Positions 1-64,000 of a stretch of DNA of 64,000 nucleotides are shown here, in pieces; within the stretch, counting starts at the first letter, position 1; every line of letters begins with the position of its first letter. The DNA comes from Rhodovulum marinum (lineage in GTDB: Bacteria; Pseudomonadota; Alphaproteobacteria; Rhodobacterales; Rhodobacteraceae): assembly GCF_004343075.1 (NCBI RefSeq), contig NZ_SLXP01000008.1, positions 62,001-126,000 of the forward strand, in the 5' to 3' direction. Below the pieces are notes generated by a model. The model was not told the origin of the DNA. It saw only the letters and a program-made list of their open reading frames with translations, and searched no databases. A program made the position numbers and the translations under genes.

Positions 1-1
1 G

Positions 2-292
2 CTGCACGCCATCGCGATGAACGCCTACCACCCGCGCAACCCGATCCTGAACTGGCTGTTCGGGCGGCGGCGCATCCGCGCGCAGACCGCCGTCTACGGC
101 AGCTATGCCGACCGGCTGCGCCTGCGCTGGGTGGCGGGCGATGAACGCCACCATTTCCGCCTGCAACTGCGTTCCAACGCCGATTACGGCGCGTGCAAGC
201 GCATCCGCTATTACCTGACCCGGCTGTGGTTCGATACCCGGATGGAGGGCGCGCGCAGCCCCCGCACCGACCTTGACGAGGGCCTGCTGTGA
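2..292 (+). CDS. C-terminal fragment of an eCIS-locus protein, 5' end outside window
   Basis: The reading frame is open from the first bases of the window, so the gene starts upstream and only about the last 96 codons are seen. The fragment is rich in Arg and Tyr (NPILNWLFGRRRIRAQ; KRIRYYLTRLWFD). I do not recognise the family. Its TGA overlaps the GTG start of the next gene (GTGA), which implies translational coupling with the baseplate-like gene downstream. A structural or baseplate component of the same contractile injection system is likely from context only. An internal ATG at 17 exists but is not needed, because the frame continues upstream of it. Confidence 0.6.
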   Translation: MHAIAMNAYHPRNPILNWLFGRRRIRAQTAVYGSYADRLRLRWVAGDERHHFRLQLRSNADYGACKRIRYYLTRLWFDTRMEGARSPRTDLDEGLL

Positions 293-1947
293 CCGACCCG
301 ACCCCGCCCGATTTCGCCCCCCTGCGCGAACGCGGCATCCGCGCCGCCCAGGACGCCTCGGGCGAGGTCTGGACCGATTACAACCTGCACGACCCCGGCG
401 TGACGCTGCTGGAACAGACCTGCTTCGCGCTGACCGAGGTCGGTTATCGCAACGCCCACCCGGTGCGCGACCTGCTGACCGGGCCGGACGACACGCTCGA
501 CCACGACGCCGCCGGTCTGTTCGACCCGGCCCGGATGCTGCCCACCGCGCCGGTGACCGAACAGGACCTCGCCGCCGCGATCACCCGGTCCGACCGCATC
601 GCTTGCGCCGTGGTGCTGCGCAGCGGCCACAAGGGGCTGTACGAGGTGCGGGTGATCCCCGAACCCGACCCGAACGATCCCGACCCCGACGCCGCCGACG
701 CCGCCGCCCTGGCCGAGGCGACGCGCATCTTCCGCGAGAACCGGCCGCTCTGCTGCGATCTGGATGCGGTGCGGGTCAGCCGCCGCCGCCCGGTGCGCCT
801 GACCGGCGAGGTGGCGATCACCCCCACCGCCGCGCCCGAACGCGTGGTCGCCGAGATCCTGTATCGCGTCGGCGCGCTGCTGCGCGGCCAGGCCGATCCC
901 GCTGGCGACGACCGGAAAGGTCCGGCGCGACGGGCGGTGGCGCGGCTTCGACCGGCCGCCGGTCGACACGCTTTTACCGATGATCTACCGCACGCCCGGC
1001 GCACCACCGCCGCCGGTCCCGCGCCGCCCCACCGCCGGATCGAGGTGCTGGACCACCTGATCGCGCTGCAGGGCGAGGAAATGCCCGCCACCCGCCACAC
1101 CGGCCTGCACCATTACCGCAGCCGCGCCGAACGCGAACGGGCCGAGATCGACCGGCACATCACCTTCCTGCGCGCGCTGCCCGACGCCAATTTCGCCCGC
1201 AGCACCGCCCCCCATGGCACCCGCGCGGGCGGCTTCCTGGCCAAGCTGGCCCTCTTGGCCGACCTGCGGGTGGCGCAGGGCGGCGACCTGGCCGGGCCGA
1301 TGGCCGCCTTGGGCCTGGCGCTCGACCCCGACGCCTGCCCGCCCGACCCGGCGCTCGACCGCGCCGACCTGCCCGCTTCCGGCGATCCGATGGCCCTTCT
1401 GATGCCCCGCGACCCCACCGCGCCGCCGCTCGTGGACGAGGCGCTGCTGATCGCCTCGCCCTTCGTGGCGGAGGGCCGCATCGCGCCCGCGCTTTTCACC
1501 CGCGCCGCCGATCCCGCCGCCTATCTCGTGGCCCCCGACGGCGCGGGCGGGCACCGCGTGCTGTTCGACCCGGGCACGGGGCAGGGGCTGTATCCCTGCG
1601 GCCAGCTCCCCCGCCGGGCCGGGGCCGACCTGTTGGCCAACCGGTTGCGGAACGGCTGGCGCGCCCTGCACGAAAGGTGCGAGGGGCTTTATCTGGTCGA
1701 GGACATCCTGCTGCGCGCCCGCACCCAGGGGTTCGCCCCCCATGTCGCCGCCCTCGTGCTGACCGGCTGGACCGCCCGAACCGCGCGCCCCGATTTCCGC
1801 GCCCATGTCGAGGCGCTGGTCGCCCGCCTGTCCCCCGCCCATGTGCTGATCCGTCCGCTCTGGCTGGGGCTGGACCAGATGGCCCGTCTCGACCGCGCCG
1901 CCGCACGGCTCGACGCGCGCAACGTGGTCCGCGAGGCGCAGGCATGA
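289..1947 (+). CDS. eCIS baseplate-type protein (HDPGVTLLE family)
   Basis: 552 codons from a GTG start that overlaps the previous stop. The N-terminal third carries WTDYNLHDPGVTLLEQ, a hallmark of baseplate proteins in Afp/PVC-like extracellular contractile injection systems, where they help form the wedge-like baseplate. Further on, RIEVLDHLIALQGEE resembles the LDYLLALYGE segment of that family, and the C-terminus (SPAHVLIRPLWL) also fits. Between about 880 and 1035 the frame used here gives an unusually Arg/Pro/Ala-rich stretch, while the +1 frame reads RRDGRWRGFDRPPVDTLLP. A compensated pair of frameshifts is therefore possible, although the frame stays open. Its TGA overlaps the ATG of the next gene (ATGA). 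Confidence 0.65.
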   Translation: MTDPTPPDFAPLRERGIRAAQDASGEVWTDYNLHDPGVTLLEQTCFALTEVGYRNAHPVRDLLTGPDDTLDHDAAGLFDPARMLPTAPVTEQDLAAAITRSDRIACAVVLRSGHKGLYEVRVIPEPDPNDPDPDAADAAALAEATRIFRENRPLCCDLDAVRVSRRRPVRLTGEVAITPTAAPERVVAEILYRVGALLRGQADPAGDDRKGPARRAVARLRPAAGRHAFTDDLPHARRTTAAGPAPPHRRIEVLDHLIALQGEEMPATRHTGLHHYRSRAERERAEIDRHITFLRALPDANFARSTAPHGTRAGGFLAKLALLADLRVAQGGDLAGPMAALGLALDPDACPPDPALDRADLPASGDPMALLMPRDPTAPPLVDEALLIASPFVAEGRIAPALFTRAADPAAYLVAPDGAGGHRVLFDPGTGQGLYPCGQLPRRAGADLLANRLRNGWRALHERCEGLYLVEDILLRARTQGFAPHVAALVLTGWTARTARPDFRAHVEALVARLSPAHVLIRPLWLGLDQMARLDRAAARLDARNVVREAQA

Positions 1948-4151
1948 GCACGGCGCACCCGTCCCCCCGGCCCGTGGCGCCCGGCCCGCGCCACCGCATC
2001 GGCGAGGTCATCGCCGAGATCCACGTCGCCCGCCCGCGCGGCCCGCTGTCTGCACCCGACCTGCTGCTTACCGCGCTTCGGCGCGAACTGTTGCCCGCGC
2101 TCGCCCCCTGCCTTGATGGCCCGCGCCTGGCCGGGCAGGCTGTGCAGGTCGACCGGCTGGAAATCGACCTGGGCGACTGGCCCGACGATCCCGACTGGGA
2201 CGCGGTGCGCGCGGCCTTCCGCGCCGCGCTCGAATCCGCGCTGGCCCCGTATCTGCACGCCCGTCCTCCGGACCTTCTGGCGGACCTGCCCGCGCGCCCC
2301 ATTGCCCCCGACGAACACCCCTCCGCCGCGCAACACCCGCTCGATCATGCCCGGACGGCCCCGGGCCAACCGCCCCCCGCCACCGCGGCCACCGATCCGG
2401 TGGCGCCGCCTCCGCCGCCCTTCACCGCGCCGAACCATGGCTTGCCCCCCGCGCCCTGACCGACGCGCTGCGCAAGGCCCTTCAGACCGACCCGGCGCTG
2501 GCCGCCGAAGTCTTCCCGGCCCGCGCCCAAACAGGCGAATTGGGCCGAAACAGAGACCAAACCGGCACAGATGCACAGGGGCCGGCCCCATCCCCGGACC
2601 CTGTTCCCGCCCTGGCCGAAGCACTGCGACGGGCCCTGCGAAACGACCCATCCCTTGCCACGGCACTGGCCCGAACGCGCGCGCCCCGCGAAGACAGGAC
2701 AGGCGCGCCCCCGTCCGAAACCCACGTCCTGACCCGGGCCCTGCGCGCAGCCCTGCGAAACGACCCCGACCTGGCCGTGGCGCTTGGGGTGGCGGACCTG
2801 GCCCGACAGGACACGCCCGATACCGTGCCGGGCGGCCGCCGTGCCGAGGCCGCCGAAACGGTGCACGATCCGGCCCTGCGCGCGGCGCTGGATGCGCTGA
2901 CGCGCGCCCTGTCCACCGCCCCGGAAAACCGCTTTCCACACGCCACCCGCGCGCTTCGCGTGGCGCTGGATGCCTTGCCCGCCGACGACCTGGCCCGGCT
3001 TGGAAAGCGGCTCTGTTTCGGCCCGTTATTGCCCCCGGACGGGCAAACCGGCCCAAGGATCGCCCGGCTTGCCCAGCTGCTTTCGGCCCCGCCGCTGACC
3101 GACACGGCGCGCGCCGCGCTGGCCGGCAACCTGTGGCGGCTGTTGCGCGCGGCCGGCCATGACGAAACCGCCGCGATCCGCGCGGCCCAGGCGATGACCG
3201 CCCGGCTGGCGGCCCGAACCAGCCCCGGCGCGGCACGGCGACCGCGCGCCCGAAACCGCCGCCGCCCGGCCGGGGCGCACCGCCCGCCAGCACCGGCGCG
3301 CTGGCCGCGATCACGCCCCTTCTGTCCGAGATGCTGCGCGCCGCCCCCGCCCCGGTGCCGCCCGACTGGCAGGCCGCGCTGGCGCTTCTGTGGGCGGCGC
3401 TGCCCGGCACGTCGCCGCAGGCCGCCACCCGCCCCGCCGACACGGCCGCACCGCCCCTTGCGCTGGCCGCGGCGGACCCGGCCTTCTGGCGGCTTTTGCT
3501 CGCGCAGGGGCTGGCCCCGCGCGGGCGCGGCTGGGCTATCCGCTGCCCGGCGTGCCGCCCGCGCTGCGCGTGGAAACACGCGCCGCGCTGGACCGGCTGC
3601 AGGGCACCCCCGCCGCGGACCCCACCCCCGCGGCCCCGACGGGCGACACCCTGGCCGAACCGACCACACGGGCCGGGCTGGTGCTGTTTCACCCCTTCCT
3701 CGTGCTGCTGTTCCAACGGCTCGACCTGCTGGACGACGCCCGCCGCATCCGCCCCGGGGCCCGGCTGACCGCCCGCGCCGCACTGCGCGCCCTGGCGGAC
3801 CCGATGCCCGGCCCCGCGCGCCTTACCGATCCGATCGAACGCGTCCTTCTGGGCCTGCCGCGCGGCTGGGTGCATCCGGGCACGCCCGACCCGGCGCCGC
3901 CCGCCCCCGACCTGACCGACAGCCTGACCCGCGCGGTGATCGACCGCTGGGGCGCGCTGGGCCAGACCGCGCCCGAGGGGTTGCGCGAAACCTTCGTGCG
4001 GCGCACCGGAACGCTGACCGAAACCGATACCGGCCCGCGCCTGGCCGTCGATCCCGGCCCCTTCGACATGCTGCTTGACCGCCTGCCCTGGGGCCTGTCC
4101 ACCGTGGCGCTGCCCTGGATGGCACTGCCCCTGACGGTGGAGTGGAGGTAA
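1944..4151 (+). pseudogene. Contractile injection system tape-measure-type protein, three frameshifts
   Basis: The N-terminus (1944 to about 2400, frame 3) has HRIGEVIAEIHV and QVDRLEIDLGDW, as in the CIS tape measure family. The C-terminus (about 3530-4151, frame 3 again) has LVLFHPFLVLLFQRLDLL and PFDMLLDRLPWGLSTVALPW, also typical. Between them the coding signal passes to frame 2 (about 2400-3235) and frame 1 (about 3240-3525). Each step equals a one-base loss, so the frame returns to phase after three. Frame 2 holds three copies of an ALxxALRxALxxDPxLA motif. The total is about 736 codon equivalents. Without repair, translation from 1944 stops at 2459. In intact systems the protein sets sheath and tube length. 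ATGA overlap upstream; the next gene starts 3 bases after the stop. Confidence 0.75.
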
Positions 4152-4154
4152 CCG

Positions 4155-5377
4155 ATGGCCGACACCGCCCGGCCCCTGGCCGGCCCCGACACGACACCAC
4201 ACGCCAAGGCCATCGCCGCCGAACTGGCCTGGCTGGCCGAGGTGATCGAGGCCCGGCTGAAACATTTCTTCGAGGGCCGCGCGACCCCCTTCGCGCCGCC
4301 CCCCGCGCCGCGCCCCGACCCCGTTTCCGCGCTGGGGCGGCTGATCCTGGCGCTGGCCATGGCGCCCCATGTGAATTCGGCGATCCTCGACCCGTTCTTC
4401 GTGCGCAACACCGCCATCGCCCGGGTGTTCTCGCAATTCGGCGGGGTCCATGCCGAGGCGGGCGCGTTCCAGCCCACCGCCGAGACCGCGCTGTTCCTGC
4501 TGGCCGGTGCCGATACCGCCGCGCGCATCGCCGCCATGGCGCTGTTCGACCCCGACCACCCCCTGCGCCGGCTGGCGGGCGTCACCCCGGGCGGCCCGCA
4601 GGCCCAGGCGCTGACCATGCCCGTGCACCGGGTGATCGCGCTGTGCGAGGGGCGCCCGCCACGGTCCGACCTGTCCCCCGGCTTCCCGGCGCAGCGGCTG
4701 AACACGCGCCTGACCTGGGGCGACTGGGGGCTTGCCCGCCATGTCGGCCACGGGTTCAAGGCGCTGTTCTACGGCCCCCCGGCACCGGCAAGACGCTGAC
4801 CGCGGCCCTTCTGGGCCAGCGCACGGGGCTGGATGTCTAGCGGATCGACCTGTCGATGGTGGTCTCGAAATATATCGGCGAGACCGAGAAGAACCTCGGT
4901 CTGGTGTTCGACATTGCGGCCGAGCGCGAATGGATCCTGTTCTTCGACGAGGCCGACGCGCTGTTCGGCACGCGCACGGCGGCGACGAACGCCCATGACC
5001 GCTATGCCAACCAGGAAGTGTCCTACCTGCTGCAACGGATCGAGGATTGCCGCAGCCTGATGATCCTCGCCACCAACCTGCGCAGCAATATCGACGACGC
5101 CTTCTTCCGCCGGTTCCAGATGGCCATCGGCTTCGCCCGCCCCGACGCGGCCCAGCGCGAGCGGATCTGGCGCGGGCTGCTGGCGGACGTGCCGCTGGCC
5201 GGCGATGTCGATATCGCGGACCTTGCCCGCCGCCACGACCTTGTCGGCGGGTCGATCACCAATGTCGCGCGCCACGCCGCGATCACCGCGATGCGCCGCG
5301 GCGCCGACCGCGTGGGCACGGACGACCTGCACCAGGCCGTCGCCCGCGAGCTGCGCAAGGAGGGGCGGACCACATGA
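4155..5377 (+). pseudogene. eCIS AAA+ ATPase, broken by a frameshift in Walker A and an in-frame TAG
   Basis: The ATPase of eCIS loci (Afp15-like), thought to act in particle assembly. The N-terminal helical domain has FFVRNTAIARVFSQFGGVHAEA and FQPTAETALFLLAG. Frame 3 runs to FYGPP at 4780, where a C run has six instead of the seven bases needed for FYGPPGTGKT. The signal continues in frame 2 through GTGKTLTAALLGQRTGLDV, then a TAG (4838-4840) where the family has Tyr (V-Y-RIDLS), then SKYIGETEKNL, Walker B ILFFDEADALFG, sensor 1 (MILATN) and an arginine region (FFRRFQ), to a TGA at 5377. As it stands the protein would end at 4799 without a nucleotide-binding site. A downstream ATG at 4856 could make a 173-residue piece without Walker A. 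Confidence 0.8.
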
Positions 5378-7415
5378 CCCCAACCAGGACCCTCGCCCGC
5401 CTGTGCCTTGCCCTGCTGCTGGCGCTGATCCTGCCCCTGGCGGGCGCGGGCCGCGCGGCGGCCGATTGCGCCCAACTGCTTTCCACCCCGGCCCAGCCAC
5501 CCGGCTATGACGTGGCGCTGGTGCAGGCCGGGCTGCGCACCGCGCTGCGCGACGACAACAGGCGGCTGAGCGACGCGCTGATCGGCAGCTATACCCGCGA
5601 TGCGTTGGAAAAACTATGCCGCGGCGTGCCGCGCGCGGGGTCGGTACCCGACACGCTGGCCACGCTGGAACTGCCCGTTGCCTATGGCCGGCTGACCGCG
5701 CTTTTGCCCGACTGGTCGGCGCGGTTGCTGGCCCCCGGTTTCACTCAGGCGCTGGCCGCCGACCGCACCGCCCCGCTGCGCCTTGCCGCCACGCCCGAAA
5801 TGGCGGCCGCCGTGCGGGACGAACCCCGCGTCGAACCGGCCGAGGACGCCCCGCCAGAACAGCCCCAGCCGCCGCAACTGGGCGTGACCGACGCCACCGC
5901 CCAGGCCGTGCTGGACACGATCACGACCAAGGCGTTCAAGGACACGCTGTACGAAAAACTGGCCACCCGCGCCTCCAACGCCGAACTGATAAAGGGCGAG
6001 GTGCGCGCCCTTCTGAACCCGCTGGTCGAGGACGAGGTGCGCCGCATCGGCGGCACCCAGATGACCACCACCTCGACCGCGATCCGCGAAACCTGGTCCC
6101 TGACCCCGCCGCTGGAAGATGCCGTCGCCCAGATCGCCCGGATCGGCCCGCTGGGCGAAGATCCGACCGCCGCCGACCTGCAAACCCGGCTGACCGCGCT
6201 GGTCGGCGTCGAATACCCCACCCACCAACTGTTCCAGGCCGCGCGGCGCACCCTGCCGCCGCCCCCGGCCAGCCCGCCGGGGCCTCGCCGCGCCCATCGC
6301 CGGCGATTGCGGCTGCGTCGCCGACCGGGTCTATCCCGGCACGACCGATGTCTACGGCTTCTACCCGTTCAGGCTGGCGCCCCCCGCACGGAAACCGGGC
6401 GCCGACCCTGCGGCCCCGGACGCCGACCCGCCCGCCCCCGTCACCGTCGATTTCGCGCTGTTCAGCGATGTCGCCTTCTGCGGGCTGGAATTCGCGTTCC
6501 AGTACCCCGACCGGTCCACCGACGCGCGCAACCTGGGCCTCGTCAATCTCGGCTTCTGGACCGCGGTGCGGCGCGATTTCATCGCCTCGGCGCATCGCCA
6601 CCGCGCCCGCGCCGCGCGGCCCACCCTGTTCGACAGCATGCAACCCGACGGTATGACGCTGATCTTCTAGGATTACCGCGGCGACCCGGCGACCGACCCC
6701 AACGTGGGCAACCTGGTGAAACTGGTCACCCGGGTGCAGAACGCCATCGGCCCGCGCGGCCAGCGCGTCAATGTCGGCTTCGACTTCGATCTGGTCGCCG
6801 CCTCGGGGCGCGTTCCGGGGGCTGGAACGCTCCGAGGTGCTGCGCAGCATCATTCCCGTGGTGCCGCCGGGCGGGCATGAATTCGTGTTCTCCCGCCCCA
6901 GCGCGGGCGAGGCGCCCGATCCCGCGAACCGCAAGTTCAGCCAGTTCAGAGACGATATCATCTATTTCGAGGACGCGTTTTCCGGCGTCGGCTTCTGGCC
7001 CGTGCCGCGGCCCGACGCGCCCGAAACCGCCGCGCTGATGCAGGTCGTCACCGAGGAATGGGTCACCGGCATCCTGCCCGCGCCGCTCGCCGTGTTCGAG
7101 CCGCGCGCCCAGGCCGTCTGTTCCTGGGCCTGCCCGAACCGGCCCTACCTGGCGCTGTCGGCGATGGCGGCCTTCGCGGTGGTCGCGCTGTTGACCTGGC
7201 GGTCCTATTACAGCGGGCTCGTGGAAAAGATCGCCTTCCGCTGGAAAACCGTCTGGATCGGCACAGGCGGGGTGCTGGCGGCGTTGGCGCTGCTCAGCAC
7301 CTGCGACGCGGGCGCGACCTGGCCGCCGATCCTGCTGGGGCTGCTGGTGGCGCTTATGGCCGGGATCCTCGTCTTCGACGTGATCCAGCGCGCGCGGAAC
7401 GGGCCGAAACCCTGA
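5374..7415 (+). pseudogene. Unknown secreted/membrane protein of the eCIS locus, two frameshifts and one TAG
   Basis: I do not recognise the family. It starts with ATG overlapping the ATPase TGA. Frame 1 (5374 to about 6265) has a hydrophobic signal (LCLALLLALILPLAG, then AAADC, possibly a lipobox-like site) and a Leu/Ala-rich helical region. Frame 2 (about 6265-6800) continues with GDCGCVADRVYPGTTDVYGF and NLGFWTAVRRDFIA, interrupted by TAG at 6668-6670 (F-stop-DYRGD). Frame 3 (about 6805-7415) gives LERSEVLRSIIPVVPPGG, FRDDIIYFEDAFSGVGFWPV and three predicted membrane segments near the end. The second shift fits one extra G in the run at 6805-6808. Joining the three pieces as one gene is an inference from continuity. 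It converges with dxs, 3 bases away. Confidence 0.55.
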
Positions 7416-7418
7416 GCG

Positions 7419-9344
7419 TTACGCCCGTTTCGCGGCCGCCCCCACGCCCAGAACCTCGATCACCTTGGCCTCGATATCGGGGGCGTTCAACTTGGCCACG
7501 GCGTACATGTCCGCGGGGCTCGCCTGGTCGATAAAGATATCGGGCAGCACCATCGAGCGGAATTTCAGCCCCGAATCGAACACCCCGTTCTCGGCGTACA
7601 GCTGCGCGACATGGCTGCCGAAACCACCCACCGCGCCCTCTTCGACCGTGATCACCGCCTCGTGGTCCCGCGCCAGCCGCAGCAGCATGTCGGTATCCAG
7701 CGGCTTGGCGAACCGCGCATCCGCGATCGTGGGCCGAATACCCGCCGCGCCCAGCGCCTGCGCCGCCTCGCGCACCTCTTTCAGCCGCGTGCCGAAATTG
7801 ACCAGCGCCACGCGCTCGCCCTCGGCGATGATCCGGCCCTTGCCGATCTCAAGGAGCGTGCCCTTTTCCGGCAGGTCCAGCCCCACGCCCTCGCCCCGCG
7901 GAAAACGGAAGGAAATCGGCCCCTCGTCATGGGCGACCGCGGTGGCCACCATGTGCATCAACTCGGCCTCGTCGGCGGCGGCCATCACCACGAACCCGGG
8001 CAGGTTCGCCAGGAACGCCGTGTCATAGGCCCCCGCATGCGTCGGCCCGTCGGCACCCACCAGCCCGGCCCGGTCGATGGCGAACCGCACCGGCAGGCGC
8101 TGGATCGCCACGTCATGCACGATCTGGTCATAGCCCCGCTGCAAGAACGTCGAGTAGATCGCGCAGAACGGTTTCTGCCCGCCCGCCGCCAGCCCCGCGG
8201 AAAACGTCACCGCGTGCTGTTCGGCGATGCCCACGTCGAAACACCGCTCGGGGAACCGTTCGGCGAACAGGTTCAGGCCCGTGCCGTCCGGCATCGCCGC
8301 CGTCACCGCGCAGATCTTGCGGTCGCCGCGCGCCTCGGCGATCAGGGCGTTGGCGAACACCTTGGTATAGCTGGGCGCATTGGCCGGGGTCTTCTTCTGC
8401 TCGCCCGTGGCGATGTCGAACTTCGCCACCCCGTGCCCGCAATCGGGCGCGTTTTCCGCGGGCGCGTATCCCTTGCCCTTTTTCGTGATCGCATGGATCA
8501 GCATCGGCCCCGTGGCCCGCGCCTTGACCGTGCGCAGGATCGGCAACAACTGGTCCATGTCGTGCCCGTCCACCGGCCCGACATAGGAAAAACCCAGTTC
8601 CTCGAACAGCGTGCCGCCCACGGTGATGTGCTTGACCAGGTCCTTGGCGCGCTTGGCGCCCTCCTGGAACGGCGCGGGCAGGAAGTTCACCGCGCCCTTG
8701 GCCATCGACTTGAATTCCTGGAACGGCGCGCCGGCGTACAGCCGGTTCAGATAGGTCGACATGGCGCCGACGGGCGGCGCGATCGACATCTCGTTGTCGT
8801 TCAGGATCACGATCATCCGGGTGCCCAGGTGCCCGGCATGGTTCAGCGCCTCATAGGCCATCCCCGCCGACAGCGCGCCGTCGCCGATCACCGCGATGGC
8901 GTCGCCCACGCCCGCCTCGGGGGCCGATCCCAGGTCGCGCGCCACCGCATAGCCCAGCGCCGCCGAGATCGAGGTCGACGAATGCCCCGCCCCGAAGGCG
9001 TCGTATTCGCTTTCCTTCATCTTGCAGAACCCCGACAGCCCGTCCTTCTGGCGCAGGGTGCGGATGCGGTCGCGCCGCCCCGTCAGGATCTTGTGCGGAT
9101 AGCACTGGTGGCTGACATCCCAGATCAGCCGGTCGCGCGGCGTGTCGAACACCGCGTGCAGCGCCACGGTCAGTTCCACCACGCCCAGCCCGGCCCCCAG
9201 GTGCCCGCCGGTTTCCGACACGGCGGCCACCGTCTCGGACCGCAACTCGGTCGCAAGCTGCTTCAGTTCGGCATCCGACAGCCCCTTGAGGTCGGTCGGG
9301 CTGGACACGCGGTCAAGCAGCGGCGTGGTCGATTGATCGGTCAA
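7419..9344 (-). CDS. dxs: 1-deoxy-D-xylulose-5-phosphate synthase
   Basis: 641 residues, the usual length. It catalyses the thiamine-diphosphate-dependent condensation of pyruvate and glyceraldehyde 3-phosphate, the first step of the MEP isoprenoid pathway, in the cytosol. Visible motifs are the N-terminal [20 protein letters not shown] region, the cofactor motif [18 protein letters not shown] (GDG at 154-156) with NDNEMSI, and the transketolase central domain (GVAEQHA-type [22 protein letters not shown]). I chose the TTG at 9344 because a clear GGAAGGGAGA ribosome site lies 7 bases upstream and the [12 protein letters not shown] start fits relatives. Last gene of a minus-strand unit with ispA (31-base gap), xseB and a deacetylase gene. 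Confidence 0.96.
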
Positions 9345-9375
9345 GACGGGTCTCCCTTCCGGGACGGTGCGCGTT

Positions 9376-10245
9376 TCAGGTTTCCCGGGCAATAACGAAG
9401 CGGGCGGTCTCCCGCAAGATATCGGCCCGGGCACCGAACGGGGCCAGCGCCTCGCAGGCCTCGTCCACCAGGGCGTGCGCCCGCGCCTTGGCGCCATCCA
9501 GACCCAGCAGCGAGACGAAGGTCGCCTTGCCTGCATCCGCATCCTTCTGCACCCGCTTGCCGGTCTTTTCCGCGTCGCCCTCGACATCCAGGATGTCGTC
9601 CGCGATCTGGAAAGCCAGCCCCAGCGCGGTCGCGTAGGATGACAAGGGCGCGATATCGGCCCGGCCCAGCCGCGCGCCGGCCTCGGCCGACCAGCGGATC
9701 AGCGCGCCGGTCTTGTTCGCCTGCAACTCGGTGATTTCCGCCAGCGTCAGCGGCCGCCCGGCGGTTTCCGCCGCGATGTCCTGCGCCTGCCCCAGAACCA
9801 TCCCGTCGATCCCCGAGGCACGCGCCAGCGAGGCCACCAGGTCGATCCGAACGCCCGGGTCCGGGTGGCAGGCCGGGTCGGCCAGCAGGTCAAAGGCCAG
9901 CGTCTGCAACGCATCCCCGACCAACAGCGCGGTGCCGTCGTCCCATTTCACATGCACCGTCGGCTGGCCCCGGCGCAAATCGTCGTCATCCATGCAGGGC
10001 ATGTCGTCATGCACCAGGGAATAGGCATGCACCGCCTCGATGGCGGCCGCCGCATGCACCGCGTGATCGGCCGGCACGCCGTACAGCGCCGCGCCCTCGA
10101 TCACCAGGAACCCGCGCAGCCGCTTGCCCCCCGCCACCGCATAGCGCATCGCATGCGTCACCGGCTGGTCGGCGGCATCGGCCAAAGCCTCCATCAGCCG
10201 CGCCTCGATCAGCCCGGCGGCGTCCTGCAACTGCGACTGGAACAT
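9376..10245 (-). CDS. ispA: Polyprenyl (farnesyl/geranyl) diphosphate synthase
   Basis: 289 residues, a short-chain trans-prenyltransferase that condenses isopentenyl diphosphate with allylic diphosphates. The first aspartate-rich motif is [10 protein letters not shown] (from residue 80) and the second is [20 protein letters not shown] substrate motif lies near residue 40. The four-residue insertion in the first motif (DDxxxxD) is the bacterial FPP synthase type. The ATG overlaps the TAA of xseB (TAATG), a classic xseB-ispA-dxs layout, so substrate supply and chain elongation are co-expressed. Confidence 0.95.
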
Positions 10246-10487
10246 TACATCCCCTCGACGGGCGTGGTGCCGGTGGGGGTGCCGTCGGCGTCCAGCGTGA
10301 TCTGGGCGACCTTTTCCTCGGCTTCCTTCAGCTTCTTCTCGCAATGCTTCTTCAGCATGGCGGCCTTTTCCGAAAGGTCGATCGACTCTTCCAGCGGCAC
10401 GTCGCCCTGTTCCAGCGCCGTCACAGCCGCCTCCAGCGCCTTCATCGCCTCTTCGAAACTCATCTCGGAAACCGGCTTGTCGGTCAT
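10245..10487 (-). CDS. xseB: Exodeoxyribonuclease VII small subunit
   Basis: 80 residues, the small regulatory subunit of the single-strand exonuclease XseA/XseB. The core (EMSFEEAMKALEAAVTALEQGDVPLEESIDLSEKA) is the conserved two-helix family signature, broken here only by family-typical residues. The ATG lies within the stop of the deacetylase gene (ATGA) and its TAA overlaps the start of ispA, so all are translationally coupled. xseA is not in the window. Confidence 0.93.
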   Translation of the reverse strand: MTDKPVSEMSFEEAMKALEAAVTALEQGDVPLEESIDLSEKAAMLKKHCEKKLKEAEEKVAQITLDADGTPTGTTPVEGM

Positions 10488-11419
10488 GCCCCACGCTCCA
10501 TCAGCACCCGCACATGGGCCGCCACGCAGGCGGCCAGCGCATCCAGATCATAGCCGCCCTCCAGTGTCGAGACCACCCGCCCGCCGCAGGCCGCGTCCGC
10601 GATGTCGCACAGCCGCTCCGTGACCCAGGCGAAATCCTCCACCCCCAGGTCCAGCTGCGCCAGCGGGTCGGCCCGGTGCGCGTCGAACCCCGCCGACAGG
10701 ATCAGCAAGTCCGGCGCAAACGCCGCCAGCCGGGGCAGCACTTTCGTCTCTATCTCGGCCCGAAACCGTTCCCCGTCCGTGTGCGGCGGCAACGGCACGT
10801 TCAGCACGTTGTCATGCGCGCCGCGTTCCTCGGGCGCGCCGGTGAACGGGAACAGCGGCATCTGGTGGGTCGAGACATACAGCGCGCGCGCCTCGTCCCA
10901 CAGGATGTCCTGCGTGCCGTTACCGTGATGCACGTCGAAATCCATCACCGCCACGCGCGCCAGCCCGTGGTGGTCCAGCGCGTATTTCGCCGCGATCGCC
11001 GCGGTCGAGGCCAGGCAGAACCCCATCGCGCGGTTGGCTTCCGCGTGGTGGCCGGGCGGGCGCACCGCGGCAAAGGCGTTGCCCACCTCGCCCGCCAGCA
11101 CCATGTCAACCGCCTTCAGCGTGGCGCCCACCCCGCGCCGCGCGGCGTTCATCGACCCCGGCGACACGAAGGTGTCGGGGTCCAGCTGCGCCATCCCCGT
11201 GGCCGGGATCGCGGCCTTCAGCATGTCCAGGTACCCCGCGCTGTGCCCGCGCCGCAACGCGGCCTCGTCGGCCAGCGGCGCGGCCACGCGCACCAGCAGC
11301 GCGAATTCGGGCGTGGTCAGCGCTTCGTTCACCGCCTCGATCCGGGCGACGCGTTCCGGGTGGCCGGGCGGGGTCACGTGGCCCAGGCTGTCGGGATGGG
11401 AGATCAGCGCGGTGGTCAT
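10484..11419 (-). CDS. Histone deacetylase family protein (AcuC/acetylpolyamine amidohydrolase-like)
   Basis: 311 residues from the ATG at 11419 (MTTALISHPDSLGHVTPPGHPER). A zinc-dependent deacetylase fold: VRPPGHHAEANRAMGFC holds the catalytic His pair, and VAVMDFDVHHGNGTQDIL supplies the Asp/His zinc ligands, with LSAGFDAHRADPL later. Bacterial members deacetylate acetyl-CoA synthetase or small acetylated amines; the substrate here is not readable. It is the first gene of the unit with xseB, ispA and dxs, joined by an ATGA overlap. A longer N-terminus (to 11455) is possible but is Ala/Pro-rich and unlike the family. Confidence 0.88.
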   Translation of the reverse strand: MTTALISHPDSLGHVTPPGHPERVARIEAVNEALTTPEFALLVRVAAPLADEAALRRGHSAGYLDMLKAAIPATGMAQLDPDTFVSPGSMNAARRGVGATLKAVDMVLAGEVGNAFAAVRPPGHHAEANRAMGFCLASTAAIAAKYALDHHGLARVAVMDFDVHHGNGTQDILWDEARALYVSTHQMPLFPFTGAPEERGAHDNVLNVPLPPHTDGERFRAEIETKVLPRLAAFAPDLLILSAGFDAHRADPLAQLDLGVEDFAWVTERLCDIADAACGGRVVSTLEGGYDLDALAACVAAHVRVLMERGA

Positions 11420-11458
11420 GGGCCAAAGGCTAGGGGCCGCCGCCGCCCCGGGCAAGCC

Positions 11459-12163
11459 TCAATCCGGCGCCAGCATGTAACCCGCGCCGCGCACCGTTTG
11501 CAGGTATCGGGGCTGTTTAGGGTCTGATTCCAGCTTGCGCCGCAGCCGGGTGATCTGCACGTCCACCGCGCGTTCCTGCGCCTGGCCCCCGTCGCGGGCC
11601 AGTTCCTCGACCAGCCGGGTCCGGCTGACCGCCTCGCCGGGGCAGGCGGAAAAGATGCGCATCAACTGCGCCTCGGTGGCGGTCAGGCGCACCCGCTCCT
11701 CGCCCGACCACAGCTCGCCCCGCCCCACGTCATAGCGCACCGCCCCAAGGTGCAGCACCTTGGGCAGCTCCGCCTCGGCCTTGCTGGCCGGCACCCGGCG
11801 CAGGATCGCGTTGATCCGCAACAGCAATTCCTTGGGCTCGAACGGCTTGGCCAGGTAATCGTCCGCCCCCGCCTCCAGCCCCGCGATCCGGTCCGAGGTT
11901 TCGCCCCGCGCGGTCAGCAACAGGATCGGCGTGGCGATCTCCTCGCGCAGGGCGCGGGTCAGGCTGATCCCGTCCTCGCCCGGCATCATCACGTCCATCA
12001 CGATCAGGTCGAATTCCAGCCCCGCCAGCAGTTTCCGCGCATGCGCCGCATCGCGCGCGGCACTCACCCAGAACCCCTGCCGTACCAGGAACTTGCGCAG
12101 CAGCTCGCGGATGCGCGCATCGTCGTCGACAATCAACAGGTGGATTCCGGTCTCGTCGCTCAT
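11459..12163 (-). CDS. petR: OmpR-type response regulator, PetR-like
   Basis: 234 residues. The receiver domain (about 7-120) has the acidic pocket VDDD, the phosphorylation Asp at 57 (VMDVMMPGEDG), the switch Thr (LLLTARGE) and the Lys (AKPFEPKELLLR). The C-terminal winged helix (about 140-230) has AVDVQITRLRRKLE and YLQTVRGAGYML. It starts with ATGA overlapping the MarR-type gene upstream. A MarR-type gene followed by an OmpR-type regulator matches petP-petR of Rhodobacter capsulatus, which is needed for cytochrome bc1 expression, so the symbol rests on family and pairing. No partner histidine kinase is adjacent. Confidence 0.85.
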   Translation of the reverse strand: MSDETGIHLLIVDDDARIRELLRKFLVRQGFWVSAARDAAHARKLLAGLEFDLIVMDVMMPGEDGISLTRALREEIATPILLLTARGETSDRIAGLEAGADDYLAKPFEPKELLLRINAILRRVPASKAEAELPKVLHLGAVRYDVGRGELWSGEERVRLTATEAQLMRIFSACPGEAVSRTRLVEELARDGGQAQERAVDVQITRLRRKLESDPKQPRYLQTVRGAGYMLAPD

Positions 12164-12669
12164 CGTTCGGTCAGCCGGTTGAAATGGCGCCGCATCTCCG
12201 GGTCCATCATCGCCTCAAGAACCTGCCGGAACCCCGCGACCGCCGCCGGCCCCGCCGCGCGATAGGCCGCGCGCATGCGTTCGCGCTGAGCATCCGACAG
12301 CTTCTGTTCCAGCGCCTCGCCCGCCTCGGTCAGGTACAGGTGCCGCTCGCGCTTGTCGCGCTGGCCCACCCGCGCCTCGACCAGCCCGTCCTCGACCAGC
12401 GCGCGCAGCACCCGGTTCAGCGATTGCTTGGTCACGCCCAGGATCGCCAGCAGGTTGTTCACCGTGGTCCCCGGCGCCCGATGGATGAAATGGATCGCCC
12501 GGTGATGCGCGCGCCCATAGCCGTGCTCCTCCAGGATGCGGTCGGGATCCGCGGTGAACCCGCGATAGGCGAAGAACATCGCCTCGATCCCTTTGCGCAA
12601 TTGCTCGTCGGTCAGGTACAGCAGGCTCTCGCCGCTTTTCTGGGCCACCGCCGGTCCACCTTGGGCCAT
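12160..12669 (-). CDS. petP: MarR-family regulator, PetP-like
   Basis: 169 residues from the ATG at 12669, preceded by a purine-rich GGGGATGGGGT. The winged helix-turn-helix is clear: TVNNLLAILGVTKQSLNRVLRALVEDGLVE followed by the wing (GQRDKRERHLYLTEAGEALEQ). It probably binds DNA as a dimer. Coupled to petR by ATGA. A promoter candidate (TTGGAA, 17 bases, TAAGAT) lies about 40 bases upstream. A longer in-frame start at 12774 would pass through that promoter, so I rejected it. Confidence 0.85.
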   Translation of the reverse strand: MAQGGPAVAQKSGESLLYLTDEQLRKGIEAMFFAYRGFTADPDRILEEHGYGRAHHRAIHFIHRAPGTTVNNLLAILGVTKQSLNRVLRALVEDGLVEARVGQRDKRERHLYLTEAGEALEQKLSDAQRERMRAAYRAAGPAAVAGFRQVLEAMMDPEMRRHFNRLTER

Positions 12670-12710
12670 ACCCCATCCCCAATGTTTCAACACTGACCAA
12701 TTGTTACGCG

Positions 12711-12739
12711 ATCTTATGTCAGCCTTGTTGACTTTCCAA
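12711..12739 (-). promoter_or_regulatory. Candidate sigma-70 promoter for petP-petR
   Basis: On the minus strand, TTGGAA (12739-12734), a 17-base spacer and TAAGAT (12716-12711). The expected transcript start is near 12704, giving a leader of about 35 bases before petP. The surrounding 12670-12790 is the most AT-rich intergenic stretch here, between petP and the divergent ilvE. No experimental support. Confidence 0.4.
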
Positions 12740-12854
12740 GACTCAACTGTTAGCGATCCGTGAATTTGACGCAAGATTATGTCCGCACCGGACCTAAACT
12801 GCGCAACATTCGGAAATTCAACGCCCCGGCGGGGGCAAGCGAAGGGAACGGGCG

Positions 12855-13721
12855 ATGGCTGCCTATGACGACCGCGACGGCTTCATCTGGATGGACGGGA
12901 AACTGGTGCCCTGGCGCGAGGCCAACGTGCACATCCTGACCCATGCGATGCACTATGCCTCGTCGGTATTCGAGGGCGAGCGCGCCTATGGCGGCACCAT
13001 CTTCAAGTCGCGCGAACATTCCGAGCGGCTGAAGAAATCGGCCAACCTGATCGACTTCGAAATCCCCTATTCCGTCGATGAACTCGAGGCGGCGAAATAC
13101 GAGGTGATGAAGGCCAACGGCCTGACCGATGCCTATGTCCGCCCCGTCGCCTGGCGCGGCGCGGGCGAGGACATGGGCGTCGCCTCCCGCCGCAACCCGG
13201 TCCGCACCGCCATCGCGGTCTGGGAATGGGGCGCCTATTACGGCGACGCCAAGCTGAAGGGCGCCAAGCTGGACATTTCCAGGTGGAAACGCCCCAGCCC
13301 CGAAACCGCCCCCAGCCAGGCCAAGGCCGCCGGTCTCTACATGATCTGCACCATGTCCAAGCACGCCGCCGAGGCCAAGGGCTGTTCCGACGCGATGATG
13401 TTCGACTACCGCGGCTACGTGGCCGAGGCGACGGGCGCCAACATCTTCTTCGTCAAGGACGGCGAGGTGCACACGCCGAAACCCGACTGCTTCCTCAACG
13501 GCATCACCCGCCAGACCGTGATCGGCATGCTGCACGACCGCCAGATCAAGGTCGTGGAACGCCATATCGAACCGGGCGAACTCGAGGGCTTCCAGCAATG
13601 CTGGCTGACCGGCACCGCGGCCGAGGTCACCCCCGTCGGCCAGATCGGCGACTACAATTTCGAGGTGGGTGCGCTCGCCCGCGAGATGGTCGATTCTTAC
13701 GAGAAACTGGTACGGGCCTGA
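12855..13721 (+). CDS. ilvE: Branched-chain amino acid aminotransferase
   Basis: 288 residues, a fold-type IV PLP aminotransferase that makes Leu, Ile and Val from their 2-oxo acids with glutamate. The N-terminal FIWMDGKLVPWREANVHILTHAMHY and SSVFEGERAY are typical. The PLP lysine is K157 in SQAKAAGLY. The cofactor phosphate region includes YVAEATGANIFFVKDG and LNGITRQTVI. Ribosome site AAGGGA lies 9 bases before ATG. Transcribed away from petP and followed by a hairpin with a T run. Confidence 0.95.
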   Translation: MAAYDDRDGFIWMDGKLVPWREANVHILTHAMHYASSVFEGERAYGGTIFKSREHSERLKKSANLIDFEIPYSVDELEAAKYEVMKANGLTDAYVRPVAWRGAGEDMGVASRRNPVRTAIAVWEWGAYYGDAKLKGAKLDISRWKRPSPETAPSQAKAAGLYMICTMSKHAAEAKGCSDAMMFDYRGYVAEATGANIFFVKDGEVHTPKPDCFLNGITRQTVIGMLHDRQIKVVERHIEPGELEGFQQCWLTGTAAEVTPVGQIGDYNFEVGALAREMVDSYEKLVRA

Positions 13722-13726
13722 CCCGG

Positions 13727-13760
13727 TTCCGGCCGTTTCAGGCCGGAACAGAGCCTTTTT
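13727..13760 (+). terminator. Hairpin terminator after ilvE
   Basis: TTCCGGCC (13727-13734), loop GTTTCA, GGCCGGAA (13741-13748), then a short spacer and five T at 13756-13760. It lies 5 bases after the ilvE stop and just before the citF-like start at 13771. The T run is not directly against the stem, so efficiency is uncertain. Confidence 0.55.
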
Positions 13761-13770
13761 CGCCCGCCCG

Positions 13771-15279
13771 ATGACAGGTCCGCGCCCTCCGCTGCCCGCC
13801 GAAATCCCCGGTTACGGCCCGGTCCGCCCTTACGCGGCCGGGCCGGTGCCCCCGGGCAGGCCCGGCCCCGAACGCGCCCCCAACACCGCCCCTGACAAGC
13901 GCGCGCCCTCGCTCGCCGCCGCACTTCGGGCCGCCGGGCTCCGCGACGGCGCCACCGTCAGCTTCCACCACCACCTGCGCAACGGCGACGCGGTCCTCAA
14001 CATGGGGCTGGCCGAACTCGCCGCGCTGGGCCTGGGCGACCTGCACCTCGCTGCCTCCTCGCTGTTCCCGGTCCACGCGCCGCTGGCCGATCACATCCGC
14101 CGCGGCACGGTCACCCGGCTGTCCACCGCCTATATCTCCGGCCCCGTGGCACACGCGCTCGACGCGCTCGCCCAACCCGCCACGCTGCAAACCCATGGCG
14201 GCCGCGCCCGCGCGATCGAGGCGGGGGAACTGCCCATCGACCTCGCCATCATCGCCGCCCCCATGGCCGACCGCACCGGCAACCTGACCGGCGCTCTCGG
14301 CCCCTCCGCCTGCGGCCCGCTGGGCTACCCGATGGTCGAAGCGGCCCGCGCCCGCCACGTGATCGCGGTGACCGATTGCCTGTCCCCGACCCCGCTGACC
14401 GCACCCGAGATCCCCGGCCACCAGGTCGACCAGGTCGTCACCGTGCCCCGCCTGGGCGACGCGGGCCAGATCGTCTCGGGCACCACGCGCCCCACTGACA
14501 ACCCGCAGGCCCGCCATATCGCCGCCCTCGCCGCCCGGGTCATCGCGGCCTCCGGCCTCCTGGCCGACGGGATATCCTTCCAGACCGGCGCGGGCGGCAT
14601 CTCGCTCGCCGCCGCGCGCGACCTCGGCCAGATCATGGCCCAGCGCGGCATCACCGGGAGCTTCGCGTCGGGGGGCATCACCGGCACCCTGGTCGATCTC
14701 TTCCGCGCCGGCCTCTTCCGCGACCTCCTCGACGTGCAATGCTTCGATCTCGCCGCCGTGGCGTCGTTCCGCGAGGATGCCGCGCACCGCGCCATGTCGG
14801 CCAGCGACTACGCTAACCCCTGGCACCCCGACCCGGTCGCGCACCGGCTGGACGCCGTGATCCTCGGCGCGGCCGAGGTCGATCTCGACTTCAACGTGAA
14901 CGTCACGCTGGGGGCGGACGGCGTGATCCTCGGCGGCTCGGGCGGGCATGCCGACACCGCCGCGGGCGCGAAACTGACCGTCATCACCACCGCGCTCACC
15001 GCCCGCGGCACCCCGAAAATCGTGCCGCGCGTGGGCTGCATCACCACCCCCGGCGACACCGTCGACGTCATCGTGACCGAGGCCGGCCTCGCCGTGAACC
15101 CGCGCCGCCCCGATCTCGCCGACCGGCTGCGCCACGCGGGCCTGCCCCTTACCCCCATCGCCGACCTGGTCCGCGCCGCCGGGTCCGACAACAGACCCTG
15201 TTCCGCCCAAACCGGCCCGATCCGCGCGGTCTCGCACTACCGTGACGGGCGGGTGACGGACGTGATCCGCGCGCCCTAG
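13771..15279 (+). CDS. citF: Citrate lyase alpha subunit-like CoA transferase, orphan
   Basis: 502 residues from ATG 13771, close to the usual length of CitF (about 510). In citrate lyase the alpha subunit moves the acyl carrier between acetyl and citryl groups. Visible conserved stretches are TVSFHHHLRNGDAVLNMGL, DRTGNLTGALGPSACGPLGYP, GISFQTGAGGISLA, SFASGGITGTLVDLF, ASDYANPWHP and NVNVTLGADGVILGGSGGHADTA. No citD, citE, citC or citX lies in the window, so its partner is unknown. Followed 1 base after the stop by a 3'-end repeat element. No good ribosome site is visible; an in-frame start further upstream is possible but would run back through the ilvE end. Confidence 0.85.
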   Translation: MTGPRPPLPAEIPGYGPVRPYAAGPVPPGRPGPERAPNTAPDKRAPSLAAALRAAGLRDGATVSFHHHLRNGDAVLNMGLAELAALGLGDLHLAASSLFPVHAPLADHIRRGTVTRLSTAYISGPVAHALDALAQPATLQTHGGRARAIEAGELPIDLAIIAAPMADRTGNLTGALGPSACGPLGYPMVEAARARHVIAVTDCLSPTPLTAPEIPGHQVDQVVTVPRLGDAGQIVSGTTRPTDNPQARHIAALAARVIAASGLLADGISFQTGAGGISLAAARDLGQIMAQRGITGSFASGGITGTLVDLFRAGLFRDLLDVQCFDLAAVASFREDAAHRAMSASDYANPWHPDPVAHRLDAVILGAAEVDLDFNVNVTLGADGVILGGSGGHADTAAGAKLTVITTALTARGTPKIVPRVGCITTPGDTVDVIVTEAGLAVNPRRPDLADRLRHAGLPLTPIADLVRAAGSDNRPCSAQTGPIRAVSHYRDGRVTDVIRAP

Positions 15280-15280
15280 G

Positions 15281-15344
15281 GTCTTTTTCTTGGCGAAAAT
15301 ACTCCGGGGGAGTCGCCCGCAAGGGCGACGGGGGCAGCGCCCCC
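15281..15344 (+). repeat. 3'-end interspersed repeat, copy 1
   Basis: TCTTTTTCTTGG, then AAATACTCCGGGGG, then two small hairpins (GTCGCCC/GGGCGAC and GGGGGCAGCGCCCCC). It starts 1 base after the citF stop, in the same orientation as that gene, between convergent genes. It is closely similar to the elements at 18372-18423 and 44511-44543. Confidence 0.8.
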
Positions 15345-15379
15345 ACCGGTCGCCGCGCGCCAGCGCGGCGAAACCGGGC

Positions 15380-15952
15380 TCAGCCCGGCTCCTGCACCTC
15401 GAGTTTCATCGCGGCATACCAGTCGGCATAGGCGCGGATTTCCTCGTCGCTCAGGTCGGCGGCGATCTCCGACATGATCTCGTGCGTCCGCTGGCCGTTG
15501 CGGAACGCCTTCAGCTGCGTCGCGATATAGATGTTGGTCTCGTTCGCCAGGTTCGGCGCATCCTCGTTCAGCGCGATCCCGTTCGCCCCGTGGCAATTCA
15601 CGCAAAGCGACGGCGCCGCGTCCGGGTCCGCCCCCGCGGGCAGGCTGGCCGAGGCGCCATGCGCCGAATACCACGCCGCCACATCGGCGATCTGCTGGTC
15701 GGTCAGACCCTTGGCCACCACGCTCATCATCTCGTGCTCGCGCGCCCCGGACCGGAACGCTTCCAGCTGGCGCGTGATGTAACTCACCGGCTCGCCCGAG
15801 ATATGCGGCGCGATCGGCACCTGCGCCACGCCCTGCAACCCGTGACACACCCGGCACAGGCCCGCCACCTTGCGCCCCGCTTCCAGGTCCTGCGCCAGCG
15901 CGCCCCCGGCGAGGATACCCCCGCCGAGAGCCAGGGCGATCAGCCCTTTCAT
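15380..15952 (-). CDS. Secreted diheme c-type cytochrome
   Basis: 190 residues. Signal peptide MKGLIALALGGGILAGGALA, then two class I cytochrome c domains with heme sites CRVCH (33-37) and CVNCH (117-121). The sixth-ligand Met region recurs as HEMMSVV and HEIMSEI. The two repeats share the pattern ITRQLEAFRSGARE / IATQLKAFRNGQRT, so the protein arose by internal duplication and resembles cytochrome c4. ATG overlaps the TGA of the sugar dehydrogenase gene (TGATG), which points to an electron acceptor for that periplasmic enzyme. Confidence 0.88.
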   Translation of the reverse strand: MKGLIALALGGGILAGGALAQDLEAGRKVAGLCRVCHGLQGVAQVPIAPHISGEPVSYITRQLEAFRSGAREHEMMSVVAKGLTDQQIADVAAWYSAHGASASLPAGADPDAAPSLCVNCHGANGIALNEDAPNLANETNIYIATQLKAFRNGQRTHEIMSEIAADLSDEEIRAYADWYAAMKLEVQEPG

Positions 15953-17208
15953 CAGCTGCCCTCGTACCAGATGCGGTAGACCGCCCCGGCCAGGTCGTCC
16001 GACACCAGGATCGACCCATCGCGCAGCTGCGCCACGTCGACCGGACGGCCCAGGTATTCGCCGTTCTCGTCGATCCAGCCTTCGGCAAAGGGCTCGGAGG
16101 TGGCGTTCCCCTCCTCGTCGATGAAGGTCACCATGACCCGCGCCCCCACCGGCGTGGTGCGGTTCCACGACCCGTGCTGGGCGGAGAAGATGGCGTTCCT
16201 GTACTTCTCGGGGAACATGTTGCCGGTATAGAAGGTCATGCCCAGGTCGGCGGCATGGGCCACCATCTCGACCGCGGGCATCACCACCTCGACGGGTACC
16301 TCTTCGCCGGCATATTCGTTGGTGCGCACATCGCCGCCGCCATACCACGGGTGGCCGAAATGCTGGCCCATGGCGGTCTGCCGGTTCAGCTCGCCCGGCG
16401 GAATGTCGTCGCCCATCCCGTCCACCTGGTTGTCGGTGAACCACAGCTCGCCGGTGACCGGGTGGAAGTCATGCCCGACCGAGTTGCGGATGCCGTAGGT
16501 ATAGACCTCGCGGCCCGTCCCATCCAGGTTCATCCGGATCATGCCGCCGATGCCGACCTCGTTGTAAAGGTCCAGCTTCTCCTTGGGCGCCACGTTGAAG
16601 GGTTGCCCCAGCGAGATGTAGATCTTGCCATCCGGCCCGATCTTGCAGACCCGCGCGGTGTGGTTGTAGCTTTCTTCCTCGGGCGGGATCAGCTCGCCCT
16701 GGGCCACCAGGTTGAACGCCGCCACGTCCGGGCTTTCGTAAAAGAATTCCGCCGCCGGGAACAGCAGCACCCGGTTCTGTTCGGCGATGTACAGGAACCC
16801 GTCATCCGAAAAGCACGGCCCGTTCGGGATCGCGAATTTCAGCGAGGGGGCGAAATCCTTGACCTCGTCGGCGACGCGGTCCTTGTTGCGGTCGGTGACC
16901 GACCAGACCTTGTCCTTGCGGGTGCCGACGAAGGTGACGATGCCCTGCGGCCCCACCGCCATGTGGCGTGCGTCCGGCACCACGGCGTAAAGCCCGATCT
17001 TGAACCCGTCGGGCAGGGTGATCCGTTCCAGGTTGCGCTTGATCCCGTCCGCGAAATCGCCGGTCTGTTCGACAAAGGTGAACTCGGTCACGCCGGTGGT
17101 CTGGAAATTTCCCAGCTTTTCCAGGTTGTCCGGCACGTCGGCGCCCTGCGCCAGAACAGGTGTCGAAAGCACGGCCCAGGCGGCCGCGCCCATCAATGCA
17201 CGTTTCAT
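15952..17208 (-). CDS. Periplasmic PQQ-type glucose/sorbosone dehydrogenase family protein
   Basis: 418 residues with a signal peptide (MKRALMGAAAWAVLSTPVLA). A six-bladed propeller of the GSDH/sorbosone dehydrogenase family: FKIGLYAVVPDARHMAVGP, GFLYIAEQNRVLLF, SYNHTARVCKIGPDGKIYISLG, YGIRNSVGHDFHPVTGELWFTDNQ and SWNRTTPVGARV are family-like. It would oxidise a sugar or other polyol using PQQ; the substrate is not readable. The diheme cytochrome gene follows with a TGATG overlap. ATG start with a GGGAGGAGAC ribosome site just upstream. Confidence 0.85.
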   Translation of the reverse strand: MKRALMGAAAWAVLSTPVLAQGADVPDNLEKLGNFQTTGVTEFTFVEQTGDFADGIKRNLERITLPDGFKIGLYAVVPDARHMAVGPQGIVTFVGTRKDKVWSVTDRNKDRVADEVKDFAPSLKFAIPNGPCFSDDGFLYIAEQNRVLLFPAAEFFYESPDVAAFNLVAQGELIPPEEESYNHTARVCKIGPDGKIYISLGQPFNVAPKEKLDLYNEVGIGGMIRMNLDGTGREVYTYGIRNSVGHDFHPVTGELWFTDNQVDGMGDDIPPGELNRQTAMGQHFGHPWYGGGDVRTNEYAGEEVPVEVVMPAVEMVAHAADLGMTFYTGNMFPEKYRNAIFSAQHGSWNRTTPVGARVMVTFIDEEGNATSEPFAEGWIDENGEYLGRPVDVAQLRDGSILVSDDLAGAVYRIWYEGS

Positions 17209-17347
17209 GTCTCCTCCCTCCGGGGGTTACCCCGTCCTTTTCCCGCGGCATCGCGCCGAAGGCGATCCGACGGTACCACGCAGTCGGGAGTCGGCAAATT
17301 GATCCGAAAGTCGGCGTTTTCGCCCGGCGCCGGCGCGCTAGGCGGCC

Positions 17348-18271
17348 CTAGCCCTGCGGGGTCATCCCCTTGCGCGCGCGGCTGCGCTCCAGGCCCAGCT
17401 GGCGTTCGCGCCAGATGATCAGCACGCCCGCCGCGATCACCAGGCTTGCCCCCATCAACGTCGCCCGCGTCGGGACCTCGTCGAACACCGCATAGCCCAC
17501 GGCCAACGCCATAAGCATCGAGGCATAGTCGAACGGCGCCACCACCGCCGCCTCGGCATGGCGATAGGCCGAGGTCAGGCAGATCTGCGCCAGCCCCCCC
17601 AATATGCCGGCGCCGACCAGCATCGCCGCCTCGGCCGGGCCGGGCACCACCCAGCCAAAGGGGATCGTGGCCAGCGACAGAACCGAGGCCGTGACCGAGA
17701 ACCAGAACACGATGGACGAGGTGCTTTCGGTGGCGACCAGCTTGCGCACGAAAACCTGCGCCAGTGCCGCGCAGGTGGCGCCCCCCAGCACCACGATGGC
17801 GCCCAGTGCCTCGCGCGCGTCCATCGCGTCGCTGCCGAAGGCGGTCAGCCGGGGCGACAGCACGATAAGCACGCCCACCAGCCCCAGCGCGACCGCGCTG
17901 AGCCGGAACAGGCGCACCCGCTCGCCCAGGAACATCGCGGCGAAGATCACCACCAGCAGCGGCGCGGCATAGCCGATGGCGGTGACCTCGGGCAGCGGCA
18001 GAAGGCCCAGCCCCGCGAACATCAGCCCCATCGCCGTCCCGCCCACCAGCCCGCGCCACAGGTGCCCCATCGGGTTGCGGGTGCGAAGGCCCCGGGACAG
18101 CTGCCCCTGCCAGGTCAGCCAGACCAGGATGACCGGAATGGCAAAGAACGATCGAAAGAACACCGCCTCGCCCGGCGGCACGTGATCGGCCGACGCCTTG
18201 ATCAGCGCCGACATCGCCACGAACAGCGCGACCGAGGCGAGTTTCAGGGCGATGGCACGGGCGGGGTTCAT
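17348..18271 (-). CDS. DMT-superfamily (EamA) transporter
   Basis: 307 residues, about ten hydrophobic segments, in two EamA repeats (about 5-135 and 150-290). Features typical of the family are PPGEAVFFRSFFAIPVI in the first half, ATAIGYAAPLLVVIFAAMFLGERV-like text at about 100, and ALAVGYAVFDEVP in the second half. Probable metabolite exporter in the inner membrane; the substrate cannot be told. It stands alone: 139 bases from the dehydrogenase start and a repeat-containing gap on the other side. Confidence 0.85.
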   Translation of the reverse strand: MNPARAIALKLASVALFVAMSALIKASADHVPPGEAVFFRSFFAIPVILVWLTWQGQLSRGLRTRNPMGHLWRGLVGGTAMGLMFAGLGLLPLPEVTAIGYAAPLLVVIFAAMFLGERVRLFRLSAVALGLVGVLIVLSPRLTAFGSDAMDAREALGAIVVLGGATCAALAQVFVRKLVATESTSSIVFWFSVTASVLSLATIPFGWVVPGPAEAAMLVGAGILGGLAQICLTSAYRHAEAAVVAPFDYASMLMALAVGYAVFDEVPTRATLMGASLVIAAGVLIIWRERQLGLERSRARKGMTPQG

Positions 18272-18371
18272 GGGGGCACTCGGGATGCGGGGATGGGCCC
18301 TGCTTACGCCTGTCGCGGCGGGTTGGGAAGGGTTCGGGTTTCGCCCCGGCTGACGCCGGGGCGACCCGCGC

Positions 18372-18423
18372 GGGGGGCGCTGCCCCCCGCGACCCCCCGG
18401 AGTATTTGGACCAAGAAAAAGAC
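18372..18423 (-). repeat. 3'-end interspersed repeat, copy 2
   Basis: Read on the minus strand: GTCTTTTTCTTGGTCC, AAATACTCCGGGGG, GTCGCGGGGGGCAGCGCCCC. It starts 5 bases after the queG stop in the queG direction, so it has the same gene-relative placement as copy 1 and ends with the same GGGGCAGCGCCCC hairpin. Confidence 0.8.
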
Positions 18424-18428
18424 GGGGG

Positions 18429-19469
18429 TCAGGGGTCCGAAAGCCGCCCGACGGCCCAGCGCGCAGCGTCGGCCACGGCGGGGTCGGGGTCGTGGATCAG
18501 TCTCTGAACCGGCCCGATCAGCGTTTTGTCGCCGGAATTGCCGATGGCATAGCAGACGTTGCGCACGAAGCGGTCGCGCCCGATCCGCTTGATCGGCGAG
18601 CCGGAGAAGCGCGCGCGAAAGGCGGCATCGTCGAGCGCCGCCAACTCGGCCAGCGGTGGGGCGCACAGGTCGTCGCGGGCGGCGTATTTCGCCTCGGTCG
18701 CGGCGACCGCGAACTTGTTCCACGGGCACACCGCCAGGCAATCGTCGCAGCCATAGATGCGGTTGCCGAGGCCCGGGCGCAGGGCCTCGTCCACCGGGCC
18801 CTTGTGCTCGATCGTCAGGTAGGAAATGCAGCGCCGCGCATCGAGCTGGAACGGCGCGGGGAAGGCGCGCGTCGGGCAGATGTCGAGGCAGGCGGTGCAG
18901 CGTCCGCAATGGTCCGTCTCGGGCGGGTCGGGGGGCAGGTTCACGGTGGTGAACATCGCACCGAGGAAGACCCAGTTGCCCAAGTCCCGCGACAGCAGGT
19001 TCGTATGCTTGCCCTGCCAGCCCAGACCGGCGGCCTGGGCCAGCGGTTTTTCCATCACCGGGGCGGTGTCGACGAAGACCTTGATTTCCGCCCCCGGCGC
19101 CTGGTCGATCAGCCAGCGGCCCAGCCGTTTCAGCCGTTTCTTGACCACGTCGTGGTAATCGCGGTTCTGCGCGTAGACGGAAATCGCCGCCCGGTCGCGG
19201 CGCGCCAGCACGTCCAGCGGGTCATGCTCGGGGGTGTAGGGTTCGGCCAGCATCACCACCGATTGCGCCGCCGGCCACAGCGCCGCCGGATCGCCGCGCC
19301 AGGCCATGCGCTCGGCCATCCAGGTCATCTGGCCGTGGCGGCCCTGGCCGACGAACGCGGCCAGCCGGGCCGGGGCCTGCGGAATCGCGTCGGGGCGGCA
19401 CACGCCCATCGCCGCGAACCCCTCGTCCAGGGCGCGCGCCTTCAGGCGATCCTTGAGACCCGCGCTCAA
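18429..19469 (-). CDS. queG: Epoxyqueuosine reductase
   Basis: 346 residues. It reduces epoxyqueuosine to queuosine in tRNA using cobalamin and two 4Fe-4S clusters. Cluster ligands are [12 protein letters not shown] and the later [11 protein letters not shown], with a Cys in [30 protein letters not shown] is family-typical. The C-terminal HEAT-like helices ([12 protein letters not shown]-type, residues about 290-345) are present. The likely start is the TTG at 19469, which overlaps the GST stop as TTGA, equal to the ATGA couplings elsewhere in the window. No ATG fits the family start. Confidence 0.93.
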
Positions 19470-20131
19470 AAGTCGAGATTGGCGTAGTGCCGGGGCGGCG
19501 GAAAGCCGGGCACCTGGTCGGCCAGGATGTTGCGGAAGGCGGGGCGCGACTTGATCTTGGCGTACCAGTCCTTGACCGCGGCGTTGCGGTTCCAGTCGAC
19601 ATCGGAAATGTAGTCCAGCGCCGACAGATGCGCGGCGGCCGCGAAATCCGCGAGCGTCATCACGTCGCCCGCCAGCCACCGGCGTTGGTCCAGCAGCCAG
19701 CCCATGTAATCGATGTGATACTTGATCGCCTGCGCGCCCGCCTTGACCGCGCGGCTGTCGGGATAGCCCTGGCCCATCAGCTTCTTGTTGACGCGTTCAT
19801 ACAGCAGGTTCGACGTCACCTCGGCGTGGAACTTGTCATCGAACCAGAAGCACAGTCGCCGCGCCTCGGCCCGGTCGGCGGGGCTGCCGGGCAAGAGCGG
19901 CGGGTCGGGGTACGTCTCGTCGAGGTATTCGCAGATCGCCTGGCTTTCGGCCATGCTGCGCCCGTCCATCCGCAGCACGGGCACCTTGCCCGCGGGGTTG
20001 CGGCGCATGAAATCGGCGTCGCGTTCCCAATAGCGTTCCTCGACCAGTTCGACCTCGATCTTCTTCTCGGCCAGCACAAGGCGGACCTTGCGGCAAAAGG
20101 GCGAAAGCGCGACGTGATAGAGACGGTTCAT
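19466..20131 (-). CDS. Glutathione S-transferase family protein
   Basis: 221 residues. N-terminal thioredoxin-like domain ([52 protein letters not shown]) and a helical C-terminal domain from about 90. The SPFCRKVR motif and the ESQAI glutathione site are visible. The reaction is not predictable. It ends inside the queG start (TTGA), a linkage that suggests co-translation. Confidence 0.88.
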
Positions 20132-20184
20132 GGCACGACCGGGGGTACACCTGTGGTCCCTCTTGCCCGCTTGGGCGCGGTTTT

Positions 20185-20955
20185 TCAACTCTCGAAGCAG
20201 TCCGACCGCCCATCGGCCCGGATCGTGGCCGCGCCATCCAGGATCTGCGCGGCCCGGCGTTTCAGGGCGGGCGTCAGGCGGGCGGCGTTGCGCCCCTTGG
20301 GGTCGGGCAAGACGGCGGCCAGCGCCCCGGCCTGGGCCGCCGACAGTTGCGCGGGCGGCACGCCGAAATAGTGCCGCGCGGCGGCGTCGATGCCGAACAC
20401 GCCCTCGCCGAACTCGGCCACGTTCAGGTAGACCTCCAGGATGCGCCGCTTGGACCAGGCCAGTTCGACCCCCGGCGTGATCACCGCCTCCAGCGCCTTG
20501 CGCGGCCAGCTGCGCCCCTGCCACAGGTACACGTTCTTGACCGTCTGCTGGCTGATGGTCGAGGCGCCATAGCGCCCGCCCGCCTCGATCGCGCCGCGGA
20601 TGGCGCGCATGTCAAAGCCCCAGTGACGGCAGAAATTCGCATCCTCCGCCGCCACCGTCGCGCGCAGCATGACCGGCGCGATATCGTCGGCGGCGATCCA
20701 GTGATGCTCGATCCCGCCCAGCCGCCGCGCCTCGGACAGCATCGTCCATGTGGTCGGCGGGTTCAGAACGGCGGGCGCGAGGATCGCCAGACCCACCAGC
20801 GCCAGCCCGCCGAACGCCCCGCGCCGCCCCCACCGCCGCAGCCGCGCGCCCAGCGGCAGGGCCGGCCTTGCCGATGCGCGTTTGCGCGGCGCGGGTTTCT
20901 TGCGCGCGCCCTTGCCAGAGCGTGATTTCGTTTGCCGTGCCATGGGCCGCGTCAT
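20185..20955 (-). CDS. mtgA: Monofunctional biosynthetic peptidoglycan transglycosylase
   Basis: 256 residues. A basic N-terminus, one membrane segment (about 48-64) and a GT51 domain that polymerises lipid II glycan chains in the periplasm. The catalytic Glu is E104 in TVAAEDANFCRHWGFD. Other GT51 motifs are GASTISQQTVKNVYL, RKALEAVITPGVELAWSKRRILEVYLN and GVFGIDAAARHYFG. No penicillin-binding transpeptidase domain. The start at 20943 (MARQTK) is an equal alternative. Confidence 0.92.
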   Translation of the reverse strand: MTRPMARQTKSRSGKGARKKPAPRKRASARPALPLGARLRRWGRRGAFGGLALVGLAILAPAVLNPPTTWTMLSEARRLGGIEHHWIAADDIAPVMLRATVAAEDANFCRHWGFDMRAIRGAIEAGGRYGASTISQQTVKNVYLWQGRSWPRKALEAVITPGVELAWSKRRILEVYLNVAEFGEGVFGIDAAARHYFGVPPAQLSAAQAGALAAVLPDPKGRNAARLTPALKRRAAQILDGAATIRADGRSDCFES

Positions 20956-20993
20956 AGCCCAGCGCCGCGCGCTTGACCATTGTCCCGGAACGC

Positions 20994-21022
20994 GAAACCC
21001 CCGCGGCAGGCACCGCGGGGGT
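20994..21022 (-). terminator. Hairpin terminator after gltB
   Basis: A perfect 10-bp stem, ACCCCCGCGG (20997-21006) with CCGCGGGGGT (21013-21022), loop of 6. On the minus strand the stem is followed by TTTCGCG, so the U tract is short. It lies 27 bases after the gltB stop and before mtgA. Confidence 0.55.
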
Positions 21023-21048
21023 CAGATGTCTTCGGGCCGAAACAGACC

Positions 21049-24000
21049 CTATTCCGCCGGAACCGCGCGTTCCTCGATGCCCAGCGGGTGGGACAGGTGC
21101 GCCAGCATCTCCTTGGGGCAGACCTGCAGGAAGTTGCCTTTTTCCAGGTCCCAGTGGTCCAGGATGTCGCGCGCGCGGCGGCTTCCGGTTTCCTCGGCAT
21201 GGCGCGCGATCAGGCCTTTCAGCTCGGCCTCCCAGTGCTGGACGGTGACCCGGCAGGTCACCAGCGTCTCCATGTTCATCCGGTCCTGGGCGATGCCGTC
21301 GGGATCGTACAGATAGGCCATCCCGCCGGTCATGCCCGCGCCGAAATTGGCCCCGATCCGGCCCAGGATCACCGCCACCCCGCCGGTCATGTATTCACAG
21401 CCGTTCGAGCCGCAGCCCTCGACCACGACCCGCGCGCCCGAGTTGCGCACCGCGAACCGTTCGCCCGCCCGGCCCAGCGCGAACAGGTAACCGTCCGTCG
21501 CGCCATACAGCACCGTGTTGCCGATGATCGTGTTGTCCGACGCCACCAGCGGCGAGGACAGCGGCGGGCGCACCACGATGGTCGCCCCCGACAGGCCCTT
21601 GCCGACATAGTCGTTGGCATCGCCCGCCACCACGATCTTCAGCCCCGGCGCCCCGAACGCGCCCAGCGACTGCCCCGCGCTGCCCGCCAGTTTCACGGTC
21701 AGGTGGTCGGGCTGCAGCTTGTTGCGCATCCCGAACTTCTGCACGATGTGGCTGGACACGCGGGTGCCGATGGTCCGGTCGGTGTTCCGCACCGCGTAAG
21801 ACACCTGCATCTTCTCGCCATCCTCGAAGAACCGGTGCGCATCGCGCAGGATCGCGGCGTCCAGCGTGTCGGGCACCGCGTTGCGCGGGCGGTAACGGTC
21901 CAGTTTCGGCCGGTCCGACGCATCGACCTGCACCAGCAGCGGGTTCAGGTCCAGGTCGTCCAGATGCGCCGACCCGCGGCTGACCTGCGCCAGAAGGTCG
22001 GTGCGCCCGATCACGTCGTCCATCGACCGCGCGCCGATCTGCGACAGGATTTCCCGCACTTCCTGCGCGTAGAAGGTGATCAGGTTCACCACCTTGTCGG
22101 CGTTGCCGGTGAACTTGGCGCGCAGGCGTTCGTCCTGCGTACACACGCCCACCGGGCAGGTGTTCGACTGGCATTGCCGCACCATGATGCAGCCCATCGC
22201 GATCAGCGCGGCGGTACCGATGCCGTATTCCTCGGCCCCCATCATCGCCGCCATGACGATGTCGCGGCCCGTGCGCAGGCCCCCATCGGTGCGCAGGGTC
22301 ACCCGCTCGCGCAGGTTGTTCATGCTCAGCACCTGGTGCGCCTCGGTCAGGCCCATTTCCCAGGGCAGGCCGGCATACTTGATCGACGTCGCGGGCGACG
22401 CCCCCGTGCCGCCATTATGCCCCGAGATCAGGATCACGTCGGCCTTGGCCTTGGCCACGCCGGCGGCAATCGTGCCGACGCCGCTGGAGGCCACCAGCTT
22501 CACCGTCACCTTGCAGCGCGGGTTGATCTGTTTCAGGTCATAGATCAGCTGCGCCAGGTCCTCGATCGAATAGATATCGTGGTGCGGCGGGGGCGAGATC
22601 AGCGTGACGCCCTTGGTCGAATGCCGCAGCCGCGCGATCAGGTCCGTGACCTTCATCCCCGGCAACTGGCCGCCCTCGCCGGGCTTCGCGCCCTGGGCCA
22701 CCTTGATTTCCAGTTCCTCGCAGTGGTTCAGGTATTCCGCCGTCACGCCGAACCGGCCCGAGGCCACCTGCTTGATCTTGGCCGACGGGTTGTCGCCGTT
22801 GGGTTCGGGGTGGAAATGCGCCGGATCCTCGCCGCCCTCGCCACTGTCGGACTTCGCGCCGATCCGGTTCATCGCCACGTTCAGCGTCTTGTGCGCCTCG
22901 GGCGACAGCGCGCCCAGCGACATGCCCGGCGTCACGAACCGCTTGCGGATCGAGGTGATCGATTCCACCTCCTCGATCGGGATCGGCTTGCCGATGGGCT
23001 TGATGTCCAAGAGGTCGCGCAGGTGGATCGGCGGGTTGGCCCGCATCGCCGCCGAGAACTGTTTCCACAGCTCGTAGGACGCGCTGTCGCAGGCCTTCTG
23101 CATGATCGACATGGTCTTGGCTTCCCAGGCGTGGGTCTCGCCGGTGCGCCGCGCCTTGTAGAAGCCGCCGATGGGCAGCACGTCGCGCCCGCCGCGCCAG
23201 CCAAGGCGATGCACCTCTTCCAGCTTGCGCTGGATGCCGGTCACGCCGATGCCGGAAATGCGCGAATGCATGCCGGGGAAGTATTCCGCGCACATCGCCC
23301 GGCTCAGCCCCACCGCCTCGAAGTTCAGCCCGCCGCGATAGGACGAGATCACCGAGATGCCCATCTTGGACATGATCTTCAAAAGGCCCAGGTCGATCGC
23401 CTTGCGGAACCGCGCCACCGCCTCGGTCAGGCTGCACTCCAGCAGGCCGCGATTGATCCGGTCGGCCAGGGTGTCCTCGGCCAGGTAGGCGTTGACGGTC
23501 GTCGCGCCGCAGCCGATCAGCACGGCGAAATAATGCGGGTCCACGCATTCGGCCGACCGCACGTTCAGCGAGGTGAAGGTCCGCAGACCCTTGCGCGTCA
23601 GCCAGCTGTGCACCGCGCTGGTCGCCAGGATCATCGGCATCGCCACCCGGTCCTCGGACTGGTGCTGATCGGTCAGCACCAGGTGCCCCGCACCCGAGCG
23701 CACCGCATCCTCGGCCTCGGCCCGGATCCGCGCCAGCGCCTCGCGCAGCGCATCGGGCCCCGCGCCCGCCGGGAAGGTGCAGTCGATTTCCGTCATCGGC
23801 ACGACGAACTGCTTCACCAGCTCATCGAACTGCGCGTTGCCCAGGAACGGGCTTTCCAGGATGATGATGCGCGTCTGGCTGCCATCCTCGTCCAGCACGT
23901 TGCGCAGGTTGCCGAACCGCGTCTTCAGGCTCATCACCCGGTATTCGCGCAAGCTGTCGATCGGCGGGTTGGTCACCTGGCTGAAATTCTGGCGGAAGAA

Positions 24001-25587
24001 ATGGCTGAGCGGCCGGTATTTCTCCGACAGAACCGCCGACGGCGTGTCGTCGCCCATCGAGGCGATCGCCTCCTTGCCGTCCTCGGCCATCGGCATCAGG
24101 ATCGACTCGATCTCCTCGACCGAGAAGCCCGCCGCGATCTGCCGCTTGCGCAGTTCTGCGCCCTCGTACAGCGTCTTTTCCTCGGCGCCGGCCAGCGTCT
24201 CGTCCAGCTCGTGCACCTTTTCCAGCCAGTCGCTGAACGGCTGGCTGGCGGCCAGCATGTCCTTCAGCTCGCTGTCGTGGAACAGCTTGCCCTCTTTCAT
24301 GTCGACGGCGATCATCTGGCCCGGGCCCAACGCGCCCTTTTCGCGCACGGTGGATTCGTCGGTCGGCACCATGCCGATTTCCGACCCCGCGATCAGCAAC
24401 CCGTCGCCGGTCACCACGTACCGCATCGGCCGCAGCCCGTTACGGTCCAGCCCGCCGCAGACCCAGCGCCCGTCGGTCATCGCCAGCGCCGCGGGGCCGT
24501 CCCAGGGCTCCATCACCGAATTCACATAGGCATACATGTTGCGCCAGCTTTGCGGCAGCTCGACCGCCTGGTTCGACCAGGCCTCGGGCACCAGCATCGT
24601 CTTGGCCATCGGCGCGCTGCGGCCCGCGCGCACCAGCACCTCGAACACCGAATCCAGCGCCGCCGAATCCGACGACCCCTGCGCCACGATCGGCTTGATA
24701 TCCTCGGCCAGCTCGCCAAAGGCCGAGGACGCCATGCGGATTTCGTGGCTCTTCAACCAGTTCAGGTTGCCCTTCAGCGTGTTGATCTCGCCGTTATGGG
24801 CCAGCATGCGGAACGGCTGGGCCAGCCACCATTGCGGGAAGGTGTTGGTGGAATAGCGCTGGTGATAGATCGCAAAGGCGGACGCAAAGCGTTCGTCCTG
24901 CAGGTCGGGATAGAACTCGGCCACCTGCTCGGCCAGCATCATGCCCTTGTAGATGATGCTGCGGCAGGACAGCGAACACAGGTACAGCGTCGGCACCTGG
25001 GCGGCGGCGGCGGCCTTCTCGATCCGGCGGCGAATGACGTAAAGCTCGCGCTCGAACGTCTCTTCGTCCACGCCCTTGGAATTCGAGATCAGGATCTGTT
25101 CGATCTCGGGCCGCGTCGCGTTGGCCTTTTCGCCCAGAACATCGGTGTTCACCGGCACGTGGCGCCAGCCGTAGATGTAATAACCCATCCGCAGGACTTC
25201 GGTTTCCACGATGGTCCGGCACACCTCTTGCGCGCCGAAATCGGTGCGCGGCAGGAACACCTGGCCCACCGCGATCAGGCGTTCGGGGTGGGGTTCGTGG
25301 CCGGTGCGGCGGATCTGGTCATAGAAGAACGGCACCGGGATCTGCACGTGGATGCCCGCGCCGTCGCCGGTCTTGCCATCCGCATCGACCGCGCCGCGGT
25401 GCCAGACCGCCTTCAGCGCGTCGATGCCTTTCTCGACCACCTGGCGCGACGGCTTGCCGTCGATCGCCACGACCAGCCCCACCCCGCAGGACGCGTGTTC
25501 GTCATCGGGGCGGTAAAGCCCGTGCTCGGCCATGTAGGCGCGCTTGGCTTCCTCGTTGGCCACCCAGGCAGCGTCGTATTTCGTCAT
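21049..25587 (-). CDS. gltB: Glutamate synthase (NADPH) large subunit
   Basis: 1512 residues, full length. It transfers the glutamine amide to 2-oxoglutarate. The class II glutaminase domain would begin at C34 after processing (HASCGVGLVVAIDG). The FMN/synthase domain includes SGEGGEDPAHFHPEPNGDN, SPPPHHDIYSIEDLAQLI and SGHNGGTGASP, and the 3Fe-4S ligands sit in CIMVRQCQSNTCPVGVCT. The C-terminal beta-helix (GDANDYVGKGLSGATIVVRP; GSNGCEYMTGGV) is present. The order here is gltD then gltB, with a 147-base gap that holds an 11-bp tandem array. Confidence 0.98.
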   Translation of the reverse strand: MTKYDAAWVANEEAKRAYMAEHGLYRPDDEHASCGVGLVVAIDGKPSRQVVEKGIDALKAVWHRGAVDADGKTGDGAGIHVQIPVPFFYDQIRRTGHEPHPERLIAVGQVFLPRTDFGAQEVCRTIVETEVLRMGYYIYGWRHVPVNTDVLGEKANATRPEIEQILISNSKGVDEETFERELYVIRRRIEKAAAAAQVPTLYLCSLSCRSIIYKGMMLAEQVAEFYPDLQDERFASAFAIYHQRYSTNTFPQWWLAQPFRMLAHNGEINTLKGNLNWLKSHEIRMASSAFGELAEDIKPIVAQGSSDSAALDSVFEVLVRAGRSAPMAKTMLVPEAWSNQAVELPQSWRNMYAYVNSVMEPWDGPAALAMTDGRWVCGGLDRNGLRPMRYVVTGDGLLIAGSEIGMVPTDESTVREKGALGPGQMIAVDMKEGKLFHDSELKDMLAASQPFSDWLEKVHELDETLAGAEEKTLYEGAELRKRQIAAGFSVEEIESILMPMAEDGKEAIASMGDDTPSAVLSEKYRPLSHFFRQNFSQVTNPPIDSLREYRVMSLKTRFGNLRNVLDEDGSQTRIIILESPFLGNAQFDELVKQFVVPMTEIDCTFPAGAGPDALREALARIRAEAEDAVRSGAGHLVLTDQHQSEDRVAMPMILATSAVHSWLTRKGLRTFTSLNVRSAECVDPHYFAVLIGCGATTVNAYLAEDTLADRINRGLLECSLTEAVARFRKAIDLGLLKIMSKMGISVISSYRGGLNFEAVGLSRAMCAEYFPGMHSRISGIGVTGIQRKLEEVHRLGWRGGRDVLPIGGFYKARRTGETHAWEAKTMSIMQKACDSASYELWKQFSAAMRANPPIHLRDLLDIKPIGKPIPIEEVESITSIRKRFVTPGMSLGALSPEAHKTLNVAMNRIGAKSDSGEGGEDPAHFHPEPNGDNPSAKIKQVASGRFGVTAEYLNHCEELEIKVAQGAKPGEGGQLPGMKVTDLIARLRHSTKGVTLISPPPHHDIYSIEDLAQLIYDLKQINPRCKVTVKLVASSGVGTIAAGVAKAKADVILISGHNGGTGASPATSIKYAGLPWEMGLTEAHQVLSMNNLRERVTLRTDGGLRTGRDIVMAAMMGAEEYGIGTAALIAMGCIMVRQCQSNTCPVGVCTQDERLRAKFTGNADKVVNLITFYAQEVREILSQIGARSMDDVIGRTDLLAQVSRGSAHLDDLDLNPLLVQVDASDRPKLDRYRPRNAVPDTLDAAILRDAHRFFEDGEKMQVSYAVRNTDRTIGTRVSSHIVQKFGMRNKLQPDHLTVKLAGSAGQSLGAFGAPGLKIVVAGDANDYVGKGLSGATIVVRPPLSSPLVASDNTIIGNTVLYGATDGYLFALGRAGERFAVRNSGARVVVEGCGSNGCEYMTGGVAVILGRIGANFGAGMTGGMAYLYDPDGIAQDRMNMETLVTCRVTVQHWEAELKGLIARHAEETGSRRARDILDHWDLEKGNFLQVCPKEMLAHLSHPLGIEERAVPAE

Positions 25588-25663
25588 GGTCGGAACCCTT
25601 CCGTGATGGGTCAGGGGCTATGCCCTAATCTTGTCTCGGTCCTCGGGGGCGGTGCACGAAACT

Positions 25664-25707
25664 CATATGGAATTCATATGCGATTCATATGGAATTCATA
25701 TCGCGGT
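25664..25707. repeat. Four 11-bp tandem units between gltD and gltB
   Basis: Units CATATGGAATT (25664-25674), CATATGCGATT (25675-25685), CATATGGAATT (25686-25696) and a degenerate CATATCGCGGT (25697-25707). The array is AT-rich inside GC-rich surroundings. Its 11-bp period is near one helical turn, so each unit faces the same side. It lies upstream of gltB and downstream of gltD. Confidence 0.85.
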
Positions 25708-25734
25708 TTCGCGCCGTTTCCCGCCCGCCGGCTG

Positions 25735-27168
25735 TCACTCCGCCGCGACCTGCGCGGGCTGCGCCAGATAGGCCAGGATGCTGTCGGCGGCCTCGCGCCC
25801 GTCGCGAATCGCCCAGACCACCAGGCTTGCGCCGCGCACGATATCGCCCACGGCGAACACGCCCGGCAGGCTGGTTTCGTGGCTGCGGAAATCGGCCTTG
25901 ATGGTGCCCCAGCGGGTCACTTCCAGCGCGGTTTCGCCCCACAGCGTCGGCAGGTCCTCGGGCTCGAAGCCCAGCGCGGCGATCACCAGGTCGGCGGGTT
26001 CGACGTAATCCGCGCCCTCGATCACCTCGGGGGTCTGGCGGCCGGTGGCGTCCGGCGGGCCCAGGCGCATCTTTTGCACCATCACCGATTCCACCGGGTC
26101 GCCGGCGAACCCCTTGGGCGCCGAAAGCCACACGAATTCCACGCCTTCCTCTTCGGCGTTCTGCACCTCGCGCTGCGATCCGGGCATGTTGGCCCGGTCG
26201 CGGCGATACAGGCATTTCACCGTTTCCGCGCCTTGCCGGATCGCCGTGCGCACGCAATCCATCGCGGTGTCGCCGCCGCCGATCACGACGACGCGCTTGC
26301 CCTGCGCGTTCAACTCTCCGCTTTCGAATTCCGGCACGCTGTCGCCGAAGCCCACCCGGTTCGAGGCGGTCAGGTAGTCGATGGCGCGCACGATGCCCGG
26401 CACGCCCACGCCGGGCGCCTGCAGGCCGCGCGACTTGTAGACGCCGGTGGCGATCAGCACCGCGTCATGCTTGCCGCGGATCGCGTCGAAACTGATGTCT
26501 TCGCCCACGTTGCAGTTCAGAACGAACTCCACGCCGCCCTGCTCCAGCTGCTGCACGCGGCGCATCACCACGTCCTTTTCCAGCTTGAACCCCGGGATGC
26601 CATAGGTCAGCAGCCCGCCCGCGCGGTCGTGGCGGTCATAGACCGTGACCTGCAGGCCCTGCCGGCGCAGCACGTCGGCCGCCGCCAGCCCGCCGGGCCC
26701 CGCGCCGATGATGCCCACGCTTTCGGGGCGTTCCTCGGCGGGCGCGATGGGCTGCACCCAGCCTTCGTCCCAGGCGGTATCGGTGATGTATTTTTCCACC
26801 GCGCCGATCGTGACGGTGCCGTGGCCCGACTGTTCGATGACGCAATTGCCTTCGCACAGGCGGTCCTGCGGGCAGATGCGGCCGCAGATTTCCGGGAAGG
26901 TGTTGGTGGCCTGGCTGATTTCATAGGCCTCTTGCAGGCGGCCCTCGGCGGTCAGGCGCAGCCAGTCGGGGATGTTGTTGTGCAGCGGGCAATGCGACTG
27001 GCAATAGGGCACGCCGCACTGGCTGCAGCGGGCGGCCTGCTCGGCGGCCTTCTCGCCGGCGTACTCGGCATAAATCTCGTTGAAATCATGCGCGCGCGAC
27101 TCTGCGTCCCGCTTCAGGGGCATTTCCTTGGCGACGCTGACGAACTGAAGCATCTGACGCTTCGACAT
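25735..27168 (-). CDS. gltD: Glutamate synthase (NADPH) small subunit
   Basis: 477 residues. It passes electrons from NADPH through FAD and 4Fe-4S clusters to GltB. The N-terminal cluster ligands are in ARCSQCGVPYCQSHCPLHNNIP and CGRICPQDRLCEGNC. FAD and NADPH sites are VGIIGAGPGGLAAADVLRR and VVVIGGGDTAMDCVRTA, and the C-terminal GVFAVGDIVRGASLVVWAI closes the FAD fold. ATG 27168 follows GGGAGAG at 5 bases. First gene of the gltD-gltB unit. Confidence 0.97.
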   Translation of the reverse strand: MSKRQMLQFVSVAKEMPLKRDAESRAHDFNEIYAEYAGEKAAEQAARCSQCGVPYCQSHCPLHNNIPDWLRLTAEGRLQEAYEISQATNTFPEICGRICPQDRLCEGNCVIEQSGHGTVTIGAVEKYITDTAWDEGWVQPIAPAEERPESVGIIGAGPGGLAAADVLRRQGLQVTVYDRHDRAGGLLTYGIPGFKLEKDVVMRRVQQLEQGGVEFVLNCNVGEDISFDAIRGKHDAVLIATGVYKSRGLQAPGVGVPGIVRAIDYLTASNRVGFGDSVPEFESGELNAQGKRVVVIGGGDTAMDCVRTAIRQGAETVKCLYRRDRANMPGSQREVQNAEEEGVEFVWLSAPKGFAGDPVESVMVQKMRLGPPDATGRQTPEVIEGADYVEPADLVIAALGFEPEDLPTLWGETALEVTRWGTIKADFRSHETSLPGVFAVGDIVRGASLVVWAIRDGREAADSILAYLAQPAQVAAE

Positions 27169-27239
27169 GGAACTCTCCCTGCGGCACGGCCTCGTTTTTC
27201 CAGCCGCCTCTATACGAGCGTTCCAGCGCAATTAAAAGT

Positions 27240-27324
27240 CATATAGGCTGACCTTTTTGGAAAAAATTTTCGCCCCGAACCGCGCAGCCACGCCTCATGA
27301 GGTAATTTTAGGTCAGTATATATT
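27240..27324. promoter_or_regulatory. Outward-facing GGTCAG-NN-TATAT pair between gltD and uppP
   Basis: Minus-strand GGTCAGCCTATATG (27253-27240) points to gltD, and plus-strand GGTCAGTATATATT (27311-27324) points to uppP. Each TATAT ends about 73 bases from its start codon. The 227-base divergent gap is AT-rich. The two may be matching promoters or operator half sites. No matching -35 sequence was found for either. Confidence 0.4.
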
Positions 27325-27395
27325 CCATATCACGTGCCTTCTCATTCCGAATCAAGCGCGTATGCTGCCCGCGATTCCTGTAGCGGCGGATTCCC

Positions 27396-28199
27396 ATGGA
27401 ACTTTACAACCTGCTTCTGATCGCGGTGATCCAGGGGATTACCGAGTTCCTGCCGATTTCGTCCTCGGGTCACCTGATCCTATTGCCGCACCTGACCGGC
27501 CAGGCCGACCAGGGCCAGGTCATCGACGTCGCGGTGCATGTCGGCACGTTGGGCGCGGTGATCCTGTACTTCCGCAAGGACGCGATGCTGGCGCTGCGCG
27601 GGCTGGGCGGGGTCGTCCGGGGCCAGATCGACACCCCCGGCGCATTCCTGGCGCTGTGCCTGATCGTGGCCACGATTCCCGTCATGGTGCTGGGCCTGAT
27701 CATCAAACTGACCGGCTTCGACGGGGCGCTGCGCAGCATGGCGGTGATCGGCTGGACGATGCTGGTCTTCGGGCTGCTGCTGTGGTGGGTCGACATCCGG
27801 TCGCCGCAAACCCGCAAGGCCCCGCAATGGACATTGAAACACGCGGCGATCCTGGGGCTGTGGCAGGCCATCGCGCTGATCCCGGGCACCTCGCGGTCGG
27901 GGATCACCATCACGGGGGCACGGGCGCTGGGCTATGACCGGGTCGGCGCGGCACGCATCTCGATGCTGATGTCGATCCCCACGATCATCGCCTCGGGCGT
28001 TCTGCTGGGCGGCGAGGTGATCCTGGACGCCGATCTGGCCATGGCCCGCGACGGCGCCATCGCCGCCGGGTTCGCCTTTGTCTCGGCGCTGGTCGCGCTG
28101 GCGGTGATGATGCGGCTGGCCCGCTCGATCAGCTTTACGCCCTACGTCATCTACCGGGTCGTGCTGGGCGCCGTCCTGCTGGGGATCGCCTACACCTAG
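27396..28199 (+). CDS. uppP: Undecaprenyl-diphosphatase
   Basis: 267 residues, about eight membrane segments. It dephosphorylates undecaprenyl diphosphate so that the lipid carrier can be reused for peptidoglycan and surface glycans. Both active-site motifs are intact: GITEFLPISSSGH (with E17) and PGTSRSG (163-169). Divergent from gltD. Its TAG shares the palindrome CTAG with the stop of the convergent gene on the minus strand. Confidence 0.96.
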   Translation: MELYNLLLIAVIQGITEFLPISSSGHLILLPHLTGQADQGQVIDVAVHVGTLGAVILYFRKDAMLALRGLGGVVRGQIDTPGAFLALCLIVATIPVMVLGLIIKLTGFDGALRSMAVIGWTMLVFGLLLWWVDIRSPQTRKAPQWTLKHAAILGLWQAIALIPGTSRSGITITGARALGYDRVGAARISMLMSIPTIIASGVLLGGEVILDADLAMARDGAIAAGFAFVSALVALAVMMRLARSISFTPYVIYRVVLGAVLLGIAYT

Positions 28200-29182
28200 G
28201 ACCGCAGCCGCTTGGCCGATTCCCGGATGTCGTAGAACTGCCCGGCGGGGCGATAGCGCCACAGGTATTCCGGCAGCACCGATTCCATCGCGGTGGGTCT
28301 GATCCCCAGTTCGGCAAAGCCGGGCATGCCCTCGCCCACGACGTTGTCGATGGCCAGGTTCGTCACCTGGTCGCGGGTCAGAACCGTGTTCTTGAACAGC
28401 TCCAGCGTCAGACGCTGCAGAAGGTCGAACACCGTTGCCATGGCGGCGGAAACGAACAGCGGCAGGTTCAGAACGATCCGGTTCGGCCGGCCGATCACCT
28501 CGAGCATCTCTTCCATCAGTTCGGCAAAGGTGCGTACCTCGGGGCCGCCCAGTTCGTAGATGCCGGGTTTGGCCTGGCCGGTCACGCCCAGAACTGCGGC
28601 CTGCGCAACATCATCGACATAGACCGGCTGGAACCGGGTATTGCCGCCCGTGACCGGCAGCACCGGCGCGAACCGCGCCATCGAGGCGAAGCGGTTGAAG
28701 AACTGGTCCTCGGGGCCGAAGATCACCGAAGGCCGCAGGATCACGGCATTCGGGAACTGCTCCAGAACCGCCTGTTCGCCGCGCCCCTTGGTTTCGGCAT
28801 AGGCGCTTTTGGCATGGGGATCGGCCCCGATGGCCGAGATCTGCACCAGACGCTCGACCCCGGCCTTGGCGGCCTCTTCGGCAATGTGCAGGGCGCCGTA
28901 ATGCTGCACGAGGCCAAAGGTGTTGCGGCCGACCTCGTTCAGGATGCCGACGCAATTGACCACCGCGTCCGCCCCTTGCACCGCGGCGGCGACCGAGTCG
29001 CGGTCGCGGATGTTGCACAGGATCGGCTCCACCTGGCCGACCGCGCCATAGGTGCGCACGAAGATCGCTTCGTTCGGGCGGCGCACCGCAACGCGCACCC
29101 GCCAGCCGGCATCGGCCATGCGCCGTGCGACATAGCGCCCGACAAAGCCAGAGCCTCCGAAAATCGTCACCAGCCTGGACAT
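28196..29182 (-). CDS. NAD(P)-binding protein of the complex I NDUFA9/atypical SDR family
   Basis: 328 residues. N-terminal Rossmann motif VTIFGGSGFVGRYVARR, then VNCVGIL, VQISAIGADPHAKSAYAETKGRGEQ (YxxxK-like) and ILRPSVIFGPEDQFFNRF. Relatives are annotated as complex I NDUFA9 subunit family proteins, but bacterial members are not proven complex I parts. The C-terminus is amphipathic. Stop codon shared with uppP through CTAG; 138 bases upstream lies the tRNA-Leu gene in the opposite direction. Confidence 0.85.
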   Translation of the reverse strand: MSRLVTIFGGSGFVGRYVARRMADAGWRVRVAVRRPNEAIFVRTYGAVGQVEPILCNIRDRDSVAAAVQGADAVVNCVGILNEVGRNTFGLVQHYGALHIAEEAAKAGVERLVQISAIGADPHAKSAYAETKGRGEQAVLEQFPNAVILRPSVIFGPEDQFFNRFASMARFAPVLPVTGGNTRFQPVYVDDVAQAAVLGVTGQAKPGIYELGGPEVRTFAELMEEMLEVIGRPNRIVLNLPLFVSAAMATVFDLLQRLTLELFKNTVLTRDQVTNLAIDNVVGEGMPGFAELGIRPTAMESVLPEYLWRYRPAGQFYDIRESAKRLRS

Positions 29183-29273
29183 TGCAAGCCTCCCTCGCGA
29201 ATTGCGCCCTGCCCTGCAATATAGGGCCGGGCCGCCCCTCGCAAGACACGCGAAAAAACCCGACGAATCTCCG

Positions 29274-29302
29274 TTGACACCACCTGCGGGCCTCTGTAAG
29301 TC
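29274..29302 (+). promoter_or_regulatory. Sigma-70 promoter for tRNA-Leu
   Basis: TTGACA (29274-29279), a 17-base spacer and TAAGTC (29297-29302). The -35 is perfect. The predicted transcript start is 7-8 bases later, about 10 bases before the mature tRNA. It may also serve rnd downstream. Confidence 0.75.
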
Positions 29303-29319
29303 ACCGCCTCACGACACCT

Positions 29320-29406
29320 GCCCAGGTGGCGGAATTGGTAGACGCGCTAGCTTCAGGTGCTAGTGTCCGTACGGACGTGGAGGTTCGAGTCCTCTCCTGG
29401 GCACCA
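29320..29406 (+). tRNA. tRNA-Leu (anticodon CAG), CCA encoded
   Basis: 87 bases. The acceptor stem GCCCAGG pairs with CCTGGGC, followed by encoded ACCA. The D arm has GGCGGAATTGGTAGAC, the anticodon stem GCTAG frames a loop with TTCAGGT (anticodon CAG), the long variable arm is GTGTCCGTACGGAC, and the T arm has GGTTCGAGTCC. It is very close to known bacterial tRNA-Leu(CAG). rnd starts 23 bases later. Confidence 0.97.
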
Positions 29407-29429
29407 ACCCCTAAAGACCAGGGGCCATA

Positions 29430-30041
29430 GTGGCGAATTTCCTATACAAGCATGACCTGCCCGACGATCTGGACCTCGGGTCCGTCGTGGCGATCGATTG
29501 TGAAACGATGGGGCTGAACCCGCATCGCGACCGGCTGTGCGTGGTGCAGATGTCGGGCGGCGACGGCAACGCGCATCTCGTTCAGATCGAGAAGGGCCAG
29601 ACGCAGGCGCCGAATCTGGCGCGGATGCTGGCCGATCCGCAGGTGCTGAAGCTGTTCCATTTCGGCCGGTTCGACATCGCGGCCCTGCTGAACACATTCG
29701 GCGTGGTTACGGCGCCGGTCTATTGCACCAAGATCGCTTCGAAGCTGGTGCGCACCTATACCGACCGGCACGGGCTGAAATTCCTGCTGCAGGAATTGCT
29801 GGGCGTCGACATCTCGAAACAGCAGCAAAGTTCGGATTGGGGGGCGGAAACGCTGACCGCGGCGCAGCTGGACTATGCCGCGTCGGACGTGCTGCACCTG
29901 CATGCGCTGAAGGCGACGCTGGACGTCATGCTGGAACGCGAGGGCCGCATGGACACGGCACAGGCCTGTTTCGATTTCCTGCCGACCCGGGCGCGGCTGG
30001 ACCTGGAAGGCTGGCCCGAGATCGACATCTTCGCCCATTGA
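29430..30041 (+). CDS. rnd: Ribonuclease D, short form
   Basis: 203 residues from GTG. A DEDD-type 3'-5' exoribonuclease for tRNA 3' processing. The motifs are VAIDCETMGLNPHRD (Exo I), FHFGRFDIAALLNTFG (Exo II) and YAASDVLHLHALK (Exo III). It lacks the C-terminal HRDC domains of the E. coli enzyme, as is common in alphaproteobacteria. It lies just after tRNA-Leu and 8 bases before kdsD. Confidence 0.9.
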   Translation: MANFLYKHDLPDDLDLGSVVAIDCETMGLNPHRDRLCVVQMSGGDGNAHLVQIEKGQTQAPNLARMLADPQVLKLFHFGRFDIAALLNTFGVVTAPVYCTKIASKLVRTYTDRHGLKFLLQELLGVDISKQQQSSDWGAETLTAAQLDYAASDVLHLHALKATLDVMLEREGRMDTAQACFDFLPTRARLDLEGWPEIDIFAH

Positions 30042-30049
30042 GGCCGGCC

Positions 30050-31009
30050 ATGAACCGCGAAACCTATATCGCCATCGGCCGCCGCGTCCTGACCCGCGAG
30101 GCTGATGCCCTGTCGATGCTGGCCGACGGGCTGGACGACAGCTTTGCCCGGGCCGTGGAACTGATCCTGGGCGCCTCGGGCCGGGTGATCGTATCGGGCA
30201 TGGGCAAATCGGGGCATGTGGCGCGCAAGATCGCGGCCACCTTCGCCTCGACCGGGACGCCCGCCCATTTCGTCCACCCCGCCGAGGCCAGCCATGGCGA
30301 CCTGGGGATGCTGACGAAGGGCGACGTGTGCCTGGTGCTGTCGAACTCGGGCGAGACGCCGGAACTGGCCGATATCATCGCCCATACGCGGCGCTTCTCG
30401 ATCCCGCTGATCGGGGTGGCAGGGCGGGCCGAAAGCACTCTGTTGCGCCAGTCGGACGTGGCCCTGCTGCTGCCCGCGGCAGAAGAGGCCTGTCCGATGG
30501 GCCTGGCACCCACCACATCCACAACGATGACGCTGGCGCTGGGCGATGCGCTGGCCGTCGCGCTGATGGAGCACCGGCACTTCACGCCCGAGAATTTCCG
30601 CGCCTTCCATCCCGGCGGCAAGCTGGGCGCGCGGTTGTCCAAGGTCGCGGACCTGATGCATACGGGCGCCGACCTGCCGCTGGTCGCATCGGGCACGCCG
30701 ATGGCGGATGCCCTGCTGACCATGAGCCAGAAAAGCTTTGGCGTGGTCGGGGTCGTCGACGCGACGGGCCATTTGTCGGGCATCGTCACCGACGGCGACC
30801 TGCGGCGCCACATGGACGGGCTGCTGGAGCGCCGCGTCGACGAGGTGATGACCGCGAACCCGCTGACCGCCGGGCCCGACGACCTGGCGGAAAAGGCCCT
30901 GGGCGTGATGAACGGGCGCAAGATCACCTGCCTGTTCGTCGTCGGCGCCGATGGCCGGCCGCAGGGCATCCTGCATATCCACGACTGCCTGCGCGCCGGG
31001 ATCGCCTGA
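30050..31009 (+). CDS. kdsD: D-arabinose 5-phosphate isomerase (KpsF/GutQ family)
   Basis: 319 residues. It converts ribulose 5-phosphate to arabinose 5-phosphate, the first step to Kdo. SIS domain (about 35-170) with VIVSGMGKSGHVARKIAATFASTGTP, HPAEASHGDLGM and VLSNSGETPE; APTTSTTMTLALGDALAVAL is the active-site helix. A pair of CBS domains (about 205-315) includes VTDGDLRRHM. It begins the Kdo/LPS-export run with lptC, lptA and lptB. Confidence 0.94.
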   Translation: MNRETYIAIGRRVLTREADALSMLADGLDDSFARAVELILGASGRVIVSGMGKSGHVARKIAATFASTGTPAHFVHPAEASHGDLGMLTKGDVCLVLSNSGETPELADIIAHTRRFSIPLIGVAGRAESTLLRQSDVALLLPAAEEACPMGLAPTTSTTMTLALGDALAVALMEHRHFTPENFRAFHPGGKLGARLSKVADLMHTGADLPLVASGTPMADALLTMSQKSFGVVGVVDATGHLSGIVTDGDLRRHMDGLLERRVDEVMTANPLTAGPDDLAEKALGVMNGRKITCLFVVGADGRPQGILHIHDCLRAGIA

Positions 31010-31012
31010 GGC

Positions 31013-31621
31013 ATGGCCTCGTATGACAACGCCTATTCCCGGTTCATCGCACTGGCCAAGATCGTGCTGCCGCTGGCCGCGCTGGGGCTGTTGTCCACGC
31101 TGTTCCTGATCTCGCGGGGGCCGGGGACGGGCGACGATCTGCCCTATGCCCAGGTCGATGTCGACGAATTGCTGCGCGAGCAACGCATCGGCGCACCAAA
31201 CTATGCGGGCGTTACCCGCGATGGCACCGCCATCGCGCTGCGCGCCGATACCGCCCGGCCCGATCCCGCCACGCCCGGGCGCACCGCCGCCGACCACGTG
31301 CGCGCCCGGCTGGACATGCCCGACGGCAGCCATGCCGACATCGCCGCCGAACGCGGCATCGTCGACAGCGACGCGGAAATCGCGCTGCTGGAAGGGAGCG
31401 CGCGGATCGATACCTCGACCGGCTACCGGGTACGGGCGGAAACGCTAAGCTCGGCGCTGGGCAAGACCGAGGTTCTGGCCGAGGGACCGGTCGAGGCCGA
31501 TGGCCCGCCCGGCCGGATCGAGGCGGGCGCCATGCGGCTGAGCACCGATCCCGGTAACGAAGACCGGTACGTTCTGGTTTTCAAGGACGGCGTCAAGCTG
31601 GTATACGATCCCGAGAATTAG
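31013..31621 (+). CDS. lptC: LPS export protein LptC
   Basis: 202 residues. A single N-terminal membrane anchor (about 14-34: IALAKIVLPLAALGLLSTLFLI) and a periplasmic jellyroll domain. It connects the LptB2FG pump to LptA. Sequence conservation of LptC is low, and the call rests on the anchor, size and place between kdsD and lptA. Starts 3 bases after kdsD. Confidence 0.85.
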   Translation: MASYDNAYSRFIALAKIVLPLAALGLLSTLFLISRGPGTGDDLPYAQVDVDELLREQRIGAPNYAGVTRDGTAIALRADTARPDPATPGRTAADHVRARLDMPDGSHADIAAERGIVDSDAEIALLEGSARIDTSTGYRVRAETLSSALGKTEVLAEGPVEADGPPGRIEAGAMRLSTDPGNEDRYVLVFKDGVKLVYDPEN

Positions 31622-31637
31622 GGGAAAGGGATTGGTC

Positions 31638-32138
31638 GTGTCGTTTCGCGTCGCGCTGGCCGTGCTGGCCCTTGCGCTGGGCCCGGCGGTGGCCCTGTCC
31701 CAGAACGCCGAGATCGCCTTTGGCGCGCTGTCCCATGACAAGACGCTGCCCGTCGAGGTCACGGCCGAACGGTTGAGCGTCGACCAGAGCGACGGCACCG
31801 CCATTTTCACCGGAGAGGTGCTGGTCGGGCAGGGCGACATGCGGCTGTCCGCCGACGAGGTGCTGGTGGTCTATGCCGGCGAGGGTTCGGCCTCGCGCCG
31901 CATCGCCCGGATGGAGGCCAGCGGCCAGGTCGTGCTGGCCCTGGGCGCCGAGGCCGCCGAGGCCGATCGCGCGGTCTACACCATCGACAGCGGCAGCATC
32001 GTGATGACGGGCAACGTGCTGTTGACCCAGGGGCAAAGCGCGATTTCGGGCGAGCGGCTGGTGGTCGACCTCGACCGCGGCACCGGCTCGATGGAGGGCC
32101 GCGTCCGGACCGTGTTGCAGCCCGGCGGGGCGCAATGA
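31638..32138 (+). CDS. lptA: LPS transport periplasmic protein LptA
   Basis: 166 residues from GTG 31638, with signal peptide MSFRVALAVLALALGPAVALS. OstA-type beta-jellyroll bridge protein: LPVEVTAERLSVDQSDGTAIFTGEVLVGQGDMRLSADEV-type repeats of the family are evident. The GTG was chosen because AAAGGGA lies 6 bases before it; the TTG at 31632 is possible. The TGA overlaps the lptB ATG. Confidence 0.87.
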   Translation: MSFRVALAVLALALGPAVALSQNAEIAFGALSHDKTLPVEVTAERLSVDQSDGTAIFTGEVLVGQGDMRLSADEVLVVYAGEGSASRRIARMEASGQVVLALGAEAAEADRAVYTIDSGSIVMTGNVLLTQGQSAISGERLVVDLDRGTGSMEGRVRTVLQPGGAQ

Positions 32139-32899
32139 CCCCCGAGCGCACCGACCTGACCGTGGCCGAGGGCATGGCGGGGCTGCGGGTGCGCGACCTG
32201 CGCAAGAATTACCGCCGCCGCCCCGTTATCCGCGATGTCAGCCTGACCCTTGACCGGGGCGAGGTGGTGGCGCTGCTGGGGCCGAACGGGTCGGGCAAGA
32301 CCACCTGTTTCTATGCCGTCGCCGGGCTGGTCCGACCCGAGGGCGGGCGGGTGACCCTGGACGGGCGCGACGTGACCGGCCTGCCGATGTATCGCCGTGC
32401 GCGGCTGGGCATCGGCTATCTGCCGCAAGAGGTCTCGATCTTCCGCGGGCTGAGCGTCGAGGACAACATCATCGCCATCCTCGAGATCGTCGAACGGGAC
32501 CGGCACAAGCGGCGCGAACGTCTGGAAGAGCTTTTGTCGGAATTCTCCATCGAACACCTGCGCCGGGCGCCCGCGCTGTCGCTGTCGGGCGGCGAACGGC
32601 GCCGGGTGGAGATCGCGCGCTGCCTGGCCGCGAACCCGAAATACCTGCTGCTGGACGAACCTTTCGCCGGGGTCGACCCGATCGCGGTGGGGGAAATCCG
32701 CGCACTGGTGGCCGACCTCAAGACCCGCGGCATCGGCGTGCTGATCACCGATCACAACGTGCGCGAGACATTGGAAATCGTCGACCGCGCCTATATCCTG
32801 CACGATGGCAAGGTGCTGATGAGCGGCACCACCCAGGAGGTGATCCGCGACGAGAACGTCCGGCGGGTCTATCTGGGCCAGAGTTTCCGGATATCGTGA
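32135..32899 (+). CDS. lptB: LPS export ABC transporter ATP-binding protein
   Basis: 254 residues. Drives extraction of LPS from the inner membrane with LptF/LptG (not in the window). Walker A GPNGSGKT (49-56), Q-loop YLPQEVSIFRGLSVEDN, signature LSGGERRRVEIARCL, Walker B YLLLDEPFAGVDP and switch His in ITDHNVRETLE. ATGA overlap with lptA, and 10 bases to rpoN. Confidence 0.96.
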   Translation: MTPERTDLTVAEGMAGLRVRDLRKNYRRRPVIRDVSLTLDRGEVVALLGPNGSGKTTCFYAVAGLVRPEGGRVTLDGRDVTGLPMYRRARLGIGYLPQEVSIFRGLSVEDNIIAILEIVERDRHKRRERLEELLSEFSIEHLRRAPALSLSGGERRRVEIARCLAANPKYLLLDEPFAGVDPIAVGEIRALVADLKTRGIGVLITDHNVRETLEIVDRAYILHDGKVLMSGTTQEVIRDENVRRVYLGQSFRIS

Positions 32900-32909
32900 C
32901 CGGTATCGC

Positions 32910-34181
32910 ATGAACTTCCGTCTTTCCCTGTCCCCGCGCCCGACGCAGGGCCTGCGCCTGACGCCGGGGATGCGCAACGGGCTGGCGATCCTGCGGATGC
33001 CCGCGGCCGACCTGTCGGCCGAACTGCATCGCGCGGCCGCCGAGAACCCGTTGATCCGGCTGCACGACCCCCTGCCCGACGCGGCGCAGGCCGGCTGGAC
33101 CCCCGCCGACACGCTGGCCGCGCCCGACCCCCTGGGGGAACGGTTGCGCCGCCAGATCGCGCTGATGCCGCTGGACCCGGCGACCGCCGCCATCGCGCGG
33201 TTCCTGACCGGCGATGTCGGCGAGGACGGGTATCTTGACGCCGAAGCGGCCGAAACCCTGACGGCCTTGGGCGCAGCCCCCGACCAGATCGAGGCCGCCA
33301 TCGCCGCGCTGCAATCCTGCGAGCCTGCGGGGGTGGGGGCACGCAGCCTGGAGGAATGCCTGGCCCTGCAATTGCGCGAACACGGGGTCCCCGAGGCCGA
33401 GGCGCGCGCGGCCTGCACGCATCTGGACCTTTTGGCCGAGCAACGATTCGCCGCGCTGGCCGCGGCCACGGGGCTGTCCGAACCGGCATTGCGCCGAATG
33501 GCCGAAATCCTGCCGCGGCTGACACCCCGCCCGGGCGACTCGGTCAATGGCGACCCGCTGCCCCCGGTGCCCGAAATCCTGGTCGAAGAGGGGCCCGACG
33601 GGCAATTCACCGCGACGCTGGACCGTCACATGCTACCCAATGTCGAGGTCGACACCAACCTGGCCGAAGGGCTTGCACGCGGGGCCGGGGGCACGCGGAT
33701 GCGCGACGAGGCGCAGGGCCTGGTCCGCGCGCTGCGCTTTCGCGAACGCACGCTTCGGGCGGTGGCGTGGCTGATCCTGTCGCATCAACACCGGTTCTTT
33801 TCCGAGGGCATCGAGCATCTGGCCCCGATGACCCGCGCCGAGATGGCCCGGGCGCTGGGTCTGCACCCCTCGACGGTGGGCCGCGCGCTGGCCGACAAGG
33901 CGCTGAGTTTCCGCGGCGCGGTGCATCCGCTGTCGCTGTTCGTGTCGCCGGCCCTGCCCGGACCGGGTGCACGCGGCGTGACCGCCTATGCCGTGCAGCA
34001 GCGCATCCGCAGGTTGATCGACGACGAACCGCCCGACGACGCGTTGTCGGATGACCGGATCGCCGAGATGTTGCGCGGCGAGGGCGTTGACATCGCCCGG
34101 CGAACTGTCGCCAAATACCGCCAATGCCTGACCATTCCGTCATCCTTCGACCGCAGGAGGCGAAAGGCGCGATGCGGCTGA
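32910..34181 (+). CDS. rpoN: RNA polymerase sigma-54 factor
   Basis: 423 residues, shorter than E. coli RpoN (477). The N-terminal region (LRLTPGMRNGLAILRM) is a reduced Gln-poor activator-contact region. Core-binding and DNA-binding domains include CEPAGVGARSLEECLALQL, LHPSTVGRALADKAL (helix-turn-helix) and the RpoN box ARRTVAKYR (396-404). It lies between lptB and hpf-ptsN, the common proteobacterial arrangement. Confidence 0.94.
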   Translation: MNFRLSLSPRPTQGLRLTPGMRNGLAILRMPAADLSAELHRAAAENPLIRLHDPLPDAAQAGWTPADTLAAPDPLGERLRRQIALMPLDPATAAIARFLTGDVGEDGYLDAEAAETLTALGAAPDQIEAAIAALQSCEPAGVGARSLEECLALQLREHGVPEAEARAACTHLDLLAEQRFAALAAATGLSEPALRRMAEILPRLTPRPGDSVNGDPLPPVPEILVEEGPDGQFTATLDRHMLPNVEVDTNLAEGLARGAGGTRMRDEAQGLVRALRFRERTLRAVAWLILSHQHRFFSEGIEHLAPMTRAEMARALGLHPSTVGRALADKALSFRGAVHPLSLFVSPALPGPGARGVTAYAVQQRIRRLIDDEPPDDALSDDRIAEMLRGEGVDIARRTVAKYRQCLTIPSSFDRRRRKARCG

Positions 34182-34268
34182 CCCGAAACCCTTAAACCGT
34201 TGACCCCGGCGCCCCTCACCTTTAACGGGGGGCAACCCTGCGAAAGGCAGGCAATCCTAGGAGGCAAG

Positions 34269-34832
34269 ATGCTGTATCAGATCAGCGGCAAACAGATCGA
34301 CATCGGCGAGGCCCTGCAAACCCACGTCAAGAACGAGCTGGACGCGGTCGTGCAGAAATACGCAGAGCGCCCGACTGACGCGAACGTAGTATTTTCGCGC
34401 AATGCGCATGAGTATGTCTGCGAAACCACGGTTCACCTGTCGACCGGTCTGACGGCGCAGGCCAAGGCCCACGCCACCGAGATCTACGCGGCCTTCGACA
34501 GCTGCTGCGACAAGATGGAAAAGCAGCTGCGCCGCTACAAGCGCAGGTTGAAAGATCACCATCGCGACCGCGCCGAACCGGTTGAACTGATGCAGGCAGC
34601 TTCTTATGTTCTGGCCGCATCCGAGCACACGGAGGACGCCGAGCCCGAGAGCCTTCAGCCGATGATCATCGCCGAGATGGAGACCCAGATCCAGTCGATC
34701 TCGGTCGGCGAGGCGGTGATGCAGATGGAACTGGCCGGCAAGGATCTGCTGGTGTTCCGAAACGAGAAAACGGGCAAGATCAACGTCGTTCACACCCGCG
34801 AAGACGGGAATGTGGGCTGGATCGACCCGTAA
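34269..34832 (+). CDS. hpf: Ribosome hibernation promoting factor, long form
   Basis: 187 residues from ATG 34269, after a strong AGGAGG 6 bases upstream. The N-terminal HPF domain (ISGKQIDIGEALQTHVKNEL) blocks the ribosomal decoding centre. The C-terminal domain (about 130-187: AVMQMELAGKDLLVFRNEKTGKINVVHTREDGNVGWI) is the dimerising part of long HPF and promotes 100S ribosomes. Next to rpoN and ptsN. Confidence 0.94.
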   Translation: MLYQISGKQIDIGEALQTHVKNELDAVVQKYAERPTDANVVFSRNAHEYVCETTVHLSTGLTAQAKAHATEIYAAFDSCCDKMEKQLRRYKRRLKDHHRDRAEPVELMQAASYVLAASEHTEDAEPESLQPMIIAEMETQIQSISVGEAVMQMELAGKDLLVFRNEKTGKINVVHTREDGNVGWIDP

Positions 34833-34890
34833 GCCGAAGCCGACCTGCCGCGCGCCCACGCGCGCGCGGCACGCCAGAAGCGAGAGGCAT

Positions 34891-35358
34891 ATGCAGCTTT
34901 CCACACTTCTGAAACCCGAAGCCGTGCGGGTTCTCAGCACCATGTCGAGCAAGAAGCGCCTGTTCCAGGAACTGGGAGAGGTCGCGCATGCCGTCTATGG
35001 GCTGTCCGCGAATGCCGCCGTCGATGCGCTGCAGGAACGCGAAAGCCTGGGGCCGACCGGGGTCGGCCACGGCGTCGCACTGCCCCACGCCCGGCTGGCC
35101 GGGCTGGACAACGTGCGCGGCGCCTTTGTCAGGCTGGAAAAGCCGATCGATTTCGGTGCGGTCGATCGCAAGCCCGTCGACCTGATCTTTGCGCTGTTCG
35201 CGCCCGAGGATTCCGGGGTCGACCACCTCAAGGCGCTGGCGCTGGTGTCGCGGACGCTGCGCGACGCGACGATCTGCGGCAAGCTGCGCGCCAATACCGA
35301 CCCGGCGACCCTGCACGCCGTTCTGACCGAGGCGCAGACCTCGACACAGGCGGCGTGA
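34891..35358 (+). CDS. ptsN: PTS IIA-type nitrogen regulatory protein
   Basis: 155 residues. Phosphoryl acceptor of the PTS-Ntr chain that links carbon and nitrogen status to potassium uptake and other targets. The active His is H66 in GHGVALPHARLAGL. VDLIFALFAPEDSGVDHLKALALVSR is typical. ATG 34891 has GAGAGGCAT upstream. It converges with the sulfotransferase gene, 1 base apart. Confidence 0.94.
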   Translation: MQLSTLLKPEAVRVLSTMSSKKRLFQELGEVAHAVYGLSANAAVDALQERESLGPTGVGHGVALPHARLAGLDNVRGAFVRLEKPIDFGAVDRKPVDLIFALFAPEDSGVDHLKALALVSRTLRDATICGKLRANTDPATLHAVLTEAQTSTQAA

Positions 35359-35359
35359 C

Positions 35360-36799
35360 CTAGCCCGCCGTCCAGGGACCGTACCCCAGCCCCATATAGT
35401 CGCGCTGATAGGCGTTGCGCGCCGCGGCCTCGATCTCGTCATCGTAGATCGCGGCCAGCGGCACCGGCGAGGGGTCGTCCTGCGACGCGGGCAGGCCGGG
35501 CGCGTCGGCACCCACCTGCGCGGCCAGCATCGGCAATTCGATCGCCATCCGTTCGGCACGCAGCACCATGTCGGGCAGCACGACCTGGGCAAATCCTTCC
35601 AGCACTCGGGTCTGCGACGCCCAACTGGCATCGACGCGCAGCCCGGTCTGTCCCCCGAGATTGCCCTTGAGAAAGCGCAGGAAGGCGAAGAACGCCGTCC
35701 GGTGCGCGGCAGCGTCGTAGTCCGGGCCTGGCGCGCCCTCGGGCAGGGGCACGCCATAGCTTTGGCGCAGCGCGGCGCGGATCACCGGGAAACTGCCCGG
35801 CCCCGTGGGCAGGATATGGGCGGCAAAGGCCGCATGCGCGCGCGCCAGCGGGTGCGTCACCACGGTAAAGCTGCGATGGCCGGGGCTTTGGCGTTTCCAT
35901 TGGCGCAGCGATTTCTGGGTAAAGCCGCGCCGAAGCGCCCCGGTGCCGGTGCCGTCCAGCGCGCCAAGCCAGGCCTCGACCTGCGCCACGGGTCCGCCCT
36001 GGATCGGCAGGAACAACAGCGGGCTTTCGGGCGCGGCGACATGGCCGGGCACCGCGGGACCGCGGCGGGGTTCGAAACAGGGGGTCCGCGACAGGTCGAA
36101 CCGATCGAACCGGGCCAATGCGTCTTCCATTTCGGCGAAATTCACCACCTTGGCCGACAGGGGGTCCGGGTTCTGCTTTTTCAGGCGGTCCGATACCGTC
36201 TCGATCCGCGCCGCAACACCCAGGAACGCCAAAAGCCCGTTCAGCACCTCGGCATCGGCGATGTCTTCGTAGGCCAGGTAAAAGGCGGTTTGCCCGCTGG
36301 TCTGCAAGCCGCGCTGCAGCCGAAGCTGAAACGCCTGCACTTGGTCGAGATACCGGGCGAAATCGCGCGCATCGAACCGAACCTGGGCGGTGCGGGCATG
36401 TTTCATGTCGGTCAGGCGCCACTGGCCGGTTTCCCGCGCGATCCGCTGCGAGACATAGCTTTCGACCGGGTTGCGGGTCAGCACGATCTTGGCGCAGCGC
36501 CGATCGGCCAGCACGCGCGCCAGAACGCGCGGATCGTGGTCGTGGAAAAAGCGAAAGCCGGGCAATCCCTCGTCCGCCCGCGCCATCGCGTCGAGCAACA
36601 ACGCGGGGTCGCGGTCGCGTTGATCCTGGGTGACACCCAGAAGCGCGCGCTTGTCCTTGCCACCGACGAAATGCGGATTGAACGCCTCGCCATAGCACCG
36701 CAGCCCCGGGACGGCGTTCAGGTTTTCCTCGAGAAAATTCGATCCGGTCCGCATCTCGGCGAAGATGACGAAGCTGTCGAAGGGGCCGGCGCCGGTCAC
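35360..36799 (-). CDS. Two-domain sulfotransferase (NodH-like)
   Basis: 479 residues from GTG. The N-terminal domain (about 1-225) has the PAPS 5'-phosphosulfate motif FVIFAEMRTGSNFLEENL, then KIVLTRNPVESYVSQRIA for the 3'-phosphate site. A second unit (about 255-450) again looks sulfotransferase-like: SFTVVTHPLARAHAAFAAHIL, FLRFLKGN and FAQVVLPDMVLRAERM. Relatives are often called NodH-like; the acceptor is unknown but is probably a surface glycan, given the preceding glycosyltransferases. It starts 1 base after the stop of the GT14-type gene, so co-translation is likely. Confidence 0.8.
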   Translation of the reverse strand: MTGAGPFDSFVIFAEMRTGSNFLEENLNAVPGLRCYGEAFNPHFVGGKDKRALLGVTQDQRDRDPALLLDAMARADEGLPGFRFFHDHDPRVLARVLADRRCAKIVLTRNPVESYVSQRIARETGQWRLTDMKHARTAQVRFDARDFARYLDQVQAFQLRLQRGLQTSGQTAFYLAYEDIADAEVLNGLLAFLGVAARIETVSDRLKKQNPDPLSAKVVNFAEMEDALARFDRFDLSRTPCFEPRRGPAVPGHVAAPESPLLFLPIQGGPVAQVEAWLGALDGTGTGALRRGFTQKSLRQWKRQSPGHRSFTVVTHPLARAHAAFAAHILPTGPGSFPVIRAALRQSYGVPLPEGAPGPDYDAAAHRTAFFAFLRFLKGNLGGQTGLRVDASWASQTRVLEGFAQVVLPDMVLRAERMAIELPMLAAQVGADAPGLPASQDDPSPVPLAAIYDDEIEAAARNAYQRDYMGLGYGPWTAG

Positions 36800-36800
36800 G

Positions 36801-38498
36801 TCATTGCACCAGGTAGGGTTTCCTGGGCCGGGCCGGCAGGGCCTGCAACTCGTCGCCCACCAGGAAATCGCCCATCAGATGCGGTTTCATCCCCTGGTTC
36901 TTGAGGTTCTGCAGGAATTGGCCAAAGCCCGCCAGATCGGCCAATCGCGGCGCCTCGGTCAGGCGGCGTTGGGCGCGCGGCGCGATTTCGTCGATCAGGA
37001 TCTGCAGGGGTTCCATCGGGTTCTGGACGAAATCCGCCATCGTCCAGATCCGCACCCGCGCCCGCGTATGGGGCGAGCGCAGGATCTGCAGGTGCGCCGC
37101 CTCGATCCGCTGCAACTGGGCCGCACGTTTGCGCAGATCGACAAAGCTTTGCCGGGAGTGGAACAGCGGCACGGCCCAGGCCCCGGTGATGACCGAGATC
37201 TGTGCGTTCGGGTCGGCCGCCATGAACCAGCTGATCTGCTGGTTGTCGGCGGGACCGAACTGCCAGCATTGCCGTTCCCCGCGTGTGTTCCAGATCAGGT
37301 TGGTCAGAAACGCCTTGGGGTCGTAGTCGCGGATCGCCGCGCTGTCGGACAGACCGCCATTATAGACCGGCACGCCCCCGGCGAACTGCGCCCGCTCGGG
37401 GTCGAACAGGTGGCCGTGGACCCGCGCGCCGACCGACCGGCCCAACCAGTCCTCGAAATCCTGGAACAGCTCGGCAAAACCCTCGAACACCGAATAGGGC
37501 GCGCAAGTGCGCCCGTTTTCCCAGCCTTCGCGGGGGAACCGGCTTTGCATGTACAACCCCGCCCGGCCACGGGTGCGCCGCTCCACCGCCTTGGAAAACA
37601 GCCGGTCGATCTTGCCGGGGTTTGGTTCGGCACGGTTGGCCGCGCCAGCATCGGCCCCGAGGAAGGTATCGTAAAGCCGGTTCGCCTGCGGCCAGACCTT
37701 GCGCGCGACAAAACAGTCCGACCGGCGCAAGAGTTGCAGGTGATCGTCGTAGAAGATGTGCGGCTTGCCCTGGAAATCGAACTTCGACAGCGTCAGCGAG
37801 CGGCTTTCGATCTCGGTCGCGTGTCGTCGCACAAGGGTCTGGAAATAGCTTTCGTCGGGGATCCAGACCCGGCGGAAATAACGTTCATAGATCTCGCGCC
37901 GGGGGTCGTTCAGGATCGTCGTCAGCGTTCGCCGCGTCAGGCACCACCATTGCGAGCCCAAATGCGGCGCGATCCCCTCGGGCACGCGACGGCGGACCCC
38001 CAACCGGCGCTGGAGGCGAACATAGCGGTCGAACAACCGGCGGTGGCGTTTCCATGCAAAGGGAAAACGCAGCGAGAACCTTTCCTTGCCCAGCCCCCCG
38101 ACGATCCAGTCCACCTCTTCGGCGATGACGGATTCGATGAAATCCGTACGCGGCCGTTCGGCCAGATAGGCGCGCAACTCGTCCACTGGGCGAAGCGGCA
38201 GGCAAGAGCCCGAGGCCAGGTAGACATGGTCGATCTCGGGAAATTCCTCGAGCGCCATCTCGGTTCCGGCGATGGCCGCGGCGACGATCGACCAGGTGCC
38301 CCACTCGCAGCGATAGCGCCCGCAGAAGCGGATATTCGCAAGATCCCCCAACCCGGCCCTAAAGGCGCGCATCTCGGCGCGGGGCACGCGCCGGTCGACA
38401 TGGATCACCACCGGGCAATCCTGCGCCGCCCAATGCCGCGCCACTGCGGCCGCCCGGTCGAGCGCGGTGTGCACCAGCATGACGAACCCCACGCTCAT
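36801..38498 (-). CDS. Core-2/I-branching (GT14-type) glycosyltransferase with an extra C-terminal domain
   Basis: 565 residues. The N-terminal part (about 1-270) has the beta-1,6-N-acetylglucosaminyltransferase pattern: GFVMLVHTALDRAAAVARHW, PVVIHVDRRV, FIESVIAEEVDWIV, SQWWCLTRRTLTTIL and WIPDESYFQTLVRRH. From about 330 a second domain with no family I can name (GWENGRTCAPYSVFEGFAEL; NGGLSDSAAIRDYDPKAFL; GPADNQQISWFMAAD) follows. The second domain may handle the acceptor. ATG overlaps the stop of the GT2 gene (ATGA), and the sulfotransferase follows directly, which suggests a shared glycan. Confidence 0.8.
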   Translation of the reverse strand: MSVGFVMLVHTALDRAAAVARHWAAQDCPVVIHVDRRVPRAEMRAFRAGLGDLANIRFCGRYRCEWGTWSIVAAAIAGTEMALEEFPEIDHVYLASGSCLPLRPVDELRAYLAERPRTDFIESVIAEEVDWIVGGLGKERFSLRFPFAWKRHRRLFDRYVRLQRRLGVRRRVPEGIAPHLGSQWWCLTRRTLTTILNDPRREIYERYFRRVWIPDESYFQTLVRRHATEIESRSLTLSKFDFQGKPHIFYDDHLQLLRRSDCFVARKVWPQANRLYDTFLGADAGAANRAEPNPGKIDRLFSKAVERRTRGRAGLYMQSRFPREGWENGRTCAPYSVFEGFAELFQDFEDWLGRSVGARVHGHLFDPERAQFAGGVPVYNGGLSDSAAIRDYDPKAFLTNLIWNTRGERQCWQFGPADNQQISWFMAADPNAQISVITGAWAVPLFHSRQSFVDLRKRAAQLQRIEAAHLQILRSPHTRARVRIWTMADFVQNPMEPLQILIDEIAPRAQRRLTEAPRLADLAGFGQFLQNLKNQGMKPHLMGDFLVGDELQALPARPRKPYLVQ

Positions 38499-39505
38499 GC
38501 CCAGTTCCCCTTGGACATCAGCCCCAGGATTTCGAGCTGGCGCCAGTTGATGTATTTCTCGGACCACTTGCACCACAGATCCGGGTGGTCCTTCAGCTTG
38601 GCGTGATAGGCGCGGTATTCGTGACTGTTGGCATAGTGCTGGCGGCGGGTTAGTTCCTCGGCCGCCTTGTCTACGAACCCATCCAGGAACTTGGCGTGCA
38701 ACAGCGCGCCGCTCGCTTTTTCGCCGCCCCACTCGTCATAAACGAGGTTCAGACCCCGTGGCAAAAGCATGTGGGTCGAGCTGATATAGACGAAACCGCG
38801 TTCCCAGCGGACCAGCGGGATCTTGTTCAGCGCGGGCGCCCGTTCGGGCCGGTCGGGGAAGAACGCGCGCGCGCGGGGCCCGCCCTGGATCCACAGGTTC
38901 CGGTATTTCCCGTTCTTGCGGATCGTGTAATTGCCGCTGTCGAACCAGGATGCGATCTCGAACGGGTCCTGGCCCGCGCGATAGGGCAGGGCGTCGATCG
39001 GACCCTTGGGATACATGTCCACCAGCATCGCCCCGAACGACCGGATCGCCGAGGTATCCAGCCAGTCGCACAGCGCCGGGATCGAGCGGGTGTCGCAGAA
39101 CGGGTAGACGAAGAATTCGTCGACATCCACGGTCAGGGTCCAGTGCCCGTGGCCATATCGCATGAGCAGCCAGTTGACCCAGTCCAGGCCGAAATGCGCC
39201 TTGCGGTAACTGGCATCGGTCGACCAGAGCGAGACATCGGGCTGATCGGCGAGGAATTCGCGCGAGCCGTCATCGGACCCGTTGTCGACCACCAGGAAAT
39301 GGCCGATCCCGTGGCGCCGGTAGTAGTCCAGGAAATAGGGCAGGCGGACCGCCTCGTTGCGCAGCACCACAAAGGCCAGAACGTCGGTCGGGGCGATGTC
39401 CGAGGTGCGGTCGGCGACGCGCGAAAGCTGCCAGCGCTTGCGCCGCGCCCTGAATTTCCACAGCTTGCGCTCCATGCGCATACGGTATGAGGACAGCGCG
39501 CCCAA
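38495..39505 (-). CDS. Glycosyltransferase family 2-type protein, paralogue B
   Basis: 336 residues. GT-A-like core: VLAFVVLRNEAVRLPYFLDYYRRHGIGHFLVVDNGSDDGSREFL and a TVDVDEFFVYP segment (DxD-like, metal/nucleotide-sugar binding). A C-terminal WRQLEILGLMSKGNW tail is shared with the gene at 39698-40786. Soluble, cytosolic. ATGA overlap with the GT14-type gene. Donor and acceptor sugars are unknown. Confidence 0.82.
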   Translation of the reverse strand: MGALSSYRMRMERKLWKFRARRKRWQLSRVADRTSDIAPTDVLAFVVLRNEAVRLPYFLDYYRRHGIGHFLVVDNGSDDGSREFLADQPDVSLWSTDASYRKAHFGLDWVNWLLMRYGHGHWTLTVDVDEFFVYPFCDTRSIPALCDWLDTSAIRSFGAMLVDMYPKGPIDALPYRAGQDPFEIASWFDSGNYTIRKNGKYRNLWIQGGPRARAFFPDRPERAPALNKIPLVRWERGFVYISSTHMLLPRGLNLVYDEWGGEKASGALLHAKFLDGFVDKAAEELTRRQHYANSHEYRAYHAKLKDHPDLWCKWSEKYINWRQLEILGLMSKGNWA

Positions 39506-39697
39506 TGGCTCTCCTGCCTGTGTCCGACTTCGGGAGTCTGCCTCTGGCCTAACGGAAACCGGCTAACCGCGTGTTAAAGGCGTCTTGCCGCGCCCCTTAT
39601 CGGTCTGCTTCCGGCACCGACCATCCCTCGGTCACTGCTCGCCGTGAAAGATACGCAGGCGGCCCGCGCAAGTAAACGGACCATTCGCGCGCGGACT

Positions 39698-40786
39698 TCA
39701 GTCCCAGCCGCCCCGTGACATGAGGCCCAGCGCCTCGAGCTGGCGCCAACCGTCATAACGGGTCGAGTCGGGACACCAGAGATCGGGATTGGCGATCAGC
39801 GCGTCGTAATAATCTTCGTACAGCGCACAATTGGCGAAATGCTCGCGCCGGCGCTTCTCCTCGCGGGATTTCTCTACGATCGAGGGCAGGAACTTGGTAT
39901 GCAGCAGCACGCCCGACGGCAAGTCTCCGGCCTCCCGGCCCCGCACCCGGTTCAGCCGGGTGGGCAGCGCCGAATGGGTCGAACTGACATAGGCATAGCG
40001 CCGGTGCCAGCGGATCAGCGGCGTCTTGGACAGGGTGGGCGCGCGTTCGGGTTCGGCGGCAAAGAACATCCGCTGGCGCACGCCGCCCCGCACCAGCAGG
40101 TTCTTCAGGGGCGGCTGGTACTTGGTGGCGATGTTGCCCGCGTCGAACCAGCCGATCACCTCGGTCGGGTCCTGCCCGGGCGCATAGTGGCCGTCGGCGA
40201 CCGGACCCTTGGGATACAGGTCCAGCATCACCGCGCCGAAGGCGGGCTGGCCATGCGCATCCAGCCAGGCGGTCAGATCGGGCAGCGGCCGCGTGTCGTG
40301 ATGCGGATAGACCAGCAATTCGTCGGCATCCAGGGTCAGGCACCAGTGGCCGTGACCGTGGCGGATCATCAGCCAGGTCAGCCAATCCATCCCGAACCGC
40401 GACAGGCGGTAACTGTGGCCGGTGCGCCAAAGCGAAACGTCGGGCTGGGCGGCCAGCAGATCGCGTGTGCCGTCGTCGCTGTCATTGTCCACCACCAGGA
40501 AATGAGCAACGCCCAGCGCCCGGTGATGGGCCAGGAAATATGGCAGCCGCTCGGCCTCGTTCCGGACGGAGGCAAGGCCCAGGATATCCGCCTTGCCGAT
40601 TTGCCCCGTTCGGTCGCACACCGGAATCAGTTGGCCACGCTTTCGGAACGCGCGCAACAACAGCCGACGGCGCGTCCAGTGCATGCGATAGGCCGTCCAA
40701 AGCGCATGCCAGTCGGGGATCGCGGTGCGGCGCAGCGGCCGCCTGCCCTTCCCGCCGGCAGGTTGCGGAGCCTCGGCCAGGCGCAT
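39698..40786 (-). CDS. Glycosyltransferase family 2-type protein, paralogue A
   Basis: 362 residues, a tandem paralogue of the next gene: ILGLASVRNEAERLPYFLAHHRALGVAHFLVVDNDSDDGTRDLL, LTLDADELLVYP (DxD-like) and the tail WRQLEALGLMSRGGWD. A basic N-terminal extension of about 60 residues precedes the core. It starts 12 bases after galU, so UDP-glucose may be its donor (inference). A 192-base gap separates it from paralogue B, with no feature recognised there. Confidence 0.82.
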   Translation of the reverse strand: MRLAEAPQPAGGKGRRPLRRTAIPDWHALWTAYRMHWTRRRLLLRAFRKRGQLIPVCDRTGQIGKADILGLASVRNEAERLPYFLAHHRALGVAHFLVVDNDSDDGTRDLLAAQPDVSLWRTGHSYRLSRFGMDWLTWLMIRHGHGHWCLTLDADELLVYPHHDTRPLPDLTAWLDAHGQPAFGAVMLDLYPKGPVADGHYAPGQDPTEVIGWFDAGNIATKYQPPLKNLLVRGGVRQRMFFAAEPERAPTLSKTPLIRWHRRYAYVSSTHSALPTRLNRVRGREAGDLPSGVLLHTKFLPSIVEKSREEKRRREHFANCALYEDYYDALIANPDLWCPDSTRYDGWRQLEALGLMSRGGWD

Positions 40787-40798
40787 GGGGCCGCGGGG

Positions 40799-41701
40799 TT
40801 ACTGGGCGGCCTCGCGCATCGAAACCAGGTCGACGAGATATTCCATGAACTCGTCGCGCAACTCGGGGCGCGCCATGGCGAAGGACACCGTGGCCTGCAG
40901 GAATCCGGCCTTGGAACCGCAGTCGAAGCGCTGCCCCTTGAAGCGGAAGCCATAGACGCCCTGCCCGTCGATTTCTTCGGCGATGGCGTCGGTCAGCTGG
41001 ATTTCCCCGCCCGCGCCGGTGCGGCCATGCTTGCGGTTCTGATCGAGGTTGTGCAGCACCTTGGGCGTCAGGATATAGCGTCCGATCACCGCCAGGTTCG
41101 AGGGCGCCTCGTCCACGGCGGGTTTTTCGACCATGCCCTTCACCAGAACCTTGTCGCCCAGGTCGCGGTCGACGTCCAGGATACCGTAGGCCTTGGTCTT
41201 TTCGTGCGGCACTTCCATAGCGGCGACCATGTTGCCACCGGTTTCCTCATAGGCCTCGATCATCTGCTGAAGGCAGGGCTTGTCGGACGCGATCACATCA
41301 TCGGGCAGAATCACCGCGAAGGGTTCGTTCGCGATCAGGCGCCGGGCGCACCACACCGCATCGCCCAGGCCCGCCGGCTTGTGCTGGCGAATATAGGCGA
41401 TCGCGCCGCTTTCCATGTTGGTGGTTTCGAGGATCTTGAGCAAATCGTCCTTGCCCGACTTGCGCAGCGACGCCTCGAGCGTGGGCGCGTAATCGAAATA
41501 GTCCTCGAGCGCCCCCTTGCCGCGCGAGGTGACGAAGATGAATTCCTTGATCCCCGCAGCGCGCGCCTCGTCGATCGCGTACTGGATCAGCGGGCGGTCC
41601 ACGAGGGTCATGATCTCTTTGGGGATCGACTTGGTGGCAGGCAGAAAGCGAGTTCCGAGGCCCGCGACGGGAAAGACGGCTTTGGTTACCTTGCGCTTCA
41701 T
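40799..41701 (-). CDS. galU: UTP-glucose-1-phosphate uridylyltransferase
   Basis: 300 residues. It makes UDP-glucose. N-terminal nucleotidyl motif FPVAGLGTRFLPATKSIPKEI (broken by the window of 20: GLGTRFLPATKS is the core, 14-25), VDRPLIQYAIDEA, GLGDAVWCAR, LPDDVI, VEKPAVDEAPSNLAVIGRYIL and GEIQLTDAI. The ATG is preceded by GAAGGGACG. Upstream 41702-41964 is an AT-richer gap in which no clear promoter was recognised. Confidence 0.96.
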   Translation of the reverse strand: MKRKVTKAVFPVAGLGTRFLPATKSIPKEIMTLVDRPLIQYAIDEARAAGIKEFIFVTSRGKGALEDYFDYAPTLEASLRKSGKDDLLKILETTNMESGAIAYIRQHKPAGLGDAVWCARRLIANEPFAVILPDDVIASDKPCLQQMIEAYEETGGNMVAAMEVPHEKTKAYGILDVDRDLGDKVLVKGMVEKPAVDEAPSNLAVIGRYILTPKVLHNLDQNRKHGRTGAGGEIQLTDAIAEEIDGQGVYGFRFKGQRFDCGSKAGFLQATVSFAMARPELRDEFMEYLVDLVSMREAAQ

Positions 41702-41964
41702 TTGCTCGATCGTCCCTTCGTTTTCTTAACCAGTCGACCGACGGATCCGCCGATCTGCTTCCCGCTCACGTTTAATGCATCACAATCTTACCAAAAAGGT
41801 GACGCGGGACCTTGATCCAATATACTTTCCGTTACGGCAACAAAGTGGCGCGAGCACAACAATTCCGTTCTTTCAGGCAAAGATGTGCCATCCCGGTACA
41901 CATTTTTGGCCGCATTTCGCCGGCGCGGCAACATGGACGAAGGGACAGGCTGCACAGGCCCCGA

Positions 41965-42765
41965 TCAATCCAGGCCCATTTCGGCCATCATCGACTCGAT
42001 CCGGGGAACGTCCTCGGGGTTGTTCAACTCCCAGAACTGGCGGCCGCGCGCCTCGACCTCGACGCACAGCACCGGGCGTTCGCGTTCGAGGAAACGCAAC
42101 TGTTCCAGCCCCTCCAGACGTTCCAGCGGCCCAGCCTCCCAGCGGTGATAGGCGGCCAACGCCGAGGGCCTGTAGGCATAGACGCCGACATGGTGAAAGA
42201 CGGGCGTCGGCGCATCGTCGGAAAAGATCTGACCGGTATAGGGTATGACCTCTTTCGAGAAATAAAGCGCGCGACGGTCCCAACCGAATACCGCGGTCGT
42301 ACCCCCCACACGCCCGGCCCGACGGTCGGCCAGCAACGCGTTGAGCGACCGCCCGTCGCAGCGCAAGACCGGCGTCGCGACCTCGGCCACCGGGTCGGCG
42401 GCCAGTCCCGCGACAAGGTCCTCGACGAACCAGGCGGGCGTCAGCGGGGCATCGCCCTGCAGGTTCACCACGATCTCGAACCCACCGCCAAGGGTGTCGA
42501 AGGCCTCGGCCACGCGCTCGGTGCCGTTGGCGCATCGCTCCGATGTCATCACCACCTCGGCACCGAACCCTTCGGCCGCTGCGCGGATACGGTCGTCATC
42601 GGTGGCAACCACCACGCGCGCCACGCCCGACACCGCCTGCGCGGCCAGCCAAGACCGCTCGATCAGGGTCTTCTCCTGCCCCGAGGCGCCTTTCAATGCC
42701 ACCAGTGGCTTGCCCGGATACCGGGTGGACGCAAAGCGCGCGGGGATAACGATCAGCACCGACAT
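41965..42765 (-). CDS. kdsB: 3-deoxy-manno-octulosonate cytidylyltransferase
   Basis: 266 residues. It activates Kdo as CMP-Kdo for LPS core synthesis. VLIVIPARFASTRYPGKPLV is the nucleotide site; VVVATDDDRI, VNLQGDAPL and TPVFHHVGVYAYRPSAL are family motifs. ATG overlaps the cysQ stop (TGATG). It complements kdsD earlier in the window. Confidence 0.96.
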   Translation of the reverse strand: MSVLIVIPARFASTRYPGKPLVALKGASGQEKTLIERSWLAAQAVSGVARVVVATDDDRIRAAAEGFGAEVVMTSERCANGTERVAEAFDTLGGGFEIVVNLQGDAPLTPAWFVEDLVAGLAADPVAEVATPVLRCDGRSLNALLADRRAGRVGGTTAVFGWDRRALYFSKEVIPYTGQIFSDDAPTPVFHHVGVYAYRPSALAAYHRWEAGPLERLEGLEQLRFLERERPVLCVEVEARGRQFWELNNPEDVPRIESMMAEMGLD

Positions 42766-43562
42766 CAGGCGGGCCGAAGAACAACGTCGGGCGAACAGGC
42801 GATGAAGAACGGGTTCTCGTAGCCCGGCTTGCCATAGGTCAGCGGCCCATGGTCGTCGAACCGTACCACCCGGCCACCTGCCCCCGCCAGTACAGCGTGA
42901 CCCGCGGCGGTGTCCCATTCCATCGTGCGACCGAGGCGCGGGTAAAGATCGGCCTCGCCGGTCGCCACGAGGCAGAATTTCAGCGAAGAGCCCGCGCTGG
43001 TCATGTCCTTGACGGCGTATTTCGCGATGTAGTCGTCGGTCGCCTGGTCGCGATGCGACTTCGACGCCACGACGATCAGCGCCCCGTTGTCGGGCTGCGA
43101 CACCGAGAGAGGCGTAACCGGCCCCACCGCGTCGACGGCAAGCGGCCCGGTTTCCTCGACCGCGGCGCCATCGGCGCGGGTGTAGAACAGCCGCCCCTTG
43201 GCCGGCGCATAGACCACGCCGCGCACCGGCTGGCCATCCTCGACCCAGGCGATGTTCACGGTGAAATCACCCCGCCGCTTGACGAATTCCTTGGTGCCAT
43301 CCAGCGGATCGACGATCAGGAAGTTCGCGGCGCGTTCGGCATGGGTGTCAGCCTGCTCCTCGGTCACGATCAACGCGCCGGGGAACGCACGGGCGAGTTC
43401 GTCGGTGATCATCGCGTCGGCGGCCTCGTCCGCCTCGGTCACGGGGCTGGAATCGGACTTGGCGCGCACCTCGAAATCGTCCGAACGGTAGATCTCCATG
43501 ATGCGCGCCCCGGCCAGCAGCGCGGCGCGCCGCATCACGGACTCGAGCTTGGCGTAATCCAA
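42765..43562 (-). CDS. cysQ: 3'(2'),5'-bisphosphate nucleotidase
   Basis: 265 residues, an inositol-monophosphatase-type fold that hydrolyses PAP to AMP. Metal motifs are VDPLDGTKEF (from residue 84) and MEWDTAAGHAVL, with VTEADEAAD and VTEEQ upstream. The start is TTG at 43562, preceded by AAAGGAG at 6 bases. PAP is the by-product of PAPS-using sulfotransferases, so its closeness to the sulfotransferase gene may be functional. TGATG overlap with kdsB. Confidence 0.93.
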   Translation of the reverse strand: MDYAKLESVMRRAALLAGARIMEIYRSDDFEVRAKSDSSPVTEADEAADAMITDELARAFPGALIVTEEQADTHAERAANFLIVDPLDGTKEFVKRRGDFTVNIAWVEDGQPVRGVVYAPAKGRLFYTRADGAAVEETGPLAVDAVGPVTPLSVSQPDNGALIVVASKSHRDQATDDYIAKYAVKDMTSAGSSLKFCLVATGEADLYPRLGRTMEWDTAAGHAVLAGAGGRVVRFDDHGPLTYGKPGYENPFFIACSPDVVLRPA

Positions 43563-43669
43563 ATCTGACTCCTTTCGGGCGCGGATTGTAAGGAAATCGC
43601 AAGCCCCTTATGCTTGCGTGGCAGGCGAACGGCAAGGGCGGGCAACGCCTGGAACGCACGGAAGGGTCC

Positions 43670-44494
43670 ATGTTCCACACGAGCAGATCTCGATCGACGA
43701 CGATGGGCGGGCTGCGCCTGCTGCTGCTGATTTACCACGGCAGCGTGCGGCACGTGCGCCGCAGCCACCGCAATGCGCTTGTGGGGCTGGTGATGAACAT
43801 CCTGCAGACGGTGATCTTCGTCGCCGCCTTCTACCTGATGTTCACGCTGATCCCCGGCATGCGCGGCTCGGCGATCCGGGGTGATTTCCTGCTGTACCTG
43901 ATGTCGGGCATCTTCCTGTTCCTGACCTTCAACAAGACCATGGGCGCCGTCATCGCCTCGGAAGGACCCGCCTCGCCGATGATGCAGCACGCCCCGATGA
44001 ACACGATCGTGGCGATCGGTTCGGCCGCGTTCGGCACGCTCTACATCCAGATCCTGTCGATGCTGGTGGTGGGCTTCGTCTACCATACCGCGTTCACCCC
44101 GATCACGATCCACGACCCCGCGGACGCCTTCGCGATGGTGATGCTGTCCTGGTTCTCGGGGCTGTCGATCGGGATGGTCTTTCTTGCGATGAAGCCATGG
44201 GCGCCGGGCTTCGTCGGCCTGGTCTCGACGATCTTCCAGCGCATGAACATGATCGCCTCGGGCAAGATGTTCGTGGCCAACATGCTGCCGGGATACATGC
44301 TGGCCCTGTTCGACTGGAACCCGCTTTTCCATTGTATCGACCAGGCGCGGGGATTCACCTTCATCAATTACAACCCGCATTTCACCTCGATCGAATACCC
44401 GCTTTACATCAGTATCGCGCTGATCATGGTCGGCCTGATGGGCGAGTTCTACACGCGCAAGTTCGCCTCGGCGAGTTGGTACGCCCGGCGCTAG
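43670..44494 (+). CDS. ABC-2 type export permease (polysaccharide exporter-like), no adjacent ATPase
   Basis: 274 residues from ATG 43670 (GAAGGG 3 bases upstream). Six or so membrane segments. The pattern (HRNALVGLVMNILQTVIFVAAFYLM; LMSGIFLFLTFNKTMGAV; MQHAPMNTIVAI; MLPGYMLALFDWNPLFH) resembles KpsM/Wzm-type permeases, which export capsule or O-antigen chains. Its ATP-binding partner is not in the window. The divergent neighbour is cysQ, and a 3'-end repeat lies downstream. Confidence 0.78.
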   Translation: MFHTSRSRSTTMGGLRLLLLIYHGSVRHVRRSHRNALVGLVMNILQTVIFVAAFYLMFTLIPGMRGSAIRGDFLLYLMSGIFLFLTFNKTMGAVIASEGPASPMMQHAPMNTIVAIGSAAFGTLYIQILSMLVVGFVYHTAFTPITIHDPADAFAMVMLSWFSGLSIGMVFLAMKPWAPGFVGLVSTIFQRMNMIASGKMFVANMLPGYMLALFDWNPLFHCIDQARGFTFINYNPHFTSIEYPLYISIALIMVGLMGEFYTRKFASASWYARR

Positions 44495-44510
44495 AACAAC
44501 GTCCCGCCTC

Positions 44511-44543
44511 CTTGTCTTGGAAAAATACTCCGGGGGCCCGGGG
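44511..44543 (+). repeat. 3'-end interspersed repeat, copy 3
   Basis: CTTGTCTTGG, then AAATACTCCGGGGG and CCCGGGGGC. It begins 16 bases after the permease stop, in its orientation, between convergent genes (alkB on the minus strand). Shorter than copies 1 and 2, with no GGGGCAGCGCCCC hairpin. Confidence 0.75.
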
Positions 44544-44577
44544 GCAAGGCGATCCACCGGCAGCCGCAGAGGCCCCC

Positions 44578-45210
44578 CTAGTCCACCACTCGAAGCGTCA
44601 GGTTGATCCGCCCACCGCCGGCAAGCAAACTCGACGAGCCGGCACGCACCCGGTCGATGCCGTGATGGACCAACCGCGCCGCGCCCCCCATCACCAGAAC
44701 ATCGCCCGAATTCAGCCAAAGGCTTTCGGTCGGCCCACCCCGCTCAACACGGCCGATGCGGAACCTGGCCGCGTCGCCCAGCGAGATCGAGACGACCGGC
44801 CAGCGGAAATCGGCCTCGTCGCGGTCCTGGTGCATGCCCATCTTCGCGCCCTCGCCATAGTAGTTGACGAGGCAACAGTCGGGCCGGCGGTCCAGCCCGG
44901 TGACTGCGTCCCACACCGCCAGCGCCGATGCCGGGATAGGCGGCCAGCCCACCCCGGACGGGTGGCGCGGCTCGTACCGATAGCCGCGCCGGTCCGACAC
45001 CCAGCCAAAGCGCCCGGCCGAGGTCATGCGCACGCTCATCTTCCGGCCCCGGCGGGTTTCGGGCTGGAACAGCGGCGCGGCCGCGACGACCGCACGCACC
45101 TCGTCGACCATCGCGCGCTGGCCCTCCGGGTCCAGCCAGCCGGGAAAAACCTCGACCCCGCGCACCACCATCGCGTGCCCCGGCCGCTTTGCGCCATCCC
45201 CCTCAGACAT
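44578..45210 (-). CDS. alkB: Alpha-ketoglutarate-dependent DNA repair dioxygenase AlkB
   Basis: 210 residues. Fe(II)/2-oxoglutarate oxidative demethylase for 1-methyladenine and 3-methylcytosine. Metal ligands H127 and D129 in [20 protein letters not shown] and the distal His in RLVHHGIDR; the 2OG Arg region is [22 protein letters not shown] is typical. Divergent from dnaK. Confidence 0.92.
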
Positions 45211-45245
45211 CGTTCACCACGCTCACATTTCTGTCATATGCCAAG

Positions 45246-45276
45246 CTTGCAGGGTCCCTGACCCCTCCTTATATAG
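45246..45276 (+). promoter_or_regulatory. RpoH (sigma-32) heat-shock promoter of dnaK
   Basis: CTTG (45246-45249), an 18-base spacer, then CTTATATAG (45268-45276). This fits the alphaproteobacterial RpoH pattern CTTG-N17/18-CYTATNTNNG. It is 110 bases before the dnaK start. Other elements were not seen. Confidence 0.75.
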
Positions 45277-45385
45277 CCCCAAGACACGGGTCCGGGGCCA
45301 ATCCCCGGCCGATTTTTGGGATCGGAGGACAGAGGCCTTTTCAGGGTCTGGCCTCCACAACATCGCCGAAGAAGAGGTAACACAC

Positions 45386-47305
45386 ATGGCCAAAGTCATC
45401 GGGATCGACCTTGGGACCACCAACTCCTGCGTCGCCATCATGGACGGGTCGCAGCCGCGCGTGATCGAGAACGCCGAAGGCGCGCGCACCACCCCCTCGA
45501 TCGTCGCCTTCACCGACAACGAACGCCTGGTCGGCCAGCCCGCGAAACGCCAGGCCGTCACCAACCCCGACAACACGATCTTCGCCGTCAAGCGCCTGAT
45601 CGGCCGTCGCGCCGATGACGAGGCGGTGGAGAAGGACCGCAAGCACGTCCCCTACACCATCGTCGATGGCGGTAATGGCGACGCCTGGGTCGAGGTGCGC
45701 GGCGAGAAATACAGCCCCAGCCAGATCTCCGCCTTCATCCTGCAGAAAATGAAGGAAACCGCCGAAAGCTATCTCGGCGAAAAGGTGGAACAGGCCGTCA
45801 TCACGGTGCCCGCCTACTTCAACGATGCCCAGCGTCAGGCCACCAAGGACGCCGGCAAGATCGCCGGGCTCGAGGTCCTGCGCATCATCAACGAACCGAC
45901 CGCGGCCGCGCTGGCCTATGGTCTGGACAAGAAGGAAACCCGCACCATCGCGGTCTATGACCTTGGCGGCGGCACCTTCGATATCACCATCCTTGAAATC
46001 GACGACGGTCTGTTCGAGGTGAAATCCACCAACGGCGACACGTTCCTTGGCGGTGAAGACTTCGACATGCGCATCGTCGCCTATCTGGCCGACGAGTTCA
46101 AAAAGGAACACGGCGTCGACCTGACCAAGGACAAGATGGCGCTTCAACGCCTGAAGGAAGCCGCCGAAAAAGCCAAGATCGAGCTTTCGTCCTCCAGCCA
46201 GACCGAGATCAACCAACCGTTCATCTCGATGGACAAGGACACCGGCACACCGCTGCACATGGTCATGAAGCTGACCCGGGCAAAGCTGGAAAGCCTGGTG
46301 AGCGACCTGATCAAGAAATCGATCAAGCCCTGCCAGGACGCGTTGAAGGATGCCGGCCTGTCCACTGGTGACATCGACGAGGTGGTGCTGGTCGGCGGCA
46401 TGACCCGGATGCCCCGCGTGATCGAGGAAGTGACCAAGTTCTTCGGCAAGGAACCGCACAAGGGCGTGAACCCCGACGAGGTCGTCGCCATGGGTGCGGC
46501 GATCCAGGCCGGCGTGCTGCAGGGTGACGTCAAGGACGTGGTCCTTCTGGACGTGACGCCGCTGTCCCTGGGGATCGAGACGCTGGGCGGCGTGTTCACC
46601 CGGTTGATCGACCGTAACACCACGATCCCCACCAAGAAGTCGCAGATCTTCTCGACCGCCGAGGACAACCAGTCGGCGGTGACGATCCGGGTCTTCCAGG
46701 GCGAGCGTGAAATGGCGGCCGACAACAAGATGCTGGGCCAGTTCAACCTGGAGGACATCCCGCCCGCGCCGCGCGGCATGCCCCAGATCGAGGTGACCTT
46801 CGACATCGACGCCAACGGCATCGTGTCCGTGTCGGCCAAGGACAAAGGCACCGGCAAGGAGCAAAAGATCACGATCCAGGCCTCGGGCGGTCTGTCCGAT
46901 GACGAGATCGAACAGATGGTCAAGGATGCCGAGTCCAACGCCGAGGCCGACAAGGCCCGACGCGAACTGGTCGAGACCAAGAACCAGGCCGAAAGCCTCA
47001 TACATTCGACCGAGAAGTCGATCGAGGAGCATGGCGACAAGGTCGACCCCTCGACCGTCGAGGCGATCGAACTGGCGGTCGCCGCCCTCAAGGACGTGCT
47101 GGAAACCGACGATGTCGGCAAGATCAAGGGCGGCATCCAGAACGTCTCCGAGGCCGCGATGCGTCTGGGCGAGGCGATCTACAAGGCCCAGCAGGAAGAG
47201 GCCGCCGGCGCCGATGCCGACGAGGCCGATGGGCCCAGCAGCGTCGACGAGGACATCGTGGACGCCGAATTCGAAGACCTGGACGACGACAGGAAGCGTT
47301 CGTAA
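45386..47305 (+). CDS. dnaK: Chaperone DnaK (Hsp70)
   Basis: 639 residues, full length. The ATPase domain has [48 protein letters not shown] and [12 protein letters not shown]. The substrate domain has [14 protein letters not shown], and the C-terminus ends in an acidic tail ([11 protein letters not shown]). Works with DnaJ encoded 76 bases downstream. ATG 45386 with GAAGAGG upstream. An RpoH promoter precedes it. Confidence 0.98.
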
Positions 47306-47325
47306 CGAGCGACCGGAACCCAAGC

Positions 47326-47354
47326 GGCCGGTCCGGGGAAAACCCGGGCCGGCC
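47326..47354 (+). other. 12-bp hairpin between dnaK and dnaJ
   Basis: GGCCGGTCCGGG (47326-47337), loop GAAAA, CCCGGGCCGGCC (47343-47354), all pairs Watson-Crick except one G-U. No T run follows, so it is not a typical terminator; it may partly stop or protect the dnaK message and set the dnaK:dnaJ ratio. Confidence 0.6.
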
Positions 47355-47381
47355 CGCGCGTTCCGGGCAGAGGGATAGCCG

Positions 47382-48527
47382 ATGGCAAAGCGTGATTTCT
47401 ACGAGGTCCTGGGTATCGCCCGCGGCGCTTCGGCCGACGAGATCAAGAAGGCCTACCGCAAGAAGGCCAAGGAGTTGCACCCCGACCGCAACGCCGACAA
47501 CCCCAAGGCCGAATCCCAGTTCAAGGAGGTCAACGAGGCCTACGAGACGCTCAAGGACCCCGACAAGAAGGCCGCCTATGACCGGTTCGGTCATGCCGCC
47601 TTCGAACAGGGTATGGGCGGCGGGCCGCGCCCCGGGGGGCCGGGCTTTGGCGGCGGCGATTTCGCATCCGCGTTCTCGAACGTCTTCGACGACCTGTTCG
47701 GCGATTTCATGGGCGGCGGGGCGGGCGGGCGGCAGCGCGCCACGCGCGGCTCGGACCTGCGCTACAACCTGCGCATAAAACTGGAAGACGCCTATGGCGG
47801 CCTGCAAAAGACGATCAACGTCCCCGGGTCGGTCGCCTGCGATGTCTGCAAGGGCACCGGCGCCGAGGGCGGCGCGGAGCCTGCCACCTGCCCGACCTGT
47901 TCGGGCATGGGCAAGGTGCGCGCGCAACAGGGATTCTTCACCGTCGAGCGTACCTGCCCGACCTGCGGCGGCATGGGCCAGATCATCAAGAACCCGTGCA
48001 AGGCCTGCGGCGGTGCCGGACGGGTCGAAAAGGAACGCGCGCTGTCGGTGAACATCCCCGCGGGCGTCGAGACCGGCACCCGTATCCGCCTGGCAGGCGA
48101 GGGTGAGGCCGGCCTGAGGGGTGGACCGCCGGGCGATCTTTACATCTTCATCGAAGTCACAGAACACCCGCTGTTCGAACGCGAAGGCATGAACCTGTAT
48201 TGCCGCGTGCCGGTGTCGATGGCGAACGCGGCATTGGGCGGCGAGATCGAGGTACCGACGATCGACGGCGGCCGCTCGCGCGTAAAGGTGCCGGCCGGCA
48301 GCCAATCGGGCCGGCAGATGCGCCTGCGCGGCAAGGGCATGCCGGGGCTGCGCGGTGGCGGGCATGGCGACATGTTCATCGAACTGGCGGTCGAAACGCC
48401 CGTGAACCTGACCTCGAGGCAAAAGGAACTGTTGCGCGAGTTCGAGGAACTCAGCGAAGAGAACAACCCCGAGGGGTCCAGCTTCTTTCGCAAGGTCAAG
48501 AGCTTCTGGGACGGGATGAAAAGCTGA
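47382..48527 (+). CDS. dnaJ: Chaperone DnaJ (Hsp40)
   Basis: 381 residues. J domain (about 1-70) with HPD in [10 protein letters not shown], a Gly-rich linker ([15 protein letters not shown]), and a zinc domain with four CxxCxGxG repeats ([32 protein letters not shown]). Then the C-terminal substrate domains. Stimulates DnaK. ATG 47382 with GAGGGAT upstream. Confidence 0.98.
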
Positions 48528-48589
48528 CGCCGGGATTTCCGGCCCGGTGTTAACGTTTCGTTCAGCATGGTTTTCGTAGGCTCGGGGCG

Positions 48590-49357
48590 ATGACTCGCCC
48601 ACGTGACACCAACCAGCTTTCGGAACCGCCGCTGCCGATCTTCACCGAGGCGCAGCCTGTCCCGCGTGCCCGCGGCGACCGGCTGCCGTCCTACCTGCGC
48701 GACCACCGGCAACGGCTGCGCACCCGCTTCATGGATGGCGGGGCGGACGCGATGCCCGATTACGAACTGCTGGAAATGGTATTGTTCCGCGCGATCCCGC
48801 GGCAGGACGTCAAGCCGCTGGCCCGCGCCCTTCTGGAACGGTTCGGCGATTTCAACGGCGTCCTTTCGGCCCCCACCGCCCGCCTGCGCGAAGTGCGCGG
48901 GGTGGGCGATGCGGTTCTAGTCGAACTCAAGCTGATCGAGGCCGCCGCGCACCGGCTGGCGCGGGCGCGCGTCATGCACCGGCCGGTGATCTCGGGTTGG
49001 GACGCCCTGCTTGACTATTGCCGCACCTCGATGGCCCATCGCGAAACGGAACAGTTCCGCGTCCTTTTCCTGGACCGCAAGAACATCCTGATCGCCGACG
49101 AGGAACAGGCGCACGGCACAGTCGATCACGTTCCGGTCTACCCGCGCGAAGTGGTCAAGCGCGCGCTTGAACTGAACGCTTCGGCCCTGATCCTGGTGCA
49201 CAACCACCCGTCGGGCGACCCGACGCCGTCCGACTCGGACATCGCGATGACCGAACAGATCGCCACGGGCTGCACCGCGCTTGGTCTTGTTCTGCACGAT
49301 CACCTGATCGTCGGAAAGGCGCGCGAAATCAGCTTTCGCGCCGAGGGCTTTCTTTAA
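48590..49357 (+). CDS. radC: RadC-family (JAB1/MPN-type) protein
   Basis: 255 residues. An N-terminal helix-hairpin-helix region (PDYELLEMVLFRAIPRQDVKP; REVRGVGDAVLVELKLIEAA) and a C-terminal JAMM metalloprotease-like domain with the zinc motif LVHNHPSGDPTPSDSD. The cellular function is unsettled despite the name. Converges with the next gene, 4 bases apart. Confidence 0.9.
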   Translation: MTRPRDTNQLSEPPLPIFTEAQPVPRARGDRLPSYLRDHRQRLRTRFMDGGADAMPDYELLEMVLFRAIPRQDVKPLARALLERFGDFNGVLSAPTARLREVRGVGDAVLVELKLIEAAAHRLARARVMHRPVISGWDALLDYCRTSMAHRETEQFRVLFLDRKNILIADEEQAHGTVDHVPVYPREVVKRALELNASALILVHNHPSGDPTPSDSDIAMTEQIATGCTALGLVLHDHLIVGKAREISFRAEGFL

Positions 49358-49361
49358 CCCG

Positions 49362-50918
49362 TCAGCGGACCCACACCTCGACACGGCGATTGATGAGACC
49401 GCCCCAAGCGCTTTGGTCACAGGCAATGGGCAGCGCCTCGCCGAATGCCTCGATACGCAGGCGGAACCTGCCGGGATCGGCGGCCGTCGCCGTCGCCAGA
49501 ACGGCATCGCGTACGGCCTCGGCCCGCGCGCGCGCAATCCGGCGGTTCGGTCCGGCCGCGCCCGCGCCATCGCTGAAACCGGCAAAGATCAGCGTGCGTC
49601 CATCATACAGCCCCGCCTCGAGCGCCCGCGCAAGCGCCCCGACATTGCCATGGGATTGCGCATCCAACTCGGCCGATCCGCCGGCGCGGAACCGGAACGT
49701 GGTGGTCAGCCGCGCCGCGTCCGAAAGCACGGCGACAAGGCGCTGTAATTCCGACAGCGGCACCTCAGGGCCGGCCTGGGCGATCGCCTGGCCCAGCCTG
49801 TCCCCCTGCCGTCCGAAGGGGATCGTCTCGCTCAACTGGTCGACGAACCCGGCCCGGCGGATCACCAGCTGCGCTGCGGGTGTCTCGAGATAGGCCAGGA
49901 ACTCGCGCGCGAACAGCGGCAGCCGGCGCGCCGGCGTATACAGGAAAAGCGGCGCGACGAACGGGTAATCCTCGGTCTTGACCGACTGCCGCGTGGCGAT
50001 CAGGCGCATGCCGCAGCCGCCGATCAACGGCAGCTGCTGCGCCGCGCCCAAGGCCGAAAGCCGGGTGAGACCCAAGCCCAGCGGGTCGCGCGCCACCGCT
50101 TGGGAAAGGTCGGTGGCATCTGCGTGGCGGCGGGCCGCCGGGCTGGGCGGCACGCCCCGCAGGACGCGCGCCGCCACCGCCTGTTGCAGCCCGTCGCGCC
50201 GGTCAAGAAGGTGCACGGAAACGGGCGCCTGCGGGCCGCCGAGCACCGACCAGTCGCCGATCTGGCCGATCAGGATCGCCACCATGTCATCGATCGCAAG
50301 AGCCTGCACCGGCTGCCCCGGCGCGACCACCGGAACGATCGCGTCCAGCGCGACCACGTGGCGTCGTGCCGGGTCGCCCAGATCGCCGAAGCCCGCATCG
50401 CGGACGCGCCGCACCTCGTCGGGCAGCGGTTCGCGCGCGGCCATGACGATATCGGTCTCGTCGGCCAGAAGGTCGGCGAACCCCTCGTCGGTGCTGCCGA
50501 TCCGCAAGGCGATCTCGGCCGCGACGTGACCGGTATCACGATCACTCAGCACGAAAATCCGGTCCACGCCGTCGGCTTGCCGCACCACCTCGAACCCACG
50601 CTTGTCGGCATAGGCTTCGATCAGCGCCGGGATCAGAAGCCGCCCAAGGGCCGGTGCCCCCGACAGCCGAAAGCGCGCGACATAGGCCTCCATTTCCGGA
50701 CAGCCGGGCCCCGTGCATATCACGCCCTGGCCGTCGAGCGTCAGCGGCCCGTAAACCGTTTCGACCCGGTAAAACTCGCCATCGAAACTGATAAGAGTGC
50801 CGCTGATCTCGACCGATCCGTCTCGCGAGGTCAGCGTGACATCCTGCGCGCGGGCGGGCAGGGGCACAGCCATGAGAAACAGCGCGGCGAGGAGCGCCGC
50901 GCATCCAAAAAACCGCAT
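49362..50918 (-). CDS. Secreted substrate-binding-type domain fused to an OmpA-like domain
   Basis: 518 residues. Signal peptide MRFFGCAALLAALFLMAVPLPARA. Residues about 70-350 look like a PstS-type periplasmic binding domain (GAPALGRLLIPALIEAYA; LLADETDIVMAARE; PVVAPGQPVQALAIDDMV; YPFVAPLFLYTP). The C-terminal 120 residues are OmpA-like (LIFAGFSDGAGAAGPNRRIARARAEAVRDAV; EAFGEALPIACD; NRRVEVWV) and would bind peptidoglycan. A protein tethered to the wall that could bind phosphate or another anion; the ligand is unknown. It lies 21 bases after the gene upstream. Confidence 0.75.
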   Translation of the reverse strand: MRFFGCAALLAALFLMAVPLPARAQDVTLTSRDGSVEISGTLISFDGEFYRVETVYGPLTLDGQGVICTGPGCPEMEAYVARFRLSGAPALGRLLIPALIEAYADKRGFEVVRQADGVDRIFVLSDRDTGHVAAEIALRIGSTDEGFADLLADETDIVMAAREPLPDEVRRVRDAGFGDLGDPARRHVVALDAIVPVVAPGQPVQALAIDDMVAILIGQIGDWSVLGGPQAPVSVHLLDRRDGLQQAVAARVLRGVPPSPAARRHADATDLSQAVARDPLGLGLTRLSALGAAQQLPLIGGCGMRLIATRQSVKTEDYPFVAPLFLYTPARRLPLFAREFLAYLETPAAQLVIRRAGFVDQLSETIPFGRQGDRLGQAIAQAGPEVPLSELQRLVAVLSDAARLTTTFRFRAGGSAELDAQSHGNVGALARALEAGLYDGRTLIFAGFSDGAGAAGPNRRIARARAEAVRDAVLATATAADPGRFRLRIEAFGEALPIACDQSAWGGLINRRVEVWVR

Positions 50919-50939
50919 CTGTGCAAAGCCCGGACCACC

Positions 50940-51923
50940 TTAGTTCGTGGCGAGTTTCCGGTCTTGGGGCAGGTTTTTCAACACCAGAAATTCGCCCACG
51001 GCATCACAGCCCGGCAAGACAAAGCTGACGACTCCCGACGTCATGCTGCCGGCCCTGTCGGGCAGTACGGTCTGCGCCTCGATCTCGCGGCCGCAGTTGG
51101 CCGGCGTCACCTGGGCCTCAACCGACAGGCGCAGATCCTGCGCCCCGGCCGGTGCGGTATAGACCTGCGCAATTCGGCCCCCGGGCAGCCCGGGATCGCC
51201 CAGAACACGCAGTGTTCCCCGTGCGCCGATCCCCTGCGGCGCCGCAGCCCAGACATGGCCAGCCCCGCCAAAGCGCGCGCCGGCCTCATAGGCGTGCAGT
51301 TGCATTCCGCCTGCGCCCACGGTGACCAGCGCGGCATGGCGGCGTCCCGCGGCCGCGGGCAGGGACAGGGCATGGGCCACGGTCGCACCATCGTCGAATT
51401 CGGCCACGAAGGCGGCGGCGGGCACCATGACCGGCACCTCGACACTCAGCAGGCCAAGCTGGTCGGTCACCTCGGTGAAGCTGATAAGGTCATGGTGCAG
51501 CGTGACGCGCCGACCCGGCCGGCAAGGCGCCGAGAGGATCAGACGCACCGTCGCCTCATCCGTGGCTTCGGCGGTCATCTCGGGGCCGCAGGGCAAGCCG
51601 GACACACCAAGGGCGGGCATTTTCAGCCCGCGGATGGCCGGGCCATCGGCGGGCCGCTGGGCCGGGGTGGCCACCAGGCGAACCGGGCCGGGATGCAAAC
51701 CTTCGGGGGTGGCAGGATCATCGGGCAAGGCGGGTATCGCCGAGACACCACCGGAAGCGGGCGCCACCGGCCCGCGGGCGGCCAACAGCGTGATGTCGGC
51801 CAGGGCGATTTCGGCCATCTCGGCTTGGTGGTGCGGCTGGCTGCGTTCCATGTACTGGCCCGAGGCCACCACGGTTGCAACGCTCAGCCCAATCGCCAAC
51901 AATCGCTGTTTTCGTTTCTTCAT
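50940..51923 (-). CDS. Secreted protein of unknown function
   Basis: 327 residues from ATG 51923 (MKKRKQRLLAIGLSVATVVA), preceded by GAGGG. I do not recognise a family. An N-terminal signal or anchor is followed by a Pro/Ala-rich stretch to about 100, then beta-rich text with cysteine pairs (LPCGPEM ... SAPCRPGRRV; ANCGREI ... VLPGCDAVGEF). Cys spacing suggests disulfides in the periplasm. It lies between secA and the OmpA-fused gene on the same strand; 113 bases separate it from secA. Confidence 0.7.
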   Translation of the reverse strand: MKKRKQRLLAIGLSVATVVASGQYMERSQPHHQAEMAEIALADITLLAARGPVAPASGGVSAIPALPDDPATPEGLHPGPVRLVATPAQRPADGPAIRGLKMPALGVSGLPCGPEMTAEATDEATVRLILSAPCRPGRRVTLHHDLISFTEVTDQLGLLSVEVPVMVPAAAFVAEFDDGATVAHALSLPAAAGRRHAALVTVGAGGMQLHAYEAGARFGGAGHVWAAAPQGIGARGTLRVLGDPGLPGGRIAQVYTAPAGAQDLRLSVEAQVTPANCGREIEAQTVLPDRAGSMTSGVVSFVLPGCDAVGEFLVLKNLPQDRKLATN

Positions 51924-52036
51924 GCCACCCTCTTGGCACACCAAGCCTGCAACTTGGTTAAAGGCCAAAAGCGGCGAAGACGTGGCATGTCTGCGGGCAT
52001 TTGGCGACCGGCATCGGACCGAATCCGGTCATCCGT

Positions 52037-54760
<2,724 letters not shown>

Positions 54761-54944
54761 GTTCACTCCGCGGCGGCTGCGTGTCTCAAGGGATGTTGTT
54801 CGACGGACGCCTTGCCCGCCTGACGATGCGGCAATAGAAGTGGCCTGAGACTGGAGACCGACCCCAAGGACCACAAGCGATGTAAGGGGCGGTCAGAATG
54901 GTGTCAACGTCGCCCACGCACGCGGCATTAAAGGAGTTGCCCCT

Positions 54945-55811
54945 ATGCCCAAAGCCTCCATGCCGCTTTTTACAGGCGTATTCGTCGCGGGGCTTATGGT
55001 CCTACCCGCGCTGGCGCAGGACCAACCGGTGCCGCCCGCGACCGCCCAGACCGTGGTCGCCACGGTAAATGGCACCGATATCACCATGGGCCACATGATC
55101 CTGCTGCACAGCCGGCTGCCCGAGGAATATCGCCAGTTGCCCAAACCGGTGCTGTTCCGGGCCATGCTGGACCAGATGGTGCAGCAGACGCTCTTGGCGC
55201 AAAGCTTTGACGGAGAGATACCAGCCTTTGTCGAGATGTCTCTGGAAAACGAAAAGCGCGGAATGATCGCCAGCCAAGCCATGCAGCTTGTCATCGAAGA
55301 GGCCGTGTCCGAGGACGCGATCGCGGCGCGCTATGCCGCGTTCGTCGCCGGGATAGAGGGACAGCGCGAATTCAACGCCTCGCATATCCTCGTGGACAGC
55401 GAACAGGCCGCGCGCGAGGCGATCGCCGAACTGGAAGGCGGCAAGGAATTCGCCGACGTGGCGCGCGAACGGTCCACCGGCCCTTCGGCGCCCAATGGCG
55501 GCAATCTCGGCTGGTTCACAACCGGCCAGATGGTGGCGCCCTTCGAGGCGGCGGTTCTGGAGATGGAACCCGGCAAGGTATCCGCACCGGTCGAAACACA
55601 ATTCGGCTGGCACGTTATCCGCCTGAACGAGGTTCGGACCGCAACAGCACCCACCCTTGACGAGGCGCGCGGGCAAATCGTCGACGAATTGCGATCAAAC
55701 GCAATCGAGACGCGGCTGCGCGATTTGACCGAATCCGCCCAGATCACCCGCGTGGAACCTGACGAGATCGACACCGACGCCATCGCGGATACCTCACTGC
55801 TTCTGGAGTGA
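54945..55811 (+). CDS. Periplasmic parvulin-type peptidyl-prolyl isomerase 1
   Basis: 288 residues with a signal peptide (about 1-24). SurA N-like helices precede a parvulin domain at about 143-235 with FNASHILVDSEQAAREAI, GPSAPNGGNLGWFTTGQMV, and PVETQFGWHVIRLNE. ATG 54945 follows AAAGGAG. Followed 55 bases later by a paralogue; helps fold exported proteins, divergent from secA. Confidence 0.88.
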   Translation: MPKASMPLFTGVFVAGLMVLPALAQDQPVPPATAQTVVATVNGTDITMGHMILLHSRLPEEYRQLPKPVLFRAMLDQMVQQTLLAQSFDGEIPAFVEMSLENEKRGMIASQAMQLVIEEAVSEDAIAARYAAFVAGIEGQREFNASHILVDSEQAAREAIAELEGGKEFADVARERSTGPSAPNGGNLGWFTTGQMVAPFEAAVLEMEPGKVSAPVETQFGWHVIRLNEVRTATAPTLDEARGQIVDELRSNAIETRLRDLTESAQITRVEPDEIDTDAIADTSLLLE

Positions 55812-55866
55812 CGTCCGGCACGCCATGTCCGATGCCGAAGATTCACCTATCCCGAAAGGAGTTTCC

Positions 55867-56715
55867 ATGACCTCATTCGCCCCCAAGGCCATCCTGGCCC
55901 TGGCCCTGGCCGCAACCCTTGCCGCCCCGATCTCGGCCGAGGAAGTCGGCCCGGATACCGTCGTGGCGCGGGTCGGCGAAACCGAGATCACGTTGGGCCA
56001 CATGATCGTGATGCGCGCGCAGTTGCCCCCGGAATACCAGCAACTGGATGACGAGGTGCTGTATCGTGCGGTGCTGGATCAGCTGATCCGGCAAAGCGCG
56101 GTGGCCGAAAGCCTTGGCGACAGGCTGTCGCTGGGCGCCCGGCTTGCGCTTGAGAACGAACGGCGGTCCTACGTGGCCGGAGAGGCGTTGGCCCGCATCG
56201 CCGAAGAGGCGGTAACCGACGAGGCCGTGCAAAGCGCCTATGAGGCCGCTTATGCCAATGCCGAACCGACCACCGAATATCACGCGGCGCACATCCTGGT
56301 CGAAAGCGAGGAAGAGGCGCAGACCATTCTTGCGGAACTGGAGGACGGTGCCGATTTCGCAGAGCTGGCCAAGGAACGGTCGATCGGGCCATCCGGGCCG
56401 AATGGCGGCGATCTGGGCTGGTTCTCGACCGGCATGATGGTCAAGCCGTTCGAAGACGTTGTCGTCGGGATGGAGCCCGGCGAGATTTCGGGACCGGTCG
56501 AGACCGGGTTCGGCTGGCATGTCATCAAGTTGCACGAAGCTCGGCTGAAGGGGGCGCCGCCGCTTGGGGACGTACGCGACGATCTGGTGCAGCAAATCCA
56601 GCGCGACGCGATGGAACAAGCCTTGACGAAATACACAGAAGAGGCCGAGGTCACCGAAACAGAGGTCGAGATCGACCCCGCGATCCTCAAGAATATCGAC
56701 ATGCTCGGGGACTAG
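55867..56715 (+). CDS. Periplasmic parvulin-type peptidyl-prolyl isomerase 2
   Basis: 282 residues, start at ATG 55867 after GAAAGGAG. Signal peptide (MTSFAPKAILALALAATLAAPISA). Same layout as the preceding gene: YHAAHILVESEEEAQTIL, GPSGPNGGDLGWFSTGMMV and ETGFGWHVIKLHE. A tandem duplicate, probably exported by Sec. Confidence 0.88.
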   Translation: MTSFAPKAILALALAATLAAPISAEEVGPDTVVARVGETEITLGHMIVMRAQLPPEYQQLDDEVLYRAVLDQLIRQSAVAESLGDRLSLGARLALENERRSYVAGEALARIAEEAVTDEAVQSAYEAAYANAEPTTEYHAAHILVESEEEAQTILAELEDGADFAELAKERSIGPSGPNGGDLGWFSTGMMVKPFEDVVVGMEPGEISGPVETGFGWHVIKLHEARLKGAPPLGDVRDDLVQQIQRDAMEQALTKYTEEAEVTETEVEIDPAILKNIDMLGD

Positions 56716-56737
56716 GGCACAAGCGGCGGAGTGGCGG

Positions 56738-58126
56738 ATGGCCAAGGCGAAGAAACAGAAGAAGATCGAGAAAAAGGTCGTCAAGGCCCAGGTCAAACCG
56801 CTAAAGCGCGAGGTCGCGCGTCTACAGCGGGAACTGGACGCGGCGTCCGCCCTCCTGCCCGACACGCCCGTGAAACCCGTCGGTCCCGCTATCTCGCCGC
56901 TGGCGCCGGCAGGCGGGTTCCCGGACCTTCCGGTGATCGCCGGGGCCGAGTTCGCCGCCGCGCAGGCCGGCGTGCGCTACAAGGGCCGGACCGACGTGAT
57001 GATGGCCCGCCTTGCGCCCGGCAGCGTGGTCGCGGGGGTGTTCACCCGGTCGGCCACTCGATCGGCGCCGGTCCTGGACTGCGAGGCCAAGATCGGGGCC
57101 GAGGCCGGGCCACAGCAGGGCGCCGCGATCGTGGTCAATTCGGGCAATTCCAACGCCTTTACCGGCACCGCCGGCGCCGAGGCCGTCGCCGCGATCTGCG
57201 CGGCCACCGCCAAGGCCGCGGGCGTGCCCGAGGCGCGGGTCTTTACCAGTTCGACCGGGGTGATCGGGGAACCCTTGCCGCATGAGCGGATCACCGCGGT
57301 TCTGGGCGACCTGGCCGCCGATCTGTCGGCCAACGCATTGCCGCAGGCGGCGCGGGCGATCATGACGACCGACACCTTTCCCAAGGGCGCCGGCGCCACG
57401 ATCGAGATCGACGGCCAGCCGATCCGCATCGCCGGCATCGCCAAGGGCTCGGGGATGATCGCGCCCGACATGGCGACGATGCTGGTCTACATCTTCACCG
57501 ATGCAAGGATTGCCCGTGCGCCGCTGCAACGCATGCTGGCGCGGCTGACCGACGAAACGTTCAACTGCATCACCGTCGACGGCGATACCTCAACATCGGA
57601 CACGCTTCTGATCGCCGCCACCGGCAAGTCGAAGGCGCCCGAGATCGCCGATCTGCGCAGCGCCCCGGCCAAGGCGTTCCAGGATGCGCTGCGCGGCGTG
57701 ATGCTGAACCTCGCCCACCAGGTCGTCCGCGACGGCGAGGGCGCGACGAAATTCGTCGAGATCCGGGTGACCGGCGCGGCAAGCAAGGCCGACGCGCGGA
57801 CCGTGGCCATGGCCATCGCGAATTCGCCGCTGGTCAAAACGGCCATCGCGGGCGAGGATCCGAACTGGGGCCGGATCGTGATGGCGGTCGGCAAGTCCGG
57901 GGCCAAGGCCGACCGTGACACGCTGTCGATCCGGTTCGGCGATATCCTGGTGGCGGAAAAGGGCTGGGTCGCCGAAAGCTATGCCGAGGAAGCGGGCGCG
58001 GCCTATATGCGGCGCGACGAACTGGTGATCGGGGTCGACCTGGGCCTGGGTCGGGATGCGGCGACGGTCTGGACCTGTGATCTGACCCACCGCTACATCG
58101 ACATCAACGCCGATTACCGCTCATGA
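56738..58126 (+). CDS. argJ: Bifunctional ornithine/glutamate N-acetyltransferase with N-terminal extension
   Basis: 462 residues. It recycles the acetyl group in arginine synthesis. The nucleophile is T247 in PDMATMLV, where the precursor self-cleaves; VNSGNSNAFTGTAG, SSTGVIGEPLP and GEDPNWGRIVMAVGKSGA are conserved. About 45 residues rich in Lys (MAKAKKQKKIEKKVV) and likely coiled-coil precede the usual start. The ATG has GGAGTGG upstream; a GTG at 56870 would give the usual length but has no ribosome site. Its TGA overlaps mutT. Confidence 0.94.
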   Translation: MAKAKKQKKIEKKVVKAQVKPLKREVARLQRELDAASALLPDTPVKPVGPAISPLAPAGGFPDLPVIAGAEFAAAQAGVRYKGRTDVMMARLAPGSVVAGVFTRSATRSAPVLDCEAKIGAEAGPQQGAAIVVNSGNSNAFTGTAGAEAVAAICAATAKAAGVPEARVFTSSTGVIGEPLPHERITAVLGDLAADLSANALPQAARAIMTTDTFPKGAGATIEIDGQPIRIAGIAKGSGMIAPDMATMLVYIFTDARIARAPLQRMLARLTDETFNCITVDGDTSTSDTLLIAATGKSKAPEIADLRSAPAKAFQDALRGVMLNLAHQVVRDGEGATKFVEIRVTGAASKADARTVAMAIANSPLVKTAIAGEDPNWGRIVMAVGKSGAKADRDTLSIRFGDILVAEKGWVAESYAEEAGAAYMRRDELVIGVDLGLGRDAATVWTCDLTHRYIDINADYRS

Positions 58127-58521
58127 AGATCGTCCTGGTCGCGGCGGTCGCGCTGGTCGACCCGGACGGGCGTGTGCTGTTGGCCCAGCGCCCCGAGGGC
58201 AAGTCGATGGCCGGTCTGTGGGAGTTTCCCGGTGGCAAGGTCGAGCCCGGCGAGACGCCCGAAATCGCGTTGATGCGCGAGCTGAAGGAAGAGCTGGGAA
58301 TCGACACGTGGTCCAGTTGCCTCGCCCCGCTGACCTTTGCCAGCCATACCTACGACGACTTTCACCTGTTGATGCCGCTGTTCGCCTGCCGCAAATGGCA
58401 GGGCCAGCCGCATGGCCACGAAGGACAGGCGCTGAGCTGGGTGCATGTGCGGGAGCTGCGCAAATACCCGATGCCGCCCGCCGATCTGCCGCTGATTCCG
58501 GTCCTGCAGGACTGGCTGTAA
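58123..58521 (+). CDS. mutT: 8-oxo-dGTP diphosphatase-type Nudix hydrolase
   Basis: 132 residues. Nudix box at 37-59 (GGKVEPGETPEIALMRELKEELG split for length) with the REL..EE core intact. WEFPGGKVEPGE and HLLMPLFACRKWQGQ are MutT-like. It removes oxidised nucleotides. ATGA overlap with argJ. The downstream gap 58522-58896 holds a small ORF and a terminator. Confidence 0.92.
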   Translation: MKIVLVAAVALVDPDGRVLLAQRPEGKSMAGLWEFPGGKVEPGETPEIALMRELKEELGIDTWSSCLAPLTFASHTYDDFHLLMPLFACRKWQGQPHGHEGQALSWVHVRELRKYPMPPADLPLIPVLQDWL

Positions 58522-58665
58522 CGGCGGCCGGCGGGGCGGAATTTCGCTTCGGGCATCAGCATTAGGCAAGCTTCCGCTCATGAGTACCCCCTACGGCGAA
58601 ATTAAATTTCGCGTTGAGCCCTGTGCGCATTACAAAGCCACTGTTTCCAAGCGAGGTACAAACCG

Positions 58666-58800
58666 ATGATCCAGACCATCGTCCTGGGATCCTGCGTATC
58701 AGTCCAAGGCGCCTTCGTCGGGCGCCGGCCGGACGGCCGGATCGTCGTGCGCGTGGGCGACCGGCTTTACGAAGGGCTTCCGGTCAATCGGGCTGCCTGA
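58666..58800 (+). CDS. Small ORF, 44 codons, hypothetical
   Basis: ATG 58666 with GCGAGGT 8 bases upstream, ending TGA 58800. The product is MIQTIVLGSCVSVQGAFVGR and then RPDGRIVVRVGDRLYEGLPV. It reads as a small beta-rich domain, and the frame has normal codon use. A terminator follows 48 bases later, as expected of a real transcript. Family unknown. Confidence 0.5.
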   Translation: MIQTIVLGSCVSVQGAFVGRRPDGRIVVRVGDRLYEGLPVNRAA

Positions 58801-58847
58801 CCGGACGACCGGCACTGAAGACTTCAGCCCCCCACCCCGGAAAGACA

Positions 58848-58881
58848 AAGGGGCGCCAAAAGGGCGCCCCTTGCATTTTTT
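58848..58881 (+). terminator. Rho-independent terminator
   Basis: AAGGGGCGCC (58848-58857), loop AAAAG, GGCGCCCCTT (58863-58872), then GCATTTTTT. A perfect 10-bp stem and T tract. It serves the small ORF or mutT on the plus strand and faces the infB end. Confidence 0.85.
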
Positions 58882-58896
58882 CACTGGACCCAGCGA

Positions 58897-61380
58897 TCAG
58901 TCGAGCGTGCGCTCGACCTCCTGGCGTTCGAAAATCTCGATCACATCGCCCGGGCGAATGTCGTCGTAGTTTTCGAAGGCCATGCCGCATTCCTGGCCCG
59001 ACTGGACCTCGGCGACCTCGTCCTTGAAGCGTTTCAGTGTCTTCAGGGTGCCCTCGTGGATCACCACGTCGTCGCGCAGCAGACGCACACCCGCCGACCG
59101 GCGTGCCACACCTTCGGTGACCAGGCAGCCCGCGACCTTGCCGACACCCGAGACCTTGAAGACCTCCTTGATCTGAGCGTAGCCGATGAAGGTTTCGCGA
59201 ATTTCCGCCGACAGCAGGCCCGAAGCCGCCGCCTTCACGTCATCCACCAAGTCATAGATCACGCTGTAATAGCGAATCTCGACGCCCTTCTGGTTGGCCG
59301 CGTTCCGCGCCGGCGCGTTGGCCCGCACGTTGAAGCCCATGATCGGCGCGCCCGATGCCTCGGCCAGGCCCACGTCGGTTTCGGTAATCGCACCGACACC
59401 GGCATGCAGCACGCGCACGCGCACCTCTTCGTTGCCGATCTTTTCCATGGCCTGAACGATCGCCTCGGCAGAACCCTGCACGTCGGCCTTGACCAGGATC
59501 GGAAGCTCGGCGACGTTCTCGTCCTCCTTGGCCTTGGCCATCAGCTGTTCCAGCGTGGTGGCGGCGCCGGCGGCGGCACGTTTCTCTTTCGCCTTCGCCT
59601 CGCGGTATTCGGCGATCTCGCGGGCCTGCGCCTCGGTCTCGACCACGTTCAGAACGTCGCCCGCTTCGGGCGTGCCATTCAGGCCCAGCACTTCGACCGG
59701 GACGGAGGGTCCCGCCTCGTCGACACGGTCGCCCTTGTCGTTGATCAGCGCGCGGACCTTGCCCCACTGTTCGCCGACGACGAAGATGTCGCCCTTTTTC
59801 AGGGTGCCCTTCTGCACGAGGACGGTGGCGACGGGGCCGCGGCCCACGTCAAGCTGTGCCTCGATCACCGCGCCTTCGGCGGCCCGGTTCGGGTTCGTCT
59901 TGAGTTCCAGGATCTCGGCCTGAAGCGCGATCGCCTCCAGCAACTCGTCCAGGCCCTGGCCGGTGACGGCCGACACCTCGACATCCTGCACATCGCCGGA
60001 CATCTTCTCGACGACGATCTCGTGGTGCAGCAGGTCGGTGCGCACCTTGTCGGGATTCGCCGCCGGCTTGTCGATCTTGTTGATCGCCACGATCATCGGC
60101 ACGCCGGCCGCCTTGGCATGGTTGATCGCCTCGACCGTCTGCGGCATCACAGCGTCGTCCGCGGCCACCACAAGCACCACGATGTCAGTGACATGGGCAC
60201 CGCGCGCCCGCATCGAAGTAAAGGCCGCGTGGCCCGGCGTGTCCAGGAAGGTCAGCGTCGTACCACTATCGGTTCTGACCTGGTAGGCGCCGATATGCTG
60301 GGTGATACCGCCGGCTTCGCCCGCGACGACCTTGGCGTCTCGGATCGCATCCAGCAACGAGGTCTTGCCGTGGTCGACATGGCCCATGATCGTGATGACC
60401 GGCGGGCGCGGTTCCAAGTCTTCGGCCTTGTCCTCGACGGTGGCGATCACGTCCTCGACATCGGCATCGGACACGCGCTGCACGCGGTGACCGAATTCCT
60501 CGATGATCAGTTCCGCGGTGTCGGCATCGATGGTCTGGTTCTGGGTGACCATCATGCCGTTCTGCATAAGCGCCTTGACCACGTCGGCCACGCGCTCGGC
60601 CATCCGGTTGGCGAGTTCGGACACGACGATCTGTTCCGGCAGCTGCACGTCACGTACGACCTTTTCGCGCGCTTCGCCCCCGCCCATCGCCTTTTGGCGC
60701 ATGCGCTCCTGCTTGCGCTTCATCGCGGCAAGCGAACGCTGCCGGCCACCTTCGCCGCCGGTCAGCGCCTGGCTGACGGTCAGCTTGCCGGACCGGCGGT
60801 TGTCGGTCTTTCCCTTGCTCCGGGTCTGGCGCTCTTCGGGGCGATCACGCTCGCGGTCGACCTTGCGCGGCGCCGGCTTGGCACCGCCCTTGGCGGCCTC
60901 GGGGTCCGCCGGCGCGGCGGGCGCCTCGGCGGCCTTGTCGGCCTCGGCGGCTTCCTTGCGCTTGCGCTCTTCCTCGGCGGCCTTGCGCTTGGCGGCCTCC
61001 TCGATCTCGCGCTGCTCGCGCTCCTTGGCCTCGGCTTCCTCGCGGCGGCGCTGGCGCTCTTCCTCGCGCTGGCGTTCCTCGGCCTCGCGCTGCGCAGCCT
61101 CGTCGGCCTCACGTGCCTTGGCGGCCTGCAAAGCCTTGAGGCGGCGTTCCATCTCGGCATCGGAAATCCCGGCCGGACGTCTGGACGGATCGCCGCCCGA
61201 CACGCCTGCAGAGGCGCCCCCGCCGGATTTCGCGGCACCGGGTTTGGGCACGACGACGCGCTTGCGCTTCGTCTCGACCACGACGTTCTTGGTACGGCCA
61301 TGGCTGAAGCTCTGCTTCACCTGGCCGGACCGAGAGCCGCCACGCAAACCCAGTGTCTTCTTGCCGTCAGTATCGCTCAT
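58897..61380 (-). CDS. infB: Translation initiation factor IF-2
   Basis: 827 residues from ATG 61380. The N-terminal IF2N segment is followed by a long charged coiled-coil (about 75-155, [19 protein letters not shown]), then the G domain with G1 GHVDHGKT (333-340), G3 DTPGHAAF and G4 NKID, then domains II to IV ending in [13 protein letters not shown]. It delivers initiator tRNA. 7 bases downstream of the ylxR-type gene. Confidence 0.98.
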
Positions 61381-61387
61381 TCGGTCT

Positions 61388-62014
61388 TCAACCCTTTCCG
61401 GGGGTCTCTCCCCCGATCTTCTTGCGGACGCCCGAAAGCTTGGCGGCATCCTCTACTACACGTTCCGTGAGTCCGCCAGCCGCAAGCGCGCCATGTATCA
61501 CATGTTCCCGGCCGAAAGCCAAACCCAATTCCCGGGCGGTCAGAAAGCCGATATAGGCATCCGGTTCATCCGGCGGGCGCAGCTTGGTCTTGCCCCGCGC
61601 CGACCCGTCGACAGCCTGAATCAAAACCCGGGCCTCGCCGCTGTCCAGCCAGCCCCGCACCTTTTCATAGCCCGCGACGGCCTGACCCGCCTTACGGGCC
61701 AGCGAAAGCCCCTCGACCACCCGGCGCAAAAGCCCCGCCTCGACCTGGTCCACCAGGTCCGCGGGCACCGTCACCGCGCGTTTCGCAGCGCGAGCGAACA
61801 ACCTCTTGCGAACCGCCAGCTCCAGCGCGTCACGATCGGCGGCCACCCAGATGCCGCGGCCCGGCAGCTTGCCCAGCAGGTCGGGCACGATCCGGTCGTC
61901 CGGCCCGACCACGAAACGGATCAGGCCCGCCTTGGGCTGCACCTCCCCCGTGGCGATGCAGCGCCGCTCGGGGTCGGTCGCGGGGTTTCGGGCTCCACCT
62001 CGGGCCATGACCAT
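61388..62014 (-). CDS. YlxR-type RNA-binding protein with a ribosomal L7Ae-like domain
   Basis: 208 residues from ATG 62014. The N-terminal YlxR/DUF448 domain has [19 protein letters not shown] and [19 protein letters not shown], and the C-terminal half (about 95-195) resembles L7Ae/L30e ([46 protein letters not shown]). It overlaps the 3' end of nusA by a short distance only if the earlier in-frame start is used. Classic position between nusA and infB; role possibly in RNase P or transcription. The start at 62008 is equal. Confidence 0.85.
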
Positions 62015-62030
62015 CGCCCGGGCCTGGCGA

Positions 62031-63659
62031 TCAGGCCCCGGCCTCCTCTTCACCCTCGGCGGCGTCTTCGGCCTCGTCTTTCGCCGCTTCATCCTCCAGC
62101 TCCGACGGGTCGACCCAGCCCAACAACACACGCGCGGTCATCACCAGGGTCTGCGCCTCTTCCAGCGAGACGTCGAACTTCTCGAGAATGCCCTCGTCCT
62201 TGACGCGCTCGCCGTCGACCGTGGTCCAGCCGCCAGCCAGCTCCCAGTCGGCGCAGGTGGCGAAGTCTTCCAGCGTCTTGACGCCATCCTCGGCCAGCGC
62301 CTCGATCATTTGGGGCGTCAGACCCTCGAATTCAACCAGGCTGTCCTCGACACCCAGTTCGCGGGCATGTTCCAGGGCCTTGCGGTTCATCTCTTCAAGG
62401 CAATCGCGGGCACGCGCCTGAAGTTCGTTCGCGGTGTCCTCGTCCACCCCGTCGATCACCAAAAGCTCGTCGACGTCGACATAGGCGACCTCTTCGAGAT
62501 TGGTGAAGCCTTCGGACACCAGCAGCTGGGCGAAGAACTCGTCCAGGTCCAGCGTGTCCATGAACAGCTTGGTGCGTTCCTCGAACTCGGCCTGGCGGCG
62601 CGCGCTTTCCTCGGCCTCTGTCATGATGTCGATATCGAGCCCGGTCAACTGGCTGGCCAACCGCACGTTCTGCCCGCGCCGCCCGATTGCCAGAGAAAGC
62701 TGATCGTCTGGCACAACCACCTCGATCTTGCCGGCCTCTTCGTCGATGACGACCTTGGACACCTCGGCGGGTTGCAGCGCATTGACCAGGAAGGTGGCCT
62801 GATCCTCGTTCCACGGGATGATGTCGATCTTTTCGCCCTGCAGTTCGTTCACCACGGCCTGCACGCGGCTGCCGCGCATGCCGACGCAGGCGCCGACGGG
62901 GTCGATCGAATTGTCATAGGAAATGACCCCGATCTTGGCGCGCGAGCCCGGGTCGCGGGCCACGGCCTTGATCTCGATGATGCCGTCGTAGATTTCCGGC
63001 ACTTCCATCTTGAAGAGTTCCGCCATGAACTCGGGCGCGGTGCGCGACAGGAACACCTGCGGGCCGCGCGTCTCGCGGCGGACATCCTTGATATAACAGC
63101 GGATGCGGTCGTTCGGGCGATAGCTTTCGCGGCCGATCTTCTCGTTGCGGCGCAGGATGCCCTCGCCCCGGCCGATATCGACGATGACGTTGCCGTATTC
63201 CTCGCGCTTGACCTGGCCGTTGATGATCGTGCCGACGCGGTCCTTGAATTCCTCGAACTGGCGGTCGCGCTCGGCCTCGCGGACCTTCTGCAGGATCACC
63301 TGCTTGGCCGATTGCGCGGCGATCCGGCCCATCTCGACGGGCGGCACCTCGTCGACGATGGTATCGCCGACCTTGGGTTCGGCCAGATACTGTTTCGCCT
63401 GCTCGACGGTCAGTTCGGCCTGATAGTTTTCCAGTTCGTCATCCGGCACGACCGTGCGCACGCGGGTAAAGGTGGCCCGCCCCGTCTTGCGGTCGATGGA
63501 CACCCGGATGTCCATTTCCGAGCCATAACGCGACTTGGCGGCCCGAGCGAGGGACTCTTCCATCGCCTGCACGACCAGGTCGGGGTCGATCATCTTTTCC
63601 CGCGCCACCGCCTCGGCGGTCTGCAGCAGTTCCAGCTGGTTGGCAGAGGTAATCGCCAT
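62031..63659 (-). CDS. nusA: Transcription termination/antitermination protein NusA
   Basis: 542 residues. N-terminal domain (about 1-130), S1 domain, KH1-KH2 ([40 protein letters not shown]) and C-terminal helix-hairpin-helix repeats with an acidic tail. Binds RNA polymerase and nascent RNA. Starts 3 bases after rimP. Confidence 0.97.
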
Positions 63660-63662
63660 GTC

Positions 63663-64000
63663 TCAGTCCTCCTGGTCGACGGAACACTCGTCCGTCTCGA
63701 TCTGGTCAAATTCGGTCTCGTCGATCAGGCCCGCATCCTTGCGCGCCTTCAGCATCTCGCGGATCAGCTCGTCGGTCAGCACCAGCTTGGCATCCGACAG
63801 CCAGTCGAAGTCCAGCCCGATGGTGACCGGCTTTCCATCCGGCCCCTCGATCTCGATCAGCACCTCGCCATCCTCGACACCCGCCAGCGCGCCCTTGAAC
63901 CGGCGCCGGCCGTCGATCAGTTCGGTGGTCTCCAGCTTCGCCTCGTGGCCGTTCCAGGTCTCGAAGTCCTTGAGCCGGGTCAAGGGCCGGTCGATGCCCG
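63663..64000 (-). CDS. rimP: Ribosome maturation factor RimP, 5' end outside window
   Basis: Only the C-terminal 112 codons are visible. [20 protein letters not shown] matches the RimP family, the frame is open to the right edge, and the later text ([34 protein letters not shown]) fits. It aids 30S subunit assembly. First gene of the rimP-nusA-ylxR-infB unit. Confidence 0.9.

Follow-up and report, generated by a model that had tools for sequence, protein, structure and literature searches.

Contractile injection systems (CIS) described from several bacteria share parts with an extracellular CIS (eCIS) cluster of Rhodovulum marinum in which several genes are broken. The thylakoid-anchored CIS of Anabaena (PDB 7b5h) has relatives of Cis11 and Cis12, and its fibre All3316, which the available text identifies as Cis13 (PMC8894136), is weakly like the fibre candidate of R. 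marinum. Anabaena anchors its particle through Cis12 and Cis13 extensions, whereas clusters of the R. marinum type encode a separate membrane protein coupled to an AAA+ ATPase; from the part of the description available, this anchoring might be comparable in role to the putative function of that protein, the product of the last gene of the cluster (PMC8894136). In Streptomyces, the accessible portion of the report describes a separate membrane protein, CisA, that is needed for CIS function (PMC12237407). CisA may be comparable to the last-gene product in the role proposed for the latter, and it differs in being bitopic and ~470 aa long.

Among solved structures, the best sequence matches for Cis11, Cis12 and the sheath are the 'SalCis' structures (PDB 9rce, 9r9h, 9r9a); no paper under that name was found in the literature searched. 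From its code, 9r9a probably stems from the same project as the SalCis structures, and its protein has 864 aa against ~1100 for the last-gene family. Afp, PVC and AlgoCIS contribute homologues (Afp11/12, Pvc11/12, Alg12 and sheath) with weaker scores, the comparison being one of sequence. The eCIS of Rhodovulum steppense DSM 21153 (NZ_SLVM01000005.1) has its genes in the same order, from the cap through to the last gene, with ~38-86% protein identity by matching piece, and differs in that its cluster genes are open and lie at another genomic place.

Gene content around the left edge of the window

The window, the whole stretch of DNA analysed, comprises 64,000 nucleotides (positions 62001-126000 of contig C8, NZ_SLXP01000008.1) of a 3.95-Mb draft genome in 38 contigs. 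At its left edge, five plus-strand genes fit the coordinates 1-7415 of the ORF listing. Positions 1-292 hold the 3' end of an unbroken 286-aa fibre candidate gene (whole gene C8:61432-62292), recognized from orthologues and the R. steppense comparison. It is followed by cis12, an open baseplate gene of 552 aa with ~180 internal residues missing (289-1947), a shortened cis14 tape-measure remnant with broken frames (1944-4151), a cis15 AAA+ ATPase remnant (4155-5377), and the remnant of an AAA-coupled membrane-protein gene that encodes ~1100 aa in relatives and was recognized from a family alignment, A3 (5374-7415). An earlier note on this DNA had read the five as joined by ATGA or GTGA overlaps or a 3-base gap, and the ORF coordinates agree: GTGA at 289, ATGA at 1944 and 5374, and three bases before 4155. 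The ORF end that it called an unknown C-terminal piece is real and belongs to the unbroken fibre-like gene.

A further 40 kb upstream was taken in, and 20 ORFs from upstream and window were scanned with Pfam. In order, the upstream genes are transporter-type genes, a Pvc16-type cap, a 201-aa gene without a family, a sheath, two gp19-type tubes, CIS_tube, a VgrG/GPD-like spike carrying Phage_base_V and Phage_GPD, PAAR, gp25, a large gene without a Pfam match and the fibre candidate. Cap, sheath, tubes, CIS_tube, spike, PAAR and gp25 all lie within ~12 kb upstream of the window, and an eCIS_core match lies ~16 kb upstream (C8:45977-46174). Because these core genes are directly upstream, what the window shows at its left edge is the latter half of an eCIS cluster. 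The earlier note had made the presence of eCIS genes upstream the test of its call, and they are present. It had also expected toxin, sheath and fibre genes there; the sheath gene is in place, while the fibre-like gene is the window's own first gene, starting upstream.

The large upstream gene is a Cis11 relative by sequence: its R. steppense orthologue matches PDB 9rce_A (phmmer, E 2.5e-81), with Pvc11 and Afp11 lower. By its profile (A2), the gene at 289-1947 is assigned to Cis12, matching PDB 9rce_B, 'SalCis12' (E 1.8e-77), and also Alg12, Afp12 and Pvc12. CIS_TMP (PF19268, E 7.5e-42) is found in the C-terminal ORF of the tape-measure remnant (3390-4151), and AAA (PF00004, E 5.4e-13) in the C-terminal ORF of the cis15 remnant. 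In the available part of an eCIS survey, loci were recognized by at least ten clustered core genes and by one or more of Afp12, 13, 14 and 16, and Afp8 and Afp11 were found in 98.7% of the loci surveyed (PMC8213781). By our own assignment, not the survey's HMMs, 12 core genes or remnants run here from cap to AAA+ (cap, sheath, two tubes, CIS_tube, spike, PAAR, gp25, Cis11, Cis12, tape measure and AAA+). They include Cis12, CIS_TMP (Afp14 type) and Pvc16_N (Afp16 type), as well as a spike and a Cis11 relative, the latter broken. The open, full-length baseplate, tape-measure and ATPase frames of a functional eCIS are absent from this locus.

Orthologues of the fibre candidate are matched in 22/22 related loci, between Cis11 and Cis12 (partially in L050 and L055), and 19 sequences were aligned (A4). 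The R. marinum copy has no frame change relative to R. steppense. Its first ~45 residues weakly resemble All3316 (E 0.32), while a different part of the protein is similar to bd2133 (8ond, E 6e-4). The predicted model is poor (pLDDT 60), and its top Foldseek rows are weak matches to phage tail-fibre-type proteins (best E 3.4e-3). The gene ending at 292 is identified with moderate confidence as a Cis13-like fibre candidate.

Lesions, controls and relatives

R. steppense proteins were compared with the locus by tblastn pieces and a frame-aware aligner. No break falls inside the open ORFs of the cap, sheath, both tubes, CIS_tube, spike, PAAR and fibre candidate. Upstream of the window, gp25 has one frame change and Cis11 three, with 1272 of 1423 Cis11 residues aligning. 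Cis12 aligns over 550 of 771 residues and is briefly out of frame around the ~180-residue gap; its ORF is open, yet the aligner flags three frame changes, two around the gap and one near the 3' end. Three frame changes interrupt the tape measure (689/1119 residues aligned). The AAA+ gene changes frame at the Walker A/P-loop region, then has an in-frame stop (one TAG lies inside the match at C8:66775-67356) and internal deletions, with 420/465 residues aligned. The last gene has two frame changes, one stop and nine deletions of at least 5 residues (675/1100 aligned), its two ends kept and >400 residues gone from the middle. A solute-binding-protein gene of transporter type, before the cap, is also damaged. 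A second flagged AAA+ frame change, at the gene start, was left out of the count. Flagged 5'-end breaks in the cap, sheath and neighbouring permease-type genes were likewise not counted because they lie upstream of, or at the start of, unbroken tblastn matches, the R. steppense ORFs being probably over-long.

The shifts and stops that the earlier note reported in three of the five genes thus hold as frame changes, stops or both against the open R. steppense copy. The damage is indeed present within 1-7415; its extent had been drawn too narrowly, since it begins upstream in gp25, Cis11 and the transporter-type gene. Counting cluster genes only and by our own grouping, ~19 lesions all fall within ~11.4 of 19.6 kb, with a random-placement chance of ~3e-5. 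The GC frame plot has a strong coding signal that switches frame within the third, fourth and fifth genes. Third-position GC stays at ~0.9 over most of the damaged stretch despite the frame changes, and with the DNA still coding-like in this respect, any decay would be young.

As controls, 9 of the 12 flanking ORFs and 12 of the 13 ORFs of a second CIS with matches in R. steppense went through the same frame-aware aligner. Left out were two ORFs at stretch ends (L120:9351-9998 and L122:1-549) and two that overlap each other (L121:3696-4343 and L121:4262-6793), the second of which is matched in two overlapping frames. Neither frame change nor stop occurs in 20 of the 21 control genes; the sole flag, in L121:480-1484, falls within a doubtful ~36-residue 5' ORF extension without a tblastn match. 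The cap gene of the second CIS is among the clean controls and yet carries four in-frame gaps of 5-26 residues, so that gaps of this small, in-frame kind are no proof of damage by themselves. The earlier statement that more than 40 downstream genes are intact is borne out for the flanking genes checked, the part covered here (20/21 controls clean, second CIS included).

From 78 loci, 22 were examined among relatives (L036-L056 and L071; Rhodobacteraceae or nearly so). Cis12 is one ORF of 710-860 residues in 22/22, which rules out natural length variation for this gene. The AAA+ gene is matched in 19/22 (one ORF of 445-496 in 18), as is the last gene (in 17 loci as an ORF of 1051-1134, which in one locus reaches a contig edge). 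Exceptions are a second frame in Cis11 (L037) or in the fibre gene (L055), a last gene of 314 aa (L043) and a locus that stops at a contig edge (L045). Matching tape-measure ORFs span 660-1773 among relatives, and natural length variation may account for much of the shortening of this gene. The Cis11, Cis12, tape-measure, AAA+ and last genes, the five tested, are all open in genome G006. In genome G015 the tape-measure gene also has a frame change, a warning that this gene may be error- or break-prone. Of the deleted segments that were tested, those from Cis11, AAA+ and the tape measure find full alignments in G006 and those from Cis12 and the last gene align for the most part, which places the losses on the R. 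marinum lineage; for the solute-binding-protein gene, 2/3 tested segments are without a counterpart in the G006 stretch. Controls, open relatives and internal deletions together support the earlier argument that the clustering reflects loss of function in one locus.

A membrane-protein family beside the AAA+ gene

The A3 alignment comprises sixteen relatives of the last-gene product, 31-54% identical to the R. steppense protein. The R. steppense member has no Pfam, NCBIfam or PHROG family match at the thresholds used, and Pfam yields no convincing family for any of the 16. Run on the best 78 of 497 candidate loci, some of them short, the A3 profile finds one ORF each in 53, all on the plus strand. 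A P-loop ORF ends just before this ORF in 47/53, with a 4-bp overlap in 35 of these 47. Judging from these matches, the last-gene product belongs to a conserved family whose genes adjoin the AAA+ gene in CIS clusters. The earlier label of unknown secreted/membrane protein is amended by this membrane-protein family.

By a simple hydropathy threshold, counted by eye, three hydrophobic segments lie near the C-terminus in 14/16 members and two in 2/16, and one lies within the first 50 residues in 11/16. The predicted model (pLDDT 80.8) contains a GH18-like barrel. We take the canonical catalytic motif of GH18 to be DxxDxDxE; in the corresponding stretch, set by eye (consensus DGVTLIFExY), the middle acids are missing and the Glu is variable across the 16 sequences, so that the catalytic motif is absent from the family by this match. 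A pattern near the N-terminus may be peptidoglycan-binding-like, a resemblance for which Pfam gives no support at E up to 1. Among PDB entries, the A3 profile hits 9r9a_B (E 4.2e-18), an 864-aa protein that is uncharacterized. The last-gene product is probably a protein of the envelope, acting together with the ATPase at the membrane of the producing cell.

Probable loss of function and competing explanations

The eCIS cluster has very probably lost its function recently in this Rhodovulum. With the wedge of gp25, Cis11 and Cis12 not intact, no baseplate would form, and with the tape measure lost, tube length would not be set. Particle maturation, docking and firing would probably fail for lack of an ATP-binding Cis15 and of the membrane protein coupled to it. 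The cell could still produce the sheath, tube, spike, cap and fibre proteins, but these would yield non-functional tubes at best. Where relatives have open copies, the machine is most likely CIS-like, sheath contraction driving tube and spike, and an exported, membrane-held GH18-like envelope protein would act beside the AAA+ ATPase at the producer's envelope. A wider reading is tentative and rather doubtful: CIS clusters of this clade, which occur in many proteobacteria, may encode beside the AAA+ gene, usually overlapping it, an exported, membrane-held, catalytically dead GH18-fold (chitinase-like) protein that docks the particle at the producer's envelope or passes it through, and this Rhodovulum would have lost the docking and baseplate half with the sheath-tube-spike half still open.

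The breaks might instead be artefacts of sequencing or assembly, made where GC is very high, in a locus that is intact in the organism, which we regard as unlikely. The genome is a draft of 38 contigs, the same tape-measure gene carries the G015 frame change, and the broken half is richer in GC than the unbroken half (mean 0.734 vs 0.675), peaking at 0.83 in 300-bp windows. Lineage changes in the broken genes number 195 in R. marinum and 181 in R. steppense, against 122 and 135 in the unbroken genes (Fisher P 0.29; outgroups G006 and G015; PAAR, gp25 and tape measure gave 0 sites, with no usable outgroup positions). The surviving residues therefore have no substitution excess, so that the decay is either very recent or an error; many indels with few substitutions form an error-like pattern, and long neutral decay is unsupported by this relative-rate test. 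However, several lesions are internal deletions, some of >50 residues, and the deleted segments have unexceptional GC in R. steppense (0.556-0.778). Lesions are marked neither by homopolymers (2/12 frame breaks near a run of at least 5; background 0.119; P 0.43) nor by local GC (0.732 vs 0.734 in the surroundings), and these two tests leave homopolymer or GC error unsupported as the sole cause. Such damage is also absent from the second CIS, whose GC reaches 0.79 in 300-bp windows, and from the tested flanking genes.

A reduced but working system, in which an unbroken cap-sheath-tube-spike-fibre module is kept and the rest is dispensable, would fit the confinement of all ~19 lesions to ~11.4 of 19.6 kb (chance ~3e-5) and the lack of a rate increase in the unbroken genes. 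It is nonetheless very improbable: a lower mutation rate might be all that spares the lesion-free half, which is poorer in GC, the decay is too young to reveal selection, and we know of no CIS that works without Cis11, Cis12 and a tape measure. Sheath, tube, spike and gp25 families are common to eCIS, phage tails and type VI secretion systems, so that a prophage tail or type VI secretion system could be imagined in place of an eCIS. The chance of this is close to nil, as CIS_TMP, CIS_tube, Pvc16_N and the Cis11 and Cis12 relatives are of eCIS type, and among the 20 ORFs scanned with Pfam only the shared tail families point that way. Within those 20 ORFs, no capsid, portal or terminase family was found. 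Recent loss of function of an eCIS accounts for the locus with the greatest probability.

This Cis12 type occurs in 4/16 same-genus genomes and in 13/394 sampled genomes of the family, the latter search scoring at most two candidates per genome, with R. marinum included in both; a scan of viral contigs with Cis12 gave 20 pattern stretches, none encoding a relative. The AAA+ gene of the second CIS has 79% identical orthologues in R. steppense (G011) and in genomes G012 and G014, and R. marinum and R. steppense thus each carry two CIS. No second CIS_TMP gene is found in the R. marinum genome, the two CIS_TMP matches being pieces of one gene, and no further Cis12 match is found there. The flanks of the damaged cluster match R. 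steppense contigs C2, C17 and C3, while the R. steppense cluster is on C5, so the two clusters are not at the same genomic place.

Neither a decayed eCIS in Rhodobacterales nor a description of the last-gene family was found in the literature searched, which was mostly open-access and included the available parts of PMC12923769, PMC9230969, PMC4122934, PMC8213781, PMC8894135, PMC10598620, PMC8894136 and PMC12237407. The decay is ordinary as an event; the membrane protein is a conserved, little-described CIS part. A freshly decayed eCIS beside an undamaged second CIS, with an open orthologue in the same genus, would amount to a natural knockout and suggests that one of the two CIS is dispensable in this lineage. 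The locus also exposes a conserved CIS gene, coupled to the AAA+ gene and with no Pfam or NCBIfam model found, that makes contact between particle and producer membrane testable by gene deletion.

Gene order in the relatives and upstream of the cap gene

The two modules of the cluster run in a single direction in R. steppense and the genome under study, whereas in two relatives, G006 (L018) and G015 (L020), the cap-sheath-tube-spike module lies on the strand opposite to the module that runs from Cis11 to the last gene. The tape-measure gene of G015 (contig C3, L020/L021) has an internal frame change relative to G006; the Cis11, Cis12, AAA+ and last genes of G015 each match in one frame.

Directly upstream of the cap gene, R. 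marinum carries solute-binding-protein and permease-type genes (contig C8, L005:4826-7767). Comparison with R. steppense reveals damage in the solute-binding-protein gene, and one ORF (L005:4826-6958) covers what R. steppense has as two, with methyltransferase-type and solute-binding-protein matches. Further upstream, an eCIS_core match (C8:45977-46174) falls in an ORF of 206 aa (L005:3671-4291), which may be a shortened version because its G006 homologue has 358 aa.

A sheath protein with additional domains

In a Pfam scan, the 745-aa sheath protein, encoded upstream of the window (C8, L005:9040-11277), has C-terminal sheath domains preceded by Cadherin_3, CshA_repeat and Big_9 matches. Phage sheath proteins with additional Ig-like domains are on record, according to an excerpt of PMC9230969.

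The AAA-coupled membrane protein

The AAA-coupled membrane protein encoded by the last gene is conserved at 53 of the loci L036-L113, the best 78 of 497 candidates. Searches of Pfam and NCBIfam found no model for this protein; a GH18-like barrel is predicted in it. One homologue (L043:9923-10861) stops after about 313 aa, possibly a second case of decay or a problem of MAG assembly.

A second contractile injection system

R. marinum harbors a second CIS cluster of a different type on contig C4 (L007/L008, about C4:205,100-229,000), which encodes an eCIS_core protein, an AAA protein with a winged helix, a Pvc16-type cap and a DUF6519/beta-helix protein. Damage is absent from the 12 genes tested by comparison with R. 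steppense.
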